Virus record (IMG/VR): IMGVR_UViG_3300008448_000194
Location: 1-42,495 of that record
From: a virus
DNA: 42,495 nt
Reading direction: 5' to 3' (one strand)
Part shown: in pieces, positions 1 to 42,495 of the stretch
Layout: each line of letters starts with the position of its first letter
Position numbering within the stretch: position 1 is the first letter of the stretch
Notes under the pieces: generated by a model
Told to the model about the DNA's origin: nothing
Database searches by the model: none
The model's input: the letters and a program-made list of their open reading frames with translations, nothing else
Made by a program: the position numbers and the translations under genes

Positions 1-1
1 C

Positions 2-34
2 GGGCTGAAGTCCCCGGTTATCCGGGGCAACTAA
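2..34 (+). CDS. 3' end of an upstream gene (partial)
   Basis: The second frame is open from the window edge and ends at a TAA, encoding the tail GLKSPVIRGN. It reads like the end of a phage structural protein, but eleven codons are too few to identify anything. Frame 1 is also open to position 60 and would overlap the next gene, so the choice of frame is uncertain. Confidence 0.25.
   Translation, partial: GLKSPVIRGN
12..27 (+). terminator. GC-rich hairpin at window start, terminator-like
   Basis: A perfect six-base-pair stem, CCCCGG with CCGGGG around the loop TTAT, lies just before the first complete gene. It is not followed by a clean T-run (the next bases are CAACTAATTAG), so it may be only a weak terminator or an RNA-processing signal. 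It overlaps the end of the partial upstream frame. Confidence 0.25.
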
Positions 35-52
35 TTAGTCTTATTTTCTGCT

Positions 53-202
53 ATGTCTGACACCACTGCCTACGAGGAATACTGCGAAGCCAGCCTTGAC
101 CTGAGCAATCAGGACGATGTTGGCGAGGCAGAAGCTATTGCAGCTCTAGACGATCTTTACGCCAACAACGACGAAGGCATGAAGCGTCTTGCGGACAGCT
201 AG
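53..202 (+). CDS. Small acidic hypothetical protein (49 aa)
   Basis: An ATG-to-TAG frame of 49 codons fills the space between the window start and the int promoter. The product starts MSDTTAYEEY, is very acidic (many D and E) and probably helical, with no membrane segment. I do not recognise a family. The stop is followed directly by a second in-phase TAG. Small acidic proteins are common in phage accessory regions, but nothing here fixes a role. Confidence 0.5.
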   Translation: MSDTTAYEEYCEASLDLSNQDDVGEAEAIAALDDLYANNDEGMKRLADS

Positions 203-223
203 TAGTCTTGGACCCTAAGGGGG

Positions 224-252
224 TTGACAGCCTGATATGGGCCGTGTATGGT
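224..252 (+). promoter_or_regulatory. Strong sigma70-type promoter for int
   Basis: TTGACA (224-229) and TATGGT (247-252) are separated by 17 bp, close to the bacterial housekeeping consensus. Transcription would begin near 259, about 20 nt before the integrase ATG. The elements and their flanks (GGGGGTTGAC at the -35, TATGGTTG at the -10) recur at the early promoter at 9404-9433, so the same host polymerase should read both. Confidence 0.8.
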
Positions 253-280
253 TGTGGGGTAGTTCACCTCATACGCCGTC

Positions 281-1138
281 ATGGCCCTTACTCTGGTTGA
301 AGCTTGGGACCAATTCGTCGCTGAGCGTTCAATTTCACTTGCAGCCACAAGCCTCACGTCCGACTACCGACAAGCAAAAAAGTGGCTTTCTAGGTGTCCG
401 TACCAAGATTTTGAAAACGATGGCCGTAAAATCCTGACGTGGTTATTACAACAAGAGCCCACTCAATCTGCTCGTAGGGTTGCTATGTACCTGAAGAGTT
501 TGTATCGGTGGGCTAGTCAGGAGGACATCCGCATAATTGATCGCAATCCAATCCTTACCTTTCGTATGCCTAAAGCACCACAGAAGGATGAGGAAGTGAT
601 TGTGATTCCCCGCAAAGAGGTTAACCTTGTTATGGTTGCCTTGTCTGCTAAACAAACGTATCGAAAGACGAACTGGGCTCTCTATGCTGAGTTTATGCTT
701 CAAACTGCGATGCGTACTGGTGAGGTACGGGCTCTGATGTGGGATGACATTAAGGATAATAAAGTCCTTGTCCACCGCAACTATACCCTTACCCACGGTC
801 TCAAACATAGTACCAAAACAAACAAGAAGCGTTGGGTGCCCTTGAATGATCGGTGTCAGGAAATCATCTCTCAACTCGATAAACAGAGTGAGTACATCTT
901 CCCCTGGGACCGTCTGGCATACCAAAGCTACTTCAGAAAAAAGATGCTTCAACTAAGGCAAGCTGATCTGGTGTCACACGTTTATCGCCCATACGATCTA
1001 CGTCATACCGCCATCAGCCGCTGGATTGAAGCTAATATACCCGTTGCTCAGGTTGCATCCTGGGCAGGCAACACGGCGGACGTGATTTGGAAGCACTACG
1101 CCAACACCACCCAAGAATACGAAATTCCTACTCTCTGA
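281..1138 (+). CDS. int: Tyrosine recombinase / integrase
   Basis: This 285-residue protein should catalyse site-specific recombination between phage and host attachment sites. Residues 1-100 look like the SAM-like core-binding domain and 105-285 the catalytic domain. Visible catalytic positions are R145 in TAMRTGEVRAL, a beta-hairpin lysine near K179-K183, R241 in YDLRHT, and nucleophile Y273 in IWKHYANT. The histidine that normally begins the H-x-x-R box is Tyr238, and the usual LGH box reads AGN (N264); both are tolerated variants in some recombinases. The gene has its own promoter immediately upstream. Integrases occur in a few cyanopodoviruses, where the attachment site matches a host tRNA gene; I could not identify attP or a tRNA-like core here. 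No repressor or excisionase is recognisable nearby. Confidence 0.93.
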   Translation: MALTLVEAWDQFVAERSISLAATSLTSDYRQAKKWLSRCPYQDFENDGRKILTWLLQQEPTQSARRVAMYLKSLYRWASQEDIRIIDRNPILTFRMPKAPQKDEEVIVIPRKEVNLVMVALSAKQTYRKTNWALYAEFMLQTAMRTGEVRALMWDDIKDNKVLVHRNYTLTHGLKHSTKTNKKRWVPLNDRCQEIISQLDKQSEYIFPWDRLAYQSYFRKKMLQLRQADLVSHVYRPYDLRHTAISRWIEANIPVAQVASWAGNTADVIWKHYANTTQEYEIPTL

Positions 1139-1143
1139 AAACC

Positions 1144-1452
1144 ATGTCGACCTCTTTTACCTGGAAAGTTGCAAACCTTGAGCGTGTGCTCTCTACCGGT
1201 GAAATCACCATTGTTCACTACACCATTCAAGCTAACGATGATGTGTACTCTGCCGGTGCATACGGCAGCATTGGCTTGGATCCTGCTGATCCTGATACCA
1301 TGATTGCCTATGGTGAGCTTGATGAGTTCACTGTTGCCTCTTGGGTAGCCAATAAGTTTGGTGATGAGAAAGTCAAAGAAATCGAAGATGCACTCCAGGG
1401 GCAACTCGATCTTCAGCGTAACCCGGTCTCCGGTTCTGGAGTTCCCTGGTAA
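1144..1452 (+). CDS. Small conserved phage protein ending in G-x-P-W
   Basis: The start at MSTSFTWKV is preferred over an upstream in-frame ATG inside int. The 102-residue product has the pattern TFTWKV..LER near the N-terminus, AYGSIGL in the middle, and ends SGSGVPW. This pattern occurs in a widespread small phage family (I believe DUF7936) with no established function. It is rich in beta-strand-forming residues with no membrane segment. It follows int by five bases and precedes the lysis genes, so it is probably co-transcribed with both. Confidence 0.7.
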   Translation: MSTSFTWKVANLERVLSTGEITIVHYTIQANDDVYSAGAYGSIGLDPADPDTMIAYGELDEFTVASWVANKFGDEKVKEIEDALQGQLDLQRNPVSGSGVPW

Positions 1453-1472
1453 TTCACTAACGGTACAAAACA

Positions 1473-1670
1473 ATGCTTACCATTCTTGGCATTAAAATCT
1501 CCTGGGAAACCCTTCTTTTCTTCGGCTTGTTTATTGGGTCCGAGGTTGTTGGCAACAGCAAGCTCAAGGAGAACAGCCTTGTCCAAATCATCCTTGCTGG
1601 GGTTAATGCCCTCAAGCCCCTGCGTTCTGAGGATGAGAAAATCAAACAACTTAAAGATACTTTGAAGTAA
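1473..1670 (+). CDS. Holin-like small membrane protein
   Basis: The 65-residue product has one hydrophobic segment (about residues 9-29, with WETLLFFGLFIGSEVVG) followed by a charged, lysine-rich C-terminal tail. That architecture and its position five bases before the endolysin gene suggest a holin or pinholin that lets the endolysin reach the peptidoglycan. T7 gp17.5 also has one transmembrane segment and a charged tail. The assignment is inferred from topology and context, not from a family motif. Confidence 0.55.
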   Translation: MLTILGIKISWETLLFFGLFIGSEVVGNSKLKENSLVQIILAGVNALKPLRSEDEKIKQLKDTLK

Positions 1671-1675
1671 GTCTA

Positions 1676-2656
1676 ATGGTAATGTTGCCAGTACGGCAGT
1701 ACTACCCACAGACCGATAGTGCAACTGGACATGGTGATCGGATGTGCTTTTCTAGCACGTGTGCTATGGCCATCAAATACATCCACCCAGATGCACTGCT
1801 TGGTAGTAATGCAGATGATGATTATCTGAAAACAGTTCTTAAGTACGGCGACACCACCACTCAAACTGCTCAAATTAAGGCCTGTGCTGATTATAAAGTG
1901 CAGGCCATTTTTTCGGTTAAGGGAACCAAAGCCAAGCTTTTTGCTGAATTAGAGGCTGGGTACCCTGTTGCAGTGGGTATTTTACATAAAGGACCAGCAG
2001 AAGCCCCACGAGGAGGCGGTCACTGGATGCTTCTTATTGGTGCTGATGCTGAATATGGCATCTTTCATGACCCTTATGGGGAAATGAATAACGTCAATGG
2101 AGGCTATGTCCGTATTGGAAGTGGTGGACAGGCTGTTAAATATAGTTGGAGGAACTGGTTACGGCGTTGGGAGGTCGAAGGCCCTGGCCATGGATGGTAT
2201 ATGACTTTTAGACCCACCAAAGGAAGCATCCAAGAGCCGACAAAACCAGCATTTACTAATGATTGGAAAGGCGTAAAAGCTGTTGCCAAAGCATGTGGGG
2301 CTAAGTTTCCAGAAGTAGTAGCTGCTCAGTGGGCACTTGAGAGTGGTTATGGTAAACATACGTCTGGAAAGAACAATTTCTTTGGCATCAAGGGTAAACC
2401 TGGCTCCATTTATACCACAAAGGAGTTCCTGGATGGTGAATGGGTCACAATTGATGACCTTTTCCGTGATTTTACCACTCCAGAAGAGTGCATTGATACC
2501 CTTGTAACAAGGTGGTACAAGGATTATAAGCAGTATGCTGGTGTTAATCGTGCCAGATCGGCTGAAGAATGTGCCAAACTGCTCCAACTTGAGGGTTATG
2601 CTACAGATCCAACGTACCCTCAAAAACTATTGAAACTAATCAAGGAAAACAACTGA
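1676..2656 (+). CDS. Two-domain endolysin: C39-like peptidase plus glucosaminidase
   Basis: Residues 1-178 resemble a C39/papain-like cysteine peptidase, with cysteines C24 and C29 near the start, H116 in GGGHWMLLIG and D132 in HDPYG. Residues 193-326 resemble a GH73-type N-acetylglucosaminidase, with the catalytic glutamate E222 in WALESGYG and the NNFFGIKG motif. The protein should cut both the peptide and the glycan parts of host peptidoglycan. It follows a holin-like gene with a five-base gap, giving a compact lysis cassette. No signal peptide is visible, which fits holin-dependent release. T7 uses the gp3.5 amidase instead; no gp3.5 homologue is visible in this window. Confidence 0.82.
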   Translation: MVMLPVRQYYPQTDSATGHGDRMCFSSTCAMAIKYIHPDALLGSNADDDYLKTVLKYGDTTTQTAQIKACADYKVQAIFSVKGTKAKLFAELEAGYPVAVGILHKGPAEAPRGGGHWMLLIGADAEYGIFHDPYGEMNNVNGGYVRIGSGGQAVKYSWRNWLRRWEVEGPGHGWYMTFRPTKGSIQEPTKPAFTNDWKGVKAVAKACGAKFPEVVAAQWALESGYGKHTSGKNNFFGIKGKPGSIYTTKEFLDGEWVTIDDLFRDFTTPEECIDTLVTRWYKDYKQYAGVNRARSAEECAKLLQLEGYATDPTYPQKLLKLIKENN

Positions 2657-2657
2657 C

Positions 2658-2837
2658 ATGTCGCATCCTGTTTACCCTACCTTCCCTACCAGCCCCGCCC
2701 CTACCATTGGGCAAGTTTTTGTTCCCGCCCATGGCGGTAGCTGGACCTATACTAACATTGGATGGGTTAAAACCTCTATCGTTTTGACGAGTGATTACCC
2801 CATCTACGATGGCCTGATGGTTGACACTACTCCGTAA
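2658..2837 (+). CDS. Small hypothetical protein, possible structural peptide (59 aa)
   Basis: The ATG lies one base after the endolysin stop and the TAA three bases before the next gene, so the frame fits tightly into the operon. The product is proline- and threonine-rich at the start (MSHPVYPTFPTSPAP), then has beta-like stretches such as SWTYTNIGWVKTS. There is no membrane segment and no family I recognise. Its size and composition resemble small virion decoration or tail-associated peptides, but that is only a guess. Confidence 0.55.
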   Translation: MSHPVYPTFPTSPAPTIGQVFVPAHGGSWTYTNIGWVKTSIVLTSDYPIYDGLMVDTTP

Positions 2838-2839
2838 CC

Positions 2840-3070
2840 ATGAACAGAGCCACAGAAGATCAGTTCAATGAACTTCACGGGCTTGTTACTAACGAACTAA
2901 TCGCCCGTATTAAATCTGGCACCGCCACCACTCAGGACATTAAAGCAGCTGCTGATTGGCTTGCTAAAAATAACGTCACTGGTCTTGCTATTACTGGGTC
3001 ACCGCTGGCCGAACTCTTTGCAACCCTGCCTGAGATCGAGCTGGAGGACGTAGAACGTGTCATCCAATAG
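2840..3070 (+). CDS. terS: Putative terminase small subunit
   Basis: The 76-residue product is helical. It starts with MNRATEDQFNELHGLV and contains the pattern TQDIKAAADWLAKNNVTG, which resembles the small terminase proteins (T7 gp18-like) of many podoviruses. Such proteins recognise phage DNA and regulate the large packaging subunit. The large subunit gene lies 2.5 kb downstream rather than next door, which weakens the context argument. The C-terminus is acidic (EIELEDVERVIQ). Confidence 0.5.
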   Translation: MNRATEDQFNELHGLVTNELIARIKSGTATTQDIKAAADWLAKNNVTGLAITGSPLAELFATLPEIELEDVERVIQ

Positions 3071-3263
3071 TGAGATTATTCGTAATTCCATTGCAACAGC
3101 TGCCCTTGGGTTGTTTGGATGGCACATGCTTACTCTTCACAACATTGCCAAATCGGTAGAGGTGCTCATTGAAAAAGTGGGAAATAGTACTGCCCGAATT
3201 GAGCGCCTTGAAAACAAAGTATTCTTCTCCGAATATGGCACAAGCAAAAAGCAAATCCGCTAA
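3057..3263 (+). CDS. Small membrane-anchored coiled-coil protein
   Basis: Translation most likely begins at a GTG with GGAGG about ten bases upstream, overlapping the previous gene by 14 bases. The 68-residue product has a short hydrophobic segment (about residues 12-27, ATAALGLFGWHMLTLH), then a heptad-like region (KSVEVLIEKVGNSTARIERLENKV). A single N-terminal membrane anchor plus a coiled coil is the layout of i-spanins, so a lysis role is possible. There is no outer-membrane partner with a lipobox, so this is unproven. Confidence 0.5.
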   Translation: MSSNSEIIRNSIATAALGLFGWHMLTLHNIAKSVEVLIEKVGNSTARIERLENKVFFSEYGTSKKQIR

Positions 3264-3501
3264 GTATTACGCGGCCAACCCTAAGGCAGCAGCAAAAAAG
3301 GCAGCCTATCAACGCAAACTAAATAAAAAACCAGACGTTAAGAATGCGTCTGAAGAGCGGTGGACTGAGCGTAGACGCCGTGGCATTGCTGGGAAGGGTG
3401 GCCCCGACCTTTCCCATACACGTAAAGGGGGTATGGTTCTCGAAAGCCCAAAACGGAACCGAGCACGAAATGGCCACAACGGTAAACCAACAAAGAAATG
3501 A
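3235..3501 (+). CDS. Basic small phage protein with SHTRKG motif
   Basis: The start at MAQAKSKSAKYY is favoured over an upstream in-frame ATG that would overlap the previous gene much more. The 88-residue protein is extremely rich in lysine, arginine and alanine. It contains DLSHTRKGG followed by RNRARNGHNG, a motif pair I recognise from many small cyanophage and pelagiphage proteins of unknown function. The charge suggests nucleic acid binding or virion association. It is one of a run of basic mini-proteins between the lysis genes and terL. Confidence 0.6.
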   Translation: MAQAKSKSAKYYAANPKAAAKKAAYQRKLNKKPDVKNASEERWTERRRRGIAGKGGPDLSHTRKGGMVLESPKRNRARNGHNGKPTKK

Positions 3502-3638
3502 AAGGCAAACCTGGGCTTTACGCCAACATCAACGCCCGCAAAGCAGCGGGTACTTCTCGCTCAAAAAAGAAGTCTACCATCACCCCTAAAGCCTATGCCA
3601 ACATGAAGGCAGGCTTTCCTAAGAAAAAGAAGAAGTAA
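3498..3638 (+). CDS. Lysine-rich mini-protein, KPGLYANINARK family (46 aa)
   Basis: The ATG overlaps the preceding stop as ATGA. The product begins MKGKPGLYANINARKAAGTS and ends in FPKKKKK. The KPGLYANI..R pattern followed by a basic tail is common among tiny proteins of T7-like and other phages, whose role is unknown. The strong positive charge would suit binding DNA or an acidic protein surface. Confidence 0.65.
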   Translation: MKGKPGLYANINARKAAGTSRSKKKSTITPKAYANMKAGFPKKKKK

Positions 3639-3656
3639 TCCACCGCAGTAGGCATC

Positions 3657-3974
3657 ATGCCTCTCAAAGACCCTTCTGAATACCTTTTCTTTCTTAAGGC
3701 CATGACCTCCTCTGATGCAAAGCGGATGTGGCGAGCTGCAATTAAAGAACACTGGAATAACCGGTGTGTTTATTGTGGTTCATCCGATGATCTAACGCTG
3801 GATCACGTCCACCCAAAGGCACGTGGAGGTCATGATACAACACGTAATGTTGTGCCTGCTTGCCTTTCTTGTAATCAAAGCAAAGGCTCTTCCCATTGGC
3901 TTAGCTGGTGGGTAGGTCAAGACTCTTTTGACCTATCTAACTTTTCCAAGGTTCTTTCTTGGACTACTACGTAA
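3657..3974 (+). CDS. HNH endonuclease
   Basis: This 105-residue protein is a compact HNH nuclease. It has zinc-binding CVYCG (C37, C40), the catalytic LTLDHVHPKARGG core (D49, H50), and NVVPACLSCNQSKG (N64, C69, C72, N73). HNH proteins next to terminase genes can assist DNA packaging in some phages, or can be free-standing homing nucleases. It lies between a terS-like gene and terL, so both readings are open. It ends with a Trp- and Ser-rich tail (LSWWVGQDSF). Confidence 0.85.
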   Translation: MPLKDPSEYLFFLKAMTSSDAKRMWRAAIKEHWNNRCVYCGSSDDLTLDHVHPKARGGHDTTRNVVPACLSCNQSKGSSHWLSWWVGQDSFDLSNFSKVLSWTTT

Positions 3975-3992
3975 ACGTAATCTCCTAAACAG

Positions 3993-4283
3993 ATGTCTAC
4001 TCTTCCTGCTGGTGGTTCCGCCTTCGGTTCCATTTCTAATGCCCCTGGTCGTCAAGATGAAGACGAACTGAAGAATCGTACCCATACCACCAAGAACGTG
4101 TCTGATGGTGTGACTACTACGACCACCGTTCCTGCTACCTTTGCTTCCTCCGCCACCACCGTTGCTTTGAATGCGACAGTGGCTGCTGCTAAGGCTGCAA
4201 TCCTGACTGTCCGTAAGGCTGATCGGGTTCCCTCCTCCAACGTCGCCAACAAGACTGGCCGCGTCACCCGCGTGGACGCCTGA
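3993..4283 (+). CDS. Thr/Ala-rich hypothetical protein
   Basis: The 96-residue product has a polar start (MSTLPAGGSAFGSISNAPGR), a threonine run (TTTTTVPATF) and an alanine- and valine-rich middle. It has no membrane segment and no motif I recognise. The low-complexity composition and high small-residue content suggest a structural or surface peptide. It sits in the same close-packed operon as the basic mini-proteins, five bases before the next gene. Confidence 0.55.
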   Translation: MSTLPAGGSAFGSISNAPGRQDEDELKNRTHTTKNVSDGVTTTTTVPATFASSATTVALNATVAAAKAAILTVRKADRVPSSNVANKTGRVTRVDA

Positions 4284-4288
4284 TTATC

Positions 4289-4957
4289 ATGGCTGCTCCT
4301 AAGAAACCTAAAATTACTTCCTCTAGTAATCGGAGTACCCGCTCCACCAAAAAGCCTGTGACTAAGGGCCAAAACCCTCAACGGGCTAATCGTCAATCCG
4401 TAAGTAAAGCTTCCGTAACTTCGGCGGCTGAGCGCAAACCTTATCAAAGTGCTGCGGCTCAAAATCAACAAAGGCCTGGCCGATTGGCAGGTTCTGGTGG
4501 ACAAGGACGTGTCACTGGCACTGCTGGTCGTCCTAAGCCTGCTACGCCCGCAAAGGTTACGACCGGAGCTGGAAAGGATGCAATGGAAACTGCCCGAGCC
4601 CGTGGCAAAGCCGAAGTAGCAAAAGCCCAGGCACGTCGTGGAGCAAAGGCTGCAAGCAAGCGGATGGAAGGTGTCCTTAAGGCTGCTGGTGCTGCTCGTG
4701 CTGTTGTTGGTGGTTTGAAGACCCTTGGTCGTGGTGGTGTTGCAGCCGCTGTAATGGCTCCGCGTCCCGCCGGTGACGGTACCCTTTCCGCCGCTATGAA
4801 GCGCGGTGATTACAAACCTAAACAGGGACCTTCACCTAAGACCACGCAGGCTTCCTTCAACAAGAAGTCCTTTGATCAGGCATTTAAGTCTGCCCGCACT
4901 TCTGGTGCAAAGACCTTTACCTGGCGTGGTAAAAAATATACCACGGAGATGAAATAA
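4289..4957 (+). CDS. Large disordered basic protein, histone-like composition
   Basis: The 222-residue product is dominated by Ala, Lys, Arg, Ser and Gly and is probably mostly disordered. A short alanine/glycine hydrophobic stretch appears at about residues 130-155. The C-terminus TFTWRGKKYTTEMK resembles a short terminal motif (aromatic-x-G-K-x-Y-T) seen on other small phage virion proteins. No catalytic motif is visible. Plausible roles are DNA binding during packaging or a minor virion component. The stop overlaps the next start as TAATG. Confidence 0.6.
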   Translation: MAAPKKPKITSSSNRSTRSTKKPVTKGQNPQRANRQSVSKASVTSAAERKPYQSAAAQNQQRPGRLAGSGGQGRVTGTAGRPKPATPAKVTTGAGKDAMETARARGKAEVAKAQARRGAKAASKRMEGVLKAAGAARAVVGGLKTLGRGGVAAAVMAPRPAGDGTLSAAMKRGDYKPKQGPSPKTTQASFNKKSFDQAFKSARTSGAKTFTWRGKKYTTEMK

Positions 4958-5100
4958 TGCCTCTCAAAAAAGGTTCTTCCAAGAAAACCGTATCCTCAAA
5001 CATCCGCAAGATGATGAAGGAAGGGTACCCCCAGAAACAAGCCATTGCTGCCAGCCTCTCCTCCGCTGGAAAGTCCCGTTCCCCTAAAAAGAAAAAGTAA
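4957..5100 (+). CDS. Lysine-rich mini-protein, KKGSSKKTVSSNI family (47 aa)
   Basis: The start overlaps the previous stop as TAATG. The product begins MPLKKGSSKKTVSSNI, contains KMMKEGYPQKQAIA, and ends in KSRSPKKKK. This pattern belongs to a very common family of tiny phage proteins, often annotated as conserved hypothetical (DUF6496-like). The GYPQKQAIAASL stretch is a short helix in a basic context. It is the last gene before a terminator-like hairpin. Confidence 0.75.
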   Translation: MPLKKGSSKKTVSSNIRKMMKEGYPQKQAIAASLSSAGKSRSPKKKK

Positions 5101-5120
5101 AGTGTGCTAGGATGCACAGG

Positions 5121-5152
5121 CCCCCGCAGTTGGCGCGTAGCTGTGGGGGTTT
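5121..5152 (+). terminator. Hairpin terminator after the basic mini-protein operon
   Basis: CCCCCGCAG (5121-5129) pairs with CTGTGGGGG (5141-5149), a nine-base-pair stem with one G-U pair and an 11-nt loop, followed by TTTAT. It lies 20 nt after the stop at 5100 and before an RlpA-like gene. The T-run is short, so termination may be partial. Confidence 0.6.
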
Positions 5153-5190
5153 ATCGGAGTTGTCATATCACTGTCCTTCGCTTTGATCTG

Positions 5191-5487
5191 ATGCTTTCTG
5201 TTCTAACTACTCTGTCCGTCATCACCTCATGGTATGGCCCCGGCTTTCACGGGCGTCTTACCGCCAATGGTGAACGATTCAATCAACACAACTTAACTGC
5301 TGCTCATCCCTCACTTCCATTTGGAACACGACTTAAAGTCTGTTTTAAGAGGTGTGCAGTAGTTCGTGTCAATGACCGAGGCCCTTATCACGGGAATCGT
5401 GGTCTTGATTTAAGCAAAGCTGCTGCTGATCGAATTGGACTAACGAACTCTGGAGTTGGAAGAGTACAAGTTACTCGACTTTCTTAG
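5191..5487 (+). CDS. RlpA-like double-psi beta-barrel protein (first copy)
   Basis: The start at MLSVLTTLSVITSWYG is preferred because the longer frame runs back into the terminator hairpin. The 98-residue protein shows the RlpA/DPBB pattern: SWYGPGFHGRLTANGERF, LTAAHPSLPFGT, VVRVNDRGPY with the conserved aspartate, and LDLSKAAADRIG. The hydrophobic N-terminus could be a short export signal. Bacterial RlpA is a septal-ring lytic transglycosylase acting on denuded glycan; phage versions have no settled role. The gene is bounded by hairpins on both sides, as morons often are. A second RlpA-like gene lies at 11202. Confidence 0.8.
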   Translation: MLSVLTTLSVITSWYGPGFHGRLTANGERFNQHNLTAAHPSLPFGTRLKVCFKRCAVVRVNDRGPYHGNRGLDLSKAAADRIGLTNSGVGRVQVTRLS

Positions 5488-5507
5488 GATGCCCTCAGAG
5501 GCGTCCA

Positions 5508-5529
5508 GGAGGCCCCACAGCGGGTCTCC
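5508..5529 (+). terminator. Hairpin between RlpA-like gene and terL
   Basis: GGAGGCCC pairs with GGGTCTCC (one G-U pair) around the loop CACAGC, giving an eight-base-pair stem. It is followed by GCCCCTTATTAGG without a long T-run. It could be a terminator for the RlpA-like gene or a leader structure for terL. A -10-like TATACT (5543-5548) abuts the terL ATG but has no good -35 partner. Confidence 0.4.
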
Positions 5530-5548
5530 GCCCCTTATTAGGTATACT

Positions 5549-7297
5549 ATGCCCAAACTAAAAGAACAAGCCCCTTCTAAGCCCGTAGAAACGCGACTTA
5601 CGGAATCGTTTCCCCTCTTTCTTTCTTTGGTATGGAAATCGCTCGACCTGCCTTCTCCAACCAGAGCACAACTGGCCATAGCTCAATACCTTCAAAATGG
5701 ACCCAAACGACTCCAAATCCAAGCCTTTCGGGGACTCGGTAAATCCTGGATCGCTGCTGCCTTCGTTTTGTGGACGCTATGGAACGACCGTGATAAGAAG
5801 ATCCTTGTTATTTCTGCGTCTAAACAAAGAGCTGATGACTTTACTATCTTCTGTCAAAAATGTATCCTTGAGTTTGATTGGTTGGCTCATCTTCGCCCTG
5901 TGGACGATGACCAACGGTGGTCCCGAGTTTCGTTTGATGTTGCCGGTTGTCGTCCGGCTCAAGCGCCATCAGTTAAAAGTGTCGGCATCACCGGTCAAAT
6001 TACGGGCAGCCGAGCCGATCTTATCGTATTCGATGACGTTGAGGTTCCCGCTAACTCTGCTACCGACTTCATGCGTGAAAAGCTATTGCAGTTGGTTACT
6101 GAGGGTGAATCCGTACTCACACCGAAAAGCGATTCTCGTATTGTGTTTCTCGGCACGCCACAAACTACTTTCACGATTTATCGTACGCTTCGAGAAAGAA
6201 ACTACCGACCGTTTGTCTGGCCAGCAAGATACCCCAAAGACCTGACCGGATACGAGGATGTATTGGCTCCACAACTCGTAAAGGACATTTCCAAAGAGGG
6301 ACACGACACCCTGCGCTGGCAACCCACAGACACACGGTTCTCGGAGATTAACCTTCTTGAACGTGAACAAAGTATGTCTCGGAGCAACTTCATGCTCCAG
6401 TTCATGCTTGATACTAGCCTAAGTGATGCGCTTAAGTTTCCTCTTAAACTCAGCGACTTTTCAGTATTATCTCTTGATTTGGAAAAGGGTCCAAGCGACT
6501 TGGTATGGGGAGCCGATAAAGAAACTCTGCTTGACCTTCCTGCTGTCGCTCTCCCTGGGGATAGATGGCACCGGCCTAAGGTTGTTTCGGAATTTGTCCC
6601 ATACGGGGAAACTATTATATCCGTTGATCCGTCCGGACGAGGAAAAGACGAAACCGTTGCTGTAGTTTTGTCACAGATCAATGGCTTCCTGTTTGTCAGG
6701 GACATCTTCGCAACACAAGACGGGTACTCTGACACAACCCTTCGAGAGATCTTACGCAGAGCAAAGAAGTTCAAGGCTGGGATGTGCCTAATTGAATCCA
6801 ACTTCGGTGACGGTGCCGTGATGGAACTCATGAAAAAGCACGCGCAGGAGATGAAGGTTGGGCTTGCCTTTGAGGAGGTACGAGCTACGACCCGAAAGGA
6901 GGATCGCATTATTGACACACTGGAACCTGTCCTTAACCAGCACCGCCTCATTGTGGATCAGCGCCTTATCGAGTGGGACTATCGTAGCAATTCCGACATG
7001 GCCCCAGAGGAACGCCTTCCCCGGATGCTTATGTACCAACTCACCCGTATGTGTCGTGAGAAGGGGGCCGTTAAACACGACGACCGTGTGGACGCCCTTG
7101 CTCTTGGGGTTAAGTACTTTCAGGATGTCCTCGCTATCTCCGCTAAACAGGCGCAGGTTGAGCAAAAAAGGATGGAATGGAATCGCATGATGACCGCCTT
7201 TATGGAGACACCACAAGAGGCCACAGATTGCCTTGTGCTTGGAAAGTCCTTTGAAAATATCCAAGGTGGTCAAAACTCCGTTCATTACTGGGTTTAA
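5549..7297 (+). CDS. terL: Terminase large subunit (DNA packaging motor)
   Basis: The start at MPKLKEQAPS gives 582 residues, close to the 586 of T7 gp19; the longer frame would begin inside the RlpA-like gene. The ATPase domain shows a Walker A-like FRGLGKS (K65) and a Walker B LIVFDDVE (about residues 158-165). The RNase H-like nuclease domain shows IISVDPSGRGKDE (D360), CLIESNFGDG (about E416) and VKHDDRVDALALG. The protein should cut concatemeric DNA and pump it into proheads through the portal. A hairpin precedes it, and a long non-coding segment follows. Confidence 0.95.
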   Translation: MPKLKEQAPSKPVETRLTESFPLFLSLVWKSLDLPSPTRAQLAIAQYLQNGPKRLQIQAFRGLGKSWIAAAFVLWTLWNDRDKKILVISASKQRADDFTIFCQKCILEFDWLAHLRPVDDDQRWSRVSFDVAGCRPAQAPSVKSVGITGQITGSRADLIVFDDVEVPANSATDFMREKLLQLVTEGESVLTPKSDSRIVFLGTPQTTFTIYRTLRERNYRPFVWPARYPKDLTGYEDVLAPQLVKDISKEGHDTLRWQPTDTRFSEINLLEREQSMSRSNFMLQFMLDTSLSDALKFPLKLSDFSVLSLDLEKGPSDLVWGADKETLLDLPAVALPGDRWHRPKVVSEFVPYGETIISVDPSGRGKDETVAVVLSQINGFLFVRDIFATQDGYSDTTLREILRRAKKFKAGMCLIESNFGDGAVMELMKKHAQEMKVGLAFEEVRATTRKEDRIIDTLEPVLNQHRLIVDQRLIEWDYRSNSDMAPEERLPRMLMYQLTRMCREKGAVKHDDRVDALALGVKYFQDVLAISAKQAQVEQKRMEWNRMMTAFMETPQEATDCLVLGKSFENIQGGQNSVHYWV

Positions 7298-7820
7298 GGC
7301 GGGTAACACACTACCCGAAATAGAAGGTGCTCTGTAGAACCAGAAGAGTGGTGCCTTCTGGTGTGGAACAGCGGTAAAGAAGAGGGGAGACCGACCCAAT
7401 GCGTTTCCTCTCTTCCCCCATATTGTTTCATTGTCTTTCCCAATACACATTGCACCAACATATTCAAGCTCACGGCCAGACCCAGACAGGTCAGTCAAGC
7501 GAGAAGGAAGTTGGGAAAGACACATACATACATAGCAAGACACAGAGTAATTCCACTTGGTTTCTGTTGAGCGAACGACCGACTGCTTGGAGTGACTACC
7601 AAGCCCTTCCCCTGTTTTGGGGCCGACACGGGAAGGAATACGACACACGCAGAGGGGGGCCGGGGCCTTTACTAGCTATAGTTAGCGGAAGACCGAAGGT
7701 CTGTAGCGTTAGCCTGTTCGTGTGTTTAGACACAGAGAGAAGACACCGTAGTCGAAGACGGAGGTGTTTGTTTGTGTAAAAGACACAGCCACAGGCCGAC
7801 TATAACTAGCTATTGTTTCT
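7298..7820 (+). ncRNA. Hairpin-dense non-coding segment, candidate structured RNA
   Basis: No credible gene fits in these 523 bases, but the + strand has many stems. They are 7300-7305/7312-7317 (CGGGTA); 7339-7346/7355-7362 (ACCAGAAG); 7380-7388/7406-7414 (AAGAGGGGA, one G-U); 7585-7590/7599-7604 (GCTTGG); 7605-7611/7630-7636 (CCTTCCC); 7690-7694/7698-7702 (AGACC, GAA loop); 7721-7725/7730-7734 (TGTGT); 7743-7747/7763-7767 (ACACC); 7773-7777/7783-7787 (TGTGT). AGACACA recurs at 7518, 7538, 7729 and 7781. AGAAGG (7323-7328) can also pair with CCTTCT (7354-7359), competing with the second stem. I see no group I or group II intron core. It could be a structured phage RNA, a leader for the GIY-YIG/ThyX operon, or a packaging-end region. 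Confidence 0.4.
7671..7813 (+). repeat. Nine-base direct repeats bracketing four hairpins
   Basis: ACTAGCTAT occurs at 7671-7679 and again at 7805-7813. Between the copies lie four consecutive short hairpins, two with GAA loops closed by C-G. The second copy ends eight bases before the GIY-YIG start codon. The repeat could reflect an inserted element or a repeated protein or polymerase binding site. Confidence 0.5.
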
Positions 7821-8135
7821 ATGTCTTCTTGTATTTATGTTTTAGAGTTAGAACATAACAAGTATTATGTTGGTATCTCTATACAGCCTAAGCACCGTGT
7901 TCAACAACATTTAGATGGTTTTGGTTCTTCTTGGACTAAGTTCTATAAACCTACTGGCAAGTATAGAATTATTAGGCCTGGTGAAAATCCGTATGGGTTA
8001 AAAGAAGTAACTGAAAGCACTGTAACCTACCACTTGATGGTAAAATTAGGTTACGAAAATGTAAGGGGGTCTGGGTGGACAGCTCATGATCTTTCAAAAC
8101 CGCCACAACCACCAAAAAACTACGCACTGTTATGA
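7821..8135 (+). CDS. GIY-YIG endonuclease, free-standing
   Basis: The 104-residue protein has the GIY-YIG hallmark near its start (CIYVLELEHNKYYVGIS), then KHRVQQHLDGFGSSWTKFYK with the conserved arginine, and a C-terminal YENVRGSGW segment. Such single-domain nucleases are typical free-standing homing endonucleases of phages. Its DNA is visibly more AT-rich than terL or thyX, suggesting recent arrival. The stop overlaps the thyX start as ATGA. It lies directly after a structured non-coding segment, a combination that elsewhere can mean an intron, though no intron core is visible here. Confidence 0.8.
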   Translation: MSSCIYVLELEHNKYYVGISIQPKHRVQQHLDGFGSSWTKFYKPTGKYRIIRPGENPYGLKEVTESTVTYHLMVKLGYENVRGSGWTAHDLSKPPQPPKNYALL

Positions 8136-8785
8136 TCACCGCTCAACCAATCGTTAAACTCATCTCAGTAACCCCAAACGCAGAGGAGACTATTGCCTAT
8201 TGTGCTAGGGTATCTAACCCAAACAACCAGGAGAACCATGAGACCATGGATAAGCTTCTTGGGTATTGTATTAGGCATGGCCATTGGTCCGTGTTTGAGA
8301 TGGCTAACCTAGTGCTTGAGGTGAATACAACAAGGGCTATCAGTCCACAGATCCTCCGTCATAGATCGTTTACCTTTCAAGAGTTTTCCCAACGCTATGC
8401 GTCTACCCTAGAAGGACTAGGTGGTTTGTATCCTCCTCACCTTCGTAGGCAAGATCTAAAGAACCGACAAAATAGTACGGATGATCTAAAACCAGAAGAT
8501 ACTCAGCTCTTTTACCGTCGTATCGCTCAACACTTTGCTGAGGCAGAAGATCTTTACTTGGAGATGGTGTCTTCCGGGATTGCAAAGGAGTGCGCTAGGG
8601 AGGTTCTTCCAATGGCTGCTCCAACACGTCTCTACATGAACGGGACCATCCGTAGCTGGATTCATTACATTGAACTTAGATCTACGTCCGGTACTCAGCT
8701 TGAACACCGACAGATTGCTGAAGCGGCTAGGGAGATCTTTTCTAAAGAGCTACCCATTATTTCAAAGGCTTTGTTGTGGACTTAA
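8132..8785 (+). CDS. thyX: Flavin-dependent thymidylate synthase
   Basis: The protein converts dUMP to dTMP using FAD, NADPH and methylenetetrahydrofolate, supplying thymidine for phage replication. The 217 residues carry the ThyX signature as RHRSFTFQEFSQRY (R76-Y89); the usual S-x-N-E is T-x-Q-E here, a permitted variation. The substrate-binding C-terminal part is present as NGTIRSWIHYIELR and TQLEHRQIAEAAREIF. It overlaps the GIY-YIG gene by four bases. With RNR and the MazG-like protein it forms the nucleotide-supply set, although it lies far from them on the map. Confidence 0.95.
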   Translation: MITAQPIVKLISVTPNAEETIAYCARVSNPNNQENHETMDKLLGYCIRHGHWSVFEMANLVLEVNTTRAISPQILRHRSFTFQEFSQRYASTLEGLGGLYPPHLRRQDLKNRQNSTDDLKPEDTQLFYRRIAQHFAEAEDLYLEMVSSGIAKECAREVLPMAAPTRLYMNGTIRSWIHYIELRSTSGTQLEHRQIAEAAREIFSKELPIISKALLWT

Positions 8786-9066
8786 AGACAAACACCTTTC
8801 AGGAGATCTATGCGTTAAGTAAGGGGTGGCCAGTGTGGGCTCGTCACCTCTTTCTTGGGCTTCTTGTTTCTCTTGAGTTGTGGTGGATTGATCAAAAGGT
8901 TACCAAAACCGTTGACCAGGCTATTGAGGAGGTTGAACCACATCTGCCTCCCTCTGGGGTCTTACCTCCGGTGTATTCGGAAACCGGTACGGACTTCTTT
9001 GATGAGATGCGCTTGAGTGCCCCCTGGAAGGCTCAAAAAGGCACCTCTGACTCCCCGCAGGTGTAA
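8776..9066 (+). CDS. Small membrane protein downstream of thyX
   Basis: Translation probably begins at a GTG that overlaps the thyX end by ten bases. The 96-residue product has one membrane segment (about residues 20-40, VWARHLFLGLLVSLELWWI). A charged region follows (QKVTKTVDQAIEEVEPHL), then a proline-rich polar tail. I do not recognise a family. It is the last gene before a strong hairpin terminator, so it closes the terL-to-thyX transcription unit. Confidence 0.6.
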   Translation: MDLKTNTFQEIYALSKGWPVWARHLFLGLLVSLELWWIDQKVTKTVDQAIEEVEPHLPPSGVLPPVYSETGTDFFDEMRLSAPWKAQKGTSDSPQV

Positions 9067-9087
9067 GTACACCTACGGCTCATCAGA

Positions 9088-9125
9088 GGCCCCTTACAGG
9101 CGATTCTGGAGGGGCCATAAATTTT
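9088..9125 (+). terminator. Rho-independent terminator after the thyX operon
   Basis: GGCCCCT (9088-9094) pairs perfectly with AGGGGCC (9110-9116). The 15-nt interior can add CAG with CTG, and ATAAATTTT follows. It begins 21 nt after the last stop and separates late-type genes from the early region. Confidence 0.8.
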
Positions 9126-9403
9126 GACACACATTTAAGAAGTCCTTACGCATGTTGTGGCGGCCCCAGCACCCCCCATGCCGGGGTCAACAGGTAACAC
9201 GTGCGCGTGCGCGTTTATTGTTTGCCACCTAGGGTAACTAGAGCAGGCCACTACTGGGTTTTGTATGCATGTAACGCGTATGCGGGCGCGTGTGATCGGG
9301 CGTGCGTGGGCGTGCGCTAGTACGCGTGTTCTTGTTTTATAAAAAAATCTGTTCGATTAGCCTAGCTTATCAGTCTGATAAAAAACGCTTATAGCACAGG
9401 GGG
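9117..9403 (+). other. Non-coding region with GCGTG repeats and AT-rich tract
   Basis: No gene is visible. There is an alternating GTGCGCGTGCGCG run at 9204-9213, five GCGTG copies (9288, 9300, 9304, 9310, 9324), then an AT-rich stretch TTTTATAAAAAAAT (about 9335-9348). Repeats beside an easily melted tract resemble replication origins. A region between terL and the early promoter is also where T7-like genomes have their physical ends and terminal repeats. ACCTAGGG occurs at 9227-9234 and again inside the early promoter at 9407-9414. A TTGACA at 9124-9129 has no convincing -10 partner. Confidence 0.4.
9367..9381. promoter_or_regulatory. Operator-like palindrome upstream of early promoter
   Basis: TTATCAG-T-CTGATAA is a perfect 15-bp inverted repeat 22 bp upstream of the early -35 box, followed by a short A-tract (9380-9385). 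It could bind a dimeric regulator, or the A-tract could act as an UP element. No matching repressor gene is seen, so a host protein is possible. Confidence 0.4.
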
Positions 9404-9433
9404 TTGACCTAGGGCAGGGCTAGGGCCTATGGT
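9404..9433 (+). promoter_or_regulatory. Early sigma70-type promoter
   Basis: TTGACC (9404-9409) and TATGGT (9428-9433) are separated by 18 bp. The flanks GGGGGTTGAC and TATGGTTG match the int promoter at 224-252. It should fire on entry using host RNA polymerase and drive the 9571-11507 operon through a leader of about 130 nt. An additional TTGACA at 9509 with TGATAA 15 bp later is a weaker candidate inside that leader. Confidence 0.75.
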
Positions 9434-9570
9434 TGGCACAACGGATCGAGAGGCACCGCCGTGAAGGCAGGTTCACCCAGCATCCGCCAGACTCTCAGGC
9501 ATTAACGCTTGACAGCCGCCAACACCGCCTGATAAGCTCAGGCACAAGTTCACACCAACCACACCACACC

Positions 9571-9771
9571 ATGCTGAAGCCAATCAGCTTCGATCTCAAA
9601 GAGTCCTACGGCAGGGCACGCGCCTATCCTGTTTGCCCAGATGCTAAGAGTTTCTGTGACTTGACAGGCTCAAAGACTCTACTGCCTCAGGCAATCAACA
9701 CCATTGAAGCTCTGGGCTTTATGCCTGTTGATCATCACGGCAACAGACTCCACCCCTCTGATCTTTACTGA
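9571..9771 (+). CDS. Early small hypothetical protein (66 aa)
   Basis: The ATG start at MLKPISFDLKE is chosen because the longer TTG-initiated frame would overlap the promoter -10 box. The 66-residue product is soluble, with SYGRARAYPVCPDAK and a histidine-containing end (PVDHHGNRLHPSDLY). I recognise no family. As the first early gene it may target host functions, but the sequence gives no evidence of mechanism. Confidence 0.55.
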   Translation: MLKPISFDLKESYGRARAYPVCPDAKSFCDLTGSKTLLPQAINTIEALGFMPVDHHGNRLHPSDLY

Positions 9772-9772
9772 G

Positions 9773-9892
9773 ATGTTAACCTTTGTTGCGATTGCTGCGT
9801 TTGTCTTTGCAGGCACGGTTACAGTTCCATCAGTTAGCCTTCTGTTGCTGACTGCTGGCATCGGTTGTATCATCCTTGAGGTTGTCTTATGA
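9773..9892 (+). CDS. Tiny early membrane protein (39 aa)
   Basis: The ATG begins two bases after the previous stop, and the frame's own stop overlaps the next start as ATGA. The product is almost wholly hydrophobic, with two possible membrane segments (LTFVAIAAFVFAGTV and VSLLLLTAGIGCIILEVVL). No family is recognisable. Tiny hydrophobic early proteins can alter the host membrane, but this is speculative. Confidence 0.5.
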   Translation: MLTFVAIAAFVFAGTVTVPSVSLLLLTAGIGCIILEVVL

Positions 9893-10032
9893 GTGATTAT
9901 GCTCCGGATCAATCCTTTCTAGATACTGCAATCAATTGTGGTTATCTAACGTGGGAACGATACCCAGACCATGCTGAGTTTATGTATCTTCTGTTGTCTC
10001 GCATTAACGAGGAGTCCTACTCAAATGACTGA
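9889..10032 (+). CDS. Early mini-protein (47 aa)
   Basis: The start overlaps the previous stop (ATGA), and the end overlaps the next gene by eight bases, so coding is supported by tight packing. The acidic product begins MSDYAPDQSF and contains NCGYLTWERYPDHAEFMYLL. There is no membrane segment and no family I know. Confidence 0.5.
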   Translation: MSDYAPDQSFLDTAINCGYLTWERYPDHAEFMYLLLSRINEESYSND

Positions 10033-10315
10033 CCTAATGATGATTAAGCACATGTGTGCTGACAATGACAAGAACGGCAACCCTCGCCGTGTCTATGCGT
10101 TGATTGATGAGGAGGGCTACTACGTGGCCGCATGGGATGAAGGATACCGTGGGTCTGATGCTGTTCCTGGTGAGTGGCGTAGGGCTGCCTACCATGCGGA
10201 GCGAGCACGTATCTCCGTGAAGGAATACAACAGAATCCTACGTGAGGTTCCCTCTCCTGATTATGCTTCAGATGTTCCTGGCTATTCTCACCTAAGGGTA
10301 GAGTCTCGCTACTAA
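10025..10315 (+). CDS. Early hypothetical protein (96 aa)
   Basis: The start at MTDLMMIKHMC has a GAGGAG ribosome-binding site about ten bases upstream and is preferred over an earlier in-frame ATG. The 96-residue product is charged and soluble, with VYALIDEEGYYVAAWDEGY, a beta-strand-like segment, and an arginine-rich helix (RAAYHAERARISVKEYNRI). I recognise no family or catalytic motif. About 50 nt separate it from the next gene. Confidence 0.6.
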   Translation: MTDLMMIKHMCADNDKNGNPRRVYALIDEEGYYVAAWDEGYRGSDAVPGEWRRAAYHAERARISVKEYNRILREVPSPDYASDVPGYSHLRVESRY

Positions 10316-10364
10316 TCATCACAAGCCTCAAGCCTACCTGTTCCACCATCCGCACCCATAAACG

Positions 10365-11018
10365 ATGGCACAACAACGCAAACCCATCGCGGTTACGCGA
10401 TACATAAAGGCGATGCTTATGCTTGCATCCGAGACTGACATGCAAGAGGGCAAGCACTGGTATCAACGGGCCTATGACTTAGCGCGGCGCCTTCAATGTG
10501 TCTATGACATAACGCTAGGCCAGGCCGTAGGTGTCATCGCAGCCCTTAGCCCAAACAACAAGTGGGAGAGGAATTGTCAGGATGCTGAGGCCATTATCAA
10601 AGCCCATTGGTTAGGCTGTGATCCGTCACTGGTTAAGGTTTGTACGTTCAACAAGAACAAACAGAAAGCGATTGACATATTAAATTTAGACACGGATCAA
10701 GATGACATAGAGTTTAGCCACAACATTCAAGCTATCCTCAGTGGTCGTAAGGTTGTTGCATTCTACCGATGTATCATGGGGTTTGATGATACTGTTTGTG
10801 TTGATGGGCACGCCTACGCTATCTGGTTAGGTGAACGCGTACCTACAACAAAGACACCATCCATCTCAGCAACACTTTACCAAACCATCACTCGGGCTTA
10901 TGTAAACGTGGCTAAGGATTCTCACTCTGTCTGCGGTGAGAAGCTAACCCCTGCTCAGGTTCAGGCTGTGACGTGGGTCACCTATCGTCGCCTCATTCAA
11001 GGAGGGGCCAGCAAGTGA
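10365..11018 (+). CDS. Conserved phage protein, HhH-GPD-glycosylase-like (DUF7178-like)
   Basis: The 217-residue protein carries VIAALSPNNKWERNCQDA, FNKNKQKAIDIL, VVAFYRCI, VCVDGHAYAIWLG and a C-terminal TPAQVQAVTWVTYRRL. I associate this arrangement with a widespread phage family (I believe DUF7178) whose order of helices and V-D-x-H-A motif resemble helix-hairpin-helix DNA glycosylases. A base-excision or DNA-modifying role is therefore possible, but no biochemical function is established. It lies in the first early operon, consistent with action on host or incoming DNA. The end overlaps the next gene as GTGA, with a GGAGGGG ribosome-binding site for that gene. Confidence 0.65.
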   Translation: MAQQRKPIAVTRYIKAMLMLASETDMQEGKHWYQRAYDLARRLQCVYDITLGQAVGVIAALSPNNKWERNCQDAEAIIKAHWLGCDPSLVKVCTFNKNKQKAIDILNLDTDQDDIEFSHNIQAILSGRKVVAFYRCIMGFDDTVCVDGHAYAIWLGERVPTTKTPSISATLYQTITRAYVNVAKDSHSVCGEKLTPAQVQAVTWVTYRRLIQGGASK

Positions 11019-11197
11019 AACACCAGTTTTCAATCTATTTCGGTGTGCGTCAACCGCGAGGCGGTCAGCTGATCAAAGAACAGATGGTCATCCTTGCCAG
11101 AACCTACGATGAGGCAGTAAACCTAGCTTATCACTACGTTAAGCGTGGTGAAGAGGTGCTGAGTGTTGTTGACCATGGGGAGGTGTCGTTTGTTTGA
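11015..11197 (+). CDS. Early small hypothetical protein (60 aa, GTG start)
   Basis: A GTG overlaps the previous stop (GTGA) and has GGAGGGG 8 nt upstream, which fixes the start. The product begins MKHQFSIYFGVRQPRGG and contains ILARTYDEAVNLAYHYVKRGEE, an alpha/beta layout of about 60 residues like many small early proteins. No family is recognised. Confidence 0.6.
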   Translation: MKHQFSIYFGVRQPRGGQLIKEQMVILARTYDEAVNLAYHYVKRGEEVLSVVDHGEVSFV

Positions 11198-11201
11198 GCC
11201 C

Positions 11202-11507
11202 ATGTTGATTGCTGCACTAAGTTGTGGTGTTGCTACCCATTACGGCAGGGGAGATGGCACAAACGGCAACCTTACCGCTTCTGGGGAACGGTTTGATGCT
11301 TATCGGTGGACTGCCGCCCATCCGTACCTCCCCCTTGGCACAAGAGTAAGGGTTACAAACCAACAGAACCTCAAACAAGTTGTGGTCAGGATTAACGACA
11401 GAGGCCCATACTCGGGTGCTGATCTCGACCTAAGCTATGCGGCTTTTGCTCACATCGAATCAGCCAACAAAGGAAGAGCGACGGTATGTTGGCGGATCCT
11501 TAGCTAA
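11202..11507 (+). CDS. RlpA-like double-psi beta-barrel protein (second copy)
   Basis: The 101-residue protein shows the RlpA/DPBB pattern: ATHYGRGDGTNGNLTASGERFD, WTAAHPYLPLGTRVRVTN, VVVRINDRGPY with the conserved aspartate, and LDLSYAAFAHI. The hydrophobic start with a cysteine (MLIAALSCG) could be an export signal. A longer start at MGRCRLFEP is possible. It shares the fold and motifs of the product at 5191-5487 but differs widely between motifs, so it is not a recent duplication. It ends the first early operon, just before a terminator. Confidence 0.78.
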   Translation: MLIAALSCGVATHYGRGDGTNGNLTASGERFDAYRWTAAHPYLPLGTRVRVTNQQNLKQVVVRINDRGPYSGADLDLSYAAFAHIESANKGRATVCWRILS

Positions 11508-11522
11508 AACAGCATCACATGT

Positions 11523-11554
11523 GGGAGAGGGTTAAAAGCCTTCTCCCCTTTTTT
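11523..11554 (+). terminator. Rho-independent terminator of first early operon
   Basis: GGGAGAGG pairs with CCTTCTCCC (one bulged T) around GTTAAAAG, and is followed by CTTTTTTATTTG. Both the stem and the T-run are classical. It separates the early operon from the perfect-consensus promoter 60 bp downstream. Confidence 0.88.
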
Positions 11555-11613
11555 ATTTGTCTAAAACCAGGACCCCCATAATCACAAGCCGCAGAATCTC
11601 GCCACGGCTTACC

Positions 11614-11641
11614 TTGACACCACGCCAAAACCCGCTATAAT
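11614..11641 (+). promoter_or_regulatory. Perfect-consensus sigma70 promoter for second early operon
   Basis: TTGACA (11614-11619) and TATAAT (11636-11641) both match the bacterial consensus exactly, with a 16-bp spacer. Transcription would begin near 11648 and run through eight small genes into the phage RNA polymerase gene. The leader is short and rich in CCACCACC. Confidence 0.9.
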
Positions 11642-11663
11642 GAGACTGTCCACCACCACCACC

Positions 11664-11963
11664 ATGAACATCGAACTTGAGCCTTGGGAAATCCGCACCA
11701 ATGCGATCAATCGACAAAAGGCCCAATGGATCAGCAAAAACAAAGACCAGCTGCTGCTGATTGCGTGGGTCATTGTGAAGGAGTACGAGGAGTTTACTGC
11801 TTCTGAGGATGGCTGTGTTGATTGCTTCATCGGAGAGATCGAGGATGCTGTCAATGCCCTTGGTACGCTGGCCTGTGATCTGAGGCATCGTAACTTCATC
11901 AAGGATGCAGAACTGGCTGAGCCTGAGTTGTTTGGTAAAGCTAATAAGGAGGAAGATAAGTGA
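11664..11963 (+). CDS. Early hypothetical protein (99 aa)
   Basis: The ATG at MNIELEPWEIR is chosen because the upstream in-frame ATG lies inside the promoter -10 box. The 99-residue protein is helical and acidic, with KDQLLLIAWVIVKEYEEF and two cysteines in GCVDCFIGEIED. No family is recognised. It is the first gene behind the strongest host promoter, so it is probably made very early and in quantity. An AAGGAGGAAG ribosome-binding site for the next gene lies in its 3' end. Confidence 0.6.
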   Translation: MNIELEPWEIRTNAINRQKAQWISKNKDQLLLIAWVIVKEYEEFTASEDGCVDCFIGEIEDAVNALGTLACDLRHRNFIKDAELAEPELFGKANKEEDK

Positions 11964-12130
11964 TTACTTTAACAAAATACCCTGAGGTTTGGATTGTTGA
12001 ATCTTTCGAGACTGGTCTATGTGATGTCTACGACAATCCAGAGGCAGCCAAAGAACACGTAGAAGAAATGAATAAGGAATGTCCAAATGATCACTATTGG
12101 TTTTATCCACGTCCACTTAAGTCCAAGTAA
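11960..12130 (+). CDS. Early small hypothetical protein (56 aa, GTG start)
   Basis: A GTG overlaps the previous stop (GTGA), and AAGGAGGAAG lies 5-10 bases upstream, which is strong support for the start. The product begins MITLTKYPEVWIVES and contains DVYDNPEAAKEHVEEMN, a small alpha/beta layout, and ends FYPRPLKSK. No family is recognised. Confidence 0.6.
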   Translation: MITLTKYPEVWIVESFETGLCDVYDNPEAAKEHVEEMNKECPNDHYWFYPRPLKSK

Positions 12131-12135
12131 CAACA

Positions 12136-12348
12136 ATGACACCACCTCCTGTTTGGAAAGATGCCGACGAGGCAGCCATCAAATGGAAAGAGCAGGATCC
12201 AGACCGTTGGATTAACTTGATTCAACACAGTTTGGACATAGCCAACAACCCACAGTTCTCTCCGAGTTACAAGGTTGGTTACATTGAGACGACCCTTGAG
12301 TTGCTTGAGGGAGAGTTGAAGCTTCGCAGGGCTGAGGGTCGTTGGTGA
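12136..12348 (+). CDS. Early hypothetical protein (70 aa)
   Basis: The gene begins five bases after the previous stop. The 70-residue helical protein begins MTPPPVWKDADEAA and contains LIQHSLDIANNPQF and YIETTLELLEGELKLRRAEG, a probable long amphipathic helix. No membrane segment or known motif is visible. The stop overlaps the next ATG (TGATG). Confidence 0.55.
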   Translation: MTPPPVWKDADEAAIKWKEQDPDRWINLIQHSLDIANNPQFSPSYKVGYIETTLELLEGELKLRRAEGRW

Positions 12349-12530
12349 TGCTGATGTTCCCCTGGCTTGATCTAATGGATAGTCTTCATCCTGTTACAAA
12401 GGAAGAGATCCAGCGGACACAAAAGCTAAAGCACCTGCTCAAACCAACACAACGCTACCACCTACCTTTTACTTACCAACAAACCCATGATTCAGATGCT
12501 CAACCCAATGGACGTAGTGCGGAAGATTGA
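12348..12530 (+). CDS. Early small hypothetical protein (60 aa)
   Basis: The ATG overlaps the preceding stop; upstream TTG and GTG codons are alternatives. The product begins MLMFPWLDLMDSLH, is basic in the middle (TQKLKHLLKPTQRYH) and polar at the end. It overlaps the next gene by 44 nt in another frame, so the C-terminal part is less secure. No family is recognised. Confidence 0.4.
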   Translation: MLMFPWLDLMDSLHPVTKEEIQRTQKLKHLLKPTQRYHLPFTYQQTHDSDAQPNGRSAED

Positions 12531-12699
12531 ACGCTTTGGATCTGAGAGTCTTACTCATTCAGAACGAGTGTTTGTTGTTGAGGTCTTTCGTGCGGCTGCT
12601 TTTACTCAACGCAAGGAAGTTATGGAGGTTAAGGATCTTATTCAAAAGGCCCACCTTGAGTATTGCCTTTCTCTTGCCAGCAAGAAGAGGAAAAAATGA
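12487..12699 (+). CDS. Early hypothetical protein (70 aa)
   Basis: The 70-residue protein is helical: MDVVRKIERFGSESL, then HSERVFVVEVFRAAAF, then EVKDLIQKAHLEY with a basic tail SKKRKK. The start could be at 12487, 12499 or 12508; the last would reduce overlap with the previous gene. Its stop overlaps the next start (ATGA). No family is recognised. Confidence 0.5.
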   Translation: MIQMLNPMDVVRKIERFGSESLTHSERVFVVEVFRAAAFTQRKEVMEVKDLIQKAHLEYCLSLASKKRKK

Positions 12700-12914
12700 C
12701 CAGCCCACAGTGCTACTCGGTCTACGGAGGTGGCAAGGAAGTATGTGTCTATGCCCACAACAAAACACACGCCATCATGGCAGCTCTTGAGTTGTATCCA
12801 GAGCTTGAATACCACGCCCTCAACGTTGTTCTAACACCGGAATGGACCTCACCGTCGATCAGCTTGCCCTCCACCTGGAAGACATCCTCACCTGGAGGCA
12901 ACTCAGGAAGCTAG
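12696..12914 (+). CDS. Early hypothetical protein (72 aa)
   Basis: The ATGA overlap with the previous stop fixes the start at MTSPQCYSVYGGG. The first 50 residues look like a compact alpha/beta domain (EVCVYAHNKTHAIMAALELYPEL). The last 25 are serine- and proline-rich and overlap the next gene in another frame, so the true C-terminus may simply be an unstructured tail. No family is recognised. Confidence 0.5.
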   Translation: MTSPQCYSVYGGGKEVCVYAHNKTHAIMAALELYPELEYHALNVVLTPEWTSPSISLPSTWKTSSPGGNSGS

Positions 12915-13033
12915 CCAAACGAAACAAGCTTTCTCAGTATTCCTATCTTGGAAAGAAACAACTAGCGCAACTCCTTGCTATTCAAACCTTCAACCAAGCA
13001 CGACGTCATGCCCTTCCCAATCCCAAACAGTGA
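12842..13033 (+). CDS. Small SAP/Rho-N-like helical protein (63 aa)
   Basis: The product begins MDLTVDQLALHLEDI and contains QLRKLAKRNKLSQYSYLGKK, a pattern like the helix-extension-helix SAP or Rho N-terminal domain used for nucleic acid binding. A basic tail follows (NQARRHALPNPKQ). It overlaps its neighbours by 73 and 26 bases, unusual even for this dense operon. The nucleic-acid-binding idea rests on this motif alone. Confidence 0.5.
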   Translation: MDLTVDQLALHLEDILTWRQLRKLAKRNKLSQYSYLGKKQLAQLLAIQTFNQARRHALPNPKQ

Positions 13034-13301
13034 TGATTACGACGATCTCCTGTATACCCTCCAGCACATGGCTGTTGATCGGTGTACGGATCTTGTAGGC
13101 AGGTGCAATGCACACGCTGACATCCTTGATCCGGACCTTGATGGTGATGATGCCGGAAGGTTACTCAATGCCCAGCTTGGGTTGGATGGGTCAGAGGATG
13201 AGATCGACATGACTCAGAACCTGATTTCCATCATCAGCAACATCATCGTCATTCGACGAGCAAGGCACAACATCCACGCATCCATTCAAACTGAGGATTG
13301 A
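13008..13301 (+). CDS. Acidic protein just upstream of RNA polymerase (97 aa)
   Basis: The ATG at MPFPIPNSDDYDD is chosen over an earlier in-frame ATG that overlaps more of the previous gene. The 97-residue protein is highly acidic (DADILDPDLDGDDAG-like stretch, then GSEDEIDMTQ), with a hydrophobic helix NLISIISNIIVIRRA near the end. No family is recognised. Its stop overlaps the RNA polymerase ATG as TGATG, suggesting coupled translation. Confidence 0.55.
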   Translation: MPFPIPNSDDYDDLLYTLQHMAVDRCTDLVGRCNAHADILDPDLDGDDAGRLLNAQLGLDGSEDEIDMTQNLISIISNIIVIRRARHNIHASIQTED

Positions 13302-15637
13302 TGGCAACAAGAGAGCAACTCGCCAGACAGTATCAGCGGGAACTCAGTGCTCGCACCGAGGCCATTAACAGACTTAGAGAACGTACCCGTGTTGCGGAGG
13401 AACGCACCTATGCCAGCTCTACCGTTTATGGGAATGCGTTTATCAAGGCTGGTCTTCAAAAGATTACCGAAGAGATCAGCAGCAAGCTTCACCGCATCAG
13501 TCAAGGATGGGCTACTGAAAAGGCGGAGGCAGTCATTCCAATCAAGAGCTGTGATCCGGCAATCCTTGCCTTGATTACGGCAAAGGGTGTATTGGATGTT
13601 CTTGGTGTTAGGAGAATTGAGAAGCCAACATATGCCTACGTGACCACTCACATTGGCAGGCTGGTTTATGACCAGATGATGTTGGATCAATTTGAAGCAA
13701 CCCATCCAGAGCTGTTTGCCAAGGCCAAGCTCACCATCCACGCCCACAAAGGCTACCTCTACAAGGTTCAACGGTTTCGGGCAGCCATGCGGAAGGTGGA
13801 CTACTCACCAGATCGCTGGTCTCCTGCTGTTCGGCACCTTGTTGGAGGGTGGTTGGTTGATTGCCTTGCTAGGTCCACGGGATGGGTAGCCTCCAGGACC
13901 GCCTCTAAGGGCGGTAAACAGGAGATCACGGTACTCACCTACTCAACCGAGTTCCTCAAGGCCAAGGAGGCGCTTCTAGAGCAGGCTGAGGGCTTTGCTG
14001 CTTGCCTGTGGCCCATGCTGTGTGAGCCAAACGACTGGTCTGATGTCAGTAATGGGGGGTATCTGACCAACGAGCTGAGGCGACTCAATAAGCTTGTCAG
14101 GACACGCTCTCCAAGAAGGTGCTCTGTAGAACGGGGAAGCGCGGCACTAGCCATGCTGAACCGACTCCAGAAGGTGCCATACCGGATCAACCCTGAGATC
14201 CTGGACATCGCCAACTTCTGCATGGAACGCCGCCTTACGGTGGGTAAGTTCCGAGCTGAGGAACCAACACCTCCTCCGCCAAAGCCAGAGCCTTGGGAGA
14301 CTGCTTCCGAGGAAGACAAGATTGCTTATCGACGGGCTCGTACTGAGATCGAAGATAACAACTCGGCACTGGCGCAGAAGAACTACCGAACGACTGAGTG
14401 TTTGTTTGTTGCAAACAAGTACAAAGATGACACGTTCTGGATTCCCTGGTCATTTGATTTCCGGGGAAGGGTCTATCCAATTCCCACAAGCCTCAGCCCT
14501 CAAGGTACTGACTTTGAGAAGAGTCTTATTTATTTTCAAGAGGAAGGCCCAGTCAATGACTGGTGGTTAGGATTTCAAGTAGCTACTACTTGGGGTCTTG
14601 ATAAAGCTCCTATGGAGGAGAGGATAACTTGGGCAAAGGAGAACCATGACTTCATTGGGATGATTGCTTCTGATCCAAAAGGAACAATCTCTACATGGTC
14701 AGGTGCTGAAGAGCCTTGGTGTTTTCTTGCTTCTGCTATTGAGTATTACCACTGTGTCATTACTAAAACAAAACAAACCTCTGGTCTTCCTGTGTCTGTT
14801 GATGCCACTTGCTCTGGTCTCCAACACCTATCAGCATTGGCGCTTGACAGAACCGCAGCGGAGATGGTCAACGTTGTCCCCACACCGAGACCGTCAGACG
14901 GGTATGCCATTGTTGCCGAGAAAGCAAAGGAACAACTTCCTGAGCACCTTCATCCGATCATTACTCGGAAGGTAACAAAACGAACCGTGATGACCACCCC
15001 TTATGGGGTTACTGAGAACTCGGCCAGAGATTACATTCGTCAGGAGCTTAAGGGTATTGAACTTCAACCAGGAGAACTACAAGCAATCGTCAAAGCAGTT
15101 TACCGTTATGCGGTTAAACAGGTCTTTGCTGGTCCTTGTAACTCCATGGAGTTCATCCAAAAGACTGCTGGTGAAGTAATTAAATCTGGCCGTACTCATC
15201 TTGAGTGGGTCACACCTTCTGGATTTCCTGTCGTTCAAGAATACAGACGGAATGATTGTGAACGGGTCAACACCAAGCTTCTTGGTCAACGCGTTCAGAC
15301 TCATCTCCTGAAGCCCTTCGATGAACGACAGATAGACCTATCCAAGGCCAGAACTGCGTCTAGTCCGAACCTTGTTCACAGCCTAGATGCAGCTCTTCTT
15401 CATCTTGTCTTTGCTGAATGGGAACAACCCTTCACGGTTATCCATGACTGTGTGTTGGGTCGATCCTGTGACATGGATCAGATGGGGAATGCGATTCGTG
15501 ACAAGTTCGTTGAGATCTATTCACAGCCTGTGCTCAAAAACTGGGCAGAGCAGCTTGGAGTTGATTTCGATGAGAGTGTCATGATCAATACACTGGACAT
15601 CAACGATGTTCAAAACTCCTCTTATTTTTTCTGCTAA
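13301..15637 (+). CDS. Single-subunit phage RNA polymerase (T7 gp1-like)
   Basis: This 778-residue polymerase should transcribe the middle and late genes from phage-specific promoters. Motif A is DFRGRVYPIP (D386, T7 D537), motif B is RKVTKRTVMTTPYG (K560, R561, M564 and Y568, matching T7 K631, R632, M635 and Y639), and motif C is IHDCVLG (D716, T7 D812; T7 has HDS). It is about 100 residues shorter than the 883-residue T7 enzyme, mainly in the N-terminal region, as in cyanophage homologues. The ATG overlaps the previous stop, and the gene is the end point of the second early operon. Confidence 0.97.
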   Translation: MATREQLARQYQRELSARTEAINRLRERTRVAEERTYASSTVYGNAFIKAGLQKITEEISSKLHRISQGWATEKAEAVIPIKSCDPAILALITAKGVLDVLGVRRIEKPTYAYVTTHIGRLVYDQMMLDQFEATHPELFAKAKLTIHAHKGYLYKVQRFRAAMRKVDYSPDRWSPAVRHLVGGWLVDCLARSTGWVASRTASKGGKQEITVLTYSTEFLKAKEALLEQAEGFAACLWPMLCEPNDWSDVSNGGYLTNELRRLNKLVRTRSPRRCSVERGSAALAMLNRLQKVPYRINPEILDIANFCMERRLTVGKFRAEEPTPPPPKPEPWETASEEDKIAYRRARTEIEDNNSALAQKNYRTTECLFVANKYKDDTFWIPWSFDFRGRVYPIPTSLSPQGTDFEKSLIYFQEEGPVNDWWLGFQVATTWGLDKAPMEERITWAKENHDFIGMIASDPKGTISTWSGAEEPWCFLASAIEYYHCVITKTKQTSGLPVSVDATCSGLQHLSALALDRTAAEMVNVVPTPRPSDGYAIVAEKAKEQLPEHLHPIITRKVTKRTVMTTPYGVTENSARDYIRQELKGIELQPGELQAIVKAVYRYAVKQVFAGPCNSMEFIQKTAGEVIKSGRTHLEWVTPSGFPVVQEYRRNDCERVNTKLLGQRVQTHLLKPFDERQIDLSKARTASSPNLVHSLDAALLHLVFAEWEQPFTVIHDCVLGRSCDMDQMGNAIRDKFVEIYSQPVLKNWAEQLGVDFDESVMINTLDINDVQNSSYFFC

Positions 15638-15894
15638 TGGGAAGCACCGTCCCTGATTTCTCCGCACTTGCCGAATGTTTTGCTGTGCGTGAGTCGGTCA
15701 TCGAAAACCTCTTTGAGGAATACGAGGTCGAGGTCGAAGCCTTTGGCATTGAGATTAACTTCTACGAATACCTCGTGGAAGAGTTTGCTCAAGCTGCTTA
15801 CATGATCGAAGCTCTCCAAAATAATGGTGATGCTGTCGATTGTCTCGAAGCTTACGACGCGGCGTATTCTCTCTTTGAGGATGAGAATGGCTGA
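15637..15894 (+). CDS. Acidic hypothetical protein after RNA polymerase (85 aa)
   Basis: The ATG overlaps the RNA polymerase stop as TAATG. The 85-residue product is strongly acidic and helical (ESVIENLFEEYEVEVEAF, YEYLVEEFAQAAYMIEAL). This is the T7 map position of small regulators such as the gp2 inhibitor of host RNA polymerase, but no sequence similarity is visible. No family is recognised. Confidence 0.55.
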   Translation: MGSTVPDFSALAECFAVRESVIENLFEEYEVEVEAFGIEINFYEYLVEEFAQAAYMIEALQNNGDAVDCLEAYDAAYSLFEDENG

Positions 15895-16057
15895 TCCAAT
15901 CCACAGCTTTGATCTGACTGTGGAGGACATCATTGAAGCCAACCGAATCTATGATCCATCATTGGATGATAGTATTGAGGATGTCTTTGAGTTGATCCGA
16001 GATCACAACCAGATCACAACTAACGCTGAACTCCACCACCACCTGACGCATGTCTGA
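15887..16057 (+). CDS. Small acidic hypothetical protein (56 aa)
   Basis: The start at MADPIHSFDLTVEDI overlaps the previous gene by eight bases; MRMADP six bases earlier is an alternative. The product is acidic and helical, with SIEDVFELIRDHNQ and a histidine-rich end (LHHHLTHV). No family is recognised. It overlaps the ssDNA-binding protein gene by eight bases. Confidence 0.5.
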   Translation: MADPIHSFDLTVEDIIEANRIYDPSLDDSIEDVFELIRDHNQITTNAELHHHLTHV

Positions 16058-16616
16058 ATCCCGCTACATCATCACCACCACACTGGAAGGGTACGTAAAT
16101 GCCCTGAAGCCTGCTGGTAAGTTCAATAACTGCTGCTTCTCCTTTTCTCTTGGAAAGGAAGACATGGCTAAGTTTGATGAAGCTTACGACAGGGCCATGG
16201 TATGGGGTGAATCCAAAATGGCTGGCAAGCGTTTCACCAAGGAACTTCCTAAGTGGGACGAGTCTGGTCTGATTAAGTACAGCTACGGCGGGGAAAGCAA
16301 CAACCCCATGTTCCCGTGGATTGATACTGATGGTGTTCCCATTGACATGGACACCGTTATCTGGAAGGGCACTGTTGCCAAGCTGATCATTGATCTTCGT
16401 CCCTATGTTTACTCCACCAAGGTTGGACTTGGAGTCAAGGTTCGAGGCGCTCAAATTATCAAACTGGTTAGCTCTGGCGGGTCTGATTCTGGTGGGCTTG
16501 AGTCTGAGGATGTGGCTGCTATCTTTGGAACTTCTGATGGTTTCAAGGCTGGCTCTCCATCGTTTGAACCGAACCCTTCAACAGATCAAGCTGAAGACGA
16601 CGACTTTCCGTTCTGA
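16050..16616 (+). CDS. Single-stranded DNA-binding protein (T7 gp2.5-like)
   Basis: The 188-residue protein should coat ssDNA and contact polymerase and primase-helicase at the fork. Support comes from gene order (RNA polymerase, this gene, endonuclease I, primase), the OB-fold-like KGTVAKLIIDLRPYVY and VGLGVKVRGAQIIKLV strands, and the acidic tail ending EDDDFPF. Such a tail with a terminal phenylalanine is the hallmark of T7 gp2.5, where it mediates protein contacts. Length is less than the 232 residues of T7 gp2.5. It overlaps the next gene by one base. Confidence 0.85.
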   Translation: MSESRYIITTTLEGYVNALKPAGKFNNCCFSFSLGKEDMAKFDEAYDRAMVWGESKMAGKRFTKELPKWDESGLIKYSYGGESNNPMFPWIDTDGVPIDMDTVIWKGTVAKLIIDLRPYVYSTKVGLGVKVRGAQIIKLVSSGGSDSGGLESEDVAAIFGTSDGFKAGSPSFEPNPSTDQAEDDDFPF

Positions 16617-16972
16617 TGGCTAAGTACCGGTCCCGTCTCGAAGAGCGGCTTGCCCGGTGGTTAGAAGTCAATGGACAATCGTTTGATTATGAGACCCTAA
16701 AGCTTGACTACACCATAAAGGCCGTTTATACACCGGACTTTATTCTTCCCAATGGGGTGATCTTGGAGGCCAAGGGCTACTTCAAGCCAGAAGACCGGAG
16801 AAAGATGCTTGCCGTTAAAAAGCACCATCCTGATCTGGACATTCGCTTGGTCTTCCAGGCACCCTTTAATACCATCACAAAGGATTCTAAAACTACCTAT
16901 GCGATGTGGGCAGAGAAGAATAACTTTCCTTGGTGTCCTTATTACAGCATTCCACTTGATTGGTTTGAATGA
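16616..16972 (+). CDS. Endonuclease I, Holliday junction resolvase (T7 gp3-like)
   Basis: The 118-residue enzyme should resolve branched DNA before packaging and help degrade host DNA. The active-site pattern is clear: an acidic residue in SRLEERLARWLE (E9 or E10), D41 in YTPDFILPNG, and E51 with K53 in ILEAKGYFK, matching T7 E20, D55, E65 and K67. The size is close to the 149 residues of T7 gp3, lacking some C-terminal sequence. It lies between the ssDNA-binding protein and primase-helicase genes as in T7. Its stop overlaps the next start (ATGA). Confidence 0.92.
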   Translation: MAKYRSRLEERLARWLEVNGQSFDYETLKLDYTIKAVYTPDFILPNGVILEAKGYFKPEDRRKMLAVKKHHPDLDIRLVFQAPFNTITKDSKTTYAMWAEKNNFPWCPYYSIPLDWFE

Positions 16973-17076
16973 AAATCAGCAAAGCCCTTGCCGGTAAAGT
17001 TTTTATCAGCAAGAAAAAAAAGTCCAAGCGTCCCCCCAAGGGCGTTAAGAAGTATCGTGGTCAAGGCCGTCGATGA
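16969..17076 (+). CDS. Basic mini-protein with KYRGQGR motif (35 aa)
   Basis: ATGA overlaps at both ends fix this 35-codon frame. The product begins MKISKALAGKVFISKKKK and ends KKYRGQGRR. A K-x-YRGQGR terminal motif on a tiny basic protein next to endonuclease genes recurs in many T7-like phages, function unknown. The charge suggests DNA or RNA binding. Confidence 0.65.
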   Translation: MKISKALAGKVFISKKKKSKRPPKGVKKYRGQGRR

Positions 17077-17282
17077 ACTACCAATCACCGTTTGCCACCA
17101 AGCAGCGTCTCCTTGAATACCTTAGTGATTTCTTTGCGGAAGTTCCTGATGGGTACGATCCAGACGAAGTGGCCGATGCGATCTTTGAGTCCTTAGAAAG
17201 CTGGATTTCTTATCACCAAACAAACCTCTGCACCTATGAGCTTGTTCGATCAAAGCTCCGAGAGCGAATTTGTAAGGCATGA
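17073..17282 (+). CDS. Acidic hypothetical protein before primase (69 aa)
   Basis: The start overlaps the mini-protein stop as ATGA. The 69-residue product is helical and acidic (LLEYLSDFFAEVPDGYDPDE, ADAIFESLESWISYH), then basic at its end (ELVRSKLRERICKA). It overlaps the primase start by 47 bases. No family is recognised. Confidence 0.5.
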   Translation: MNYQSPFATKQRLLEYLSDFFAEVPDGYDPDEVADAIFESLESWISYHQTNLCTYELVRSKLRERICKA

Positions 17283-18870
17283 ACCCTGCCCTTCTTGTGG
17301 CAGTAGTGATGCCCTTGGTCGTTATTCTGATGGTCATGGGCATTGCTTTTCTTGTGGCCATTACGAGTTTGGTGATGGCGAATCTATTCCTTCTCACAAG
17401 CCGCAATTCCGCATGGACTTTACCGGGGACATCGTTCCTCTTCGCTCCAGAGGTATCCTTGAAGACACCTGCAAAAAGTTCAACGTAAGGTATGATGCGG
17501 AGACTAAAACTCTTCGCTTTCCTTACTATGACGCTGCTGGTCAGTTGATCGCTTTCAAGGCACGGACACCCGACAAGGATTTCCGATGGTCAGGCAAGAA
17601 TGAGGACCACCAACTCTTCGGTCAGCAGCTCTTTGGTGGAGCTAAGGGCAACAACAAAACCATCGTTGTTACCGAGGGCGAGCTAGATGCCTTGAGTGTC
17701 TGGCAGGCCCGCCCTAACTGGCCAGTGGTAAGCCTCGACAACGGGGCACAGGCCGCCAAAAAGTCCCTTCAGCATCAATACAAATTTATCGACAGGTACG
17801 ACGAAATCGTGCTTCTGTTTGATAATGATGAACCAGGACAAAAAGCCGCCCAAGAGTGTGCTCAACTGTTCAGTCATCAAAAGGTATTCATTGCAACCCT
17901 GTCCAATTACAAGGATGCCAATGAAGCCATCATGGCTAAAGATGCTGAAGCCATTCGTCAAGCCTTCTGGCAAAAGAAACCGTATTCACCAAAGACAGTC
18001 ATTGATGGTCGTGATCTTTTTGATCTAGCCATCAAGCCGTTGCATGGTCGGGATGCGGCGTGGCCATTCAGTTGTCTTGATAGCATCACCAGCGGGCTCA
18101 GGCTCGGTGAATTGGTGACGGTGACCGCAGGTTCTGGCGTGGGGAAGAGTACGTTTTGTGGTGAGGTTGCCCAATCATTGGTTGACCAAGGCCAGCATGT
18201 TGGCTACATTGCGCTTGAGGAGAGTCTTCAACGGACTGCTCTTCGCTTGATGTCCGTCAAGGCAAACAAAGCTCTTCACCTCAACAATGAACTTCCGGAA
18301 GCTGAACTTAAGGCAGCGTTTGAATCGTCCCTTGGTTCGGGACAGGTATTTCTTCGTGATGGGTTCGGGTCAGTCGATCCTGAGGCCATACTTAGTGATT
18401 GCCGGTTCATGGCACAGGCAAAAGAAGTTAAGTGGATCATCCTCGATCACCTTTCCATTCTCATGTCTGGGAATGAATCACACGATGAACGCAAGCTCAT
18501 TGATGTTACGATGACCAAGCTTCGATCTTTTGTTGAAGAGACTGGTGTTGGAATGATCCTTATCAGCCACCTCAAGCGCCCCCAGGGCGACAAGGGACAC
18601 GAAGACGGCCAACAGGTTAGCCTTGGGCAACTGCGGGGCTCTCACAGCATCGTGCAGCTATCTGACATGGTTATTGCTCTTGAGCGTAATCTATCCTCAG
18701 GTAACAACTTTGCTAACATTCGTGTTCTGAAGAACCGATTCAATGGCCAAACTGGAAAGGCCGGAACCATTTGCTACAGCTCTGAAACTGGTCGCATGAC
18801 CGAAGACCTTACTGCTGAGTTCGATGACTCCAAAGCAACAACTGGATCAAACAGTTACGGAGATTTCTAG
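17236..18870 (+). CDS. Primase-helicase (T7 gp4-like)
   Basis: The 544-residue bifunctional enzyme should make primers and unwind DNA. A zinc ribbon at residues 18-40 has C18, C21, C37 and C40. The TOPRIM primase core has VVTEGELDAL (E147) and LLFDNDEPG (D196, D198). The RecA-like helicase begins near 270, with Walker A TAGSGVGKST (about 297-306) and a Walker B WIILDHLSIL. It ends SNSYGDF, with a terminal phenylalanine that in T7 gp4 contacts the polymerase. Length is close to the 566 of T7. The start overlaps the preceding gene by 47 bases, and the end overlaps a zinc-ribbon gene by the same amount. Confidence 0.96.
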   Translation: MSLFDQSSESEFVRHEPCPSCGSSDALGRYSDGHGHCFSCGHYEFGDGESIPSHKPQFRMDFTGDIVPLRSRGILEDTCKKFNVRYDAETKTLRFPYYDAAGQLIAFKARTPDKDFRWSGKNEDHQLFGQQLFGGAKGNNKTIVVTEGELDALSVWQARPNWPVVSLDNGAQAAKKSLQHQYKFIDRYDEIVLLFDNDEPGQKAAQECAQLFSHQKVFIATLSNYKDANEAIMAKDAEAIRQAFWQKKPYSPKTVIDGRDLFDLAIKPLHGRDAAWPFSCLDSITSGLRLGELVTVTAGSGVGKSTFCGEVAQSLVDQGQHVGYIALEESLQRTALRLMSVKANKALHLNNELPEAELKAAFESSLGSGQVFLRDGFGSVDPEAILSDCRFMAQAKEVKWIILDHLSILMSGNESHDERKLIDVTMTKLRSFVEETGVGMILISHLKRPQGDKGHEDGQQVSLGQLRGSHSIVQLSDMVIALERNLSSGNNFANIRVLKNRFNGQTGKAGTICYSSETGRMTEDLTAEFDDSKATTGSNSYGDF

Positions 18871-19015
18871 TCGTGTTGTTTGTGCCTGCGGTTCTGACGC
18901 TTTCTTTTTCTCAGAGATGGACCCGAGTGGTTACTTCTGTGAAGAATGCGGGCGTCCGGATGCTATCACGCAACGTGAACTTGAAACTCAAGAACCAGGA
19001 TACTGGGGCCTATGA
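18824..19015 (+). CDS. Small zinc-ribbon protein (63 aa)
   Basis: After an N-terminal helix (MTPKQQLDQTVTEI) the product shows a zinc ribbon, CAC followed by FCEECG, with 16 residues between the pairs. It starts inside the primase gene and ends four bases into the polymerase gene (ATGA). Zinc ribbons of this size often bind nucleic acid or a polymerase. The location between primase and polymerase suggests a replication accessory role, but nothing more specific can be said. Confidence 0.6.
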   Translation: MTPKQQLDQTVTEISSRVVCACGSDAFFFSEMDPSGYFCEECGRPDAITQRELETQEPGYWGL

Positions 19016-20796
19016 AACTCGTCTTTGACATAGAGACGAATGGTTTACCCCGCCAAGGGTTAAGCTGTATCCACTGTCTCGTGACCAAAAACATCGACAC
19101 AGGAGAAGTCCTGAGATATAACGATGTTGGCACCCACGAATCCATCACCACTGGAATTAACATCCTTGCCGAAGCTGATGTCCTAATTGGGCATAACATT
19201 GTTGGCTTTGATGTTCCCGTTATTCAAGGAATTTATCCATTCTTTGAACCAACCGGCAAGCTATGCGACACTCTAATTTTAAGTCGCTTGTTTCAGCCTG
19301 ACATTCTATCGATTGACTTCCGCAGGAAACCAATTGGGATGCCTGGCAAACTCTATGGTCGCCATTCGTTGGAGGCGTGGGGTTATCGTCTTGGTGATTA
19401 CAAGGGTGAGTTTGGTAAAACTACCGACTGGTCTGATTGGTCCCAAGAAATGGAGGACTACTGCGAACAGGATGTTCACGTTTGTGAGACCCTGTTTAAT
19501 AGTGTCTTCCGCAAGAACATGAAGAAGTACCTTGATGCTGTCTGGTTAGAACATGACCTAGCAAAGATCATGGCACTTCAAGAAACAGCAGGTTGGCCCT
19601 TTGATGTTAGTAAAGCCCAGAAGCTAGAGTCCACTCTCCGAACAGAGATGGATCAGCTTGCCGATCACATGCGAGAAACCTTCCCGTATGTTGATGGCGG
19701 AACCATGATTCCCAAGAGGAACAACAGCACCAAAGGGTATTTTGAAGGGGCTGAGTTCACCAAGCTCAAGGAGTTCAATCCAACCAGCAGGCAACATATC
19801 GCCTGGGCATTTGCTACCTGGAGGGGCTGGAAGCCTGAGCAATTCACCGACACCGGAGCACCAAAGATTGATGAAGGAGTACTTCAATCCATCAACACTG
19901 ACGAAGCAAACACCTTTGGACGAATCCTTGAGCTTCAAAAAGCCCTTGGACAACTCAGTGATGGAAACAACGCCTGGCTTAAGATGGTCACCCCGGAAGG
20001 GCGTATCCACCATGTTTGCCAGCTTGCTACCAACACCGGGCGCAACGCGCACAGCCGACCAAATCTTGGGCAGACGAGTTCGGATCCTCGTTGTCGTGAA
20101 CTATTTGGTCCTGGCCATGGTATGCGTCAGGTTGGTGCCGATGCTTCCGGCTTGGAGCTTCGTATGCTTGGGCATTACCTCGCTGAGTTTGATGGCGGTG
20201 CTTTCGCTGACGTTGTAGTTAATGGAGACATCCATCAACAAAATGCCGACCGTGTTGGCTGTTCACGTAAAGAAGTCAAAACCCTGACCTATGCGTTTAT
20301 CTACGGCGCATCTGATCGCAAGATCGGAGCTTCCCTCAATAAGTCCCTCGATGAAGCGGAAGCTAAAAAGCTTGGCAAAGAAATTCGCGCCAAGTTTCTT
20401 AAAGCGATTCCCGGCCTTGACGACCTACTTAAGTTCGTCAGTAAGTCTGCTGCTTCTGATGTGCTTATTGGGTTGGATGGCAGGCCAATCAAACTCCAAG
20501 GTAAAAAGCACGCCGCCCTCAACTATCTCCTTCAATCAGCAGGGGCAATAGTTTGTAAGCGGTGGAATGTAATTGCCTTCAATCAAATACAAGAACTCGG
20601 ATGGAACTGGGACATTGACTATCAATGGCTCGGATGGATTCATGACGAGATTCAGCTCGCTGTTCAACCGCACCTAGTAAATGACGCTAAGTTCCAACTC
20701 GAATGGTCAATCGTCCAAGCGGGGGAATACTACAACCTCCGTGTTCCCCTTGCCTCAGAAGCAAAAGAGGGCAGCAGTTGGGCGGACTGCCATTGA
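19012..20796 (+). CDS. Family A DNA polymerase (T7 gp5-like)
   Basis: The 594-residue replicative polymerase has an N-terminal proofreading exonuclease starting VFDIETNGL (D6, E8), with a later YCEQDVHVCETL exonuclease box. Polymerase motif A is GADASGLELRMLGHYL, motif B is RKEVKTLTYAFIYGA and motif C is GWIHDEIQL. The position equivalent to E. coli Phe762 and T7 Tyr526 is Tyr427. It is about 110 residues shorter than T7 gp5 (704), so the thioredoxin-binding insertion is probably absent or reduced. It overlaps the zinc-ribbon gene by four bases, and the exonuclease frame begins within its 3' end. Confidence 0.97.
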   Translation: MKLVFDIETNGLPRQGLSCIHCLVTKNIDTGEVLRYNDVGTHESITTGINILAEADVLIGHNIVGFDVPVIQGIYPFFEPTGKLCDTLILSRLFQPDILSIDFRRKPIGMPGKLYGRHSLEAWGYRLGDYKGEFGKTTDWSDWSQEMEDYCEQDVHVCETLFNSVFRKNMKKYLDAVWLEHDLAKIMALQETAGWPFDVSKAQKLESTLRTEMDQLADHMRETFPYVDGGTMIPKRNNSTKGYFEGAEFTKLKEFNPTSRQHIAWAFATWRGWKPEQFTDTGAPKIDEGVLQSINTDEANTFGRILELQKALGQLSDGNNAWLKMVTPEGRIHHVCQLATNTGRNAHSRPNLGQTSSDPRCRELFGPGHGMRQVGADASGLELRMLGHYLAEFDGGAFADVVVNGDIHQQNADRVGCSRKEVKTLTYAFIYGASDRKIGASLNKSLDEAEAKKLGKEIRAKFLKAIPGLDDLLKFVSKSAASDVLIGLDGRPIKLQGKKHAALNYLLQSAGAIVCKRWNVIAFNQIQELGWNWDIDYQWLGWIHDEIQLAVQPHLVNDAKFQLEWSIVQAGEYYNLRVPLASEAKEGSSWADCH

Positions 20797-21538
20797 ACCA
20801 GAACTTCGGATTGATGCCGACTTCTTTGCCTACCGTTGTTGTCAGGTAAATGAAGTTGAACTTGACTGGGGTGATGATCTGATTACGATTGCTAGTAACT
20901 TCAAAGAGGTTATCCGAGCATTCAATACCGAGATCAAGAATCTCCAAACAAGGTTTAACACGGAACGAGTACTGTTGTACTTCTCAGACAGTAAGAACTT
21001 CCGTAAACTTATTGATTCAGATTACAAGGGGAAGCGCACCAAACGAAAACCGGTAGGTTACAAGCGGTTGTTGGAGTGGTGTAAAACTTACTTTAAAACA
21101 ATTCGTTATGAAAACCTCGAAGCGGACGACGCACTGGGTCTGGAATGTCATCTCGATCCTAGCGATTTTATTCTTGTTTCTCCTGACAAGGATATGAAAC
21201 AGATCAGCTGTAATCTCTTTAATGGAGATGAGCTGAAGTTTATTAAACCTGAAGAAGCCGACTACTGGTTCTGGATGCAATGTCTTACGGGCGACCCAGT
21301 GGATGGCTACAAAGGAGTACCAGGCATTGGTGCCAAAGGTGCTCAAAAGATCCTTGCTAAAGCTGAGGATCCATGGCAAGCTGTTGTTTCGTGCTACGAA
21401 AAGGCGGGCATGACGCTTGATGATGCCATTCGCAACGCTCGTCTCGCACGGATTCTCCGGCCTGGTGAGTACAACTCAACCACAAAGGAGCCAATCCTAT
21501 GGACACCTCCGTTATCATCGGACTTGACATCGGCCTAG
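20681..21538 (+). CDS. 5'-3' exonuclease, FEN1/PIN family (T7 gp6-like)
   Basis: The enzyme should remove primers and degrade host DNA. Recognisable parts are IDADFFAYRC at the start of the domain, the basic DYKGKRTKRKPVGYKR arch, the acidic ENLEADDALG and LVSPDKDMKQI boxes, and the helix-3-turn-helix GDPVDGYKGVPGIGAKGAQ. The start is uncertain: ATG 20681, GTG 20741 and TTG 20750 all lie inside the polymerase gene. There is no ATG between the polymerase stop and the domain, so a long overlap or a rare start must be used. Length fits T7 gp6 (300). Confidence 0.88.
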   Translation: MTLSSNSNGQSSKRGNTTTSVFPLPQKQKRAAVGRTAIEPELRIDADFFAYRCCQVNEVELDWGDDLITIASNFKEVIRAFNTEIKNLQTRFNTERVLLYFSDSKNFRKLIDSDYKGKRTKRKPVGYKRLLEWCKTYFKTIRYENLEADDALGLECHLDPSDFILVSPDKDMKQISCNLFNGDELKFIKPEEADYWFWMQCLTGDPVDGYKGVPGIGAKGAQKILAKAEDPWQAVVSCYEKAGMTLDDAIRNARLARILRPGEYNSTTKEPILWTPPLSSDLTSA

Positions 21539-21804
21539 TGCTTGCTATTGTTTATGTCCTTGACCGAAATGTCTTCTACGCTATCTACCTCATTCTGTCC
21601 GGTATCCCAATCTGGATCGAGTTACGAAGTCGTCAAGCAATTCTTAGAATCAGACTCTACCTTGACAAACAATCGCTACGACCGGGACCAGTGGGACGAT
21701 TTCTACGGGACCGAGAACTCAGAGCCATCCAACGAAACCCTGCCTATCGAGAGTTCTTCAATGAACAAGTACAGTCCAACCCACTACCAACGGGGGAAGA
21801 TTGA
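21499..21804 (+). CDS. Membrane protein with basic tail (101 aa)
   Basis: The product has one or two N-terminal membrane segments (VIIGLDIGLVLAIVYVL and VFYAIYLILSGIPIWIEL), then an arginine-rich cytoplasmic-looking region. It begins 40 bases before the exonuclease stop. Another frame overlaps most of its second half, so only one of the two may be fully used there. No family is recognised. Confidence 0.5.
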   Translation: MDTSVIIGLDIGLVLAIVYVLDRNVFYAIYLILSGIPIWIELRSRQAILRIRLYLDKQSLRPGPVGRFLRDRELRAIQRNPAYREFFNEQVQSNPLPTGED

Positions 21805-21976
21805 GGTTTGGGATTTCATTGTCGATCAAAACCTTGACTACCTTTCCGGCAACGTGGTAAAGTACGTGTGTCGTGCTGGATTTAAAAACTATGAGTCTGA
21901 ATTAGACGACTGGCTCAAAGTAAAAGCTTACGTTGAACGTAAGATTAAACAGATCCACGAAACCCGCAACACCTAA
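21761..21976 (+). CDS. DUF3310 / T7 gp1.7-like nucleotide kinase-type protein
   Basis: The product from MNKYSPTHYQRGK is 71 residues with the DUF3310 pattern: SPTHYQRGKIEVWDFI, GNVVKYVCRAGFK and a DDWLKVKAYVERKI helix. DUF3310 includes T7 gp1.7, which has nucleotide kinase activity. The fit with the RNR and MazG-like genes that follow is good. The frame is open back to an ATG at 21542, adding 73 residues, of which the last 40 (YDRDQWDDFYG...) look protein-like. The conservative start overlaps the previous gene by 44 bases. Confidence 0.7.
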   Translation: MNKYSPTHYQRGKIEVWDFIVDQNLDYLSGNVVKYVCRAGFKNYESELDDWLKVKAYVERKIKQIHETRNT

Positions 21977-22360
21977 ATGTCATCGCTGCTCCAACAAGCC
22001 ATCACCTTTCGTGAGGCGATGGATCAACCGATTAACACAGTTAATGAATATGTGCATGAACTTCAAGTAAACCTTATCACTGAGGAATACAATGAGTTCT
22101 GCGAGGCATTTGATACTGAGTTTAAGACCTTAGATCAAATCGAAGACAACCAAATCAATCAACTTAAAGAGCTGGCAGACCTAGTGTTTGTTTGCTATCA
22201 ATATGCTGCTGCTCGTGGCTGGAACCTGGACACTGCGATGACTCGTGTGTTCGAATCCAATATGAGCAAACTTGTCGATGGGAAACCTCTTCGCCGTGAA
22301 GACGGTAAGGTTCTCAAAGGCCCTAACTACCAACCTCCTGTTCTTGACGACCTTATCTAA
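21977..22360 (+). CDS. MazG-like nucleotide pyrophosphohydrolase
   Basis: The 127-residue all-helical protein has the metal-binding pattern of the MazG/PRA-PH superfamily: ITEEYNEFCEAF (E-E-x-x-E) followed by ELADLVFVCYQYA (E-x-x-D). A C-terminal RVFESNMSKL...GPNYQPPVLDDLI tail is typical of phage members. It probably hydrolyses dNTPs or related nucleotides to monophosphates; in cyanophages MazG has also been proposed to act on alarmones. It starts immediately after the preceding stop and lies four bases before the RNR large subunit. Confidence 0.8.
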   Translation: MSSLLQQAITFREAMDQPINTVNEYVHELQVNLITEEYNEFCEAFDTEFKTLDQIEDNQINQLKELADLVFVCYQYAAARGWNLDTAMTRVFESNMSKLVDGKPLRREDGKVLKGPNYQPPVLDDLI

Positions 22361-22364
22361 ACCA

Positions 22365-23780
22365 ATGTCCCCTAACAAGATTGCACGTACTGGCCGTGTT
22401 CAAAACTGGATTGACAACCCTGAATCTCGCCTACCGGTCAGCTGTACGGTCTTCCAAGTGGATGACACCATGGAGGGGCCTGAGGGCATTGAAGCGTCAT
22501 GGCGCTTTGTTTCGCACGCTCTGCGTAACGGAGCTGGCGTTGCTGTTCATCTCACTCAGCTACGCCCTAGGGGTTCAGAGAATGGAAAGGGCCTTACAGC
22601 ATCCGGTCCTGTCTCCTTTGCCCGAATCTATTCGGCGTTGAATGAGACCCTTCGTCGGGGCGGCATCTACAAAAATGGTGCTGTGGTATGTCACCTCGAC
22701 TATACGCATCCTGATGCAATTGAGTTTGTCACTGCTTCCCGAGCCGACCTCGCTTGGGTTAAGCGTTGTCTGAACGTAGATGAAAACTTCCTCAAGTATG
22801 CAAGCGACGAACTGATTGATGCCACCATCGAAGGTATCAAGAAGGGAGACATTTGGCTTAACAAGATTCGTTACGATGTTGAAGGCAAGCGTATCCTTGG
22901 TAATGTTTGCCTGGAGGTGTATCTACCTAGTCGTGGTACCTGCCTTCTTCAGCATATCAATCTCGGAGCTTGCGGTATTGAGGATCTGGTTCCGGCATTT
23001 ACTGAGGGCATGAGTTCGCTTATTAGCCTTCACGCCAAGACCGGTGTGGGTGATACTGGTGAGTATCTATCTCCTGAGACTGATCGTCAGGTTGGTCTTG
23101 GTATTCTTGGTCTGGCTAACTTCCTTTGCCAGAACGGCGTAACGTATAAAGAGTTTGGAAACGCCCTAACCAACTTCCATGCTCATCAACCGGAGTACAC
23201 TCCGGCTTACCTCCTTGTCTCTGAACTTGCAAAAGCCATTGAGATCGCAGCACAAATTGCACGAGTCGCCAAAATGGACCGTGCCTTTGCTATTGCGCCT
23301 ACGGCTTCCTGCTCTTATAACAACGTCGATCTGCGTGGCTATACTACTGCCCCCGAGCTGGCCCCTCCTATCTCTCGTCACGTCGATAGGGATAGTGGCA
23401 CTTTCGGAGTCCAGTCTTATGACTACCCGCCGGACATCGAGATTGCAGCTGAAGTAGGCTGGGACGCGTACAAAGAAGTTGCAGATGGCATTGTCCGTCT
23501 CTTCCAAAGTACGCTTCTCTTCCATGGATACAGCTTCAACAGTTGGTCAGACGTTGTTACCTACGATCGAGACTTTATTTATGAGTGGATCTATTCCCCT
23601 CAAACCAGTCTTTATTATTCCCTCCAGGTGATGCCTGATACCCAAGCCAAAGACGACGCCCTTGCCGCCCTGGACGAGGACTTCCGCGATCTCTTTGGTT
23701 TTGAAGATGAGGTGGATCCTGACTGCGGCTGTCCCAAAGTTAAACCTGAAAACGAACCCTGTATCCCCTGCGGAGAATGA
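22365..23780 (+). CDS. nrdA: Ribonucleotide reductase catalytic (alpha) subunit, compact
   Basis: The enzyme reduces ribonucleotides to deoxyribonucleotides. The start at MSPNKIARTGR is favoured over an earlier in-frame ATG inside the MazG-like gene. In this 471-residue protein the active-site N180-V-C182-L-E184 motif holds the thiyl-radical cysteine, with redox partners C27 and C203, APTASCSYNN near 311, a Tyr-Tyr pair (Y417, Y418), and a cysteine-rich C-terminal tail (C454, C456, C466, C469). The Tyr dyad carries the radical in class I enzymes and would not be needed in class II, so class I is indicated. It lacks an N-terminal ATP-cone, and is far smaller than E. coli NrdA (761). The stop overlaps the beta-subunit start (ATGA). 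Confidence 0.9.
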   Translation: MSPNKIARTGRVQNWIDNPESRLPVSCTVFQVDDTMEGPEGIEASWRFVSHALRNGAGVAVHLTQLRPRGSENGKGLTASGPVSFARIYSALNETLRRGGIYKNGAVVCHLDYTHPDAIEFVTASRADLAWVKRCLNVDENFLKYASDELIDATIEGIKKGDIWLNKIRYDVEGKRILGNVCLEVYLPSRGTCLLQHINLGACGIEDLVPAFTEGMSSLISLHAKTGVGDTGEYLSPETDRQVGLGILGLANFLCQNGVTYKEFGNALTNFHAHQPEYTPAYLLVSELAKAIEIAAQIARVAKMDRAFAIAPTASCSYNNVDLRGYTTAPELAPPISRHVDRDSGTFGVQSYDYPPDIEIAAEVGWDAYKEVADGIVRLFQSTLLFHGYSFNSWSDVVTYDRDFIYEWIYSPQTSLYYSLQVMPDTQAKDDALAALDEDFRDLFGFEDEVDPDCGCPKVKPENEPCIPCGE

Positions 23781-24508
23781 GCCCAACCCTGTCACCTTAC
23801 GATCAAGTTATCAGCCGCAAACGTAAATGGACCCCTGTGGCGGTACAAAAGGGCAAGGTGGTAGAGGGGTCCGAGGATTCGCTTAAGCGTGCCCTTGGCC
23901 TCCGCCATCTTGAATTGCCTGTTCGTGAATTTCTTCAACAAGGTCTTGAAAAAGAACTTCCCAATACGCCCGGAGTAAGAGAGGCATTACTCTCCAATCA
24001 ACGGGATGAAGAGAATCACGACCTGGCATTAAATTATGTAATTGATGCTCACGGTGCTGACCTGAAGCATGAAGACGAGGCCAAGCATATCCTTCGGGCA
24101 TGGCTTGACGCGCCTGAGCATCCGATACTCAAAGCAGCTATTTTGGAGCGCAGTGTCTTCTTCGTCATCCTTCCCTTCTTCCGATTCAACGGAGATGTCG
24201 GCATCAGAACCACAGCAGCAGACATCAGCCGCGACGAACAAACACACGTCGCAATCCACTCGATGGTCTGTTCCGAGTTGGGTCTCAAGTCCACACCAAG
24301 CCTCAATCGTTTGCGCCGCGCCACAGTAGGCTGGGTAGTTGATGGCCTCAAGTCTTCAACAAATAAATACCTAGACAAAGATTTTTGGCTTCATCAATCC
24401 GATTCGCTGTATGAACGCGGTAAAGCCCCAGGCTTGAAAGATACTCAACGTGCTCGGATGCCCGCCTTTTTTGAGGCGGCAAATACCGATCTTCCACAAT
24501 ACGGATGA
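23777..24508 (+). CDS. nrdB: Ribonucleotide reductase beta subunit, tyrosine-less ferritin-like
   Basis: The 243-residue protein has diiron or dimanganese carboxylate ligands in ferritin-like order: E78-x-x-H81 in DEENHDL, E124 in ILERSVFF, and E154-x-x-H157 in SRDEQTHV. A further acidic residue in the HLELPVREF helix probably completes the site. In E. coli NrdB the radical tyrosine lies four residues after the first histidine; here that residue is Leu85. Y242 lies near the C-terminus, where alpha-contacting tails sit. The four-base overlap with nrdA and the matching class I alpha support the call. Such short beta proteins in cyanopodoviruses have often been left as hypothetical. Confidence 0.85.
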   Translation: MSPTLSPYDQVISRKRKWTPVAVQKGKVVEGSEDSLKRALGLRHLELPVREFLQQGLEKELPNTPGVREALLSNQRDEENHDLALNYVIDAHGADLKHEDEAKHILRAWLDAPEHPILKAAILERSVFFVILPFFRFNGDVGIRTTAADISRDEQTHVAIHSMVCSELGLKSTPSLNRLRRATVGWVVDGLKSSTNKYLDKDFWLHQSDSLYERGKAPGLKDTQRARMPAFFEAANTDLPQYG

Positions 24509-24924
24509 TTAAAGCGTGTTCTGAGTGTCGGCACTTTTTTAATGCTAGTCACTTTCATCCCGAACCAAGAAACAAAGATGGATTAAATGGGACATGCCGT
24601 AAATGTCGAAATAAAAAAGCGACAACGTGGCAACGTTTAAATCCACGCGCAAAACGCAACACCCATTTAAAATCCAAATTTGGAATAACCATTGATCAGT
24701 TTGATGAATTGCTGGCTAAACAAAATTACTGTTGCGCCATTTGTATGTCACCTGATTCAAAAGGCCGTGGAACGTTTCATGTAGATCACTGCCACCAAAC
24801 AGGACAAATACGAGGATTGCTTTGTCATGATTGCAATACCGGTATTGGTAAATTTGGAGACAGTCCAGAAGCTTTAAAAAAAGCTATTGATTACCTTGAA
24901 AGATTCTACGATGGCTTACCTTGA
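24505..24924 (+). CDS. Recombination endonuclease VII-like HNH nuclease
   Basis: The 139-residue protein begins with zinc-binding ACSECRHFF and CRKCRNKK pairs. It then shows the endonuclease VII core: FGITIDQFDELLAKQ, CCAICMSPDS, HVDHCHQTGQIRGLLCHDCN and GIGKFGDSPE. T4 gp49 of this fold resolves branched DNA, but small free-standing copies beside RNR genes are usually homing-type nucleases. The DNA is more AT-rich than nrdA and nrdB, which suggests later acquisition. The start overlaps the nrdB stop (ATGA). Endonuclease I at 16616 already supplies resolvase activity, favouring the mobile interpretation. Confidence 0.85.
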   Translation: MIKACSECRHFFNASHFHPEPRNKDGLNGTCRKCRNKKATTWQRLNPRAKRNTHLKSKFGITIDQFDELLAKQNYCCAICMSPDSKGRGTFHVDHCHQTGQIRGLLCHDCNTGIGKFGDSPEALKKAIDYLERFYDGLP

Positions 24925-25111
24925 TGAGGATCCTCTGCCCCTTACACATGTTGTAGGGGGTAGGGTTGATTTACTTCGGCTTATAGAAGAGCTTGAAGGA
25001 ATGTATCCTGATCGGTTTCCTGATTGCAATATAACCGACCGAGAGCTTGCCTTTCAGGCTGGTGCTATTGCCGTCATTAAACACCTTAAAAACAAAACCT
25101 CAAACGATTAA
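24911..25111 (+). CDS. Small hypothetical protein before the virion genes (66 aa)
   Basis: The start at MAYLDEDPLPLTHVVGG is preferred to an earlier in-frame ATG deeper in the nuclease gene. The product contains RVDLLRLIEELEGMYPDRF, then RELAFQAGAIAVIKHLK, two helices like a small regulatory or structural protein. No family is recognised. It overlaps the nuclease gene by 14 bases. Confidence 0.55.
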   Translation: MAYLDEDPLPLTHVVGGRVDLLRLIEELEGMYPDRFPDCNITDRELAFQAGAIAVIKHLKNKTSND

Positions 25112-25115
25112 GATC

Positions 25116-25385
25116 ATGTGCTTTGGTGGACCTCCTCCGGCCCCTCCGCCGCCCCCTCCGGCTCCTCAACTGCCGCCCCCTCCTCCTCCCCCGCCTGCGC
25201 CTCCTGCGCCTCCTCCGTCCCCCGTTAGTGCGGGTGAAAAGGTTGGAACCATTAAGACTGCGGCTAGTATGCGTAGTGCGCGTCAGAAGTCTGCTGGTGC
25301 TAAGAGCTTCCGTGCTCCTACGCCCACCCCTTCTCTTGGCACAATCAGTGGCCAAGCAACCGGACTCAACATTCCTGGTAGCTAA
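25116..25385 (+). CDS. Proline-rich virion-associated protein (T7 gp7.3-like position)
   Basis: The ATG at MCFGGPPPAPP begins five bases after the previous stop. Residues 1-37 are almost all proline and alanine; the rest is basic (SMRSARQKSAGAKSFRAP) and ends ATGLNIPGS. In T7 the gene before the portal encodes gp7.3, a tail-assembly protein whose end (GGGINI) is similar in kind. Position, small size and tail sequence support an equivalent role; the polyproline start is characteristic of cyanophage versions. Confidence 0.6.
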   Translation: MCFGGPPPAPPPPPPAPQLPPPPPPPPAPPAPPPSPVSAGEKVGTIKTAASMRSARQKSAGAKSFRAPTPTPSLGTISGQATGLNIPGS

Positions 25386-25389
25386 TTAA

Positions 25390-27027
25390 ATGGAAAATCA
25401 ATCTGCTGCTGGCCGTTACGCTCGCTTGGCAAGTGACAGAACGATCTTCCTTGATACCGCTAGGGAGTGTGCAAGACTAAGTTTGCCATACCTTTTAACA
25501 CCAACCGGTGTTTACAATGGCCAACAATTGCCCACTCCTTGGCAATCAATCGGTGCCAAAGGCGCAAACGTCATGGCCTCGAAGCTTATGCTTAGTCTGT
25601 TCCCCGTAACAGCTACGTTCTTTAAGCTTCAGATCAACGACGGTAAACTCGCCTCGGACCCAAATCTTGATGCTAGAATCAAATCAGAGATTGACCTGAG
25701 CCTCTCCAAAATGGAGCGGGTTATCATGCAACACGTTGCCGAATCACAGGATCGTGTGATCCTTCACCAGGCAATGAAGCATCTGATTGTAACCGGGAAT
25801 GTCCTGGTTTACATGGGTTCGAGTGGTGTTAAGCTTTACCCTCTTGACCGCTTTGTGGTCGTCCGTGATGGAGAGGGTCAACCCACCGAGATTGTTACTG
25901 TTGAATCTATTAACCGTCAATTCCTTCCTGAGCAATTCCAAAAACCCAAATCATCCATCAATCGCGTGGATGATAATACTGCCACACCTTCTGTGGATGT
26001 GACGGTGGGTGAGGATGAAGTTGCTGTTTATACGTGGGCTAAGCTCACCGATGGACAGTGGCGATGGCGTCAGGAAGTTGATGGAGAAATTATTGAAGAC
26101 AGCTATGGCAAAGCCCCTAAAAATACTACCCCCTGGCTTCCCCTTCGTTTCAACATTGTTGATGGAGAGGATTACGGGCGTGGTCGTATTGAAGAGTATC
26201 TTGGCGATCTGAAGTCCCTTGAGGGTCTGATGCAAGCCATGGTAGAGGGGTCTGCTGCTGCTTCTAAGGTTGTCTTTCTTGTTTCCCCCTCCGCTACTGT
26301 TAAGCCCAGCACACTTGCTAAGGCTGGCAACGGTGCTATCATTCAAGGAAGACCAGAAGATGTGTCTGTTGTTCAAGTCCAAAAACAAGCGGACTTCTCT
26401 ACGGCATATCAAATGATCACCCAGCTTACTCAACGGCTGAGTGAAGCCTTTTTAATTCTGACTGTTCGCCAGTCGGAACGTACCACCGCCGAAGAGGTCC
26501 GCGCTACCCAGCAGGAACTCAACGAACAACTTGGTGGTATCTACGGAAACCTGACCACAGAACTTCTGCGTCCGTATCTTCAACGGAAGTTGTTTGTTCT
26601 TCAAAGATCTGGTATCCTTCCTAAGCTTCCCAAAGGCGTTGTCTTTCCTACCGTGATTGCGGGCATTGAAGGCATTGGCCGTGGACAAGATCGGGAATCG
26701 TTGATGATGTTCCTTCAAACCGTCTCGCAGTCTCTTGGACCTGAGGCAATGATGAAATACATCAACCCCGATGAAGCAATCAAGCGGCTTGCTGCTGCTC
26801 AGGGCATTGATCCACTGCAACTGATTAAGACTCAGGAACAGCGCGACAATGAAATGAAGATGCAACAGCAACAACAGATGCAAATGTCCATGATGGAGCA
26901 GGCTAGCGACTTTGCTAAGTCTCCTGTTATGGATCCATCTAAGAATCCTGCCGCTGCTGAAACTTTAGCTAACGTACAAAATGTCGTCCAAGGAACCGCT
27001 GGAGCCCAACCAGTCCCTCAATCCTGA
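25390..27027 (+). CDS. Portal protein / head-tail connector (T7 gp8-like)
   Basis: The 545-residue protein should form the dodecameric portal through which DNA is packaged and ejected. Characteristic stretches are LLTPTGVYNGQQLPTPWQSIGAKG, KHLIVTGNVLVYM, DYGRGRIEEYLGDLKSLEGL, and the C-terminal RTTAEEVRATQQELNEQLGG with ELLRPYLQRKLFVLQR. The length matches T7 gp8 (536). The C-terminal 90 residues are glutamine- and methionine-rich (QQQQQMQMSMM). It begins the structural block and overlaps a small gene in another frame at its end. Confidence 0.96.
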   Translation: MENQSAAGRYARLASDRTIFLDTARECARLSLPYLLTPTGVYNGQQLPTPWQSIGAKGANVMASKLMLSLFPVTATFFKLQINDGKLASDPNLDARIKSEIDLSLSKMERVIMQHVAESQDRVILHQAMKHLIVTGNVLVYMGSSGVKLYPLDRFVVVRDGEGQPTEIVTVESINRQFLPEQFQKPKSSINRVDDNTATPSVDVTVGEDEVAVYTWAKLTDGQWRWRQEVDGEIIEDSYGKAPKNTTPWLPLRFNIVDGEDYGRGRIEEYLGDLKSLEGLMQAMVEGSAAASKVVFLVSPSATVKPSTLAKAGNGAIIQGRPEDVSVVQVQKQADFSTAYQMITQLTQRLSEAFLILTVRQSERTTAEEVRATQQELNEQLGGIYGNLTTELLRPYLQRKLFVLQRSGILPKLPKGVVFPTVIAGIEGIGRGQDRESLMMFLQTVSQSLGPEAMMKYINPDEAIKRLAAAQGIDPLQLIKTQEQRDNEMKMQQQQQMQMSMMEQASDFAKSPVMDPSKNPAAAETLANVQNVVQGTAGAQPVPQS

Positions 27028-27172
27028 GGACTTTGAGATTCCCGAAAGCACCGAACTAAGCCCCAGGAAAAAACCTGCCGGTAAACCAGTTGTCAAAACT
27101 GACACCGCACGCCCCACGCATAAAGCTGTGAGGTATCCTGGTGTGGGCAATGTTACCCTTGTTATCCACTAA
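26981..27172 (+). CDS. Small hypothetical protein between portal and scaffold (63 aa)
   Basis: The 63-residue product begins MSSKEPLEPNQSLNPEDF, is polar and disordered in the first half, basic in the middle (SPRKKPAGKPVVKT), and ends with a hydrophobic strand VGNVTLVIH. It overlaps the portal gene by 47 bases and precedes the scaffold gene by nine. No family is recognised. Confidence 0.5.
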   Translation: MSSKEPLEPNQSLNPEDFEIPESTELSPRKKPAGKPVVKTDTARPTHKAVRYPGVGNVTLVIH

Positions 27173-27181
27173 TTACCACCT

Positions 27182-28018
27182 ATGGCTGAAATCATTTTTG
27201 ACGGTTCTGATCCGGCTGATACCGAAGCCCGGCTTGAAAACGAAGCGAGGCTTGTGGACATTGGTGATAAGCTGATGGCCGAAGAAGAAGCACGTGACCT
27301 CGATAAGTATGAACGGGCGCGTGCTGCTGAGGAATCAGAACTTCGGTATGCTGGTAAGTTCAAGTCCGCTGAGGATCTTGAAAAAGCATATAAGGAGTTG
27401 GAAAAGAAGCTTGGCCAGAAAGAAGAAACCACTTCCGAAGAGGAAGGGGCAGAGTCAGGGGCAGAGTCGGAGGATGAATCCACCGATGACACTTCGGAAA
27501 CCGCTAAGTTTCTTCAAGAAGCTTCTGATGAGTATTGGACTAACTCCAGCCAACTCAAGCCCGAGACCATCCAAAAGCTTAAGGAGCTTCCTTCTGAGCA
27601 ATTGATTGATGCGTACTTAGAGCTTCAAAAGAATACTCCAATTCAGCAACAACAACTTTCGGATACTGACGCTAATGCCATCATGGCATCGGTTGGCGGA
27701 CCTGAAGCTTACAACGAAACCCTTGCCTGGGCAGCAGATAATCTCAAACCCGAGGAAGTGGCTGCCTTTGATAATGTGATAAACAGTGGCAACAAGGACG
27801 CAATCTTTTTTGCTGTTCAAGCCCTGAAGCAACGTTATCAAGACGATGTAGGTTTTGAGGGCAAACGAGTGTCTGGTAAGTCGGTAAAGAATACCGTCAA
27901 AGGATTCCGTAGTCAAGCTGAACTGGCTCGGGCCATCTCTGATCCTCGTTATCGTGATGACCCCGCCTATCGGATTGACATCGAACAACGCCTGGCTGCA
28001 AGTGGCGATCTGATTTAA
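27182..28018 (+). CDS. Capsid assembly scaffolding protein (T7 gp9-like)
   Basis: The 278-residue protein is highly acidic and helical, with a low-complexity Glu/Ser stretch (about residues 82-105), as in T7 gp9 (307). The middle AYNETLAWAADNLKPEEVAAF and IFFAVQALKQRYQD stretches and the basic C-terminal GFRSQAELARAISDPRYR are typical of podovirus scaffolds, whose C-terminus binds the capsid protein. It lies between portal and capsid genes. It should be expelled before or during packaging. Confidence 0.9.
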   Translation: MAEIIFDGSDPADTEARLENEARLVDIGDKLMAEEEARDLDKYERARAAEESELRYAGKFKSAEDLEKAYKELEKKLGQKEETTSEEEGAESGAESEDESTDDTSETAKFLQEASDEYWTNSSQLKPETIQKLKELPSEQLIDAYLELQKNTPIQQQQLSDTDANAIMASVGGPEAYNETLAWAADNLKPEEVAAFDNVINSGNKDAIFFAVQALKQRYQDDVGFEGKRVSGKSVKNTVKGFRSQAELARAISDPRYRDDPAYRIDIEQRLAASGDLI

Positions 28019-28209
28019 CAGATTGTGGGGACTGCAATGTCCCCCTGCCTATTGAGGATGGGACAACCTCGTTAAAAACCCAGTCATGACTGGAGTGGGC
28101 CTGCTGCGGCAGATACCCCATGAAAGGACAACCCCAAATAAAACTAAATAATCTCTCTCAAAGGCCTTTGGGAATCAAGTTTCACATTCTTCATTCCCCT
28201 TAAAAAACT
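28019..28209 (+). promoter_or_regulatory. Structured leader upstream of the capsid gene
   Basis: No gene fits in this 191-nt gap. It contains GGGGAC/GTCCCC (28027-28032 with 28039-28044), a 14-bp perfect palindrome CCAGTCATGACTGG (28080-28093), and AAAGGCCTTT (28160-28169). The region immediately before the most highly expressed gene is where phage polymerase promoters and RNA-processing sites sit in T7, but I cannot name a promoter motif. No strong ribosome-binding site is visible just before the GTG start. Confidence 0.5.
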
Positions 28210-29211
28210 GTGACTGCAACTCTTACTCAACTTGGCCAGGCTAATAAAGCTGGCGATAAGAAGGCTCTGTTTCTGAAGCTCTTCACCGGTGAGGTCTATG
28301 AGGCCTTCCGTAATGCTACCATTGCTAAGGGTCTGGTGATGAACCGCACCCTGCGTAACGGCAAGGAAGCACAATTCATCCACACCGGTCGTGTGACCGC
28401 CGGTTTCCACACCCCCGGTACTGCTATCCTTGGTAGCGGCAACCCCCCTGTGGCTGAGACCACCATCGCAATGGACGACCTGCTGGTTGCCTCTGCGTTC
28501 GTTTACGACCTGGACGAGACCCTCGCCCAGTACGACATTCGTGGCCCCATCGCCCGTCAAATCGGCCAGGCTCTGGCTGAGTTCTATGACCGTCGTATCT
28601 TCCGCGTGCTGGATCGTGCTTCGGGCCTGACTGCTGCTGTGACCGGCGAGCCTGGTGGCTTCCGTGTGAACCTCGGCGCTAGCAAGGAGTATGATGCTCA
28701 GGCTCTGGTTGATGGCTTCTTCGAAGCTGCTGCCCGCCTGGACGAAATCGCTGCTCCTAAGGAAGGTCGTGCGGCTGTGCTGTCTCCTCGTCAGTACTAT
28801 GCCCTGATCAGCCAAGTCGATACCAACATCCTGAACCGTGAGTACGGTGCTGCCGGTGGTAGCCTGAACAGCGGCGAAGGTCTCTATGAGATCGCTGGTA
28901 TCAAGATCTACAAGTCCAACAACATCCCCTTCCTTGGCAAGTACGGCTCTGCTGCCGGTACCGCCATTGACGCGGCTGCTGTGACTGGTGAGAACAACAA
29001 CTACGGTATCGCTACCGACTTCACCAACAGCTGTGGTCTGATCTTCCACCGTGACGCTGCTGGTGTTGTGGAAGCCATCGGTCCTGCTGTGCAGACCACC
29101 GGTGCTGACACCAAGGTGATCTACCAGGGTGATGTGATCGTGGGCCGTCTGGCCTATGGTGCTGCCCCTGTGCGTGTCTCCTGTGCTGGTGCTTTCCGCA
29201 ACGTTGCCTGA
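28210..29211 (+). CDS. Major capsid protein (T7 gp10-like)
   Basis: The 333-residue protein should adopt the HK97 fold and build the icosahedral shell. It begins at a GTG (MTATLTQLGQ). Typical stretches are LFTGEVYEAFRNATIAKG, the FIHTGRVTAGFHTPG loop, VYDLDETLAQYDIRGPIARQIG (spine helix region) and AVLSPRQYYALISQ. The codon choice is visibly more biased than in neighbours (many CTG, GGT, CGT and AAC), as expected for the most abundant virion protein. A strong terminator follows at once, as Tphi does after gene 10 in T7. The GTG start with no obvious ribosome-binding site is odd for such a gene. Confidence 0.96.
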   Translation: MTATLTQLGQANKAGDKKALFLKLFTGEVYEAFRNATIAKGLVMNRTLRNGKEAQFIHTGRVTAGFHTPGTAILGSGNPPVAETTIAMDDLLVASAFVYDLDETLAQYDIRGPIARQIGQALAEFYDRRIFRVLDRASGLTAAVTGEPGGFRVNLGASKEYDAQALVDGFFEAAARLDEIAAPKEGRAAVLSPRQYYALISQVDTNILNREYGAAGGSLNSGEGLYEIAGIKIYKSNNIPFLGKYGSAAGTAIDAAAVTGENNNYGIATDFTNSCGLIFHRDAAGVVEAIGPAVQTTGADTKVIYQGDVIVGRLAYGAAPVRVSCAGAFRNVA

Positions 29212-29232
29212 TTTAATTTAGGCTTTAGTATG

Positions 29233-29267
29233 GGGGTTAGCCTATTAAAGGTTAGCCCCTTTTTTTT
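29233..29267 (+). terminator. Terminator directly after the capsid gene
   Basis: GGGGTTAGCC (29233-29242) pairs with GGTTAGCCCC (29250-29259), ten base pairs including two G-U pairs, with loop TATTAAA and eight Ts after the stem. This matches the place and form of T7 Tphi, which limits phage polymerase read-through after gene 10. Confidence 0.92.
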
Positions 29268-29281
29268 ATTCCTGTCCGATA

Positions 29282-29881
29282 ATGACAACCCAACTCCAAG
29301 CTATCAATCAGATGCTTAGTGGCATCGGGCAGGCCCCGGTGGTAAGCCTAGATGTCGCTAACCCCGAAATTGCTATTGCTTCGTCCGTTTTGGATGCAGT
29401 CGATAGAGAAGTACAAGGAGAAGGATGGCACTTCAATACTGAGGTTGCTTATCCCTTCACCGCAGACAATAATGGTAACATCTTTGTTCCTGTTAATGTA
29501 CTTCAACTTTCGGATAACAAGTATGCCAACAATCAGAAATACCAGACCGTATTGCGTGATGGCAAACTTTACGACAAAGTAAACCACACATATACGTTTA
29601 CTGCCGGAGCAACAATTAAATGTGATGTTGTCTGGAAGTTTGACTTTGAGGATCTTCCTCAGGTCTTTAAGGATTACATCACTCAACGATCAACCCGAGT
29701 CTTTGCTGGACGTGTTCTTGGTTCCCAGGAAATGGTAACCTTTAATGCACAAGATGAAGCTCTTCTTCGTTCCAACTGCTTGGCTTATGATACCAGCAGT
29801 TCTGACGTGAATATCTTTGGTCAGGAAACTGGTCAAAACTTTTACATTAGTTACACTCCTTTCCGCGCTATTGCTCGATAA
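29282..29881 (+). CDS. Tail tubular protein A, gatekeeper (T7 gp11-like)
   Basis: The 199-residue protein should form the ring joining portal to nozzle. It shows the usual podovirus pattern: AINQMLSGIGQAPV near the start, EVQGEGWHFNTEV, and a later FEDLPQVFKDYITQRSTRVFAGR. The length matches T7 gp11 (196). It is the first gene after the capsid terminator and is followed after three bases by the nozzle gene. Confidence 0.93.
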   Translation: MTTQLQAINQMLSGIGQAPVVSLDVANPEIAIASSVLDAVDREVQGEGWHFNTEVAYPFTADNNGNIFVPVNVLQLSDNKYANNQKYQTVLRDGKLYDKVNHTYTFTAGATIKCDVVWKFDFEDLPQVFKDYITQRSTRVFAGRVLGSQEMVTFNAQDEALLRSNCLAYDTSSSDVNIFGQETGQNFYISYTPFRAIAR

Positions 29882-29884
29882 ATC

Positions 29885-32566
29885 ATGGCTGCTATCTCAC
29901 AAAGAACTGTTGGTCTGATTGGTGGGGTATCACAACAGCCTGATTCTTTGATGCTTCCGGGTCAGCTTAGGGAATGTGATAACTACTACCCTGATCCAAC
30001 ATTTGGTCTACTTAAAAGGCCAGGTGCACAGTTTGTTCGCCGCATTGAAAATTCACTGTCTGGTGGTAGCTGGTTCTTTATTTGTAAAGGACTAGACGAA
30101 AAACTTCTTCTTCAGATTACCAATAATGGTACGGTACGTTTGTGGGATGCTCAAAGTGGTATTCAGCAAACAGTCAATACCCCCTCGGGTACGGCCACTA
30201 CTTACGCCACCCACACAAAAAGTTCTGATCTTGAGGTTCTTCAGATCAACGATTATATTTTTATTCTTAATAGAAGTATTATTGTTGAAGATGAAGCCAC
30301 TACCGCTGCTGCCCAGAATCCTTTTGGTTATGTAACGCTCACCACTGTTGCCTATGATACGACGTATCGTGTGGTGATTGATGGTACGGCTTTTACTTAT
30401 AACACTCCAACCACGTCAGGTTCTAACCTAAACGCTAACACCATTATTAGTAACCTTGTTAGCACCATTAACGCAAACCCTGCTTTTGTTGCTACTGGTG
30501 TTGCTAACTATATACACATCCGCCGTGCCAATAACGCTGACTTCAGCCTTGAAGCTACGGGTAGCTTGAGCGGTACTGGTCTTGTTGCGTATAAGGGGAC
30601 TGTTGAAGGTATTCAAGATCTTCCTAGTCAGTTCCTTAATAATTATGTGATCAAGGTTGCTGGTAGCTCCGATACTAATGGAGATGATTACTACGTTCAA
30701 TTTGAAACGAGTAATGGCGGAGCACAAGGTGCTGGCTCTTGGGTTGAAACCATCAAGCCTGGAGAAGTTCTTGGCTTAGACCCCACCACGATGCCCCATG
30801 CGTTGATTCGTGAGGCTGATGGTACGTATACCTTCCGAGAACTTAGCGAGTCTGCTGCGGCCTCCTACGTGCTTTCTACGACGGTTACGGGCATCCCCAC
30901 AGTAATCAGTGTTACGTCTGTTGGGACAGCACGTTGGAACGTAGGACAAGCCTTTCCCGTTTATGGTGGTACCGGTAAAAATCTCCGTCTCAGGGTAACC
31001 AGTGTCAATGCTCAAAAGCAGATTACTGGTGTTGAGATTATCCGAGCAGGTCAAGGCTATACTGCCACCAACGTAGTTTCCAACAACCAAGGAGATACTT
31101 TTACCATTACGACGGTTGGCTCTGCTACTATTTCTGGTAGTACCTGGGCCACACAGTATTGGTCACAACGTACGGTTGGTGATGCTAATTCAGCTCCAAG
31201 CCCTAGCTTTGTTGGAAGTAGAATCTCTGGTATTTCCTTCTTTAAGAACCGTCTGATCTTAATGAGTGAGGAGAACATCGTCTGTTCACAGGCCGGTGAG
31301 TTCCTTGCATTTTACCCTTCAACGGTAATTACAGTTGTTGATAGTGATCCAATTGACATCTCTGCTGGTTCTACCACTAGGGTTGAGTTTAGGTTTGCTC
31401 TTCAGCAATCCAATGGTTTGCTGGTGTTTGCGGATAATGCGCAATACATTCTTCAGACACGATCCGAAGCATTCTCTCCGGCAACGGCTGAGCTTAACTT
31501 GATTTCAAGTTTCAGTCATACAACGGAAATTAAACCACTTGATCTTGGTAGCACGGTTGTGGTTGTGGAGGAAAACGAAACCTCCATTGCGGTCAACGAA
31601 CTAACCATTAACATTGATGCTAATCCTCTTAAGAAAGAATTAAGCAAGCTGATTCCATCTTATATTCCTAATGGAATTAGTTTAATTACCAATACGCTTA
31701 GTGCTTCGTTGTTTGGATTCACAACAATACAAGAACCAGAAACCGTTTACCTATTCCGGTATTATACCCAAGACCAAGAACGCTTGATTGCTTCGTGGTT
31801 CAAGTGGACATTCCCAGCACCGGTTTTGCTTATTGAATTTCACGAGGATGAAGTCTTTATTGTTCTTCAAGGCGATACCCAACCCGTGCTCTGTCGGATG
31901 GAGCTGTTGACGGAGACTCCTGGTGGTGCTATCTTGTTTGAAAATAAGTACATTGATCTTCGAATGGACTTGTTTGATTACAACCCAGCCAAGGCCTACG
32001 TTTCAGCCACGGATGAAACAAAGATCTTCTTTGACGAAGGGGCTAACATTGCCGCTGGTCAACCCTGTGTGGTGAAAATTAGTCCGAACGATAACTCCTT
32101 TGTTGAATATCCAACCCTCCAATACAATGCTGCGGCCCCTGCTGGACAGAAGTATTATGTAACGGTAGATGGAGATCAAACATCCGAACAGTTTGCTCTT
32201 GGTTACCAAATTACCTCCACGGCACGATTCCCTGGGTTCTACGTTAAAAAGGACAAAGTTGCAGATGAGATGAATGTCCCCATTGTTCATCGCGTCCGCT
32301 TTTATAGCCATGAGTCTGGTCCTTTTGAAGCGTCCCTTGACGTTCCAGGTCGGACTACCTTTACCATTACTTTGCCTCAGATCACTGCAAACCAAAACCA
32401 GTTCAACGAAGCTCCGATGCTGAGAACTGCCGAAAACATTGTTCCCATCATGGCAAAGGGTAAAGACGTTGACCTTAGTATTATCTGCAATGCTCCTTTT
32501 CCTTTGGCTTTGGTTACAATGACTTGGGAAGGAACCTACAACAACAAAGGCATTAAAGCCGTATGA
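29885..32566 (+). CDS. Tail tubular protein B, nozzle (T7 gp12-like)
   Basis: The 893-residue beta-rich protein should build the tail nozzle that contacts the host surface. The N-terminus ISQRTVGLIGGVSQQPDSL with LPGQLRECDNYYPD and GLLKRPGAQFVRRI is strongly characteristic of gp12. The inner portion FFKNRLILMSEENIVCSQAGEF and RVEFRFALQQSNGLLVF follows the family pattern. It is about 100 residues longer than T7 gp12 (794). The stop overlaps the next ATG (ATGA). Confidence 0.95.
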   Translation: MAAISQRTVGLIGGVSQQPDSLMLPGQLRECDNYYPDPTFGLLKRPGAQFVRRIENSLSGGSWFFICKGLDEKLLLQITNNGTVRLWDAQSGIQQTVNTPSGTATTYATHTKSSDLEVLQINDYIFILNRSIIVEDEATTAAAQNPFGYVTLTTVAYDTTYRVVIDGTAFTYNTPTTSGSNLNANTIISNLVSTINANPAFVATGVANYIHIRRANNADFSLEATGSLSGTGLVAYKGTVEGIQDLPSQFLNNYVIKVAGSSDTNGDDYYVQFETSNGGAQGAGSWVETIKPGEVLGLDPTTMPHALIREADGTYTFRELSESAAASYVLSTTVTGIPTVISVTSVGTARWNVGQAFPVYGGTGKNLRLRVTSVNAQKQITGVEIIRAGQGYTATNVVSNNQGDTFTITTVGSATISGSTWATQYWSQRTVGDANSAPSPSFVGSRISGISFFKNRLILMSEENIVCSQAGEFLAFYPSTVITVVDSDPIDISAGSTTRVEFRFALQQSNGLLVFADNAQYILQTRSEAFSPATAELNLISSFSHTTEIKPLDLGSTVVVVEENETSIAVNELTINIDANPLKKELSKLIPSYIPNGISLITNTLSASLFGFTTIQEPETVYLFRYYTQDQERLIASWFKWTFPAPVLLIEFHEDEVFIVLQGDTQPVLCRMELLTETPGGAILFENKYIDLRMDLFDYNPAKAYVSATDETKIFFDEGANIAAGQPCVVKISPNDNSFVEYPTLQYNAAAPAGQKYYVTVDGDQTSEQFALGYQITSTARFPGFYVKKDKVADEMNVPIVHRVRFYSHESGPFEASLDVPGRTTFTITLPQITANQNQFNEAPMLRTAENIVPIMAKGKDVDLSIICNAPFPLALVTMTWEGTYNNKGIKAV

Positions 32567-33033
32567 TCCACGAAATCCGTCCAGCTACATTTGACGATGC
32601 GCTCTTTGTCGCTGAGCACCTTCAGGCGGATGATAGAAATGAATTGCTGGGGTGGGGTTATGATCCAATCATAGCTCTGCCCAATTCATATCAGCATTCA
32701 GACAATCCAATTACTTTTACTATTAAACAAAACATTTGTGGGATGGCGGGGGTATCCAGAACAGATGCCCACAGCGGAGCCATATGGATGTTAACAACAG
32801 ACTTTCTCCGCCCCTATCCCAAACTCTTTTTTAAGGAGGCTAAGAAATGGGTCGATCAACAAACCTCCTACGCCATGCTTCATAACATAGCAGATCCAAG
32901 AAATAAAATGCACATGAAATTATTGCATTTACTTGGATTCAAAAAGTTACGTTATGTCAGTGTTGGTCCACAAAATCTCACCTACGTTGAATTTGCTAAA
33001 CTAACGTCATGTGTCTCCCAGCCGCCGCAGTAG
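32563..33033 (+). CDS. Internal virion protein A-like, GNAT-like fold (T7 gp13-like)
   Basis: The 156-residue protein follows the nozzle gene exactly where T7 gene 13 lies. IRPATFDDALFVAEHL, NICGMAGVSRTDAHSGAIWMLTTD and MKLLHLLGFKKLRYVSVG form an acetyltransferase-like pattern typical of this family (I believe DUF2833). In T7, gp13 is needed for correct virion assembly rather than known catalysis. The overlap with the preceding stop (ATGA) suggests coupled translation. Confidence 0.8.
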   Translation: MIHEIRPATFDDALFVAEHLQADDRNELLGWGYDPIIALPNSYQHSDNPITFTIKQNICGMAGVSRTDAHSGAIWMLTTDFLRPYPKLFFKEAKKWVDQQTSYAMLHNIADPRNKMHMKLLHLLGFKKLRYVSVGPQNLTYVEFAKLTSCVSQPPQ

Positions 33034-33743
33034 CGATTGGACAATTTGTAATTGGTGCTGTTTCTTCTATTGCTCAGTATCAGCAACAACAGAACGCCGC
33101 TACCTACGAAGAACAACTTCGCCAACAGGATTACCAGATCCGCCAACGTCAGGCGGAATACGAATACGGAATCCAACGTCAGCAGTATGATGCAAGCCAA
33201 AAGGCATACAATGATCGCATTGAAGCCAACCGTGCTGCTGCGGATCGCGGATACCAACGTGAGCAGATGCTTCTTGCCGAAAAGAAAGCAGAAGCAGCAC
33301 AGCGTGCCCAAGATCTTTTTATCGAAAAGATTCAAGCTCAAGGAACGGTTCTGTCTTCTGGTCGCACAGGTAAATCTATTGCCTTGTTGACTTCCGATGC
33401 AGAACGAGAATATGGCAGAGATCTTGCTAACCTTGGTACCAACCTTGGGTATGCCTCTCAAAGCTATAATTTGAATGTTCAAGACATTTATTCAGAAGCA
33501 GAAAGCCAAAATAACTTGGCAGCAAGTCAACGGATGTTTGAACCTACCAAGGCTTATGTTCCGCCTCCGGCTGCTGTGATGCGTCCTAATGCTACTGGAT
33601 TGCTGCTTGGAATTGGTGAGTCTGCTTTGGGCGCTGCTAGCACATACTCAGCCCTTAAAGCACCCGCCGCCGGAACAGGTAAAATCCCTAAAGGGGACGG
33701 TTTGTCTAGTTTGAATAAGGCAGCCAAAGCTTACGGAGGTTAA
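33009..33743 (+). CDS. Internal core protein (T7 gp14-like)
   Basis: The 244-residue protein has a hydrophobic N-terminus (AAVAIGQFVIGAVSSIAQY), then a long glutamine- and charge-rich coiled coil (about residues 24-110). A glycine/alanine segment (GLLLGIGESALGAAS) follows near the end. T7 gp14 is ejected first and forms the outer-membrane pore of the DNA-ejection channel; the hydrophobic N-terminus and position before the gp15-like gene fit this. It overlaps the previous gene by 25 bases. Confidence 0.85.
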   Translation: MCLPAAAVAIGQFVIGAVSSIAQYQQQQNAATYEEQLRQQDYQIRQRQAEYEYGIQRQQYDASQKAYNDRIEANRAAADRGYQREQMLLAEKKAEAAQRAQDLFIEKIQAQGTVLSSGRTGKSIALLTSDAEREYGRDLANLGTNLGYASQSYNLNVQDIYSEAESQNNLAASQRMFEPTKAYVPPPAAVMRPNATGLLLGIGESALGAASTYSALKAPAAGTGKIPKGDGLSSLNKAAKAYGG

Positions 33744-33749
33744 CAACTA

Positions 33750-36383
33750 ATGGCAATTTATGAATCCAAAGGTCGGAGGGTCCAGCTTGAAGGTACCGAA
33801 CTAAAGCGTGGATTTAATCCGCAACAAGTCTATGATAACTCACAACGCCTTGGTGAGGCTTATCGGGAAGTTGCCCAAACCTACCGTGAAAATAATCAAG
33901 TTTACCTGAATCAACTTCAACAGGTTGGTAAAGATCTTGAAATTCAAAACGAACAAAACCTGGATGCACTGACTGGATTCAGTGATACCCTGAGTAAGTT
34001 TGTTATTGAAAAGCAAACCAAGTACAACGAAACCCAAAAGAACCTCGGCATTGCTGATATTCTTAATGGTGACCTAAGGCTTAACCAGCAGCTTTATCAA
34101 CAGTACTCTGACAAGAAACAGGTACTGGAAACAGCTAACGATGCTCAGATGCAAACTGTTAGCGAGGTTCGTCAGGTAGACCCAACGGTTGCTGAAAGTA
34201 TCTACCAGCAAGCTCCTGCGGTTAAGGGGTGGAGGGCCTATGGTCAAGCTATCGGTAAAACCCAAGCTGCGGTATCACAGGCTGAATCCTTTTTGGATAA
34301 CTTTCTGAAAAGTGATGAACCTATTGAGGTTCCTGTTAACGGTAAGATTGAACGGTTTACTCCACGTCAAACACAAACACCAGAGCAACTTAATGCTGCC
34401 TGGAACGTGGGTATGCAAAAGTTTATTGAAGCATCTGGTTTGAATCAAATCAACCCGGTCATCCTTGCGGAACACGCCTCTCCTGTTATGATGCGTGTGC
34501 GGGCTGAGATCCTTGGTCAGAGGATGAGGGAAATCATCAAGACTCGGGAAGCCAACGAACGGGAAGATCTTCGGACTTCTATCTTTACGGCTTCCAGCTT
34601 GATGACCAAAGATCCGGTTGTTGCTCAAACTACGATCAGTAATCTCAACAAGAGACTGATTGAGCTGAATGACATGGATCGTAAGGCAGGCAACGATGAA
34701 ACGCATGACGTTATGAAGAATGTCATCCGTACGCTTGCTTCCAAGGATCTTCGTGGTGCCGATGCACTGTTTACCGCTTACAAGGGAACCCTGATCAATC
34801 CAGAAAATCCCAACTTGGGTACCTGGGGTGATCGGTATGAGATGACGGATATTTCTGAGTTCATCTCACAAACAGGCGAAGCACAGCAACGGGAACTTGA
34901 TAAGGCAGCAGCCTCTGAAGCTGAAGGTATTATCAAAGTTTTCTATGCAAAACCAAACGCTCAAACGTATAACGAAGCGGTTGATCTGCTTGAAAAGCTT
35001 AAAACAAAGTATCCCAAACAAGCTACTGAAGCACTTTCTGAGCTAACCAGTAAAGGCCCCAACTGGAATCCTGGACGAGAAGAGGATCTTCTTAATACCG
35101 TTAAAAGTGCTGCTGAACTTCAGGCTTTGCGAGCGGCTGGTTACATCTCTGATGCAGCCTACCAACGTGGCACTCAGAAGTTTGCGGAAGCTGCTGATTT
35201 CAAAAAGCTGCTTCCTAGTGAGGCTACGGTTGATAATCAAGTCCGAGGTAAACTTCGTGAGCTATTAAAAGGTCAAGTTGGATCTGACGAGGGTTTTGTT
35301 CAACAGTCTGCCTTTGCGGTGACTGGTATCCGTGGATTGGCGATGGCTACGGTCTTGCAAAAGATCAGCACAGGTCAAATCTCCGATCCACTTCAAGCGC
35401 AGAAGGTTTTGGATGAAACAATTATTCAGTTGATTCCAGAGTTCTTTGATACCAAAAAGGTAGGCAACGTAACTGTTCCTACGTTCTATGCTGCTCCAAA
35501 AAGCAATAGGATTACTCAATCCAGCATGGGAACACCGAACCGTCTCGCTAACGGTCAGACTGGGCTTAACCTGATTAACACCGCCTTGACTCGTGTTCCA
35601 GCTGTTACCTCGTCTGTTAAAGATTTGGTCTTAGATCCAGATCGTATTCAGGTGACAATTGACACGATGAAAAGTGGAGGTCAGGCTCCTTCCGATGTTG
35701 CTTTTCTTGCGAAGACGGCTGGGGTATCCGTGCCTGAGTTGTTGCGTCGTCAAACCGCACAGCAAAGCATTCCGTTTGATGTCAACGAACTTGGTCAAGG
35801 CGCTGCTACCTATCAGCAGAACCGTAGCCTTAGTCCAAGAATTGCAGAGTTGCTTGCTAATCCACGCATTGTTGGTACGCAACGTCGGCAATTGCAGGTT
35901 GAATTGAATCGTCTTAAAACACGAAGAGAAGCCCCGCAACTGCCCGCACAAGAGCTTTCCGTGTTTGGTAAGCAGCTTAGTTCTGTTAATTATGAAAGCC
36001 CATCAGGCCAGCCTGGTGTGGATCTTTTCTTTGAAAATAAACAGTTTCCTGTGGTTCTGCCTGGTGTTGTTAAGGACATTCGATACGGACCCGGCTATGG
36101 TCACTATGTGGTCATTGAATCCACAGATCCAGAAACTGGTGAGCAAGTCGATGTTCTTTATGGACACTTGGCTTCCAGAACTCCTTTGCGGTTGAATCAA
36201 CAAGTAACTGCTGGTCAATTGGTTGGCACTCAAGGCGGTACTGGTAATGTTCGATCTGCGGATGGTACGATTGCTAGTATTGATTTCCTTGCCCCAGCCC
36301 CACGTGGCAGTGGTAGCATGAAGGCTTATCGTAATTTTGATAAGCTACGTCGTCGTGTTGTTCAATCTTTAGGTTACAAATAA
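33750..36383 (+). CDS. Internal core protein with M23-like C-terminus (T7 gp15-like)
   Basis: The 877-residue, mostly helical protein is placed like T7 gp15 (747), which is ejected into the periplasm. Its C-terminal 130 residues resemble a LytM/M23 peptidase: GVDLFFENKQFPVVLPG, YGPGYGHYVVIESTDP, LYGHLAS, then QVTAGQLVGTQGGTGN. The first zinc-binding histidine (H before x-x-x-D) and the final H-x-H (here ASIDFLAP) are missing, so the domain may be inactive and act as a peptidoglycan-binding or structural module. That domain would partly substitute for the wall-degrading role of T7 gp16. Confidence 0.85.
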   Translation: MAIYESKGRRVQLEGTELKRGFNPQQVYDNSQRLGEAYREVAQTYRENNQVYLNQLQQVGKDLEIQNEQNLDALTGFSDTLSKFVIEKQTKYNETQKNLGIADILNGDLRLNQQLYQQYSDKKQVLETANDAQMQTVSEVRQVDPTVAESIYQQAPAVKGWRAYGQAIGKTQAAVSQAESFLDNFLKSDEPIEVPVNGKIERFTPRQTQTPEQLNAAWNVGMQKFIEASGLNQINPVILAEHASPVMMRVRAEILGQRMREIIKTREANEREDLRTSIFTASSLMTKDPVVAQTTISNLNKRLIELNDMDRKAGNDETHDVMKNVIRTLASKDLRGADALFTAYKGTLINPENPNLGTWGDRYEMTDISEFISQTGEAQQRELDKAAASEAEGIIKVFYAKPNAQTYNEAVDLLEKLKTKYPKQATEALSELTSKGPNWNPGREEDLLNTVKSAAELQALRAAGYISDAAYQRGTQKFAEAADFKKLLPSEATVDNQVRGKLRELLKGQVGSDEGFVQQSAFAVTGIRGLAMATVLQKISTGQISDPLQAQKVLDETIIQLIPEFFDTKKVGNVTVPTFYAAPKSNRITQSSMGTPNRLANGQTGLNLINTALTRVPAVTSSVKDLVLDPDRIQVTIDTMKSGGQAPSDVAFLAKTAGVSVPELLRRQTAQQSIPFDVNELGQGAATYQQNRSLSPRIAELLANPRIVGTQRRQLQVELNRLKTRREAPQLPAQELSVFGKQLSSVNYESPSGQPGVDLFFENKQFPVVLPGVVKDIRYGPGYGHYVVIESTDPETGEQVDVLYGHLASRTPLRLNQQVTAGQLVGTQGGTGNVRSADGTIASIDFLAPAPRGSGSMKAYRNFDKLRRRVVQSLGYK

Positions 36384-36388
36384 GTCCC

Positions 36389-36437
36389 TTTCTCTGCGGA
36401 GAGGGGGACCCTTTCTTCCCCTTTTTCTCTGCGGAGA
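36389..36437 (+). repeat. Direct 14-bp repeats between core-protein genes
   Basis: TTTCTCTGCGGAGA occurs at 36389-36402 and 36424-36437 (35-bp period). Each copy can fold as TCTC-TGCG-GAGA, and the first extends to CCCTTTCTC with GAGAGGGGG, two pairs being G-U. They could be tandem promoter, terminator or RNA-processing sites in this 63-nt gap. Confidence 0.6.
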
Positions 36438-36446
36438 CCTTATTAC

Positions 36447-39400
36447 ATGGCTGATCTTGAAGCTTTCCGTCCAGTTGATCTTGATAAGCTGGAAGCTCTT
36501 CAAAACCAAGCATTAGACAACAAGAAAAAGCAGCAACAGCTGGAAGTTCAGGCTAAACAACGCCAACAAGCAGCCGCTGCCCAACCTCAACAAGCTCCTG
36601 CCCAACAACCCCAGCAGATCTTTCAAAGCCTGATGCCTCAGATGCAGCCAGGTCAACTTGATGCTGTTGGTAAGTACCTTGAAGAAAACGTCAACATCCC
36701 TCTTCTTGACTTCATTGATAACATCTCTGGAGATAAGAAAAGCGCAGACACTATTGCCAAGGAACGTCAACAACTGCGGACAAAACGCGGCAAGGAAACT
36801 CAGGCAATTGAAAAAGCGCTAGAACAACAAGCTTACTCCAACCCAGTGTCGGCTGCCGCTACGGAAACTATCCGTACTGGTATCGGTGCTGTTGCCAAAC
36901 CCATTGAAGGGATAGCTGATGTTGGTTACCAATGGTACCTAAACAATACTGTTAACAAAGGTAAAAAGTCTTCAGACGAAGGCTATGTTAGAGCATATAC
37001 CGAGCTAACAAAAGCACCAAAAACAGAGCTTGGCCTTGCCGGTGAAAAACTCTTAAGCTTTATTCTTCTGGCCCGTGCCCTGCGTAATGTACCTGGGGCA
37101 AAGCTTGGATCTAAACCAATTCCCGCCGATGTAAAAGGTGTTGCTCGTGTTGGAGCAAAAGCAAGCCGTTTTGTTCAGGAAGGTCTTGTTCCTGGTGCTA
37201 TTGCTGATTTCTTCCTTACGGATGCCAAAGACGGTAACATGTCGGAAGCGGTAAAGGGTCTTGTTCCTGAGGCTTATCGGGAATCTTTTATCTTTGGTCT
37301 ATCCACAGATAAGTATGGAGACCCCTTCCTTAATCGCGTTAAGAGCCTTGGAGAAGGCGCTGTAATGAACCCCATCTTCAACGGTGGTATCGATGCACTT
37401 GCCAAGGGTTATCGGGCTGCTAGGGCCGCCCTGAAGCGTGGTGCTGATCCAGATACTGCCATTAAAGAGGGTCTCGATACAGTTGCTAATGCGTCTGATG
37501 AAAACATCCAACAATCAGCCAAAAACTCCAAAGCAGAAACCGACAATACCGTTAAGGTGCGTACGGAAGAGTTGGATGAACTGGATGAGCAAGAGTTGGA
37601 GCTTAGCCGTAAACTAGCTCAAACCACCGATCCAGACGAAGTTCAACAGCTTGAGTTGGAACTTAATGATCTTAACTACAAACGAGATGATCTCTTAGAC
37701 GACATCGACAACGAGTTGGATCCTACCACCCAGAAGCTGCCGTTTGAGAACACCCGCACTATTAACGCGGAAGACATCAATAGCGTAGCCAAGAATCAAA
37801 TCAACCTTGAGGAAGGCTTCCCTGGTCTTGGCAAGGTTAGTGTTCATGGCGCTTCTGGTTCTGTTATGACGGAATCAGCCATCAAAAGTGCTGGTATTAA
37901 GGATGGTGCACGTAAGATCCTTAACCGCTACTCCAAGGACGTAGATGTTCTCCGTATTTCCAAGGAAAGCGGCATGAGTGTTGGTAAGGTTCTTGATAAC
38001 GCAGCTCGGATCTACCAAGATTTTCTTGATGGTATGCGTCCCTACGATGAGATCTTTACCGGAGATGAAGGAGATCTTGTCAAACGTCTTCTTGGTCAGT
38101 CTGGTGAACTTGTTGTTGGAACCAAACGTGGTACTCTTGGGGCTACTAATGAAACCCTGATCGCAGCTAAAGCCATCATTGCTGACTGGTCTAATGACAT
38201 CTATAAGCTGGCTCAACTGGCAGAAGATGCAGATACCAGTCAAATTGCAGGCTTTAACTTTTATGAGCGCCTGATTGATCGTTATGTTGGTTTGCTTGAG
38301 TTCTACAAGACTGGCACTCAGTTCTTTGGTGGATCTCTCAATAGCTTGAAGCTTAGCATTACTCCTAACATGGAGGCACGCGATGCTGCTCAACTTATGT
38401 CCAGCTTTGAAAGCGAAGACATTCCCGTTACCCTTGCTCGCCTTCGTAAGTTTGCTAAGGAAGCCAAGGATGCCTATCGTCGTGGTGATGCTGAGGGTCT
38501 TGAAAAGCTTCGTACCTTAACCAGGGCTATGGTGCTGTCTGGTGGTGATCCTACCAAGGCTATCAGCTTTGGACAGACTGCTCGTGACATCTGGGGTAAG
38601 GTTCAAACCCGTAACTTCTATAACTCGATTCTGTCTGGTGCCAAGACCATCTTCCGTAACGGTGGTACTGTCTATCGCCTTGTTGAAGGGCCTACTAGCA
38701 TTGCGCTTCGAGGAGCCTTTACAGGTGATGATGCTACATTGCGGGCTGGATTGGCTGGGTACAAAGCAATCATGGGCAGCGCCTCAGAAGCGTTTAAGGT
38801 GGCCAGCAGGACCATCCGTACTGGTATTCCGATTCAGGCAACGCCTAACCGGATTATGCAACAGACGGAAACGCTTGCGCAACTTCAGAACCTGGAAACC
38901 ATTGCTGAAACGGCTACCGAACAACGGATGGTTGGTTACCTGAAATTCCATTACCGCTTTGCAGAAGCCCTGGCTATTCCTGAGCGTCTAATGATGGGCA
39001 TGGATGATTACTTCAAAACCATCCTGGCGCGGCAACGGATTGATGAACTAGCAACCTATCAGGCCTATAAGGAAGATCCGACCAACTGGAAGCGTAACCT
39101 TACCACGTATCTTGACCAATACAAGAACGCCATTGACCCTAACACAGGGGTAATCAAAAGTAAGGCTATTGCTGAATATGCAGACGTGGGTACCTTCCAA
39201 AGTGATCCATGGGAAAATGCCAGTAAGCTTGCTGGATTCATCGATTCCGTTCCCCTTGGTAAGGCTCTGATTCCCTTTATTCGTACCCCCGCAAACATCA
39301 TTAGTTATCAGTTTGAACACCTGCCTTTGACTGCTCGGTTTTCTAAGAACTACCAGTCTGCTATGAAGTCGGGTGATCCACTTCTGGTTGCTGAATACGA

Positions 39401-40505
39401 AGGCCGTCAAGCAATTGGTGTGATGGCAGTAACTGCTGCTGGTGTTATGGCTTCGGCTGGTTTGGTAACGGGTAACATGCCCAGTCACCTCACCGAACCC
39501 GAAGAGCATAAGAGGTGGAAGGAACTTAACATCAAACCTCGTTCTTTGAAGTTTGGAGACAAGTACATCTCCTACAACATGGTTGAGCCCCTCTCTAACA
39601 TCATTGCTGCGGTGTCAGATACAATTCGTGTGTGGCAAACCTATGGCTTGAAGGAAGAGTTTGTGGATCGCTTAAGCACTCAGCTTATCTTTAGTATTGG
39701 TGCTAGCCTTACCGAAAAGAGCTACTTCTCTGGTATTGCCGCTATGGCGGAACTTACCAACGGTGAGAACTGGACAAGCGAAAATGCCATTCGTGGTATG
39801 ATTGGATTCATGAATAACCAAGCAATTGGTTCTGGTTTCCGTCGTGCCATGTCTAATACCTTTGATGAATATATGCGTGAATACTCTGATGAGTTTGATC
39901 GCAGTCTTCAAACGTCTATTCCTGGGTATCGGAACTTCCGCCCCTCCATGATCAGTGTCTTTACCGGGAAACCGATGAAGAATCCGAACGGAGGCTTGTG
40001 GAATGCCAACGTGCCTTTTGAGATTAGCGTTGAAAACAAGGATCCAGTGGTTGACATGTTGCAATCCATTGGATACAAATGGAAAGACGACCTTGATCGT
40101 CACCGCACCGGAATGCCCCTTACTGCTGAGCAAAAAAACTTCATCCGTACTACCATGTTTAATTATGGTTTGCGTGATCAATTAGCAGCAGAAATCGCTA
40201 AGCCGTACTTCAAGGAAGATCTTGATAACTGGAAGAATCGTAGGTTAGGTACCGACAAGAAGTACTTTGATTCTAAGCAACCAAAGGTCTATGAGAATGT
40301 TCAGAATATTTGGAACAAGGCACGTGATTACGCATTTGTAAAGCTTGCCGCCCAGGATGCTGAATTTGCTGGTTCTTTGGAACGCCTTAACAAGAAGAAG
40401 TATCAATTTGAAAGCGGTAACTACGAACTTGATAAGCCGCAAAAGTTCTACTCAACCATGACAAACCAAGAGGCCCAGCGCCTTGAGGAACTTACTAACT
40501 ATTAG
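36447..40505 (+). CDS. Giant internal virion protein (T7 gp16-like)
   Basis: The 1352-residue protein matches T7 gp16 (1318) in size and position and should be ejected to help form the trans-envelope DNA channel. The N-terminus is glutamine-rich (about 28-60), a coiled coil lies near 375-430, and a hydrophobic segment AIGVMAVTAAGVMASAGLV lies near 990. T7 gp16 begins with a lytic transglycosylase domain; I see no such motif here, as is usual in cyanophage versions. The repeat-bearing leader upstream may control its expression. It ends at a TAG just before the fibre gene. Confidence 0.85.
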   Translation: MADLEAFRPVDLDKLEALQNQALDNKKKQQQLEVQAKQRQQAAAAQPQQAPAQQPQQIFQSLMPQMQPGQLDAVGKYLEENVNIPLLDFIDNISGDKKSADTIAKERQQLRTKRGKETQAIEKALEQQAYSNPVSAAATETIRTGIGAVAKPIEGIADVGYQWYLNNTVNKGKKSSDEGYVRAYTELTKAPKTELGLAGEKLLSFILLARALRNVPGAKLGSKPIPADVKGVARVGAKASRFVQEGLVPGAIADFFLTDAKDGNMSEAVKGLVPEAYRESFIFGLSTDKYGDPFLNRVKSLGEGAVMNPIFNGGIDALAKGYRAARAALKRGADPDTAIKEGLDTVANASDENIQQSAKNSKAETDNTVKVRTEELDELDEQELELSRKLAQTTDPDEVQQLELELNDLNYKRDDLLDDIDNELDPTTQKLPFENTRTINAEDINSVAKNQINLEEGFPGLGKVSVHGASGSVMTESAIKSAGIKDGARKILNRYSKDVDVLRISKESGMSVGKVLDNAARIYQDFLDGMRPYDEIFTGDEGDLVKRLLGQSGELVVGTKRGTLGATNETLIAAKAIIADWSNDIYKLAQLAEDADTSQIAGFNFYERLIDRYVGLLEFYKTGTQFFGGSLNSLKLSITPNMEARDAAQLMSSFESEDIPVTLARLRKFAKEAKDAYRRGDAEGLEKLRTLTRAMVLSGGDPTKAISFGQTARDIWGKVQTRNFYNSILSGAKTIFRNGGTVYRLVEGPTSIALRGAFTGDDATLRAGLAGYKAIMGSASEAFKVASRTIRTGIPIQATPNRIMQQTETLAQLQNLETIAETATEQRMVGYLKFHYRFAEALAIPERLMMGMDDYFKTILARQRIDELATYQAYKEDPTNWKRNLTTYLDQYKNAIDPNTGVIKSKAIAEYADVGTFQSDPWENASKLAGFIDSVPLGKALIPFIRTPANIISYQFEHLPLTARFSKNYQSAMKSGDPLLVAEYEGRQAIGVMAVTAAGVMASAGLVTGNMPSHLTEPEEHKRWKELNIKPRSLKFGDKYISYNMVEPLSNIIAAVSDTIRVWQTYGLKEEFVDRLSTQLIFSIGASLTEKSYFSGIAAMAELTNGENWTSENAIRGMIGFMNNQAIGSGFRRAMSNTFDEYMREYSDEFDRSLQTSIPGYRNFRPSMISVFTGKPMKNPNGGLWNANVPFEISVENKDPVVDMLQSIGYKWKDDLDRHRTGMPLTAEQKNFIRTTMFNYGLRDQLAAEIAKPYFKEDLDNWKNRRLGTDKKYFDSKQPKVYENVQNIWNKARDYAFVKLAAQDAEFAGSLERLNKKKYQFESGNYELDKPQKFYSTMTNQEAQRLEELTNY

Positions 40506-40507
40506 TG

Positions 40508-41587
40508 ATGGCAATCACTCAGAATACCTATACGGGTAATGGATCTACGGTTCTTTACTCGTTTGCTTTCCCATATCTTGATACGGCTGACGTTAAGGTT
40601 TCCCTTAATGGAACCGTCACAACTGCATACACCTTTGCCAACGCTACCACCATTCAGTTTAATACCGCTCCAGCTAATGGGGCGGCTATTCGTATCTATC
40701 GGGAAACTGACGATACGGCCCTTCAGGCGGTCTTTTCTCCTGGTTCTTCAATTCGGGCATCTGACCTGAATGATAACTTTGACCAACTGATTTATCTTGG
40801 TCAAGAATCAGACAACGAAGCAGCATCGGCAACAGCAACTGCTAATACTGCCCTTACTAACTCTAACACAGCCATCAGTACGGCCAACAGTGCTGTATCT
40901 ACGGCTAACTCTGCGGTAAGCACAGCTAACACCGCCTCCGCTAATGCTAGTGCTGCTGTGAGCACCGCCAACACGGCATCTACAAATGCAAGTGCGGCTG
41001 TAGCAACGGCCAATACTGCATCAACAAATGCTAGTAATGCGGTAACCACAGCTAACGCAGCCAGTGCAACTGCCACGTCTGCTAATACTACTGCTAATAA
41101 TGCAGCAAGTACAGCAGCAGGTGCAGTTACAACTGCTAATAATGCTCTTAGTACTGCCAATTCTGCAAATACCACGGCCAATGCTGCGTCCGCTACAGCT
41201 ACCAGTGCGGCTTCAGACGCTGCAACCGCTATATCCACGGCTAACGCAGCAACTGCAACTGCTAATGGAATTGCTGCAACCGCAAACCTTGCTCTTAGCA
41301 ATTCAACAGCGGCTGTATCAACGGCAAACACAGCAGATACAAATGCCAATACAGCCGTAATTACTTCGAACCAAGCCATTACTCTTGCTAGCCAAGCAAT
41401 TAGTCTTGGTCAAAAATCTTTCCTTGATCTTTATAATGCTGCGGCTGGCATTGCCGGTTCAAAAATTATCAATCTTGGAAACCTTAGTACCGGATGTGTC
41501 AGTAACTTCTTCACCGGTGAATCTGGCGGCACTGCCGCATACAACTGTGCTATCGGTTGTAGCCTTACCAATCTTGGTGCTCTTTGA
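40508..41587 (+). CDS. Tail fibre with alanine-rich heptad shaft (T7 gp17-like N-terminus)
   Basis: The ATG three bases after the GTG is chosen as the start. Residues 1-105 match the T7 gp17 N-terminal domain that docks to the tail: FAFPYLDTADVKVSLNG, IRIYRETDDT, FSPGSSIRASDLNDNFDQL. Residues about 110-300 are heptads built from A, T, N and S (STANSAV, STANTAS, TNASAAV and so on), consistent with a trimeric coiled-coil shaft. The C-terminal 60 residues (SFLDLYNAAAGIAG, LSTGCVSNFF) contain several cysteines. It has no large receptor-binding domain, so the next gene probably carries the tip. Confidence 0.88.
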   Translation: MAITQNTYTGNGSTVLYSFAFPYLDTADVKVSLNGTVTTAYTFANATTIQFNTAPANGAAIRIYRETDDTALQAVFSPGSSIRASDLNDNFDQLIYLGQESDNEAASATATANTALTNSNTAISTANSAVSTANSAVSTANTASANASAAVSTANTASTNASAAVATANTASTNASNAVTTANAASATATSANTTANNAASTAAGAVTTANNALSTANSANTTANAASATATSAASDAATAISTANAATATANGIAATANLALSNSTAAVSTANTADTNANTAVITSNQAITLASQAISLGQKSFLDLYNAAAGIAGSKIINLGNLSTGCVSNFFTGESGGTAAYNCAIGCSLTNLGAL

Positions 41588-41607
41588 TCTTTTACTAATT
41601 AACGAAA

Positions 41608-42495
41608 ATGGCTGATCAACTTCAACTGCGTGGTGGCACTACTGCTGAGCACGCAACCTTTACTGGTGCCCTTCGTGAGGTCACCGTTGATACTGATAAA
41701 GATACTGTTGTCGTTCATGACAACGCCACGGCAGGTGGTCATCCTCTTGCCAAAGAAAACCTGAGCAACGTTTCGGCTGCTACTGCTGCTACTAAGCTTG
41801 ATGGACAGACTGTTAAGTTTGGGCTTGGAGCTGCTGCAACCCCCAGTGTTACCTTCAATGGTGACCTGAATACTGGCGTCTATAGCCCCGGCGCAGACCA
41901 AGTAGCCATCTCAACTAATGGGTCGGGGAGGTTGTTTGTTGATTCAAGTGGCCGTTTAGGTCTGGGGACGGCAAACCCTGGAACTACTCTTCATCTAAGC
42001 GCATCTTCCCCTCGTTTTCGTCTTGAGGACTCGGATGGTGGATATGCCCACATTGAAGCGGACGGCGGGAACCTTTTTCTTGTCTCAGACAATGCGGCTT
42101 CTCAAGCCAACAGTTTTCTTGCGTTTGGCGTTGACGGATCAGAAAAAGCCCGCATCGACAGCTTCGGCCGCTTAGGTCTGGGGACTAGTAGCCCTTTTGC
42201 TCCGCTACACATTAACACTGCAAGCTCTAATACAACATTTGCAATTACTAGGGGAACGTCGGGCGCAGAATACGGCTACATGATGGCCGGTTCGGACGGA
42301 TCTACTACTCCCGCGCTTAGACTTTTTCCAGTTTCTAATGGCGCACAAGGAAGTGAAGCCGTCCGCATCGACTCCTCAGGCCGTGTAGGGATTGGCACTA
42401 CTAGCCCTAATGCACTTGTTCAAGCATCTGGCGCATCTGCTCCGATTGTTCGCGTTACTGATACTCGGAACACCGTAAACCTAGACTTACAGCCC
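41608..42495 (+). CDS. Repeat-containing tail fibre / structural protein (3' incomplete)
   Basis: The frame from MADQLQLRGGTTAEH stays open to the window end, giving at least 296 residues. After a fibre-type N-terminus (LRGGTTAEHATFTGAL, EVTVDTDKDTVVVHD) there are three copies of a D-S-x-GR-x-G-x-GT-x-x-P motif: DSSGRLGLGTANP, DSFGRLGLGTSSP and DSSGRVGIGTTSP. They are spaced about 72 residues apart. Such repeats occur in distal fibres and host-recognition proteins. It follows the coiled-coil fibre by 20 bases and is probably its partner. Confidence 0.85.
   Translation, partial: MADQLQLRGGTTAEHATFTGALREVTVDTDKDTVVVHDNATAGGHPLAKENLSNVSAATAATKLDGQTVKFGLGAAATPSVTFNGDLNTGVYSPGADQVAISTNGSGRLFVDSSGRLGLGTANPGTTLHLSASSPRFRLEDSDGGYAHIEADGGNLFLVSDNAASQANSFLAFGVDGSEKARIDSFGRLGLGTSSPFAPLHINTASSNTTFAITRGTSGAEYGYMMAGSDGSTTPALRLFPVSNGAQGSEAVRIDSSGRVGIGTTSPNALVQASGASAPIVRVTDTRNTVNLDLQP

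Follow-up and report, generated by a model that had tools for sequence, protein, structure and literature searches.

A conserved structured RNA downstream of the terminase gene in cyanobacterial podoviruses, probably the 5' domain of a phiOR-type right-end transcript

The terL-thyX locus

The DNA analysed here, called the window throughout, is the whole of the 42,495-base virus contig recorded in IMG/VR as IMGVR_UViG_3300008448_000194. It is a T7-like cyanopodovirus that encodes a single-subunit RNA polymerase, a T7-type primase-helicase, a DNA polymerase, a portal and a capsid protein, and its TerL has 60-65% identity to the TerL of Syn5, P60, S-CBP42 and other cyanopodoviruses. The terL gene ends at 7297 and a GIY-YIG ORF starts at 7821, and these boundaries bear out the 523-nt non-coding segment that a preliminary description of this DNA had placed between the two genes. 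Mechanical ORFs of 69 and 126 aa are contained in the segment (7298-7820). A Pfam search returned nothing for the 126-aa ORF, both ORFs gave only short partial tblastn matches in relatives with no protein conservation, and no frame of the terL-thyX gap is consistently open across relatives, so that the segment can be regarded as devoid of genes. At the same position, terL and thyX are separated by some 250-750 nt of non-coding sequence in most related contigs, and alignment of these gaps revealed a highly conserved core directly after terL.

7821 to 8135, + strand: GIY-YIG homing-endonuclease-like gene (PF01541, E 7.6e-6), between the RNA described below and thyX; a neighbour and not part of the RNA
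13298 to 15637: RNA polymerase ORF (PF00940 RNA_pol, E 1.8e-78)

The GIY-YIG gene occupies the terL-thyX gap in a minority of relatives only (for example loci L005, L048 and L132) and is missing in the closest ones (L105, L130, L003); this distribution within the same gap suggests a mobile free-standing endonuclease.

Folding of the segment and comparison with RNA families

On the + strand, the 523-nt segment folds at -183.1 kcal/mol against a shuffle mean of -155.0 (sd 6.2; z -4.5), with none of 100 shuffles as good, and the hairpin density noted in the preliminary description is thus confirmed by a fold far more stable than expected. When both strands were compared, the + strand reached a z of -5.5 and the - strand a z of -1.7. 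Among the 29 gaps tested, the window included, the + strand beats its shuffles in nearly all and exceeds them by more than the - strand does in most. The heptamer AGACACA is present four times as described (7518, 7538, 7728 and 7781), with one further + strand copy elsewhere in the window.

No family of the Rfam 15 covariance models reached its gathering score in the segment, and at E up to 5 we recovered sub-threshold, chance-level matches to unrelated families, among which neither GOLLD nor ROOL appeared. Scans of the relatives likewise returned no family at the RNA locus, and a DNA similarity search with the whole segment among phage records found no match.

A probable phage RNA polymerase promoter immediately upstream of the RNA

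7322 to 7338, + strand: phage RNA polymerase promoter AGAAGGTGCTCTGTAGA, predicted phiOR equivalent, immediately 5' of the RNA; repeat shared with the polymerase gene
14114 to 14132, + strand: second copy of the promoter repeat, exact, within the RNA polymerase ORF

The first 24 nt of the segment are a spacer, followed by the promoter and by the predicted RNA start at 7339. Even when 3 mismatches are allowed, the window contains no further copy of the 19-nt exact repeat formed by 7322-7340 and 14114-14132. The same arrangement was found in all nine testable genomes (Syn5, P60, S-CBP42, 9515-10a, SS120-1, P-SSP7, the window and two further environmental contigs; a third contig was excluded for its truncated polymerase gene): 17-25 nt just 5' of the post-terL hairpin recur once more, inside the RNA polymerase gene. 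The repeat measures 20 nt in Syn5, 21 in P60, 20 in P-SSP7, 25 in S-CBP42, 21 in 9515-10a and 21 in SS120-1.

In Syn5 this repeat contains ATTGGGCACCCGTAA, the characterised promoter of the Syn5 RNA polymerase, for which +1 is the next base and of which the genome has exactly two (PMC3950665). The post-terL copy of Syn5 lies directly 5' of the hairpin that we call P1, and its +1 base, at 44812, is the first base of P1. Aligned to Syn5, transcription in the window would start at 7339, and the repeat at 7322-7338 is presumably an active promoter in the window phage, as others have demonstrated for Syn5. The cyanopodovirus polymerase appears to have just two promoters, the post-terL one apparently being one of them.

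Covariation in P1 and its conserved tail

7339 to 7362, + strand: hairpin P1, stem 7339-7346/7355-7362, loop AGUGGUGC at 7347-7354; predicted RNA 5' end at 7339
7363 to 7375, + strand: conserved tail GUGGAACAGCGGU, consensus GUGGA-n-GCGGU, drawn single-stranded; invariant or near-invariant columns in 37 sequences

P1 is an 8-bp stem with the loop N-GUGGUG-Y, in which GUGGUG is invariant, and is followed by the GUGGA-n-GCGGU tail. Across 37 distinct sequences, the six inner pairs are standard-paired in 100% of cells, and when the 3' partner was slid by 1-3 columns as a control pairing fell to 59-68%. The covariation that the preliminary description had proposed to look for in homologues is present: 75 double-changed cells were counted in the 37 sequences against a shuffled mean of 16.9, none of 500 shuffles being as high. 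Over eight pairs in 114 contexts there are 88 G-U cells and 0 C-A cells, which indicates that the functional folded form is the + strand RNA. P1 therefore shows what is expected of a structured RNA, namely covariation beyond chance on one strand, and a covariance model of P1 plus tail gave a single significant match in the window, at P1 (E 1.7e-13). In two loci, L015 (7835-7892) and L073 (7738-7798), an additional hairpin stands between P1 and the tail; these modules are thus separable.

Strong covariation, strand bias and a promoter of its own support a real conserved structured RNA, and to this extent the earlier reading of the segment as a large structured phage RNA stands; its assignment to the GOLLD or ROOL kind does not, given the lack of an Rfam 15 match and a part conserved across relatives of about 40-180 nt rather than several hundred, and neither does the packaging end offered as the main alternative, which is considered below.

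Distribution and lineage variants

Viral contigs were scanned for the core: 51 contained it under a strict pattern, and relaxing the pattern raised this to at least 120, a figure that includes chance matches. Among the loci examined, 114 of the 158 distinct relaxed-pattern contexts sit 28-112 nt past the end of the TerL match; a stem of at least 6 pairs occurs in the remaining 44 only at L154, L155, L180 and L231, the first of which derives from the same contig as the TerL locus L063. The covariance model of P1 plus tail matched 51 of the 69 TerL-matched sources at E <1e-5, with one match per source and in every case after terL; the next best match had an E of 0.35. Five of six complete phage genomes (Syn5, P60, S-CBP42, SS120-1 and 9515-10a) were matched once each, directly after terL; the model found no match in P-SSP7 or in the T7 pieces. 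The P1 motif is missing from 18 of the 69 sources, close relatives included, and is therefore not universally essential, which counts against an indispensable role.

Another lineage of cyanopodoviruses, including P-SSP7, P-SSP2, P-GSP1, S-TIP37 and others, has a different hairpin after terL, with the loop AAGGGUGGA, found in 50 of 158 loci of these lineages. Among 28 distinct sequences, a single cell of its seven inner pairs is unpaired; 16 cells are G-U and none is C-A. The place, and in P-SSP7 the promoter repeat too, is thus kept in these lineages while the type of hairpin differs. We also considered a matching pseudoknot for the AAGGGUGGA type and rejected it, TCCAC being present in just 10 of the 28 sequences.

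A further group of loci (L028, L034, L035, L038-L040, L042, L047 and L061) has a GC-rich structured gap after terL without P1; several carry a promoter-like AAGGTGC, and they have in common the hairpin series GAGGAAGCC...GGCGCCCC.AAGACCAAG.

A counterpart in cellular hosts was rejected: 84,980 cellular genomes gave 23 pattern matches, 21 without the stem and two beside a cyanophage terL. These two, L256 (binned as Crocinitomicaceae) and L259 (binned as Euryarchaeota), have a cyanophage-like terL adjoining P1 and are probably misbinned phage DNA.

Elements downstream of P1

7379 to 7415, + strand: hairpin P2, 13 bp, arms 7379-7391/7403-7415, loop beginning CGACC; a helix is present here in nearly all relatives, with different sequences
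7432 to 7522, + strand: long-range helix P3, 13 bp, arms 7432-7444/7510-7522, enclosing 65 nt
7452 to 7456, + strand: GCACC, candidate pseudoknot partner of GGUGC in the P1 loop; position conserved in most window-clade relatives
7573 to 7668, + strand: second conserved domain, a hairpin around UGUUUUGGGGCCGACA, found by blastn in close relatives only

The P2 loop, which starts with CGACC in the window, starts with CGAAC in many relatives. P3 scores 29.5 in the window against 21 for the best of 60 shuffles, and most window-clade relatives have an equivalent of 9-15 bp at the same place with unrelated sequences, as exemplified by the arms UGUCUUUCCCAAU/GUUGGGAAAGACA of the window and GUCGAUUCC/GGAAUCGAC of another clade member. 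Most members beat all or nearly all of their shuffles at P3; L009, L090, L100 and L115 do not. Within the window clade, conservation of GCACC is suggestive of a pseudoknot with the P1 loop, for which covariation cannot be seen because the loop is invariant. As a pseudoknot common to all members we rejected it, since ACCAC after P2 shows no excess (18 against 17.4 in shuffles); the shorter ACCA was counted 85 times against 47.9 in shuffles. The second domain has 73-81% blastn identity in L003, L004, L006, L007, L013, L019 and L062.

The right-end unit and the concatemer junction

9347 to 9353, + strand: ATCTGTT, predicted concatemer-junction pause signal; sole + strand copy in the window

The position of the window promoter corresponds to that of T7 phiOR, which is at 39229, just after gene 19 (ending at 39130). 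ATCTGTT is a class II termination signal that is also present at the concatemer junction (PMC11617373). It directly follows the terminal repeat in T7 (at 161, after a 160-bp repeat) and in Syn5 (at 238, after a 237-bp repeat), and in P-SSP7, whose genome ends have been mapped experimentally (PMC3350473), ACCTGTT is found at 207 after a 206-bp repeat. From its single copy of ATCTGTT at 9347, the right end of the window genome is predicted at 9346; this junction lies 1.5 kb past the segment's end, which would give the right-end unit a length of about 2.0 kb. The locus thus combines a phage-polymerase promoter that lies past terL on the late strand, the Syn5 copy of which is a known promoter, with a junction pause signal at the downstream terminal-repeat edge, this edge being predicted in the window. 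We therefore regard the locus as probably a right-end unit of the phiOR type, with the segment encoding the structured 5' domain of its transcript. The ATCTGTT edge mark may also be of use in linearising other permuted cyanopodovirus records.

The stretch 9199-9331, just before the predicted junction, contains terminator-like hairpins that have T-rich tails.

Possible functions of the RNA

Three functions can be ranked, a role at the right end coming first, followed by a stabilising leader and then by a free trans-acting RNA. The likeliest, though we propose it tentatively, is that the RNA acts at the right end and in packaging, a reading that draws on the way terL, promoter, structured RNA and junction stay coupled across genomes, and on general knowledge of T7, in which the junction pause has a role in packaging. 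The phage's own RNA polymerase would start from the promoter at 7322-7338, the RNA beginning at about 7339 with the first base of P1. Its 5' domain would comprise P1, the GUGGA-GCGGU tail, P2, P3 and possibly the P1-loop pseudoknot. The polymerase would run rightward to the concatemer junction at about 9347 and pause there, the 5' fold being tethered to it by the nascent transcript, and the tethered fold could help the terminase or replication proteins to process the right end. It is conceivable, if rather doubtful, that cyanopodoviruses use the RNA as a component of their end-processing or packaging machinery, with a 5' fold bound by the terminase, the polymerase or another phage protein.

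A structured 5' untranslated leader, in which P1 would cap the 5' end and stabilise the right-end mRNA or regulate translation (of thyX here, of talC elsewhere), is a possibility that we hold with some doubt. The promoter is directly upstream, thyX follows in most relatives, and a hairpin starting at +1 could plausibly protect the RNA from 5'-end-dependent decay. However, the downstream gene is variable and begins from about 100 nt to more than 1 kb away: a 573-aa ORF comes next in 9515-10a, hypothetical genes and talC follow the hairpin in P-SSP7, and SS120-1 has no ORF of at least 70 aa ending before its candidate junction signal. This variation argues against a leader for one gene and led us to reject the view that the RNA serves solely as a thyX riboswitch or leader; moreover, the P1 loop and the tail are conserved beyond the needs of a simple cap.

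Less likely again is a discrete RNA, non-coding and acting in trans, that would be processed or end near the structured domain and bind a phage or host protein or RNA, loosely like the phi29 packaging RNA or a decoy. The RNA has its own promoter, an invariant loop and tail and no fixed partner gene, and in 28 of 110 contexts P2 is followed by a T-rich stretch (at least 5 T in ten bases), but P2 lacks a following terminator in most contexts, that of the window among them, and no partner is known. The Syn5 polymerase did not terminate at a T7 stem-loop terminator, which also speaks against a discrete RNA; this result and the low count led us to reject P2 as a general terminator.

The remaining explanations concern the nature of the segment. 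An element acting as DNA, a cruciform or single-strand hairpin used in replication or packaging and only incidentally transcribed, would suit the proximity of the genome end but is very unlikely in view of the 88 G-U against 0 C-A cells and the fold bias to the + strand, both of which indicate RNA. A packaging end or direct terminal repeat within the segment, suggested by the nearness of terL, is more improbable still: by synteny, the terminal repeats of Syn5 and P-SSP7, whose mapped ends are more than 1 kb to the right, begin 1.1-1.2 kb rightward of the position of the post-terL hairpin (P1 in Syn5), and the window's own junction signal is predicted at 9347. Equally improbable is membership of the GOLLD/ROOL class of large ornate RNAs, or a group I intron tied to the GIY-YIG gene, to which size, hairpin density and this neighbour might point, since there is no Rfam match, intron families included, most relatives that keep the RNA lack the GIY-YIG gene, and we found neither a conserved intron core nor an interrupted exon, terL matching to its last residue and thyX from its first residues, both intact and uninterrupted.

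Comparison with known systems

Like the cyanophage unit, the phiOR/CJ arrangement of T7 has a phage-polymerase promoter just after terL that is read rightward to ATCTGTT at the edge of the terminal repeat. T7 differs in its many promoters, against two in the cyanophages, where the 5' RNA domain is conserved and covaries; no comparable hairpin is found at the +1 of T7 phiOR. In Syn5 the post-terL copy of ATTGGGCACCCGTAA adjoins the same P1 element as in the window, and the study of this phage (PMC3950665) characterises the promoter only, with no mention of a hairpin.

GOLLD and ROOL are structured RNAs often carried by phages; the window RNA differs from them in having no covariance-model match, in a far smaller conserved part and in its tie to a phage-polymerase promoter after terL. 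The phi29 packaging RNA is likewise encoded near the genome end of a short-tailed phage, and the likeness to the window RNA is an analogy of position and phage type, with no shared sequence or structure known.

In the literature searched, the coverage of which excluded most subscription papers, no description of a structured RNA at the post-terL place was found. The phiOR-type unit is thus of a known kind, and the conserved RNA that it carries appears to be undescribed. It is kept in many cyanobacterial podoviruses, the model phage Syn5 included, and is absent from Rfam. Cyanopodoviruses abound in marine and fresh waters. The RNA is presumably abundant in infection: with one of two apparent promoters devoted to the right-end unit, it could rank among the major late transcripts in infected cells, one absent from annotations and RNA databases. 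Should it prove to be part of the end-processing or packaging machinery, it would be without known precedent among the RNAs of T7-like phages. It offers a concrete handle on why T7-like phages retain a promoter beyond the terminase gene, and Syn5 is a cultured model in which the RNA could be tested directly.

The Rfam scans of the relatives also gave Glutamine-II riboswitch matches elsewhere in three related phages, near capsid or psbA genes: SS120-1 (L278, 35367-35418), 9515-10a (L275, 35862-35917) and P-SSP7 (L274, 20522-20575).
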